26,272 nucleotides of DNA from a virus. Shown here piece after piece: positions 1 to 26,272 of this stretch; position 1 is the first letter of the stretch, and every line of letters starts with the position of its first letter. The DNA lies in the IMG/VR virus record IMGVR_UViG_3300045999_011563, positions 1-26,272 of that record. One strand, 5' to 3'. Below the pieces are notes generated by a model. The model did no database searches. It saw only the letters and a list, made by a program, of their open reading frames with translations, and had not been told where the DNA came from. A program made the translations under genes and the position numbers.

Positions 1-95
1 TCTGACACCATTTCAGGAGTCCATTCAAATTGAGCTTCTGCAGTTGGCAATGCAGGATTATTCATGTAGATTTGTTTCTTTGTTTTTCTGGGCAT
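1..95 (-). CDS. Terminase large subunit, N-terminal fragment (T4 gp17-like), cut by window edge
   Basis: An open frame runs leftward from an ATG at 93-95 to the window edge and encodes 31 residues. Residues 10-30 (YMNNPALPTAEAQFEWTPEM) resemble the T4 gp17 region just before its ATPase domain, which reads approximately [22 protein letters not shown]. In T4-type phages this protein is the ATPase and nuclease motor that packages DNA into the prohead. The catalytic motifs lie outside the window, so the call rests on this short match and on the neighbouring head and neck genes. The start looks sound: a CTAAGTA element, one mismatch from the late box used elsewhere here, sits exactly 5 nt upstream of the ATG. 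The gene diverges from the acidic protein gene at 173. Confidence 0.6.
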   Translation of the reverse strand, partial: MPRKTKKQIYMNNPALPTAEAQFEWTPEMVS

Positions 96-172
96 GAAAG
101 TACTTAGTAAAAAAAAATAAAAAAAATTTAAAAAAGTTTAAAAAAAAATCATTATTTGGTATAAATACGAAT
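96..172. promoter_or_regulatory. A-rich divergent intergenic region between gp17-like gene and acidic protein gene
   Basis: These 77 bases separate two divergent late-type genes. They hold a leftward near-match to the late box (CTAAGTA, 101-107 on the minus strand) and an exact rightward TATAAATA (160-167). Between them, about 108-150 is nearly pure A/T with several A6-A8 runs on the plus strand. Such A-tracts are bent and can act like UP elements, but here that is inference. Confidence 0.5.
160..167 (+). promoter_or_regulatory. T4-type late promoter box TATAAATA, 5 nt before ATG
   Basis: This is the complete 8-base T4 late promoter consensus TATAAATA, followed by CGAAT and the ATG at 173. 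In T4 the box occupies about -13 to -6, which would put +1 on the A of this ATG. No Shine-Dalgarno sequence is present. Confidence 0.75.
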
Positions 173-775
173 ATGAGCAATAAATCTCTATTTGAAAAAC
201 TATTCGAAGACGTAATGAAAGATGATGCAGAAATGCTAGGTATTGGTGCTGATGAAGGTGCTGGTGCTGGTGAAGGTGGAATGGGAGGAGATGAAGTAGG
301 TTCTGAAGATGTTACCATTAGTATGGATCGTGAAACTGCACAAAAGCTACATGATTTACTAGCTTCTGTACTTGGTGGTGATGTAAAAGCTGATGAAGAA
401 ATGGAGGGAGATGGTGGAGAGGGTGATGAAGGAGAAGAATCTTATGGAGATGAAGCTTCTGAAGAAGGTGAAGAAGGTGATGAAGCTGCCGAAGAAGAAG
501 GAGAAAAGGAAGATGAAGGTGCATTAAAAGAATCACCACAAGCAGGATATGAATCATTCCCAAATAGGGGAGAATCTCTTCAAAAGAAAGATAATAAAGT
601 AGCAGGTGCTCTTGCGACTAAGGTTTCTGGAGCTGGTAAAGCAGAAAAAACTTCTCAAACACAAGGAACAGAGAAGTACATGACTATGAGTACAAAGTAT
701 AATGATGGTAAGAGTAATCAAGTGGCTTCTAATCTAAAGCCATCTGGTAGTGGTGCATCTGCTTTTCACCGCTAA
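173..775 (+). CDS. Highly acidic low-complexity protein, probable virion or prohead core component
   Basis: This 200-residue protein has three parts. Residues 1-20 form an amphipathic helix-like start (MSNKSLFEKLFEDVMKDD). A Gly/Glu/Asp-rich central tract covers roughly 25-120. A Lys/Ser/Gly-rich tail ends in SGASAFHR. Short ordered-looking stretches (VTISMDRETAQKLHDLLASV, about 47-66) interrupt the acidic part. I recognise no enzymatic motif. Very acidic proteins beside head genes in T4-like phages include prohead core proteins such as gp67, which the gp21 protease cleaves after (L/I)-x-E; this protein has LFE at residues 6-8 and 10-12. The core assignment is inference from composition, late promoter and position. 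The gene stands alone between an exact TATAAATA box and a strong terminator at 801-824. Confidence 0.6.
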   Translation: MSNKSLFEKLFEDVMKDDAEMLGIGADEGAGAGEGGMGGDEVGSEDVTISMDRETAQKLHDLLASVLGGDVKADEEMEGDGGEGDEGEESYGDEASEEGEEGDEAAEEEGEKEDEGALKESPQAGYESFPNRGESLQKKDNKVAGALATKVSGAGKAEKTSQTQGTEKYMTMSTKYNDGKSNQVASNLKPSGSGASAFHR

Positions 776-800
776 AAATAATTAACATATAAAAAATTTA

Positions 801-830
801 AGAGGAACTCTTCGGAGTTCCTCTTTTTTT
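801..830 (+). terminator. Strong rho-independent terminator with TTCG tetraloop
   Basis: A perfect 10-bp stem (AGAGGAACTC / GAGTTCCTCT) closes on the extra-stable TTCG tetraloop and is followed by a T-run to 830. It lies 25 bases after the stop of the acidic protein gene and just before the promoter of the next gene, so it isolates the acidic gene as a single-gene unit. Confidence 0.92.
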
Positions 831-831
831 A

Positions 832-838
832 TTAAATA
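832..838 (+). promoter_or_regulatory. Late promoter box TTAAATA, 5 nt before ATG
   Basis: TTAAATA is followed by five bases (ATAGT) and the ATG at 844. It overlaps the end of the terminator T-run, so termination of one unit and initiation of the next are only a few bases apart. Confidence 0.65.
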
Positions 839-843
839 ATAGT

Positions 844-1158
844 ATGATATCCTTTAAGGAGTTTTATTTATTAGAAATACATTCTATAACGAATAGAATG
901 GGTCAACCTAGAACAAGGAAAGATGGTACAGTTTATAATACCGGTACTAATCTTGTTGCTAATAATAAAAAAGTAGGTGATCACAATCACGACCAAAATA
1001 AAACACAAGAAGTTGGTATTATACCAAATGCAAAAGCAGAAAAATATATTCAAGATTATAATTTAAATAGAAACAAATTAAATGTTCCTACTAGATTAGG
1101 TAAGAGACCATTTACAATACAAAAAACAGAAACGGGATTTGTAATTAACCGTATATAA
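844..1158 (+). CDS. Small unknown late protein with capsid-targeting-like N-terminus
   Basis: This 104-residue basic protein matches no family I know. Its first 11 residues, MISFKEFYLLE, resemble the capsid-targeting sequence of T4 internal proteins (MKTYQEFIAE-type), which the gp21 protease removes after an (I/L)-x-E motif; L9-L10-E11 would be such a site. The rest is polar, with NRMGQPRTRKDGTVYNTG at about 17-34 and a compact C-terminal part (VPTRLGKRPFTIQKTETGF). A DNA-associated internal head protein injected with the genome is a possible role by analogy with T4 IPs, but that is inference. The gene has its own late box. Four bases separate its stop from the next ATG, suggesting co-expression with the gp14-like gene. 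Confidence 0.65.
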   Translation: MISFKEFYLLEIHSITNRMGQPRTRKDGTVYNTGTNLVANNKKVGDHNHDQNKTQEVGIIPNAKAEKYIQDYNLNRNKLNVPTRLGKRPFTIQKTETGFVINRI

Positions 1159-1162
1159 TTTT

Positions 1163-2089
1163 ATGCAAGAATGTTATTATTCAGGAGCAAATAATGGAAG
1201 TTTATGTTATGAGTTGTACGATAAAAATCGTTTACAACCTGACATAAAAGTATTTTCTAATATTGCTGATGAAATGGTTAATTCAATGGGTCAAAAAATT
1301 GAATATTGGGTTAATTCGATGGTGTTAACTTCTGCTGATGTTTTATATGGAGAGCAACCAACTAGTGTTTTTTATGGTCCAAAAATTGTTAAAATGATAA
1401 TTAATTTAAATGAATCTAATTTATCATTAAGTAAATTTGGATTTAATGCGGATGATGATATTACTGGTTATATGTCATATTATACATTTGTTAGTGCAAT
1501 GTCTAATGATGATGTTTATACTAGGTTAAATCAAGATATTGAACCTAAATCAGGAGATGTATTTAAAATGGTTGAATATGGTCAAGATCGTAAAAATGGA
1601 AGAAGTGGTAATTTCTTTCAAATAACTCAAAGAAGAGATCAAGATATTGGGGATAATATGAATATTCTTGGAGGACATTATGGTTGGCAGATAAAGGCTA
1701 AACGTCTTGAATATAGTTGGGAACCCGGTTTACCACAAGAATCTCTTAATGTACAATCAAATGACGATTCTTTCTATGGTAAATTAGTTAGCACTATATC
1801 TGGTGAAATTTCTTCTACTGATTATTCTTATGGAGAATCTGCAGATGAAAGAAGTAGTCATTATATTATTGATATGACATTTAATAATACTTCTGTTTAT
1901 GGAACTTATAATTTACAATCCACCGAAGAAGTTGTACCTGCTAGAGCAACACATATTTTAGATGTTGTTGATCAAGAAGAATTAATTAAATCTATAACTG
2001 ATGAGAAAATAAAAGAATTAGAAGACCAAATAGAACAAGAAAGATTTATCAGAACAGGAAAAGATCTTGTGGATGGTGGTACTTTCTAA
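1163..2089 (+). CDS. Neck protein, gp14-like (head-tail connector)
   Basis: This is a 308-residue protein. T4 gp14 (256 residues) joins the head-completion complex and helps attach the tail. Gp14 relatives share a pattern of YG-D-PT, then a KFG-x(3)-D-x-(I/T) segment, a GD-(V/L)-(I/F) segment and a G-x-Y-x-(W/Y)-x-(I/L)-x-(A/C)-x-(R/L)-x-EYS segment. Here these appear as LYGEQPTSVFYG (61-72), LSKFGFNADDDITGYMSYYT (about 88-107), PKSGDVFKMVEYG and LGGHYGWQIKAKRLEYSWEP. The C-terminal 45 residues are predicted helical and acidic (DQEELIKSITDEKIKELEDQ). The match is by remembered pattern, so the family call is moderate. No Shine-Dalgarno sequence precedes the ATG; GTATATA lies 5 nt upstream, a weak variant of the late box. 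The stop overlaps the stop of the converging NHL gene by 4 bases. Confidence 0.55.
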   Translation: MQECYYSGANNGSLCYELYDKNRLQPDIKVFSNIADEMVNSMGQKIEYWVNSMVLTSADVLYGEQPTSVFYGPKIVKMIINLNESNLSLSKFGFNADDDITGYMSYYTFVSAMSNDDVYTRLNQDIEPKSGDVFKMVEYGQDRKNGRSGNFFQITQRRDQDIGDNMNILGGHYGWQIKAKRLEYSWEPGLPQESLNVQSNDDSFYGKLVSTISGEISSTDYSYGESADERSSHYIIDMTFNNTSVYGTYNLQSTEEVVPARATHILDVVDQEELIKSITDEKIKELEDQIEQERFIRTGKDLVDGGTF

Positions 2090-3630
2090 ATTGTTATTAC
2101 ATTACTAGTTACAGAACCTACAATATTAGAAATAACCACAAAATAATCACCACTATTTTGTATTTTACTAGGTATAATAAGAGAACTAGTAGATCCTGTA
2201 ATAGTCGTATTATTTTTATACCATTGATAATTAAAGGGAGGTGTTCCAGAAACATTTATTGTTAAGGTTACACTTTCATCTAATACACCTTTTCTAATAG
2301 TATAATTAGATGAATCACAAATATATAAATTATTAGAAGAATCTACTACTAATCCTCTAGGATTACGAAATGTAGAATTTGGACCTACACCATCGTCTGA
2401 ACCCGGTTCAGAAGTTTTACCTGCAATAGATGTTACTGTTCCATCAGGTGTAATTTTACGAATTTTATGTAATGAATTTTCTGAAACATATAAATTATTT
2501 AAAGAATCTTTTGCTATTCCGTATAAATTATCAAATCTAGCATTAGAACCTGTTTCATCAACATCACCCTTTTGTGTTCCTAATCCCGCAAAGGTTGTAA
2601 CTTCTCCTCCAGATGTTATTTTACGAACTGTATAATTTAAAGCGTCCGCTAAAAATAAATTATTAAATGTATCAGATACTAATCCTCCTTGAGGTGATCC
2701 AGAAAATCTAGCATTAGAACTCAAACCATCAACATATCCGTTCAATGTATTACTACTTCCTGCTAAAGTTGATACCAAACCATTTGATGTTATTTTACGT
2801 ATTGACACTCCTCCTTCATCTATAACATATAAATTATCAAATGAATCTATTGTTATCCCGCGTAAAATTTTATTTAAACTTGCTCCAAATCTTGCATCAG
2901 AACTTAAACCATCCACTTGTCCTTCAATAGCAGAAGACCCCGCAAATGTAGATACATATCCATCTGTTGAAATTTTGCGAATTGAATATTTATCTGCAAT
3001 AAATAAATTATCATTAGAATCCGATACTATTCCCATAGGAACTGAAAATCTAGCATTAGTACTCAATGCATCCACATGACCTTGCCCAGAACCAGCTATA
3101 GTAGAAACATAACCTGCTGGTGTTATTTTACGAACAGTAAAAGTATCAGTAACATATAAATTATCATTAGAATCTATTGTTATATATTTTAATGAATTAA
3201 ATCTTGCATTTAAACCAATTCCATCTACTATACCTTTTTGAGATGCAGAACCAGCAAAAGTTGAAATATATATTTCTCCATTTGGATTAAACGATGAATT
3301 AAAATTAAGTATATATGGAATATCAGCTTGCCTTAAGCTTACTATATCACTATTAATTAAATATCTTTTATTACCAGCTTTACAATAATAATCTCCAACA
3401 TCCGATAAACTAAAATTATTTATAAAAAGTGAACTTGTTGTTTGTCCTGACAAAGGAAAATTATTCCTATACCATTGGTATAATAAAGGGTTACTTCCTT
3501 CTAATTTAATATAGAATCTATAATTATCTCCCAAACTTAAAACTTCACCTACAGGTTGTTGTGTAATAATTGGAGGCACATAAGAAATTATGTGATTTAA
3601 TTTTATAAATGATCCATTTTTTATAAACAT
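2086..3630 (-). CDS. Adhesin-like protein: Ig-like domain, six-bladed NHL propeller, Ig-like domain
   Basis: This 514-residue protein has three visible parts. Residues 18-100 form an I-set-like Ig domain with core W53 and the D-x-G-x-Y-x-C signature ending at C83; the partner cysteine is missing. Residues 121-448 hold six NHL repeats, each with NARF-x(n)-G(I/L)-x(2)-DS-x-NNLYV-x-D and IRKITxxGxVST-(F/I/L)-AG. Residues 450-514 form a second Ig-like domain (NYQWYKNNTTITGSTSSLII, then SGDYFVV) with valine in place of cysteine. NHL propellers bind proteins, glycans or RNA, and Ig-like domains are common on phage tails and capsids, so a surface binding protein is the likeliest role. It lies 3 nt downstream of the repeat-shaft gene and is probably translated from the same message. 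A TATAAA element overlaps the junction. The stop is TAG. Confidence 0.75.
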   Translation of the reverse strand: MFIKNGSFIKLNHIISYVPPIITQQPVGEVLSLGDNYRFYIKLEGSNPLLYQWYRNNFPLSGQTTSSLFINNFSLSDVGDYYCKAGNKRYLINSDIVSLRQADIPYILNFNSSFNPNGEIYISTFAGSASQKGIVDGIGLNARFNSLKYITIDSNDNLYVTDTFTVRKITPAGYVSTIAGSGQGHVDALSTNARFSVPMGIVSDSNDNLFIADKYSIRKISTDGYVSTFAGSSAIEGQVDGLSSDARFGASLNKILRGITIDSFDNLYVIDEGGVSIRKITSNGLVSTLAGSSNTLNGYVDGLSSNARFSGSPQGGLVSDTFNNLFLADALNYTVRKITSGGEVTTFAGLGTQKGDVDETGSNARFDNLYGIAKDSLNNLYVSENSLHKIRKITPDGTVTSIAGKTSEPGSDDGVGPNSTFRNPRGLVVDSSNNLYICDSSNYTIRKGVLDESVTLTINVSGTPPFNYQWYKNNTTITGSTSSLIIPSKIQNSGDYFVVISNIVGSVTSNVITI

Positions 3631-3633
3631 AAT

Positions 3634-5466
3634 TTATAATACAAGCCAAGTATTTGTTCCGCCATTTGCTATTACTTGTTTATAATTTCCATTTAATATT
3701 TGTACAACAGGAGTAACACCCAATCCTCCATTATAATGTATATCTATTTTATGATTATTTGTTTCTGTATTTTTTATAATAAATGTTAATCCTGTATGAG
3801 AACTATTTACAGCAGGTAATTCTACATTTCTTGCTGTTCCATTAGGATCTATAAACAAATATGTAGGTGTATTTTCTGCTAAAGTTATATCACCAGTTAG
3901 TGTTACTGATGATACTGGAACATATAGAGATTTTACTATATGAATGTGATTAGTAGAAACATGTGTATTAAATGTTCCCGTACTAGCCACAAAATTTAAT
4001 GTTGAATTTCCAGACAAAAAGTCTCCAGAAGTAGAATTTACAGTATTATAAACACTATTCCAATTTGCACTAGTAGAAGTTAATGCATTATAAGATGAAT
4101 TCCAATTACCACTAGTAGAAGTTAATGAGGAATATGCAGAATTCCAATTACCACTAGTAGAAGTTAATGCATTATATGAAGAATCCCAGTTTGCGCTAGT
4201 AGAAATTAAACTATTATAAGCTAAATTCCAATTAGCACTAGTAGAAGTTAATGAGGAATATGAAGAGTCCCAATTACCACTAGTAGAAGTTAAACTATTA
4301 TAAGATGAATTCCAATTAGCACTAGTAGATGTCAATGCATTGTATGAAGAATTCCAATTAGCACTAGTAGAAGTTAATGCATTGTATGAAGAATTCCAAT
4401 TAGCACTAGTAGAAGTTAATGCATTGTATGATGCATTCCAGTTTGCACTAGTACTTGTTAATGCTGAATATGCAGAATTCCAATTACCACTAGTAGAAGT
4501 TAAGCTGTTATAAGAATTGACCCATGTTGAAGAGGTATTTAATGTGGTATTATAAACACTATTCCAATTAGCAGAATTAGCTGCATTTATATTATATACA
4601 GTATTCCAAAATGCACTAGTAGAAGTTAAACTATTATAAGCAGAATTCCAATTACCACTAGTAGAAGTTAAACTATTATAAGAAGCATTCCAATTACCAC
4701 TAGTGGATGTTAAACTATTATAAGCAGTATCCCATATTCCCGAAGTTGATTGTAATGTTGTAATATTTGTTCCTATAACATTATTTGATGCGGAAATAGT
4801 TCCAATTGTTGTTAATCCTGTATTTTTAATTTCAGAAACAATAGATCCTCCATTTCTAAATGATGCTATTGGATAAGAAATATTTAAATTGTCTACTAAT
4901 AATCCAACAGTTGAACCAACATTTGAAACGGACAAAGAACTAGTATTAACTATATTAGTTTCAATATAAGAGATATCACCTAAAGCTGATAAATTACCTT
5001 GAACCAATAAATTACCACCAATATTAGTATTTGATGTTACATTTAAACCAGAAAAATTAGCAGTTGACGCATATAAAATATTATTTGCAGATAAATTATT
5101 TGTTGCAATAAATATTGGAGTTTTAGCAACAACTCGTTGTCTAAAATCCATTGTCATAGAAAATGCACCATGACCAGTCAACGCTCCATCACTAATAATA
5201 GTTTCTGTTCCAACTCCTGAAATAAAATCACAATTTGTGATATTTCTTATAGTTAAATTTTCACATATAATATCACCAACAACATCTGCAGATAAGAAAT
5301 TAATACCAGTATTTGTACTTAATAAACCATTTACAACAAAATCCCCTTGAAAAGGTTCTGATGGAGATGCAATTGGATCTGATGCACTATCAGGATAACC
5401 TACTGTAGGAGAAGTATGATGATCTTTTCTGTGTAATTTATTATGGAATCTTGCATTACCTGCCAT
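3634..5466 (-). CDS. Tail-fibre or adhesin protein with 18 tandem 14-residue repeats
   Basis: This 610-residue protein starts with a His-rich segment (NARFHNKLHRKDHH, 4-17), then a beta-rich region to about 237. A shaft of about 18 tandem 14-residue units of consensus LTSTSxNWNxxYNx (238-489) follows. The last 115 residues resemble a small C-terminal fibre domain (LPAVNSSHTGLTFIIKNT, then VTPVVQILNGNYKQVI). Leu1, Ser5, Trp8 and Tyr12 are spaced 4-3-4-3, so each unit equals two heptads and a trimeric coiled-coil shaft is plausible. The protein has no enzyme motif. It is the first gene of the leftward arm from the bidirectional promoter 5472-5491 and has an exact CTAAATA box 5 nt before its ATG. 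A host-recognition fibre is inferred from architecture and neighbours. Confidence 0.75.
   Translation of the reverse strand: MAGNARFHNKLHRKDHHTSPTVGYPDSASDPIASPSEPFQGDFVVNGLLSTNTGINFLSADVVGDIICENLTIRNITNCDFISGVGTETIISDGALTGHGAFSMTMDFRQRVVAKTPIFIATNNLSANNILYASTANFSGLNVTSNTNIGGNLLVQGNLSALGDISYIETNIVNTSSLSVSNVGSTVGLLVDNLNISYPIASFRNGGSIVSEIKNTGLTTIGTISASNNVIGTNITTLQSTSGIWDTAYNSLTSTSGNWNASYNSLTSTSGNWNSAYNSLTSTSAFWNTVYNINAANSANWNSVYNTTLNTSSTWVNSYNSLTSTSGNWNSAYSALTSTSANWNASYNALTSTSANWNSSYNALTSTSANWNSSYNALTSTSANWNSSYNSLTSTSGNWDSSYSSLTSTSANWNLAYNSLISTSANWDSSYNALTSTSGNWNSAYSSLTSTSGNWNSSYNALTSTSANWNSVYNTVNSTSGDFLSGNSTLNFVASTGTFNTHVSTNHIHIVKSLYVPVSSVTLTGDITLAENTPTYLFIDPNGTARNVELPAVNSSHTGLTFIIKNTETNNHKIDIHYNGGLGVTPVVQILNGNYKQVIANGGTNTWLVL
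4000..4755 (-). repeat. Tandem 42-bp repeats encoding the 14-residue shaft units (about 18 copies)
   Basis: A 42-base unit is repeated in frame about 18 times inside the fibre gene. Several copies are almost identical at DNA level and share an ACTAGTAGAAGTTAA core on the plus strand. Three consecutive units encode the identical LTSTSANWNSSYNA, while the outer units diverge. This pattern suggests copy number changes by slippage or recombination, with the newest copies in the middle. Confidence 0.9.
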
Positions 5467-5471
5467 GAAAT

Positions 5472-5491
5472 TATTTAGTGTCTATTAAATA
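5472..5491. promoter_or_regulatory. Compact bidirectional late promoter between fibre operons
   Basis: Two late boxes point outward within 20 bases. CTAAATA on the minus strand (5478-5472) lies 5 nt before the ATG at 5466, and TTAAATA on the plus strand (5485-5491) lies 6 nt before the ATG at 5498. Six bases separate the boxes, so two polymerases could not sit here at once and the two arms probably compete. Confidence 0.7.
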
Positions 5492-5497
5492 TTTATG

Positions 5498-6217
5498 ATG
5501 GCAGACTCCACAGCTAATTTTTATTTAGATAATTATTTTAATGCAGTTTTTGATATTACTTGGTCTTTTCAATATAGTGTCACTGGATTAAATGCTTCAG
5601 GAGGATTTGCAACTTTTTTGTTTGATAGTAATATCCTTCAAGGAGGAGAAAAATATGAATCTATAGGAGTCTTACCAGAAGACATAAATAATTTAGAACA
5701 AAACGGAGGAATAGAAGGACATGCTTTAAGTATAATTTTTAAAAGCGATAATAAAATATATATTTATTCTAATTCAAATTTTGCATTATTAACTTCTTTT
5801 TCTTTAAATAGTTCTTTATCTCCTTTTATAAAAACTTATGAAGATTTTAATACTATACGTTTTAATTTAACTAACGATGCACAAATTTTAAATATATCAT
5901 TTAAAAATAAAAATATAAATAGATATGAAGATTTAATTAGTATTAATACTGGATTATTATTTTATAATGATAAATTATGTAAAATAGGGTTTTCTTATTC
6001 AACCCCTTTAACTGCAAACGGAAATAAATGTTTAATAAAATTAAAAGATATACACGTTCAAGGTAAAATTATTAACACAGAAATAGATTACAGGGGAAAA
6101 CCATTTTATCCCATTCAAAATACAAATTATATATTGGAATCTCCATCTAATAATAATATAAATATAGGAAACCCGGTTCCTGAATCTATCGGCTCTTTAA
6201 TATATCTTAAAAGTTAA
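5498..6217 (+). CDS. Possible lectin-fold (concanavalin-like) structural protein
   Basis: This is a 239-residue protein with strongly alternating beta-type sequence. The segment ITWSFQYSVTGLNASGGFAT, followed by FLFDSN, and the later HALSIIFKSDNKIYIYSNSN resemble strands of phage proteins with an L-type lectin or concanavalin-like jelly roll. No catalytic residues are evident. A glycan-binding role in the fibre complex is inferred from fold and location. Two ATGs lie in tandem at 5495 and 5498. I chose the second because the TTAAATA box is then 6 nt away, matching other genes here; with T4 geometry transcription would start at about 5497, after the first ATG. Nine bases separate its stop from the next gene. 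Confidence 0.6.
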   Translation: MADSTANFYLDNYFNAVFDITWSFQYSVTGLNASGGFATFLFDSNILQGGEKYESIGVLPEDINNLEQNGGIEGHALSIIFKSDNKIYIYSNSNFALLTSFSLNSSLSPFIKTYEDFNTIRFNLTNDAQILNISFKNKNINRYEDLISINTGLLFYNDKLCKIGFSYSTPLTANGNKCLIKLKDIHVQGKIINTEIDYRGKPFYPIQNTNYILESPSNNNINIGNPVPESIGSLIYLKS

Positions 6218-6220
6218 ATA
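6214..6220 (+). promoter_or_regulatory. Late promoter box TTAAATA, 6 nt before ATG
   Basis: TTAAATA overlaps the TAA stop of the lectin-like gene (6215-6217) and is followed by six bases and the ATG at 6227. The fibre gene could therefore be transcribed independently as well as by read-through. Confidence 0.6.
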
Positions 6221-6226
6221 ATAAAT

Positions 6227-7981
6227 ATGGAAGATTCGTTTATTAATAAACTAAAAGAATCATTTACAATAACAAATAATGATTTTACTGTATTTGATGT
6301 TTTAGACAATTCATCGGGAATTTCTAATTTTTATACTAAAAAAGTTTCTTATAAAACTCTAACAAATAAAATTAGTTCTGATCTTATACCCATTTTAAAT
6401 GATAAAATTAATCAAATACAATCTACTTTAAATAATTCGACAATAGAAATAGAAAATAAATTAGATAAAAATGGTACTAATTATTCAAAAAATGAAAAAA
6501 TAATCGGCCCATTAGTAATAGATTCGCAATTGTCTGCAAATGGATTATCTTTTTTTAGACAAAATATAGATTTAACATATAATAAAATTATAAATTTAAA
6601 TAATCCAGAATCAGATTATGATGCATCTAATAGAAAATATGTAAATGAAAAATTTGATTCTATAGTAATACCAGATTTGTCTAATTACATAATGAAATCT
6701 GGAGATTTAATTTTCGGAAATTTAATTTTAACACAAACACCTTTATTATCTAATCATATTATTCATAAAAAATATGTAGATGATTTATCTCCAATAAATA
6801 AATATCTTCCTTTAAGTGGAGGATCAATGGTTGGAAATTTATCTGTTTTAACTCCAACTAATGATTTTCATGCAGTAACTAAAAAATATGCAGACGATTT
6901 ATCTCCTTTCGGAAGATTTTTACCATTATCTGGTGGTACATTAACTAATAACATTTCTGTAAATGATCCTACAAATTTACAACATATTACAAATAAAAAA
7001 TATGTAGATAATAAACTATCATTATATCTTCCTTTAAATGGAGGTACAATGTTAGGAAATTTAAATGTTAATACACCTACAGAACCATCACATGCAGCAT
7101 CTAAATCATATATAGATAACTTTCCATTTTCTAATACATATCTACCTTTAAGCGGTGGAAAAATGAATGGTTATTTAAGTGTAAATGATCCAACTAATGA
7201 TTTTCATGCAGTAACTAAAAAATATGTAGATAATTTATCTCCCGGTGGAAAATTCGTATCTTTATCTGGAGATACAATGACAGGATATCTTTCTGTCTTA
7301 GAACCAACACAATTAAATCATCCTGCTACTAAAAAATATGTAGATGATAAAATTCCTGTGGGTTCGTTTTTACCATTAAGTGGTGGTTCTATGACTGGTT
7401 ATTTAAGTGTATTACCTCCCACTTTAGATAATCATGCAGTAACAAAATCATATGTTGATAATAAAGGTTCGTTTGGATCTTATGTTCCTCTTGCCGGAGG
7501 AACAATGATAGGTTATTTAAATGTTTTAACTCCAACTTTATCAAATCATGCAGTAACAAAAGAATATGTTGATTCTAAATCTCCTAGTAATTCTTATGTT
7601 CCTTTAAGTGGTGGTATAATGACAGGATTATTATCTTTAAAAGAAATAAATTATCCGATTTTAAGTTATAATAATACAATAGATGATACTATTATTAATA
7701 TGACAGGTAATGTTATATTTTTAACATTAAATAATAATGTTTCCCATTTTAATTATGGTCTACCCCCAAATAATTATACAAGACAAATAATTATTTTTAT
7801 ACAACAAAAAGGAACATCTACCTTTTATAATATAAAAAATTGGAAAATAGGAAATAAAGATATAATATGGTATAATAGTGACATTCCAATTATAACTCAA
7901 CAAACAAATAAAATAGATATATTTAAATTTATTTACACAAACAATAATTGGTATGGTTCTATAATAGGTCAAAATTTCTAA
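6227..7981 (+). CDS. Tail fibre protein with PLSGG...TKKYVD repeats
   Basis: This 584-residue protein has an N-terminal region (1-130, with a helical stretch around 50-80) probably used for attachment or trimerisation. It is followed by eight full repeats and one partial repeat of about 38 residues (about 154-475) with the consensus (F/Y)LPLSGGxMxGxLxVxxPT, then xxHAVTKKYVDxxxP. This repeat is a well-known element of phage tail fibres and forms an extended trimeric shaft. The C-terminal 110 residues are beta-rich and Asn/Ile/Tyr-rich, ending NNNWYGSIIGQNF, and probably form the tip. The gene lies in the middle of the rightward adhesin operon with its own late box. The next gene is a paralog with the same N- and C-terminal domains. 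Confidence 0.88.
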   Translation: MEDSFINKLKESFTITNNDFTVFDVLDNSSGISNFYTKKVSYKTLTNKISSDLIPILNDKINQIQSTLNNSTIEIENKLDKNGTNYSKNEKIIGPLVIDSQLSANGLSFFRQNIDLTYNKIINLNNPESDYDASNRKYVNEKFDSIVIPDLSNYIMKSGDLIFGNLILTQTPLLSNHIIHKKYVDDLSPINKYLPLSGGSMVGNLSVLTPTNDFHAVTKKYADDLSPFGRFLPLSGGTLTNNISVNDPTNLQHITNKKYVDNKLSLYLPLNGGTMLGNLNVNTPTEPSHAASKSYIDNFPFSNTYLPLSGGKMNGYLSVNDPTNDFHAVTKKYVDNLSPGGKFVSLSGDTMTGYLSVLEPTQLNHPATKKYVDDKIPVGSFLPLSGGSMTGYLSVLPPTLDNHAVTKSYVDNKGSFGSYVPLAGGTMIGYLNVLTPTLSNHAVTKEYVDSKSPSNSYVPLSGGIMTGLLSLKEINYPILSYNNTIDDTIINMTGNVIFLTLNNNVSHFNYGLPPNNYTRQIIIFIQQKGTSTFYNIKNWKIGNKDIIWYNSDIPIITQQTNKIDIFKFIYTNNNWYGSIIGQNF

Positions 7982-7985
7982 TAAT

Positions 7986-10799
7986 ATGGAAATCTTTATT
8001 AAAAATTTAAACGAATCTTCATCGATTGAAAATGATGATTATTTTTTATTTGATAAAATACAAAATAACGGTTCATTTTATACAAATAAAATTTCTTTCG
8101 ATACACTAAAAACAAAAATAAATTATGATATAATTAATATTTTTAATTCTAGTATATTGTATGATATAAATACAAGCACAGAAATATTAGCAAATAAAAT
8201 AAGAAATAAATTAGATAAAAATGGTTTGATTTATTCTGATTATAATAGAATGACAGGACCAATTTTATTAAACAATTCTTTAACAGCTAATAATTATTCT
8301 TTTTTTAAAAATAATGTTAATTTATTATATAATAAAATTGTTAATTTATCTTCTATAAACATTTCCGATAATGTTAAACAAGCATTAAGTTCTTACGAAA
8401 CCTTTACTTTTGCCAATTTAAATGGAGATTCTGGTTCTGCAGATGGTTCTAGAATAAATGCTAAATTTTATTTCCCTAGAGGAATAACCATAGATGAATT
8501 TGATACTTTATATATTACAGATACTTATAATCATACAATTCGAAAAATATTATCATCAGGAGAAGTATCTACTATTGCAGGATCAGCTACTTTTTTTGGT
8601 TTAACAAATGGAAATGGTAGTGAAGCTAGATTTTGTTATCCACATGGTATAACAATAGATTCTTCTAAAAATTTATATGTTTGCGATACATTTAATCATA
8701 TTATTCGTAAAATAACACCATCTGGGGAAGTAACAAATTTTACTGGATCTGTATTTAATTATCCTTATGGGATAACAATAGATTCCTTTAATAATTTATA
8801 TGTTTCTGATACATTTAATCATGTAATTCGTAAAATAACACCATCTGGAGAAATAACAATTTTTGCCGGATCATTAGGTAACATTGGTTCTACAAATGGG
8901 AATGGAACAAATTCAAAATTTCATTATCCTTATGGTATAACAATAGATTCTTCTAATAATTTATATGTTTGTGATACTGGTAATCAATTTGTAAAAAAAA
9001 TTACTCCATCTAAAGATGTTACAAAATATGCTGAAATAGAAAGTCAAGAAATAATTTGCGATACAAATAATAATTTATTTGTTTCTAATACATTCAATCA
9101 GACAATACATAAAATAAACACAGAAGGAAAATCTTCTTTAATAGCAGGAGTAAGTGACACTATAAATTTTTCTGATGGTTTAGGAGTAAATGTTAAATTT
9201 AATTATCCTTATGGAATAACAATAAATTCATTAAATGAAATATTTGTATGTGATTCACAAAATAATTCAATAAGAAAATTAACATATACAGGAATTGAAC
9301 CTATTCCTGTATTTAATCCCGAAGATTATATATTAGTTAATAAAAAACATGTAGATGACAAAGTAGATAGTGTTCCAAAAATAAATGTTAATTTATTAGT
9401 AAAAAAAACAGGAGATACATTATTAGGACATTTAAGTACAAATATAAATATATTTGATAATAATTTAGAAGCAGTTACAAAATATTATACTGATATTAAT
9501 TTTCCTTTAGAAAAATTTTTACCTTTAAGTGGAGGATCAATGATTGGTAACACTTTCGTAAATATTCCATTATCAAATCCCCATGCTGTTACAAAAAAAT
9601 ATGTAGATGATAATACACCTTTTGGTAGATTTGTTCCTTTATCTGGAAATGTTTCAACAGAAAACAATATTAATTTACCAGATCCAATAAATGAAAATCA
9701 TGCTACTAATAAAAAATATGTAGATACCAATCTTATTTCATATCTATCTTTAAATGGTGGAACTATAAAAGAAAATTTAATTATTTCCGCAACTCCAACA
9801 TCTCCAAATAATGTAATTACAAAATCTTATATAGATAATATTTTAAATAATATATCTTTAAATGACTTTGTTGTATTAAGTGGATCTACAATGATTGGAA
9901 ATTTATCAGTTTTATCTCCAATATCAGATTTACATATTTCTTCAAAAAAATATGCAGATGATACCATTTTTGGTAATTACTTATATTTAAGTGGAGGAAA
10001 ATTAAATGGAAATTTAATAGTACCTAGTTTAAATAAAACTTCAAATAATTATATTGCAGATTCAAAATATGTATTAGATATATTTGATAATTTTTCTGAA
10101 TTTGCTAAATTAAATGGAAGTTATATAAATGGTGAATTAATTATATCGAATACGCCTTCATTATCAAATCATATTAGTACTAAAAAATATGCTGATGATT
10201 TTTTAGATTCTATTAAAAATTTTGCCTCTAATGATTATTTAAAAACAGAAGGAGGAACTTTAACTGGTTATTTAAATACCTTAACTCCTGTAAATGCAAA
10301 TAATATAGTAAATAAAAACTATGTAGATAGTAATTTTGATAACAAATATTTATACATAACAGGCGGATCTATTGAAGATATCACTCTTAATAATAATGGG
10401 ATTATAGAGAAAAATACAATAATAAATTTAAATGAAAATTATATAAATTTAGAAAATACAAATTTTTACACAATTAATTTATCTTCTAATTGTTCAGGCT
10501 TTAATATAGATATTGATAATACTAAATTTTATGATATTAACTTATTAATTAATTCTTTAGAAAATAATTCAATTAATTACTTTAATAGTATAGTTTGGAA
10601 TATAAATGGTATTCCAGTTTTATGGGAAAATAACAAAGTTCCAAATAATTTAATATATAAAACACATATTTTTAATTTATTTTATGCAAATAATATGTGG
10701 TTTGGTTCTATATCGAAAGATTTTATCGAAGAAAATGTACTAGCACAAGAATTTGACGATTTCGTAATGACAGAAAATATGGATTTCCTTCTTCTTTAA
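7986..10799 (+). CDS. Large tail fibre with inserted six-bladed NHL propeller
   Basis: This 937-residue protein is a paralog of the preceding fibre. Residues 1-125 match its N-terminus in order (NDDYFLFDKI; KLDKNGLIYSDYNRMTGPIL). A six-bladed NHL propeller follows (about 140-436; blades marked YPYGITIDSSNNLYVCDTxN, then IRKITPSGE), with blade 5 degenerate. Fibre repeats of the LSGGxMxGxL...KKYVDD type (about 437-800), more diverged than in the neighbour, come next, then a related C-terminal domain. The last 20 residues are an extra acidic tail ending MDFLLL. Propeller insertion between stalk and shaft suggests an added receptor-binding domain. Four bases separate it from the upstream stop. 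It has no exact late box, so it is probably expressed from the promoters upstream. Confidence 0.85.
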   Translation: MEIFIKNLNESSSIENDDYFLFDKIQNNGSFYTNKISFDTLKTKINYDIINIFNSSILYDINTSTEILANKIRNKLDKNGLIYSDYNRMTGPILLNNSLTANNYSFFKNNVNLLYNKIVNLSSINISDNVKQALSSYETFTFANLNGDSGSADGSRINAKFYFPRGITIDEFDTLYITDTYNHTIRKILSSGEVSTIAGSATFFGLTNGNGSEARFCYPHGITIDSSKNLYVCDTFNHIIRKITPSGEVTNFTGSVFNYPYGITIDSFNNLYVSDTFNHVIRKITPSGEITIFAGSLGNIGSTNGNGTNSKFHYPYGITIDSSNNLYVCDTGNQFVKKITPSKDVTKYAEIESQEIICDTNNNLFVSNTFNQTIHKINTEGKSSLIAGVSDTINFSDGLGVNVKFNYPYGITINSLNEIFVCDSQNNSIRKLTYTGIEPIPVFNPEDYILVNKKHVDDKVDSVPKINVNLLVKKTGDTLLGHLSTNINIFDNNLEAVTKYYTDINFPLEKFLPLSGGSMIGNTFVNIPLSNPHAVTKKYVDDNTPFGRFVPLSGNVSTENNINLPDPINENHATNKKYVDTNLISYLSLNGGTIKENLIISATPTSPNNVITKSYIDNILNNISLNDFVVLSGSTMIGNLSVLSPISDLHISSKKYADDTIFGNYLYLSGGKLNGNLIVPSLNKTSNNYIADSKYVLDIFDNFSEFAKLNGSYINGELIISNTPSLSNHISTKKYADDFLDSIKNFASNDYLKTEGGTLTGYLNTLTPVNANNIVNKNYVDSNFDNKYLYITGGSIEDITLNNNGIIEKNTIINLNENYINLENTNFYTINLSSNCSGFNIDIDNTKFYDINLLINSLENNSINYFNSIVWNINGIPVLWENNKVPNNLIYKTHIFNLFYANNMWFGSISKDFIEENVLAQEFDDFVMTENMDFLLL

Positions 10800-10834
10800 A
10801 GAATAGAAGAAATTATTTAAAGAAATATTTATAT

Positions 10835-11077
10835 TTAATCCAAATATTCTTCCACTTTAAAATCGTGATTCATACTTGGAAATCTTTGTTTTATATACTT
10901 TTGAATGGCTAATGGTTTAATCCATGAATCTGTTCTTTCTAGATTAATTTTAGATTCTTTAGCTTTTCCATTGATATGTTCTAATGCTTCCATTAGACAT
11001 AGCCATCTTGAATAGCTATCAACAGTCATTACATGTTTTTTATTTGTTTTTGTTGTAATTGAAACATTATCTATCAT
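10835..11077 (-). CDS. Small unknown protein
   Basis: This 80-residue basic protein has no recognisable motif. It contains a helical stretch with aromatic residues (DSYSRWLCLMEALEHINGKA, 19-38) and a second one near the end (IKPLAIQKYIKQRFPSMNHD). Its ATG overlaps the TGA stop of the upstream gene as ATGA, the usual sign of translational coupling, so it should be made together with the 131-residue protein. It is the last gene of the leftward block and converges on the fibre operon with a 35-base gap. Confidence 0.6.
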   Translation of the reverse strand: MIDNVSITTKTNKKHVMTVDSYSRWLCLMEALEHINGKAKESKINLERTDSWIKPLAIQKYIKQRFPSMNHDFKVEEYLD

Positions 11078-11469
11078 AAAAAATTTTTAGTTAAAAAACC
11101 TAGAATTAATGTATTAATTTCATCTGAAGAAGTTTCTATCCCATTAATCATTAAACAATCTAAGCCTAAATTAATAGTATCAAATATTTTTCTACATGTC
11201 AAATTTTTTACATTATCATCCTTATATTTTGTAGAGTAAAAATCTTTCAAAATCTGAATAATATCTTTTAAATTAGAATTTCCATTATCAGCAACAGATC
11301 TGCTTAACATAGCTCGATCATATACAGGTAATAAATCTTTATTTTTAGTCAAAAGAAATATTCTCATATCTTCTTTTATAGATTTCATATCAATAAAAGG
11401 AGACGAAACATGTGTTATACTAGAAGGAGATTCTGATACGTTTTTTAATTCTTCTGATTTAAATTCCAT
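11074..11469 (-). CDS. Unknown protein, predicted largely helical
   Basis: This 131-residue protein matches no family I know. The first 30 residues are polar and Ser-rich (LKNVSESPSSITHVSSPF), and the remainder is predicted helical (KSIKEDMRIFLLTKNKDLLP; NLKDIIQILKDFYSTKYKDD; hydrophobic C-terminus LILGFLTKNFL). It lies 6 nt after the membrane protein gene and overlaps the next gene by 4 bases, so the three probably share one transcript. No Shine-Dalgarno sequence or late box precedes its ATG. Confidence 0.6.
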   Translation of the reverse strand: MEFKSEELKNVSESPSSITHVSSPFIDMKSIKEDMRIFLLTKNKDLLPVYDRAMLSRSVADNGNSNLKDIIQILKDFYSTKYKDDNVKNLTCRKIFDTINLGLDCLMINGIETSSDEINTLILGFLTKNFL

Positions 11470-11475
11470 ATAAAA

Positions 11476-11892
11476 TTAAATTTTAATTTTCTTGTATGCT
11501 TCAGCTATTGCTGCTTCTGCATTGTCGAGGTCTATAACATCTGTTTTCATGAAACATCTAGCAGAAACTTCAACAGAAACATCTTTATTGCATTCTAAAC
11601 ATTTAAAAGAATTTTCTTTATTCAATTCTATCGGAACAAACATTACCTTTTCCAAGTAACAAGGACATTTAATATCCATTCCTTGTTTAGAATATTCTTT
11701 AATTCTTTCGTTTTTGATTTTTTCCAAAGATATCTCAACTATCTTTTTGTAAATGTTATAACAAATAATTTGTAAAATTAAAGTTAATAAAAATAATTTT
11801 AAAAAGCTAATATAATCCTTATAAAAGATAAAAGAAACCGAAAAACTTATTAAAAATAAAATACCAATAGATTTTAAAATACCTTTTAGCAT
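11476..11892 (-). CDS. Two-helix membrane protein with a C-terminal zinc-ribbon-like domain
   Basis: This 138-residue protein has two closely spaced hydrophobic segments (about 5-24 and 29-48), giving a membrane hairpin. A basic helix follows (49-70), then a soluble domain with CPC at 76-78 and CLEC at 98-101. Four cysteines in this arrangement look like a zinc ribbon. The tail is helical (IDLDNAEAAIAEAYKKIKI). A cytoplasmic zinc domain tethered to the host membrane is the simplest reading; anchoring of phage replication or transcription, or host-envelope modification, are possibilities that I cannot decide between. A near-consensus sigma70-type promoter (11899-11927) puts its transcript start on the ATG, which suggests early expression. 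Confidence 0.65.
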   Translation of the reverse strand: MLKGILKSIGILFLISFSVSFIFYKDYISFLKLFLLTLILQIICYNIYKKIVEISLEKIKNERIKEYSKQGMDIKCPCYLEKVMFVPIELNKENSFKCLECNKDVSVEVSARCFMKTDVIDLDNAEAAIAEAYKKIKI

Positions 11893-11898
11893 TCTTAC

Positions 11899-11927
11899 AT
11901 ATTAAAATATTTTCTTTTATTTGTCAA
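11899..11927 (-). promoter_or_regulatory. Sigma70-type promoter TTGACA-17-TAATAT, start site on the ATG
   Basis: On the minus strand, TTGACA (11927-11922) is followed by a 17-base spacer and TAATAT (11904-11899), then six bases to the ATG at 11892. The -35 is perfect and the -10 matches 4 of 6. The expected +1 is the A of the start codon, so this transcript would also be leaderless. The -35 overlaps the stop region of the upstream gene. Confidence 0.55.
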
Positions 11928-12282
11928 CAGAAAATATTTGTGATAATCTATCAGGAATTTCTATTAATTTCTTATTAATGTTATCCAATTCATTAATAGC
12001 ATTTTTAATTCCTATTTGTTTTGATTTCTTAGTTTTAATAGATGGATTTTCTAATGCAGCATCAAATTGCTGTCTTAATTGTAAGATATATTCAAATATA
12101 TCTGTAAATCTTTTTTTAATATTATTATTAATTTCAAAAGGATATTGTACATTTGGATCAAATTTCAATTGACTGCCTAAATTATAGGGTATCTGAACAA
12201 AAGGTTCATCTTTTGACATTCCCATAACTTCTCTTTTAGAATTTAATGTCACTTCATTTTCTCTTAAAATTTTATTTTTCAC
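11917..12282 (-). CDS. Unknown late-type protein, GTG start
   Basis: This 121-residue protein has no recognised family. After a short basic start it contains FVQIPYNLGSQLKFDPNVQY and then two helices with coiled-coil character (IKKRFTDIFEYILQLRQQFD, and NAINELDNINKKLIEIPDRL). The frame begins with GTG. That start is supported because an exact CTAAATA box lies 6 nt upstream (12289-12295, minus strand), matching the spacing at other late genes. The shared divergent promoter links it to the 141-residue protein at 12317, so a virion or assembly role is suspected. An (I/L)-x-E site (LRE, 6-8) is near its N-terminus. Confidence 0.6.
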   Translation of the reverse strand: MKNKILRENEVTLNSKREVMGMSKDEPFVQIPYNLGSQLKFDPNVQYPFEINNNIKKRFTDIFEYILQLRQQFDAALENPSIKTKKSKQIGIKNAINELDNINKKLIEIPDRLSQIFSVDK

Positions 12283-12288
12283 TATAAT

Positions 12289-12311
12289 TATTTAGTAATT
12301 TTGACTAAATA
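12289..12311. promoter_or_regulatory. Second bidirectional late promoter (outward CTAAATA pair)
   Basis: Two CTAAATA boxes face outward: the minus-strand box at 12295-12289 is 6 nt before the GTG at 12282, and the plus-strand box at 12305-12311 is 5 nt before the ATG at 12317. The inner spacer is 9 bases. Only 34 bases separate the two start codons, and the boxes are the only recognisable signals in between. Confidence 0.7.
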
Positions 12312-12316
12312 ATCAC

Positions 12317-12742
12317 ATGAGCAATTTATTTCAAAAAGCATTTGTACATGTACTTCGTGAACAACCTGCTCCTGAAGATATTTCTGATAGAGATGCAATG
12401 GAACAAACTTTAGATAAAGGAACCGATCCTGCTGCTTTTGATTCTGATGTAGATGCTGCTGCTGATCATTTAGCAGCAACTAGTAAAATCCAAGCTCAAA
12501 TGGTTGGTACATTATCAGAATGGATTTCTAAATTAGAAGAATTTTCGGATTATCTTAATGGAACAGGACCAAATTCAATCCAAACAAAATTAAAAAATTC
12601 CGTTCCAGACACACTTTTTGATAAAATCCGTGTTGCAGAAACCAAAAAAATTGCCCGTGTTTCTATGGAAATTTCAGCATTAACAGAAATGTTAAAAGGA
12701 TATTCCGCAAGTGCTGCTGATGCAAAATATCGTTTCCAATAA
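12317..12742 (+). CDS. Unknown late protein, candidate virion component
   Basis: This is a 141-residue acidic protein. It starts MSNLFQKAFVHVLREQPAPE, an amphipathic helix followed by a Pro/Asp-rich linker, and then has a helical body (about 50-135) rich in Ala and Lys. The start resembles that of the acidic protein at 173 (MSNKSLFEKLFEDVM). An L-x-E motif (LRE, 13-15) could be a prohead protease site. I recognise no family. It is a single rightward gene inside the leftward replication block, has an exact late box, and abuts the converging primase gene with no intergenic base. Its codon usage looks less AT-extreme than that of the fibre genes, which fits high expression. Confidence 0.65.
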   Translation: MSNLFQKAFVHVLREQPAPEDISDRDAMEQTLDKGTDPAAFDSDVDAAADHLAATSKIQAQMVGTLSEWISKLEEFSDYLNGTGPNSIQTKLKNSVPDTLFDKIRVAETKKIARVSMEISALTEMLKGYSASAADAKYRFQ

Positions 12743-13729
12743 TTAACGAGTATATTTTAAAATAAAATCAGAAGTTATTTCATTCAAATTTTCTACAATA
12801 GCCATTTCGTTGAAATCTTTATAACGATTTCCTTTGTCGCTATTCCATAAAAATACTGCCTCTTTTAATTCTAATAACTTTTTTGTTTTGTTAAAAGCTG
12901 CTTTGTCTTTCCATTGAGAATCTAATATCCATATTTTTTTATGGAAAGGAAATTTATCAATTTGTTCTTGTTGCTTTTTTGTATATAGTTGATAAGAATT
13001 TTCTTGAATACCACCAATAGCAACACCATTTTTAACAAAACAAGAATTTATCGGTCCTTCAAAAACAAAGATATATTCAAAATTGGAATCTATTTTATCT
13101 ATGTTAAATAAAGTTTTATCCGCACCAATTTTAGAAATATATTTTGGTCTATACAAATTATCATTCTCAAGAATAGTTCTTGTTTGATAATATATAATTT
13201 TACCATTTTCATCATAGAAAGGTAAAATTAATCTATTTTTATGAACTTTATCTGTTAAGGACAAATAAATTGATTTAGGCTTATTAATAGCAACATCCAA
13301 TCTTCTATTTTTAACTAGTTCAATTGCCTTCTTTAAAACAGAATTATTCTTATAAAAATCCGTTTGCGTTTTATCGTATAAATTAATCGAATCCTTTGGT
13401 AATGTATCAGAAATAATATTTTTACATTTCTCTTCCTCGTTAAGAGAAATGTCTACAAATGAATTTTGCAATTCATTTTTTATTTCCTCAAAAGTTAATC
13501 CAGTAATATCCTTTATCCATTTTAGAGGAGTCGTTTTATAACCACAATTATGACAATATACCAAATTTTTATTTGGTATAAAATAAAATCGACGTTTTCT
13601 CAACCAAGATGATCCTTCTCTACAAATAGGACAAGATCCTTGATATGTATTATTATAACGATTTCTCTCAGGAGCACCTACAAAACGATAAAACTTTTCT
13701 ACAATATAATCTTCTGGAAGAAGCAACAT
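12743..13729 (-). CDS. 61: DNA primase, T4 gp61-like
   Basis: This 328-residue primase would make RNA primers for lagging-strand synthesis with a replicative helicase encoded elsewhere. An N-terminal zinc finger is visible (C33-P-I-C36 and C59-H-N-C62). The TOPRIM region has VFEGPINSCFVKNGVAIGG (222-240, catalytic-type E224), closely matching T4 gp61 VLEGPIDSLFIENGIAITGG. It is followed by KIWILDSQWKD (265-275, D270) where T4 has RVWVLDNEPRH, and by YKDFNEMA matching the T4 KDVNDM segment. The length is close to T4 gp61 (342). It is the last gene of a leftward run that starts with the clamp operon. A possible AT-rich promoter lies in the 38-base upstream gap, with no late box, consistent with early or middle expression. 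Confidence 0.9.
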   Translation of the reverse strand: MLLLPEDYIVEKFYRFVGAPERNRYNNTYQGSCPICREGSSWLRKRRFYFIPNKNLVYCHNCGYKTTPLKWIKDITGLTFEEIKNELQNSFVDISLNEEEKCKNIISDTLPKDSINLYDKTQTDFYKNNSVLKKAIELVKNRRLDVAINKPKSIYLSLTDKVHKNRLILPFYDENGKIIYYQTRTILENDNLYRPKYISKIGADKTLFNIDKIDSNFEYIFVFEGPINSCFVKNGVAIGGIQENSYQLYTKKQQEQIDKFPFHKKIWILDSQWKDKAAFNKTKKLLELKEAVFLWNSDKGNRYKDFNEMAIVENLNEITSDFILKYTR

Positions 13730-13767
13730 GTAAATAATCTACCCAAAAATATAGAATCTATCAAGTG

Positions 13768-13971
13768 TTAAACACACTTATTTGTAATGTCTTCTTTTGT
13801 AACTGCATCTAAAATACGTACTACACCTTTACGTATAAAAGCACCTGATGCAGGATCATCCCATACAGCTTCTACATATATTTTATCTCCATATTGTCTT
13901 TCAACAATACGGGGAGAAACAGGTTGACCACTGATAGGAGATACAATTTTAACGGGACGAACAATATCCAT
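13768..13971 (-). CDS. Small unknown protein, late box upstream
   Basis: The preferred start gives 67 residues: MDIVRPVKIVSPISGQPVSP, then RIVERQYGDKIYVEAVWDDP and SGAFIRKGVVRI. The sequence is beta-rich and resembles a small compact domain; I recognise no family. A longer reading from 14004 would overlap the previous gene by 29 bases. I prefer the ATG at 13971 because it lies 4 nt after the upstream stop and has an exact ATAAATA box 5 nt before it (13977-13983). The box suggests late expression although the gene sits among replication genes. Confidence 0.65.
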   Translation of the reverse strand: MDIVRPVKIVSPISGQPVSPRIVERQYGDKIYVEAVWDDPASGAFIRKGVVRILDAVTKEDITNKCV

Positions 13972-13975
13972 ATCT

Positions 13976-14245
13976 TTATTTATTATATCTTTTGTTATAT
14001 TCAAATTGTTTTTCTAAAAGTTTAAATACTTTTCTTGGTATCTTTTCTACTACATCTACAATTTTTTCTTCCATTCCATAAAAAAATTTATCTTTAGGTA
14101 TATTCCTGTTAACATTTTTAGGAATAGAAATGAAATCAAAGTGTTCGTTTTTCTCTTCTACAAAAATCAATATTTCCCCCACATAAGTCCCTGTTGTAAT
14201 AGCATAAGAAAATCCTTTGATAGGATGTTTTTTATTAAAAAACAT
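13976..14245 (-). CDS. Small unknown protein, the only gene with a clear Shine-Dalgarno site
   Basis: This 89-residue protein starts with a short beta-rich part (GFSYAITTGTYVGEILIFVE, 11-30) followed by a helical basic C-terminus (IVDVVEKIPRKVFKLLEKQF). No known family or catalytic motif is seen. Its ATG directly follows the TAA of the upstream gene, and GGAGG lies 7 nt before it. This is the only strong ribosome binding site seen in the window. The GGAGG also encodes the Gly-Gly near the upstream C-terminus. Coupled translation within the clamp-primase operon is likely. Confidence 0.65.
   Translation of the reverse strand: MFFNKKHPIKGFSYAITTGTYVGEILIFVEEKNEHFDFISIPKNVNRNIPKDKFFYGMEEKIVDVVEKIPRKVFKLLEKQFEYNKRYNK
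13977..13983 (-). promoter_or_regulatory. Late promoter box ATAAATA, 5 nt before ATG
   Basis: On the minus strand ATAAATA is followed by AAGAT and the ATG at 13971. It lies across the 3' end of the upstream gene and includes part of its stop codon. It is the main reason for choosing this start. Confidence 0.55.
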
Positions 14246-14584
14246 TTATAATCCTCCATTATTATTTGTACTAAAAAACACTTTAGCTAATGCTGTATAT
14301 AATGCATCTGCATCCATTTGTGAATTTGCACTAGTAACCATAACAGGTTCTTGATCTAAGTTGTATCCTATAATAATAAAACAACGTAAAAATTCTTGAA
14401 CCGTAGAAATCATTGCCTCCATTTCTTGATCAGATTGATTTTCTCTCTCTTCTATCTTTTTCAATAATGCTTCTTTCAATAGACGTTCAATATGATCATT
14501 AGTTATTTTAGGAGATAACTTTTTCTTATCTGAAGATGATTTCCCCTTTTTCGGAGTTTTATTATTTTTAGATTCATCTTCCAT
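14246..14584 (-). CDS. Unknown protein with basic N-terminal tail
   Basis: This is 112 residues from the preferred ATG at 14584. The first 30 residues are Lys/Ser-rich and probably disordered (NNKTPKKGKSSSDKKKLSPK), then comes a helical segment (HIERLLKEALLKKIEERENQ) and a globular-looking C-terminal half (LRCFIIIGYNLDQEPVMVTS, then DADALYTALAKVFF). No family is recognised. An upstream in-frame ATG at 14620 would give 12 more residues but a 47-base overlap with the previous gene; the later ATG leaves an 11-base overlap. A basic tail could contact nucleic acid, but this is speculation. It lies in the operon after the clamp gene. Confidence 0.6.
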   Translation of the reverse strand: MEDESKNNKTPKKGKSSSDKKKLSPKITNDHIERLLKEALLKKIEERENQSDQEMEAMISTVQEFLRCFIIIGYNLDQEPVMVTSANSQMDADALYTALAKVFFSTNNNGGL

Positions 14585-14936
14585 TATCTTGTTTTGGTTT
14601 AAAAAATTTATTTTCTTCATTTATAGGTCTAATTCCTTTATCGATTAATAATTGTACAATTACCTCAATAGATTCTGTAGAAATAGAAAAATTCTTGGGG
14701 AAAAAATTACCTCCATCATTAAATTCAAACATTATTTCATTGTTAAAATCTTTATTATTGTAACAAGTTACAAATACTGAAGCTCCACTGGGATCTACTA
14801 ATACAGTCCATCTACGACTATCATGTAAACCATATTGTTGAAATACACGTAAAACTCCAAATTTACAATCACGAAGACGTTTAATAAAGTAACCGGGAGT
14901 TTTTATTTTATTTTGTTGTCTCTTATTTAAAGTCAT
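14574..14936 (-). CDS. Unknown protein downstream of the clamp
   Basis: The ATG at 14936 gives 120 residues. The reading frame also opens two codons earlier with TTG at 14942, overlapping the clamp stop, but the ATG two bases after that stop is more credible. The N-terminus is basic (MTLNKRQQNKIKTPGYFIKR). A compact alpha/beta body follows (GLHDSRRWTVLVDPSGASVF; EIMFEFNDGGNFFPKNF; SIEVIVQLLIDKGIR). No enzyme motif is recognised. Its tight linkage to the clamp and primase genes suggests a replication or transcription accessory role, as an inference from the operon only. Confidence 0.65.
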   Translation of the reverse strand: MTLNKRQQNKIKTPGYFIKRLRDCKFGVLRVFQQYGLHDSRRWTVLVDPSGASVFVTCYNNKDFNNEIMFEFNDGGNFFPKNFSISTESIEVIVQLLIDKGIRPINEENKFFKPKQDNGR

Positions 14937-14938
14937 AA

Positions 14939-15673
14939 TCAAGATACATGTGCAGTCGAAATATATTTCAAATTATACTTATCATCTTTAACAATAAAAG
15001 CAATAAATCCTCTTGTTGTATTTAATTTTACTTCAATTTCATTGGTTTTCAAAAAACTTATATTCCGAAATAAGTCAAAATTAAACGCCAAAGGCTTTTC
15101 CATTTTATTTCCTATAAATGATTCAGAAATAATTTTACTATAACTATCTATATTTACTTTTGTTTTATCAGTTAACTCTGCCATAACACCTTCGTTATCC
15201 GTATTTAAATAAATTTTATTACTATCTGTAATAAATGTACTACTTTTAATTAAAAGATTATGCATGATCGAAGTTAATTTAAAACTAATATCAAACTCCA
15301 AAGCATTCATTTTCTCCAAATTAAAATTTGGTGATTTTACTATGTTATCATTAATCAAATGAAATTTGAATTTCGTTCCATTTGATTTATATTCAATATT
15401 ATTTGAATTAATATGTAAATTAATTTGTTCGTCGGGAATACATTCCAAAACTTTTATAAATTTTTTAATATCAGCAAAACTAATATTATGTTTATCACCA
15501 TCAAATTCTATATCATCAGTAAATGAATATAAACTGAAATTATTATCTGGTGTTCTATTTAAATTAGAACAAATATTAGGCTCTAGTGTTAGTGTACACA
15601 AATCATTAACACGCGATAACGGAATTAAAAATTTCTGTACAAAATTTTGTCTGTTAAGAATTCTTAGAATCAT
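14939..15673 (-). CDS. 45: Sliding clamp, T4 gp45-like (PCNA fold)
   Basis: This 244-residue protein (T4 gp45 has 228) has the tandem beta-alpha-beta rhythm of the PCNA fold: strand-rich stretches (LCTLTLEPNI; SLYSFTDDIEF), a helix (SFADIKKFIKVLECIPDEQ), more strands (INLHINSNNIEYKS), then a second domain (LEFDISFKLTSIMHNLLIKS; VMAELTDKTKVNIDSY; AFIVKDDKYNLKYIST). The clamp encircles DNA and tethers the polymerase, and in T4 it also activates late transcription with gp33 and gp55. The identification is from overall pattern rather than a signature motif. The ATG lies inside the end of the upstream gene (20-base overlap). The window polymerase ends in TLDDLFS, a plausible clamp-binding tail. 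Confidence 0.65.
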   Translation of the reverse strand: MILRILNRQNFVQKFLIPLSRVNDLCTLTLEPNICSNLNRTPDNNFSLYSFTDDIEFDGDKHNISFADIKKFIKVLECIPDEQINLHINSNNIEYKSNGTKFKFHLINDNIVKSPNFNLEKMNALEFDISFKLTSIMHNLLIKSSTFITDSNKIYLNTDNEGVMAELTDKTKVNIDSYSKIISESFIGNKMEKPLAFNFDLFRNISFLKTNEIEVKLNTTRGFIAFIVKDDKYNLKYISTAHVS

Positions 15674-16115
15674 GACTTTCCAGTAATAGTAGCATCTTTT
15701 CTATATTACTGTCTAGCTTTTTGATTCTTTTTTCCAAATCTTCCAATTTTGAATTAATAGTTTTTGCAGTAACACTATTATTAAAATTAAATTCCATTTG
15801 ATTAGGATCATTTGGAGCAGGAGGTAAAATAACTCCCGTATCAATAAATGCAGTCGGTTGTTGTGTTCTTTGTATATTATTATTTACAGGATGAACAACT
15901 GATTGCTTTTTAGGTAAACTAACTTCTTGGATAACTCTTTCTGCAATCTTTTCAAATTCTTGCTTTTTCGGAGCTAAATATGGATTAGGGGATACTAAAT
16001 TACTATCAAATTTAGATACTTCAGAATAAGTTTGTCCTAAAAAACCAATTAATGTATTTTGAAGTTCAATAGGATCTATGTTTTGTTGTTCGTAATCTAA
16101 AAGAGGATCTGTCAT
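15654..16115 (-). CDS. Unknown protein with C-terminal coiled coil, first gene of clamp operon
   Basis: This is a 153-residue protein. It starts MTDPLLDYEQQNIDPIELQN, continues through a Pro/Asn/Gln-rich and probably disordered middle (about 45-110), and ends in a clear coiled coil (INSKLEDLEKRIKKLDSNIE, then KMLLLLE, about 118-146) with regular Leu/Ile heptads. No family is recognised. A small protein encoded just before the clamp could be a transcription or loading accessory factor, but nothing in the sequence proves this. A GTATATA element lies 5 nt before the ATG. The gene starts directly after the gp32 terminator (16129-16163) and its last 20 bases overlap the clamp gene. Confidence 0.65.
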   Translation of the reverse strand: MTDPLLDYEQQNIDPIELQNTLIGFLGQTYSEVSKFDSNLVSPNPYLAPKKQEFEKIAERVIQEVSLPKKQSVVHPVNNNIQRTQQPTAFIDTGVILPPAPNDPNQMEFNFNNSVTAKTINSKLEDLEKRIKKLDSNIEKMLLLLESHDSKNS

Positions 16116-16128
16116 GATAATATATACA

Positions 16129-16163
16129 AAAACCCTTCAAGTTTTCAATACTTGAAGGGTTTT
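16129..16163 (-). terminator. Rho-independent terminator after the ssDNA-binding protein gene
   Basis: A 13-bp perfect inverted repeat (16129-16141 and 16151-16163) closes a 9-base loop. Read leftward it is CCCTTCAAG, loop, CTTGAAGGG, then TTTTT. It lies 26 bases beyond the gp32-like stop and ends 13 bases before the next start codon, so it separates the SSB transcript from the clamp operon. Confidence 0.85.
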
Positions 16164-16188
16164 GTTTGTTTTTAACTTTTTTATTTAA

Positions 16189-17013
16189 CTATGGAGTTTC
16201 CAATCCTTTCAATAAATCAGCAACCATTTCGTCAGTCACTTCATCTGAAGTAGATGCTTCTTCTTTAAGAGTTTGTCTTTTAGAATCCACTGAAGATTCT
16301 CCCGCTTCACATAAGAAATGTGTCCTCCACATTTCCAATAGTTCTTCTTCAGTCTTAAGAGGATTTACAGCTTTTAAATCATGAAGACTACCATAAATTT
16401 CTTGTTGTTTGTCTTCAGACAAACCCAAATCTACAGGAGATGTAAAACGACTGCTATCATAAGCAATATATTCTCCTTGCTTTTCTACTTTCAATTTTAG
16501 ATTTACACCACCAGAAGATAAATCAAATACCTTTGCGCCAAATTCATCAGAATCATCTCCACTAATAGCAGATTCAATAAGCTTGTTCAGCTTCTTTCCA
16601 TAGCGGAAAATCTTAACAGTTCCATTATTTTCTGGATTAACAGGATCATCAACAACATATACATTTACATACCATTGCTCTTGCCATTTAACTGCCTTGA
16701 TCTTTTCCTTTTCTTCATTTGAACCAAATTTCATTAAACGATACCGTTCTTTGCCAATTGGATCAGCCTTTCCAATTGTTTGTAGACTTAGTGCTGATAC
16801 GTATTGTCCTGTTGCAAAACTATTCCAACCATGTGTAAAATAATGGTAGAATGTATTTTCAGGTTCTTTAATATTAGGAAGAAGACGCAATACATATGTA
16901 TTTCCCGCCTTAAATTTAAGAATTTCCTTATAAAGGGTATTTCCACCTCCACCAGAGCTTTCGCTTTTGGTAAGTGCTTCTTTAATTGATTGAAACATAG
17001 ATGATGTAAACAT
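16189..17013 (-). CDS. 32: Single-stranded DNA-binding protein, T4 gp32-like, lacking zinc cysteines
   Basis: This 274-residue protein would coat ssDNA at forks and during recombination. It shows the gp32 core order: ILKFKAGNTYVLRLLPNIKE (31-50), then YHYFTHGWNSF (56-66, compare T4 HYFTHGF), RYRLMKFGS, WYVNVYVVDDPVNPENNGTV and KIFRYGKKLNKLIESAI. An acidic tail follows (DEVTDEMVADLLKGLE, 257-272), the region used in T4 to bind partner proteins. T4 gp32 binds zinc through one His and three Cys after HYFTHG; here that stretch (67-88) has no cysteine, so the zinc site is lost. ATGs at 17013 and 16998 are both possible; the first is kept because a promoter (17022-17050) ends just before it. Confidence 0.88.
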   Translation of the reverse strand: MFTSSMFQSIKEALTKSESSGGGGNTLYKEILKFKAGNTYVLRLLPNIKEPENTFYHYFTHGWNSFATGQYVSALSLQTIGKADPIGKERYRLMKFGSNEEKEKIKAVKWQEQWYVNVYVVDDPVNPENNGTVKIFRYGKKLNKLIESAISGDDSDEFGAKVFDLSSGGVNLKLKVEKQGEYIAYDSSRFTSPVDLGLSEDKQQEIYGSLHDLKAVNPLKTEEELLEMWRTHFLCEAGESSVDSKRQTLKEEASTSDEVTDEMVADLLKGLETP

Positions 17014-17021
17014 AGGTTGAT

Positions 17022-17050
17022 ATATTAAGTTAAGTTAGTTGTTGTGTCTA
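17022..17050 (-). promoter_or_regulatory. Sigma70-type promoter of the gp32-like gene
   Basis: On the minus strand TAGACA (17050-17045, one mismatch to TTGACA) is followed by a 17-base spacer and TAATAT (17027-17022), then 8 bases to the ATG. The message would have a leader of only 1-3 nt. The same TAATAT -10 occurs at the 11892 gene. The surrounding AACTAAC/TAACTT repeats are almost free of G on the coding strand. Confidence 0.5.
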
Positions 17051-17070
17051 GTTATTTTTTTTGTTGTTAG

Positions 17071-17436
17071 TTAGTTAATTTTAGTTTCCACAATAGTAGA
17101 TCCCAAATCTTTTGAAATCTTAGCAGAAAGTTGAGATACTTCAACTCTCTTTTTCGATTCCATAAAAATTTTGTACACATTAATAGCACGTTGTGAAGTA
17201 AAAAACTTCAAATCAAAATGTTCATCCTTAGAATATATTTCGTAAGGAGCTTTAAAGAAATCTTTCGGATTTATTTCTTTGTGTGATTCAAAAAAAACTG
17301 ATAATTTTTTTAAACAAAAATCTGTTTTACTGTCTATTTTTGAAAAATCTTTTCTTGCTCTGTAAGGTTGGTTTTTTGCGTTTCTTGATACGCTTAGGTG
17401 TACGTTGTAAAGTAGCTTTTGAAAATCCGTATACAT
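17071..17436 (-). CDS. Unknown basic protein upstream of gp32-like gene
   Basis: This 121-residue protein has a helical N-terminus (MYTDFQKLLYNVHLSVSRNA), then NQPYRARKDFSKID, a Lys-rich helix (LKKLSVFFESHKEI), a distinctive NPKDFFKAPYEIYSKDEHFD followed by LKFFTSQRAINVYKIFMESK, and a short tail. The body reads as a real folded protein, but I recognise no family. It starts inside the upstream gene in another frame, overlapping it by 110 bases. T4 has the helicase loader gene 59 directly upstream of gene 32, but I see no convincing similarity to gp59. Confidence 0.65.
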   Translation of the reverse strand: MYTDFQKLLYNVHLSVSRNAKNQPYRARKDFSKIDSKTDFCLKKLSVFFESHKEINPKDFFKAPYEIYSKDEHFDLKFFTSQRAINVYKIFMESKKRVEVSQLSAKISKDLGSTIVETKIN

Positions 17437-17713
17437 TCTTTTTAATTTTTATTCCTTGTTTAGAGTTTAAATATTTAGATATATATTTGCTTTTTGAAAT
17501 AGAAGAATCATAATCTATAAAAAATCTAAATAAATCATAATCATTATCTATTGTTAAAAAATATTTTAATAATTTTTTATATTCGTGACTTTTTAATACC
17601 AATAAAAATATATTAGGTAAATTTAATTTTTTTCCATGTATAATACACATCAAACTACAAAATGTCATGAATACATGATTGTTTTCTTCTTTTTCAGAAT
17701 AAAAATTTACCAT
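17327..17713 (-). CDS. Unknown protein whose 3' end overlaps the next gene by 110 bases
   Basis: This 128-residue protein has a hydrophobic helical start (NNHVFMTFCSLMCIIHGKKL), then LNLPNIFLLVLKSHEYKKLL and KYFLTIDNDYDLFRFFIDYD. Its last 40 residues are extremely basic (TPKRIKKRKKPTLQSKKRFF). That tail is encoded where the next gene reads in the +1 frame, so its composition may simply reflect the other frame. The segment LKSHEYKKLLKYF looks like a conserved core. No family is recognised. The ATG at 17713 has an imperfect late box (ATAAATC) 6 nt upstream. Confidence 0.55.
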   Translation of the reverse strand: MVNFYSEKEENNHVFMTFCSLMCIIHGKKLNLPNIFLLVLKSHEYKKLLKYFLTIDNDYDLFRFFIDYDSSISKSKYISKYLNSKQGIKIKKNVYGFSKATLQRTPKRIKKRKKPTLQSKKRFFKNRQ

Positions 17714-17743
17714 GAAGAAGATTTATTTCATATAACAAAAAAA

Positions 17744-18433
17744 TCAATTTTTGTATTCTTCTAAAAATTTTTGATTGCTATCAAGCCACATTTTATCATG
17801 TATACTTAATAATCCCGGTGAACTATGAATAACGTGAATTGGATATACACCTAATTTTAATCCTTTGCGATTAGCATCTATACAACTAGAAATATCATAA
17901 TGATGAAAATTATAATTTTCATTAAATTTCCAATCTGTTTTTTTAATTGTTTCTAAATTTAGTGCCATAAATAAACCATCCATAATAGCAACTCTAGATG
18001 GTGTTGGACCAAATGGTGTTGTCATAGTTTGATTAGGATTTCCTGCAGGATGTGCTACTTCTCCTCTTTGTTGAGATCTTTCTGTCATAATATGCCACAA
18101 AGCTGGATTAGTTAATTTTGGGTTTAATCCTCCAGCTAATCCAATAATATCATATCCCAATTTAGTATTAGCTGCTTTTAATTTTTCATATAATTTAAGA
18201 TCATCTATATACACATCATCGTGTACACAAACTAAAAATTCCGCTTCTGAATTTTGATATTGTTTTATTTTTTTATTATAAACAGTAGGCATTCCTTCTG
18301 AATTTTCCCAAACAATATCTAAAAGATAATTAGGTGTATTTAAACCATCAATATAAGATCTATATAAAGGCAAAGAAGTCTTTTCGATTTCATATTTTCT
18401 TGTACAAGAAACAATAATTACTTTTGGTTTCAT
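17744..18433 (-). CDS. Glycosyltransferase-like protein (GT-A fold, GT2-like)
   Basis: This 229-residue protein starts with a Rossmann-like strand (KPKVIIVSCTRKYE) and has EAEFLVCVHDDVYIDD (63-78), where HDD fits the metal- and nucleotide-sugar-binding DxD position. Further on, AIMDGLFMALN (149-159, D152) and NFHHYDISSCIDANRKGLKL (176-195) match the acceptor-side (H-x-x-D) pattern of this superfamily, and the end is HVIHSSPGLLSIHDKM. It probably transfers a sugar to phage DNA, a virion protein or host surface glycan; the substrate cannot be read from sequence. It is shorter than most cellular enzymes but the core seems complete. The start has an imperfect AT-rich box (ATAAAAT) 6 nt upstream. 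It diverges from the late gene at 18480. Confidence 0.75.
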   Translation of the reverse strand: MKPKVIIVSCTRKYEIEKTSLPLYRSYIDGLNTPNYLLDIVWENSEGMPTVYNKKIKQYQNSEAEFLVCVHDDVYIDDLKLYEKLKAANTKLGYDIIGLAGGLNPKLTNPALWHIMTERSQQRGEVAHPAGNPNQTMTTPFGPTPSRVAIMDGLFMALNLETIKKTDWKFNENYNFHHYDISSCIDANRKGLKLGVYPIHVIHSSPGLLSIHDKMWLDSNQKFLEEYKN

Positions 18434-18466
18434 TACTTAATTTTATCTAAAAAATGTAAAATTTCA

Positions 18467-18473
18467 ATAAATA
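18467..18473 (+). promoter_or_regulatory. Late promoter box ATAAATA, 6 nt before ATG
   Basis: ATAAATA is followed by six bases (ATAATT) and the ATG at 18480. It lies in a 46-base divergent gap beside the glycosyltransferase gene. There is no Shine-Dalgarno sequence. Confidence 0.65.
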
Positions 18474-18479
18474 ATAATT

Positions 18480-19127
18480 ATGAGCATCTTAAATCGTCCG
18501 GGTTGGGCAAATAGAGTATTAATTAATGAAGGCAGACTTCATTCAGATGAACTTAAGCAACGTATTACTAATCTCTTCCGTAGAACATCTTTAGGCAATT
18601 CACCTACATATGTGGTAAGTAAAATTGCTGAAATTCTCCGTAGAGAAAAAGGCGATGAAGTTGATATTAATGAAATTACTGATGAAGACATCATTCGTAT
18701 TGCCAATGACGAAGAAGTAACTAATGGAAAATTTGAACCAGAATTAAAAGATAGTATTGCTGATGCTCGTCAAGAAACAGAAGATAATTTATCTGATGTA
18801 GATTCTGGATTACCTTCTGAAATGTCAGAAGAAGAAGGCGATCTAAATATGGATGAAGAATCAGATCCCGAAACAGAAGAAATGGGAGACCAAGAAGCTA
18901 ATCTCGATCTCCCATCTGAAGATGCTGAAGAAGTTGATACTTGCGGTTGTGAACAAGAACAACATGTTGACACTTTTGGTGGTGAAGAAATTAAGAAAAA
19001 AGATCTAGAACCACAAAAAGAATCAGTAAAACTCTCACCTAAACAAGTTAATAAGTTGTTACAAGAAAATTATATTAAATCTAAACAACATAAAACTAGA
19101 ATAGAAGAAAGATATAGATTCTACTAA
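18480..19127 (+). CDS. Acidic late protein with likely prohead-protease site, candidate virion or core protein
   Basis: This is a 215-residue protein. Residues 1-17 (MSILNRPGWANRVLINE) end in I-N-E followed by Gly, an excellent fit to the T4 gp21 protease consensus (I/L)-x-E with a small residue after the cut. A helical domain follows (ELKQRITNLFRRTSLGNSPT; VVSKIAEILRREKGDEVDIN), then a long Glu/Asp-rich tract (about 95-165) with a CGC cysteine pair, and a basic helical C-terminus (VKLSPKQVNKLLQENYIKSK). The order of segments recalls the acidic protein at 173, but they are not clearly homologous. It has an exact late box and is a lone rightward gene inside the replication block. It abuts the converging gene at 19128. 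Confidence 0.65.
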   Translation: MSILNRPGWANRVLINEGRLHSDELKQRITNLFRRTSLGNSPTYVVSKIAEILRREKGDEVDINEITDEDIIRIANDEEVTNGKFEPELKDSIADARQETEDNLSDVDSGLPSEMSEEEGDLNMDEESDPETEEMGDQEANLDLPSEDAEEVDTCGCEQEQHVDTFGGEEIKKKDLEPQKESVKLSPKQVNKLLQENYIKSKQHKTRIEERYRFY

Positions 19128-19352
19128 CTACCCAAATAACATTTGTTTACCTTTATAATTTTCTTTTAATACTAAACTTCTAGCTGTATCCAAGATAGAT
19201 TCTAAAGATACTTGTTCCCAATTTAATATTCTTGTATCCGAATTACCAGATTTAATATAAAGAATATTATTTTCAGCATGCACTATAACAGGTTTTCCCA
19301 TTTTAGAGAATTCTGTGAATAGCATATTTGTTATATTATTTATTGTATTCAT
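19128..19352 (-). CDS. Small unknown protein after uvsX
   Basis: This 74-residue protein has a helical start (NTINNITNMLFTEFSKMGKP), a beta pair (VIVHAENNILYIKSGNSD) and a C-terminal helix (SLESILDTARSLVLKENYK), consistent with a small alpha/beta domain. No family is recognised. It begins 8 nt after the uvsX stop and has no box or Shine-Dalgarno site of its own, so it is probably translated from the uvsX message. Its stop touches the stop of the converging acidic gene. Confidence 0.65.
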   Translation of the reverse strand: MNTINNITNMLFTEFSKMGKPVIVHAENNILYIKSGNSDTRILNWEQVSLESILDTARSLVLKENYKGKQMLFG

Positions 19353-19360
19353 AATTATAA

Positions 19361-20470
19361 TTATTCTTCTTCTTTTTCAATTTCTGATTCCATCTTTTTA
19401 ATTTCTAAATCTTGTGATTTGGAATATGACCATTCTGTTTTAATCTTTTCATCAATTAACGGAATGATCTTATTTTCCCAAAATACCGAATCATTAATAA
19501 AAGATTTTGCATATCCAATCTTCTCTCCTTCGAAAGAATACGTAGAACCAGTTTGTTGAATAATCCCTAGACCTACAGCAAGATCTAACAATCCATGATA
19601 TTTATCTGTTCCATTAGCAAATGATACATATAATTCACCTTCTAAATATTGTTTAACAAATCTATTCTTTGTTGTTAGTGCTCGTATAATAATACCAACA
19701 TAATTACGTTGTCCAACAGCTAATCCAGAAGTTTCTGATTTAACTGCATCTTCTTTTACTGGTTTACGCATTAATTGAACTGATACACTTGGAAGATATA
19801 CACAAGCTTTTCCTCCGGGCATATTCTTTACAAGAGTTGGATGTAAATCCCCCGGATTATCATATAAATGGTTTGTAACAATAATAGCAGTTTTTGTAAT
19901 TGCTGATAATTGTGTACATGTACGTAAAAGAGATTTAATAGCCCTTGCACGGGTTCCCATATCTACACTAACAGAATCCTTTTCAATACGTGAAGTTTCC
20001 AATGCACTTTCTAAATTTCCCAAAGAATCAATTGCTATAATAAACTTACCCTCTAATCCTTTTTCTTTAATTCCTGTCAAGAATTTATGAATAGTATTTC
20101 TACATTGTTCAATATTAAAGATAGGAACATATTTAACTTTAGAAATATCTAAACCCAATCGTTCTGCACCTTCAGGATCAATTGCATTTTCAGTATCAAA
20201 AATAACAGGTACTAAACCTTGTTTTTGCGCATTAGCTAAAATCTTTTGAACAATAGAAGATTTTAGAGTCATACTTTCACCATAAAGCATTGTCATTCTA
20301 CCACTTGGTACTCCTCCATTTCTCATCTTTCCGCTAATAATAGCATCTAAAACATAACTTCCAGTACTAAACCATTTATCGACTTTTGAAAGTGAAGAAT
20401 CCTTTAAAAAAGATGCAAAAGGATTTCCTTCTTCTAAGACTTCTAGAGCTTTAAGAATTTCTTTATCCAT
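19361..20470 (-). CDS. uvsX: UvsX, RecA-like recombinase
   Basis: This 369-residue protein (T4 UvsX has about 390) forms filaments on ssDNA and drives strand exchange, repair and recombination-dependent replication. Walker A is GESMTLKS (64-71, K70), FDTENAID (91-98) carries the RecA-type catalytic glutamate E94, and Walker B is KFIIAIDSLGNLES (142-155, D148). The DNA-binding loop region is IVTNHLYDNPGDLHPTLVKN, followed by MPGGKACVYLPSVSVQLMR, close to the UvsX pattern. The C-terminal tail is acidic (KKMESEIEKEEE), as in many RecA proteins. The gene is followed by a small coupled gene. A TAATAT sequence 9 nt before the ATG may be its promoter -10. Confidence 0.93.
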   Translation of the reverse strand: MDKEILKALEVLEEGNPFASFLKDSSLSKVDKWFSTGSYVLDAIISGKMRNGGVPSGRMTMLYGESMTLKSSIVQKILANAQKQGLVPVIFDTENAIDPEGAERLGLDISKVKYVPIFNIEQCRNTIHKFLTGIKEKGLEGKFIIAIDSLGNLESALETSRIEKDSVSVDMGTRARAIKSLLRTCTQLSAITKTAIIVTNHLYDNPGDLHPTLVKNMPGGKACVYLPSVSVQLMRKPVKEDAVKSETSGLAVGQRNYVGIIIRALTTKNRFVKQYLEGELYVSFANGTDKYHGLLDLAVGLGIIQQTGSTYSFEGEKIGYAKSFINDSVFWENKIIPLIDEKIKTEWSYSKSQDLEIKKMESEIEKEEE

Positions 20471-20514
20471 AGAAATAAAATATTAACATATATTAGCTTA
20501 AAAGCAATAAAAAA

Positions 20515-20542
20515 TCCCGCTCTAATGGAAATTAGAGCGGGA
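20515..20542 (-). terminator. Strong rho-independent terminator before uvsX
   Basis: A perfect 12-bp stem (TCCCGCTCTAAT / ATTAGAGCGGGA) with a 4-base loop is followed, on the minus strand, by six T. It lies 27 bases beyond the stop at 20570 and ends the transcript of that small gene. The GC-rich stem stands out against the local AT background. Confidence 0.93.
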
Positions 20543-20569
20543 CTTATCTTTTAATTACGTCAAACCAAA

Positions 20570-20920
20570 TTATTCATCAAAAAGCTTAATCACAGAATCT
20601 CCCGATGGCTCAACTTGAGGAGGAACCAAGAATGATTGAGCAACTCTAGCATATTGTTCTAGAAGCCTAGAATCAACATTAACTTCACCCAAAACAATAT
20701 TGTTAAGATTATAAGTCCAAGTAGATCCTTCAGCCTTTGATGATTCATGAATGAACTCAGAAAAAAACAAAGGAATTAGTTGAACTTGTAGTTGTCCATT
20801 TTGGGTTTGGACAACATTAATCATTACTGGGTTCTTTACTTTCAAAGAACCATCTCCTACAGATAGTTCTTCACCCAAGATAGTACGACCAATTGAATCA
20901 ATAAATGTGATAGTTTTCAT
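20570..20920 (-). CDS. Unknown beta-rich protein between polymerase and uvsX
   Basis: This 116-residue protein starts with strands (KTITFIDSIGRTILGEELSV; LKVKNPVMINVVQTQNGQLQ; VQLIPLFFSEFIHE) in a pattern like an Sm-like or OB barrel, then a short middle (WTYNLNNIVLGEVN) and an acidic C-terminus (VEPSGDSVIKLFDE). No family is firmly recognised. It has a possible own promoter (20930-20960) and a strong terminator, so it is a single-gene unit. That isolation suggests separately controlled and perhaps high expression. A nucleic-acid-binding role is possible from the fold guess only. Confidence 0.65.
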   Translation of the reverse strand: MKTITFIDSIGRTILGEELSVGDGSLKVKNPVMINVVQTQNGQLQVQLIPLFFSEFIHESSKAEGSTWTYNLNNIVLGEVNVDSRLLEQYARVAQSFLVPPQVEPSGDSVIKLFDE

Positions 20921-20929
20921 ATATCGTGT

Positions 20930-20960
20930 ATTATATTAACAAATATTTTTGGAATTTCAA
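20930..20960 (-). promoter_or_regulatory. Sigma70-type promoter with perfect TATAAT
   Basis: On the minus strand TTGAAA (20960-20955) and a perfect TATAAT (20935-20930) are separated by 19 bases, longer than ideal. Nine bases separate TATAAT from the ATG at 20920, so the leader would be about 2-3 nt. The -35 overlaps the polymerase stop codon. Confidence 0.45.
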
Positions 20961-23521
20961 CTAAAAAGATCATCCAATGTACACATTAATTGTTCGGTTG
21001 GTTTTCTGGGAATCCACTTCATTACTTTATAAAATCGTTCTACACATTTATACATATCCTTTTCAAACATTTCTTCCATATCAGGTTTTAAAAATTCATT
21101 AAATTCATTTGGATAACGAGTTTTATATGCTATAGCATCAATCCCATAAACATTAGGTGTTTCTACATAAAAATATTTTATTTTATCTCCACTAATAATT
21201 TTTTCATACTTTTTATCTAAACCTAATTCATCCAATAATAAATTATAATAATAAGCAGCTTTAACATGGCAAGGCATTCCCTTTGAAGTAGAAAACCCAT
21301 TACATGTTTGTTCATATTTTTCTAAATTTTTAATTCCAACTACTACAGAAATATCTTCAACTGTCTTATTAAAAAAATCATGATATGCATCTAAAAATAC
21401 TTTATTTGTCAAAGATTCTGATTTTGTTAAAACAATATTTTCGATGATTTTTTTGACATACGGCTTGATAGATTTAGGCATTTTTGTACTTACTACTTCA
21501 ATTCCTGTATATTTCCAATCATCACAAGGAATTCCCTCTTTATCTAAAACATGAAGCACATATCTTTTCTTTTCCAAAAAGATTCCAGCATCACACATCG
21601 TTTCTCGTTTAAATTCAAAACGACTGTCTATGGTATTCAAATTAGTTTTTGCCCAATTATTAATATTATTATTTAAATATAACTGAAATTCATCAGCTAA
21701 TTTATATGCTTGTGATGTTATTATTCCGTTTTCACTAAATTTATCTACTAATCCATCAAAAGATAAATATTCGGAATCTGTATCATTAGCTATAATTTTA
21801 GTTTCTATTTGATCATCAGTAAATTTATTACCGAATTTTTCTTTTACAAAATTTATAAAAATTTGTCTTGATTGCTTAATAAGTGATTGTCCTGTTAAGG
21901 TTATAGATTCTGCTATATCCACATCCCCAATAGGACAGTATTTATTAGCTGTAGCACCATATGCAGAATTAATCAGCGTTTTTTGTGCCATTTGTTTTGT
22001 GTCTAAACGATTAATAAGTTCTTTCGTTTCTTTTTTTTCTACACCTTTCAATTCTTTAACTTTTATTTTTAAATCTTTAATTTCTTTTCTTATTTCTACT
22101 CGCTTTTTATAAAAATTATCAACCAAATCTGCTAAAATACCTTTTTTCTTTTGCGAAAATAAAACTTTAGCTTTTGATATCGATATCTTTTCTTTTTTGA
22201 TATATTTTTTAAAATCATCAATTGTAAAGTCAACAATAATACCATCGACATTTCTTATAGAAATCAAATCTTTATCATAAGAAATCACTTTTCCAATTTT
22301 AGTTTCAGGTGAAGTGTTTAATGTAATCATTGTATTTGGATACAATGAATTCGCGTCAAAACTAACAATAGATTTATGATGCCCAGCCAAAGGTTGAGCT
22401 ACATAACCTCCTTCGAAATCTCTTACATTTTCATCATCTACAACAAAAGTACATAATCTTTTTCCTATTTTTCTTGCACCTATTCCTGCCGCTCCTGTAA
22501 CTACACTAACAGTGCCTAAAGCAGATTCAAAAGTAGTACAACCACTATAAGAAAGCATTCTTAATAATTCTATATAACGAAGCTTTTCTTCTAATTTCGC
22601 CAATAATCTTACGTCTTGTATGTTATAATCTACGAATGTTTCCCATTCATTAATCATAAATTCATATAAACTTTGATTACCATAATCAACTTTTGCTTCA
22701 TCTAATTCAACTTGACCAATGTAATCCAATTTATAACTCTCTCTATTGAGAGGACAAAACTTTTTATAAATATCCATATAATCAATACAAGAAATACCAT
22801 CTATTCTATGGACAACTTCTTGTTTTCCAAATTTACCCATGAACATTTTTACATATCTTCTTTTGTAAGGAGATAATGCATCTGCTTCTTCTGATCCAAG
22901 AATTTTTACGATTCGATTTATAATATATGGAATATCATATCTATCACTAGACCATCCAGATAAAATATCAGGTGAATTATCTTTAATAAAATCAATAAAA
23001 TTTTGTAATAATTTTACTTCACTAGTACAATAATAATATTTTACATCTTTTTGTTTTGGTTCATACGGCTTTAATCCCCAAACATGATATTTTTTGCTTA
23101 ATGAATCATAAACCGTTATAACATTAATAGGATCTTCTGGATTTTCCGGTTTAGAAAAACCTTGATTACCCACAGCTTCAATATCCAAAAAATAAACTTT
23201 TAAAGGATATTTAGAAAAATCATCTGAATCATTATGCTCTGCATATGTATCAATTAGAGCTTGCTGTACAGGATTATAATTATCAAAAATTCTTTTAAGA
23301 TTTCTTTCTTTTAAATACATTACTTTATCGTAATTTGTATTAAAAGATTTACGTTTGATTGATGTATCAAATATACTAGTTTCTTCACCACTATTATCTT
23401 CATAATAGAAATACGGAAAAAACGGAATAGATGTTACTATCCGTTTTCCATCTTCAGACCATGTATAAATGTCTACTACTCGTTCTCTAGAATTATAAAC
23501 AGCATTACGATATCCTACCAT
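20957..23521 (-). CDS. 43: Family B DNA polymerase, T4 gp43-like, with intact proofreading exonuclease
   Basis: This 854-residue replicative polymerase is close to T4 gp43 in length (898). Exonuclease motifs are present: FLDIEA (111-116; D113, E115), GWSSDRYDIPYI (189-200; D196) and VDYNIQDVRLL (297-307; D303). Polymerase motif A is SFDANSLYPN (387-396, D389), motif B is KTLINSAYGA (514-523) and motif C is ANDTDSEY (578-585, D580 and D582), slightly unlike the common YGDTDS. The C-terminus TLDDLFS resembles the clamp-binding tail of T4-type polymerases. The gene is a single uninterrupted frame with no intron or split. A perfect inverted repeat covers its start codon (23515-23534), a plausible site for autogenous control, as known for T4 gp43. 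Confidence 0.96.
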   Translation of the reverse strand: MVGYRNAVYNSRERVVDIYTWSEDGKRIVTSIPFFPYFYYEDNSGEETSIFDTSIKRKSFNTNYDKVMYLKERNLKRIFDNYNPVQQALIDTYAEHNDSDDFSKYPLKVYFLDIEAVGNQGFSKPENPEDPINVITVYDSLSKKYHVWGLKPYEPKQKDVKYYYCTSEVKLLQNFIDFIKDNSPDILSGWSSDRYDIPYIINRIVKILGSEEADALSPYKRRYVKMFMGKFGKQEVVHRIDGISCIDYMDIYKKFCPLNRESYKLDYIGQVELDEAKVDYGNQSLYEFMINEWETFVDYNIQDVRLLAKLEEKLRYIELLRMLSYSGCTTFESALGTVSVVTGAAGIGARKIGKRLCTFVVDDENVRDFEGGYVAQPLAGHHKSIVSFDANSLYPNTMITLNTSPETKIGKVISYDKDLISIRNVDGIIVDFTIDDFKKYIKKEKISISKAKVLFSQKKKGILADLVDNFYKKRVEIRKEIKDLKIKVKELKGVEKKETKELINRLDTKQMAQKTLINSAYGATANKYCPIGDVDIAESITLTGQSLIKQSRQIFINFVKEKFGNKFTDDQIETKIIANDTDSEYLSFDGLVDKFSENGIITSQAYKLADEFQLYLNNNINNWAKTNLNTIDSRFEFKRETMCDAGIFLEKKRYVLHVLDKEGIPCDDWKYTGIEVVSTKMPKSIKPYVKKIIENIVLTKSESLTNKVFLDAYHDFFNKTVEDISVVVGIKNLEKYEQTCNGFSTSKGMPCHVKAAYYYNLLLDELGLDKKYEKIISGDKIKYFYVETPNVYGIDAIAYKTRYPNEFNEFLKPDMEEMFEKDMYKCVERFYKVMKWIPRKPTEQLMCTLDDLFS

Positions 23522-23534
23522 AAAATTATGGTAG
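23515..23534 (-). promoter_or_regulatory. Perfect inverted repeat over the polymerase start codon
   Basis: Arms CTACCATAA and TTATGGTAG (9 bp each) flank a 2-base centre, and the polymerase ATG lies in the 3' arm. As RNA this folds into a hairpin that hides the start codon. T4 gp43 represses its own translation by binding a hairpin at its ribosome binding site, so an analogous operator is plausible. A DNA-binding operator is the alternative. Confidence 0.5.
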
Positions 23535-23552
23535 CAGATCTTTTTAGGATAA

Positions 23553-24755
23553 TCAAGGATTGTAACGCTTCAAATTCACTCGTTTCGGATCACCATATGG
23601 AGTAGTAAATAATTCTTCGTAGCAAGCTAAATTTTGTGGAAGTTCTAAAAATCGATTTTCTGCGATTTTCCTACGAATAGGAGCTTTTCGTTTGTAATCC
23701 CATCCAGCTTTCAATTCTTTTGCAATACAATCCATCATTTCTTCTCCTGTTTTAAACTTAATATCAGCATCTTTATATGTACAAAGATCTTGACAAGCAA
23801 CAGGTAAACCATAAGCACATGCTTCAATAAATTTCAAATCACTCTTAGCCTTATTAAAGGCATTATCTTGTAAAGGCGCAACCATCATCTGCACACCTAA
23901 ATCATGAATCTTCTGAGGATAATCATAAAGTTTTTGCCAAGGATGAAATTCAATTTCTCTACTTTGAATATATGGTTGTAAACCTATTGGAAATGCACCA
24001 ATAAAAACCCATTGGTATTTCTTTCTAGAATCAACAATAGCTTTAATTACATGCTCGAAATCATCTTTCTGACCTGTTCTATTTTCAACATCAAAATGAG
24101 CACCACTCCCAGCATACAAGATACGAGGTTTTTTCTTATGTTTTTCATATAATTGTGTAATACGATTAAAATCGTAATAATTACCTATCCAAAATTTAGC
24201 AGGAAAATTAGGAATGACTGTAATTTCTTGTTTACCTGTTCTCATTTTATACAAATCACGCATAAAATCACAAGTAACACTTACTTCATCACACATGTTA
24301 ATAATTTCTACCACATTATTTCGAATCTCATCAGAAACGAAAGCCGTTTTAAATTTATTATAATCAGGAATATCTTCTCTAAAAACAACATCATCTACTT
24401 CATAAATAATCTTAAATCCAACTTGCTTTTGAACTTCTTTCAAAAATTTAACAAACTCTTTTTGAGCAGTTAATGCTTGTCGTTGTAAACGAACAGTTTT
24501 CACATTAATATAATAACGTGGATCTAAAACCATTACATTTGTATCTGTTACCAACATTTTACTTTGGTAATTCAACAAATGACTAACCCAACCTAAACGA
24601 TAAAGACCACACCCACTTACATCAGCTCCGTATTGGATAACTCTAGGTAATCCAACTTCTGCTGGTTTTTCTGGTGGTCTTTCAGAAGGTTTAGCAACAT
24701 TACTAACAGGATCAACCTTAGAAAAAGGAACTGGTGGTTTAAACGTAGAAATCAT
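23553..24755 (-). CDS. Glycosyltransferase, GT-B fold (GT4-like)
   Basis: This 400-residue protein starts with a Pro-rich N-terminal extension (about 5-37), followed by a GT-B start with VIQYGADVSGCGLYRLGW (39-56). FKIIYEVDDVVF (114-125) is a segment typical of phage and bacterial GT4-like enzymes. VSVTCDFMRDLY and ITVIPNF mark the interdomain region; RILYAGSGAHFD (211-222) begins the C-terminal Rossmann domain. KSDLKFIEACAYGLPVA (304-320) is the donor-sugar signature with E311. The acceptor is unknown. An ATAAATA box lies 7 nt before the ATG, which would favour late expression and a virion or fibre protein as target rather than replicating DNA, but this is inference. The gene lies between polymerase and gp46, with 31-base gaps on both sides. 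Confidence 0.85.
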   Translation of the reverse strand: MISTFKPPVPFSKVDPVSNVAKPSERPPEKPAEVGLPRVIQYGADVSGCGLYRLGWVSHLLNYQSKMLVTDTNVMVLDPRYYINVKTVRLQRQALTAQKEFVKFLKEVQKQVGFKIIYEVDDVVFREDIPDYNKFKTAFVSDEIRNNVVEIINMCDEVSVTCDFMRDLYKMRTGKQEITVIPNFPAKFWIGNYYDFNRITQLYEKHKKKPRILYAGSGAHFDVENRTGQKDDFEHVIKAIVDSRKKYQWVFIGAFPIGLQPYIQSREIEFHPWQKLYDYPQKIHDLGVQMMVAPLQDNAFNKAKSDLKFIEACAYGLPVACQDLCTYKDADIKFKTGEEMMDCIAKELKAGWDYKRKAPIRRKIAENRFLELPQNLACYEELFTTPYGDPKRVNLKRYNP

Positions 24756-24762
24756 TTCTAGA

Positions 24763-24769
24763 TATTTAT
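24763..24769 (-). promoter_or_regulatory. Late-type box ATAAATA, 7 nt before ATG
   Basis: On the minus strand ATAAATA is followed by TCTAGAA and the glycosyltransferase ATG at 24755. The spacing is one or two bases longer than at the other late genes, which would give a 2-nt leader. Confidence 0.4.
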
Positions 24770-24786
24770 TTTTTTAATATTAAAAA

Positions 24787-26272
24787 TCAAGAAAAAGGAT
24801 TATAATTCAATCTTTTGGTTACTCCATCTTTCTTTTCCAAAAATATTACATCTCCAGTTGCCGCATTAATACTTTCTTTTCTATGTGAAATTACCAAAAC
24901 ACACTCATCATATTTTTCCACTCTTTCTTTAATAATACTAGTAACAGATTCTAATCCTTTTTCATCTAAACAAGAATCAAACAGTTCATCATATATGCTA
25001 ATATTATAAGTAATGTCTCCTTGAAATCTCTTCATATCCATAAAAGTAAATAAACACGAAAAATCTATAAACTTTCTTTCAGCTCCTGAAAAATTATTAT
25101 AAGAACATACTTTATTTTTTTCATTAACTATTTCTTCTTCAAAATATTCATTGAAATTACAAATACAATTTGCATCTAATCTTGTTAGATAATGACGAAT
25201 TCTATCGTTAAACAACAATAAAATCTTTTTAACAATATATGATTTAACCCCTTCTTCAGATACAATAAATTTTACAGTATCCAATAAATTCATTTTATAT
25301 CTTACTTCATTAACATTTTGTTTTAATTTTTCTAAATTAGAAATTTGCTCATCTATAAAACTATCCACTTCAGTTTTATCAGAAGATAATTCTTGTATAT
25401 CTTCATCTAATTGAACCAACCATTTATCCAATTGTTCAATTCTTTGTTTAATACTAGAACGATTTTGTTCATTTAAAATAAATGAATTTAATTTTTGTGT
25501 GGATTTTTCTAATGCAGTTTCTAATAATTTTTTATCATTTAAATTTTTGTCAATTTCGTCTGAAACACTTTTAAGTGTTTTCTTATTTTCTAAAATACAA
25601 TCTTTAATCTTTTCTTTTTCAGAGTCAATAGTTTTCTTATCATGGTCTTCAATAGAACGAAGACATACAGGACAAATTTCTTCAGATGTACCAATCTTTT
25701 TTAAATTATTTTCAGTTAAAGTTATTTCAGAAGCTAAAGAGTATTTCTTTTGTTTTAATTTATCTATATTCTTTTCTACATTTTCTTTACCTTTTTTAAG
25801 CTTTTTAATATTTTCTTTAATATCATCAAGATTGTCTTTTAATTCTTTTTCAATCTCTTTTAATAATTTTTCTTTTTCTACTGTATTATCTACTTTTCTC
25901 TTTTCATATACAGAAATTTTATTTTTTCTAGAATTCAAAATATTATTCTTTTGAATGCTTAAAGAAGATAAATTTCTTTCAGATTCTTCCATTTTAGTAA
26001 GTTCAATTTCATAATCTCTTTTAATTTCATTGTAATTTTCTCTAACATCAATTAACATCTTACTAAAAATATCTAAATTAAAAATACTTTCAATAAATTT
26101 TCGTTTATCAACTTTAGATTTTGCCATAAACGGAATTGTATTATTCAATGTCATGATAATACAATTTTCAAAAAAACTAGGTGTTGCTCCAATCAAACCA
26201 TGTATAGTTTCTTCCGTGTTTTTAATACTATCTCTTGTTATATCTTCTCCATTTTTATAAAAGAATAATCTA
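24787..26272 (-). CDS. 46: Recombination nuclease subunit, T4 gp46-like (SbcC/Rad50 family), 5' end outside window
   Basis: The frame is open to the right edge, so the protein is N-terminally truncated. The TTG at 26196 is not a real start, because upstream codons continue in frame (RLFFYKNGEDITRDSIKNTE, then ETIHGLIGATPSFFEN). Gp46 and gp47 form the Mre11/Rad50-like complex that resects DNA ends for recombination-dependent replication. Visible are the N-lobe segment after Walker A, a long coiled coil, the zinc hook CPVC inside SEEICPVCLRSIEDHD, the returning coil, the ABC signature NNFSGAERKFIDFSCLF and Walker B with ISIYDELFDSCLDEKGLESV. Walker A lies beyond the edge. Gp47 is likely to be just upstream, as in T4. 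It is followed 31 bases later by the glycosyltransferase. Confidence 0.92.
   Translation of the reverse strand, partial: RLFFYKNGEDITRDSIKNTEETIHGLIGATPSFFENCIIMTLNNTIPFMAKSKVDKRKFIESIFNLDIFSKMLIDVRENYNEIKRDYEIELTKMEESERNLSSLSIQKNNILNSRKNKISVYEKRKVDNTVEKEKLLKEIEKELKDNLDDIKENIKKLKKGKENVEKNIDKLKQKKYSLASEITLTENNLKKIGTSEEICPVCLRSIEDHDKKTIDSEKEKIKDCILENKKTLKSVSDEIDKNLNDKKLLETALEKSTQKLNSFILNEQNRSSIKQRIEQLDKWLVQLDEDIQELSSDKTEVDSFIDEQISNLEKLKQNVNEVRYKMNLLDTVKFIVSEEGVKSYIVKKILLLFNDRIRHYLTRLDANCICNFNEYFEEEIVNEKNKVCSYNNFSGAERKFIDFSCLFTFMDMKRFQGDITYNISIYDELFDSCLDEKGLESVTSIIKERVEKYDECVLVISHRKESINAATGDVIFLEKKDGVTKRLNYNPFS

Follow-up and report, generated by a model that had tools for sequence, protein, structure and literature searches.

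Apparently exchangeable propeller modules in an adhesin locus of uncultivated T4-like myoviruses

Six-bladed NHL propellers are found in two proteins of the adhesin locus described here, one associated with Ig-like domains and the other placed between the stalk and the repeat shaft of a fibre. Comparison with related loci gives good support, at the level of sequence, to the view that the propellers and the other adhesin modules of this locus are exchangeable. In our judgement, the best explanation, and a fairly probable one, is that these are late fibre genes whose exchangeable propeller modules would bind a receptor on the host in a phi11-like manner.

The locus and its genome

The window, that is, the whole stretch of DNA that was analysed, is a 26-kb IMG/VR record (IMGVR_UViG_3300045999_011563, positions 1 to 26,272), and its ORFs, like those of the related contigs, were called mechanically. 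Among its gene products are a T4-type DNA polymerase, UvsX, a primase and proteins resembling gp32 and SbcC/gp46. As the polymerase is only about 30% identical to those of cultivated relatives, and the proteins at 1163-2089, 3634-5466 and 5495-6217 have no match among 50,697 phage records, the lineage is considered an uncultivated myovirus lineage and the window, judged from its genes, a fragment from an uncultivated T4-like myovirus. When genome contigs were scanned with the neck protein (1163-2089) in search of a host, no relative was found.

The neck protein, which borders the adhesin region on the left (Table 1), is 69-71% identical to its counterparts in two related contigs (L007 and L008), and the one in L007 has a hit to phrog_679 "head closure Hc2" (E=1.9e-8). 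On the other side of this gene, the related contigs encode the large terminase, the tail sheath and the tail tube. The adhesin cluster, flanked by the head-closure gene on one side and by replication genes on the other, is best explained as a set of late surface-fibre genes. TAAATA late-promoter-like boxes are present directly upstream of fibre A, fibre B and the 5495-6217 protein, where they would act as promoters for late expression. Fibre C has no such box upstream and is probably co-transcribed with fibre B.

Table 1. Features of the adhesin region and its borders (positions in the window)
Feature	Position	Strand	Evidence or remark
Head-closure (T4 gp14 / Hc2-type) neck protein	1163..2089	+	Left border of adhesin region; conserved
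Ig - NHL propeller - Ig protein, 514 aa	2086..3630	-	Pfam Ig_3, I-set, NHL, TEN_NHL; AlphaFold2 model; propeller-free orthologues in L007, L008, L013
Second Ig-like domain, first strand replaced by propeller join	2089..2280	-	Ig residues 451-509; alignment with L007/L008
Six-bladed NHL propeller, residues 121-450	2281..3270	-	Pfam, blade HMM, AlphaFold2, Foldseek
First Ig-like domain	3331..3576	-	Ig_3 residues 19-87; strands high-confidence in model
Conserved N-terminal tag of Ig-slot proteins, M[FY]IKNGSxxKxxxIISYxPP	3571..3630	-	Common to related ORFs with 1 to 6 Ig domains
Fibre A: conserved N-terminus (MAGNARFHxKxHRK...) and repeat shaft	3634..5466	-	52% identity over 183 aa to L007 4500-6863
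28-bp divergent gap with back-to-back late-promoter-like TAAATA-type boxes	5467..5494		Kept in related loci; by-eye comparison, 16 loci
Conserved protein, 240 aa	5495..6217	+	16-member alignment; NHL propeller inserted in L030/L143
Fibre B, propeller-free: stalk, ~40-aa repeat shaft, C-terminal tip domain	6227..7981	+	PHROG tail fibre/hyaluronidase-type shaft; paralogue of fibre C
Fibre C, paralogue of fibre B with NHL propeller between stalk and shaft	7986..10799	+	Pfam, PDB search, fibre B alignment, AlphaFold2, VIA-align
Fibre C stalk: hairpin and long helix, probably trimeric	7986..8360	+	44% identity to fibre B residues 5-124; model helix 38-76
Six-bladed NHL propeller of fibre C, residues 137-440	8394..9305	+	Pfam, blade HMM, AlphaFold2, VIA-align
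Fibre C repeat shaft and C-terminal domain	9318..10799	+	40% identity over 493 aa to fibre B residues 116-579
Two small conserved genes	10835..11469	-	Right border of adhesin region; homologues at same place in related loci

Two propeller proteins in the window

A first-pass annotation of the window had placed a six-bladed NHL propeller between Ig domains in the protein at 2086-3630, and the fold was confirmed, as were the exact limits of this ORF and of those of fibres B and C. Pfam NHL matches this protein with E=5.9e-14 (51.7 bits, cut-off 20), and Ig_3 (E=3.9e-19) matches two stretches around the propeller. The blade HMM finds six blades, a seventh weak match being the closing strand. In the AlphaFold2 model, residues 121-449 form a ring of six blades, each of four strands, that an N-terminal strand closes (pLDDT mostly >90), and the part corresponding to the second Ig domain is of low confidence (about 34-66). 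Refining the earlier description, the propeller takes the place of the start of this second Ig domain. The protein is also matched by the Hoc-like profile phrog_4069 (E=2.2e-13).

The second propeller, in fibre C (937 aa), gives a stronger Pfam NHL match (E=3.7e-29, 99.7 bits, cut-off 20) and again six blades with the blade HMM. Its AlphaFold2 model orders, in one chain, a hairpin and helix (residues 19-76), a propeller again made of six blades of four strands and closed by its N-terminal strand (residues 137-434, pLDDT about 95) and then the shaft. Structure prediction, which was made on single chains and built on alignments of related proteins, thus yielded closed six-bladed rings for both proteins, as had been anticipated. 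Searches of PDB sequences with the two propellers recovered teneurin-like, NHLRC2 and TRIM71 NHL domains (E to 4e-24 and 5e-26), and solved NHL domains were also the best structural matches (Foldseek E to 3.7e-22; VIA-align Z 36-39 at 1.6-2.3 A).

Fibre B (584 aa) aligns to fibre C on either side of the propeller, through an N-terminal stalk of about 124 aa and through the shaft and tip, and it is therefore the same scaffold without the propeller, in agreement with what had been proposed from the ORFs. Matches of fibre B in the PDB are weak and correspond to phage hyaluronidases, whose shaft the shafts of both fibres resemble. These hyaluronidases are a trimeric family; a trimer is probable for the propeller fibre, the stalk of which has a long helix. 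Pfam GP38 has no match in fibre C.

A fixed frame with variable content

A scan of IMG/VR for close homologues of the whole fibre C protein found nothing, and the related loci were consequently reached via neighbour genes and alignments. Scans with the neck, Ig and 5495-6217 proteins gave about 30 related contigs, which are metagenomic fragments and include two near-identical pairs (L018/L020 and L026/L028). In these loci, two small genes and the neck protein are followed, in reverse orientation, by at least one Ig-type gene and by fibre A, which is found in nearly all of them. In forward orientation come next a 5495-type protein, fibre B and a further gene, here called slot 3, and then small genes and the primase. 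In distant relatives, fibre A and the 5495-type protein are all that remains of the surface genes, the Ig gene and fibre B being absent. Motifs of the 5495-6217 protein had suggested a lectin-like character, which is not claimed, a PDB profile search having given no significant match.

Between the fixed genes the content varies greatly. For instance, the number of Ig domains may be one (L021, L025), three (L014), four (L022) or six (L023), and in L015 and L016 four Ig domains are followed by an RCC1 propeller. NHL propellers stand alone in L022, L023 and L046, form long chains in L026/L028 and occur in other settings in L090 and L155. Additionally, the same region holds RCC1 propellers in L007, L015, L016 and L024 and FG-GAP propellers in L018, L020 and L051.

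The termini are more constant. Ig-slot proteins start with the tag given in Table 1 or a close form of it, and slot-3 proteins, whose bodies may be NHL, Big_9, He_PIG or Gp38-like, mostly have in common the N-terminal tag MPIGNALAVIRS or a close form. Both tags may be docking peptides. Fibre C of the window does not carry the slot-3 tag, and its N-terminus is like that of fibre B. In L018, the only related contig with such a match, the protein encoded directly after fibre B (9117-10046) matches the Pfam GP38 adhesin (E=3.8e-8), which suggests that slot 3 is the place of tip adhesins.

Propeller gain, exchange and origin

Four pairs of proteins with and without an NHL propeller were found. The protein of the window is Ig-NHL-Ig where those of L007, L008 and L013 are Ig-Ig. 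Fibre C has a propeller that is absent from fibre B and from the tandem fibres of L025. In L030, the 5495-type protein has a six-bladed NHL propeller in one loop, and both of its flanks still align. In L143, which is the same contig as L030, a slot-3 Big_9 adhesin has an NHL propeller in its linker, at a site occupied by a glycine run in L007 and by a short join in L021 and L099. The earlier proposal of a set of exchangeable binding modules is, as far as exchange is concerned, borne out by these pairs, by the stand-alone propellers and by the RCC1 and FG-GAP propellers of the same region; its binding part is what we infer.

Closely related loci offer further comparisons. In L014 and L016, identity in the flanks is for the most part 89-97%, but the slot-3 genes bear no relation to each other, and the Ig genes differ by one Ig domain plus the RCC1 propeller. 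Between L023 and L046, gp14, the Ig protein, fibre A, the 5495-type protein, fibre B and the primase have 83-87% amino acid identity, whereas the NHL protein has 53%, with its first 30 residues and its end conserved. As fourfold-site identity in the NHL gene (0.45, 42 sites) is similar to that of its neighbours (0.44-0.74), this protein is regarded as an ordinary orthologue that changes faster at the protein level, which, in this one pair, could be due to relaxed constraint.

In the propeller tree, which has long branches, the two propellers of the window are not joined; however, a single clade is not rejected (p-AU 0.323), and both separate and common origins are compatible with the data. In IMGVR_UViG_3300010158_000084, two propellers from different genes group together (98/89), also on long branches, which suggests, from the tree of these sequences, that a propeller was copied within the genome.

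Proposed function of the propellers

In the mechanism that we favour, constant attachment ends (N-terminal tags, stalks and shafts) would carry exchangeable outer modules, the NHL propeller being one such module, inserted in frame in an Ig-chain protein and in a duplicated fibre. In the fibre, three propellers would be arranged round a trimeric stalk, by analogy with the platform of the phi11 receptor-binding protein. The faces of the propellers would bind a molecule on the surface of the host cell, probably a glycan, and their gain, loss, swap or fast change would alter what the phage can grip. Gene order points to a location on the virion. NHL domains from other settings have RNA or protein as ligands or belong to enzymes, so that glycan binding is not demonstrable from the fold alone.

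A different reading is that the propellers are enzymes (lactonase, lyase or hydrolase-like) which, like tailspike depolymerases, would cleave a polymer of the surface. Although SGL, Vgb_lyase and Arylesterase models weakly match several propellers, and phage endosialidases are trimeric propeller enzymes (PMC4901313), Vgb_lyase remains below its Pfam cut-off in the proteins of the window, NHL and teneurin-type domains match best, and the swapping of NHL, RCC1 and FG-GAP propellers suits binding better than a single chemistry. We consequently regard an enzymatic role as quite unlikely. Less likely still, and in our view very unlikely, is that the propellers do no more than add length to surface proteins, as neutral spacers free to drift. 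Their presence or absence does differ among related loci, and divergence between L023 and L046 is high, but the blade HMM still counts six blades per ring in the window, L022, L023, L030 and L046, divergent as these propellers are, and unrelated propeller families occupy the same region.

It may also be considered that these proteins decorate the neck or capsid, in the manner of whiskers or Hoc, and give a loose hold on particles, on mucus or on other surfaces, with no part in deciding the host. The cluster adjoins the head-closure gene, as do the T4 whiskers (wac). Additionally, PHROG matches relate the Ig chains to Hoc-like families, and gut-phage Ig adhesins mediate surface binding (PMC13370021). 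By contrast, the Gp38-type adhesin after fibre B in L018 and the architecture of the fibres point to tail-fibre tips, and we hold such a decoration role to be unlikely. This role has the binding module in common with host-receptor recognition and differs from it in location and target. For RCC1-type proteins, a role in DNA transactions has been suggested in phage phAPEC6 (PMC7247149); the fusion of RCC1 to Ig chains makes such a role seem unlikely in the present locus.

Relation to known systems

Receptor-binding propellers have already been described in phages, including phi11 Gp45, PRD1 P2, phiKZ gp131 and the endosialidases (PMC4901313). Gp45 of the Staphylococcus phage phi11, like fibre C, has its propeller after a helical stem at the N-terminus and ahead of a C-terminal part. 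It is a trimeric receptor-binding protein, and fibre C would be a trimer by analogy. Unlike fibre C, its propeller is five-bladed, the phage is a siphovirus and NHL is not mentioned in that article (PMC4901313). Gp45 was not among the matches listed in the PDB sequence and structure searches, and homology is not claimed.

The NHL fold itself has been published in a tail fibre of the Nitratiruptor phages NrS-2 and NrS-3 (NRS2_61 / NRS3_61), which has a six-repeat NHL domain. NrS-3 lacks three of the six repeats, so that the domain varies between close phages, as it does here. In contrast to the present locus, these are temperate siphoviruses and, within the available text of that source, a single scaffold is described with no series of insertions (PMC9723563). 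Additionally, BFVD lists NHL proteins in uncultivated myoviruses, and a degenerate IMG/VR scan gave 66 loci with relatives of the NHL propeller, several of them beside tail genes. Among these are a tail fibre with NHL in a 227-kb contig (L135) and a lineage (L123/L131) with NHL proteins next to a tail-fibre assembly gene. Consequently, the NHL fold is not new in phage tails, and the earlier remark that it is not a standard receptor-binding fold of phages needs to be qualified.

Within the open-licence literature, what appears to be new is the recurrent insertion into four scaffolds, together with the variety of propeller families in one locus. A broader proposal, which we offer tentatively and as a possibility that falls somewhat short of probable, is that the propeller is a general plug-in. 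At least three families of it (NHL, RCC1 and FG-GAP) would enter, or stand next to, nearly any surface scaffold of a single locus and would spread from scaffold to scaffold by copying within a genome, which would be a form of modular receptor recognition not described before. Exchange of fibre tips is known in phages; a ligand-adaptable fold that drops mid-way into unrelated scaffolds is rarely documented. If the propellers bind receptors, they would constitute a portable recognition part whose effect is testable through the natural pairs with and without it, and they would aid the annotation of host-recognition genes in viruses known only from metagenomes.

Other known systems resemble parts of the locus. 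The T-even Gp38 adhesin (PF05268) is encoded directly after a fibre gene, as is the Gp38-like protein of L018, in the slot that fibre C occupies in the window; unlike the glycine-rich Gp38, fibre C is a fibre paralogue with a propeller. The gene for T4-like fibritin (wac) is also found near neck genes. Fibritin shows modular domain exchange in a fibre, as observed here, but it swaps C-terminal domains, and no propellers are named in the available text of that source (PMC3797505). Finally, the Hoc-like or "tentaclin" Ig adhesins (PMC10743442, PMC13370021) are likewise chains of a variable number of Ig domains with a binding module, which is a C-type lectin in tentaclins and an NHL or RCC1 propeller in the Ig chains of the window and its relatives.

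Divergent gap and conserved protein

Between fibre A (3634-5466, minus strand) and the 240-aa protein encoded at 5495-6217 (plus strand), the divergent 28-bp gap at 5467-5494 carries two late-promoter-like boxes placed back-to-back (ATTATTTA...TAAATAWTT), a layout that is identical in all the loci compared (16/16). This gap is a candidate for a very compact bidirectional promoter. The 240-aa protein is itself conserved in the adhesin region, being retained even by distant kin that have no fibre B (the propeller-free fibre, 6227-7981). It had no match in Pfam and no significant match in PHROG or among PDB sequences; judged by eye only, it looks beta-sandwich- or lectin-like. In one distant relative (L035, 7590-11303), it is lengthened to 1237 aa and has Ig-like domains.

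NHL propellers and other modules in related contigs

The NHL protein of two related contigs (see table) reaches at least 1767 aa, the open reading frame being interrupted by the contig end, and has about 20 NHL blade matches spread over several propellers, together with an RCC1-like part.

Long NHL proteins in related IMG/VR contigs
Feature	Coordinates	Position
Multi-propeller NHL protein	L026 9626-14929; L028 10750-16053	adjoins neck (head-closure) gene

In L018, the gene that follows fibre B (9117-10046) encodes an adhesin resembling Gp38 (match to Pfam GP38 at E=3.8e-8), which bears the MPIGNALAVIIS tag. Two domains of an L007 protein (787-2145) are linked by roughly 25 consecutive glycines, and at exactly that point the L143 homologue has an NHL propeller.

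Two putative glycosyltransferase-like genes (17744-18433 and 23553-24755) lie amid the replication genes of the window.

NHL propellers in other phages

Loci L123-L140, from a phage group unrelated to the lineage of the window, are a second phage lineage with NHL. There, the propeller is N-terminal (e.g., L131 4983-7280); it is followed by an MBG domain in the L123 protein, and in L131 the propeller gene adjoins one matching L-shaped tail fibre assembly. Additionally, in the cultivated lake Flavobacterium phage MaF61 (L009, 2821-15474), a single cluster encodes both leucine-rich-repeat proteins and proteins with NHL-like propellers.
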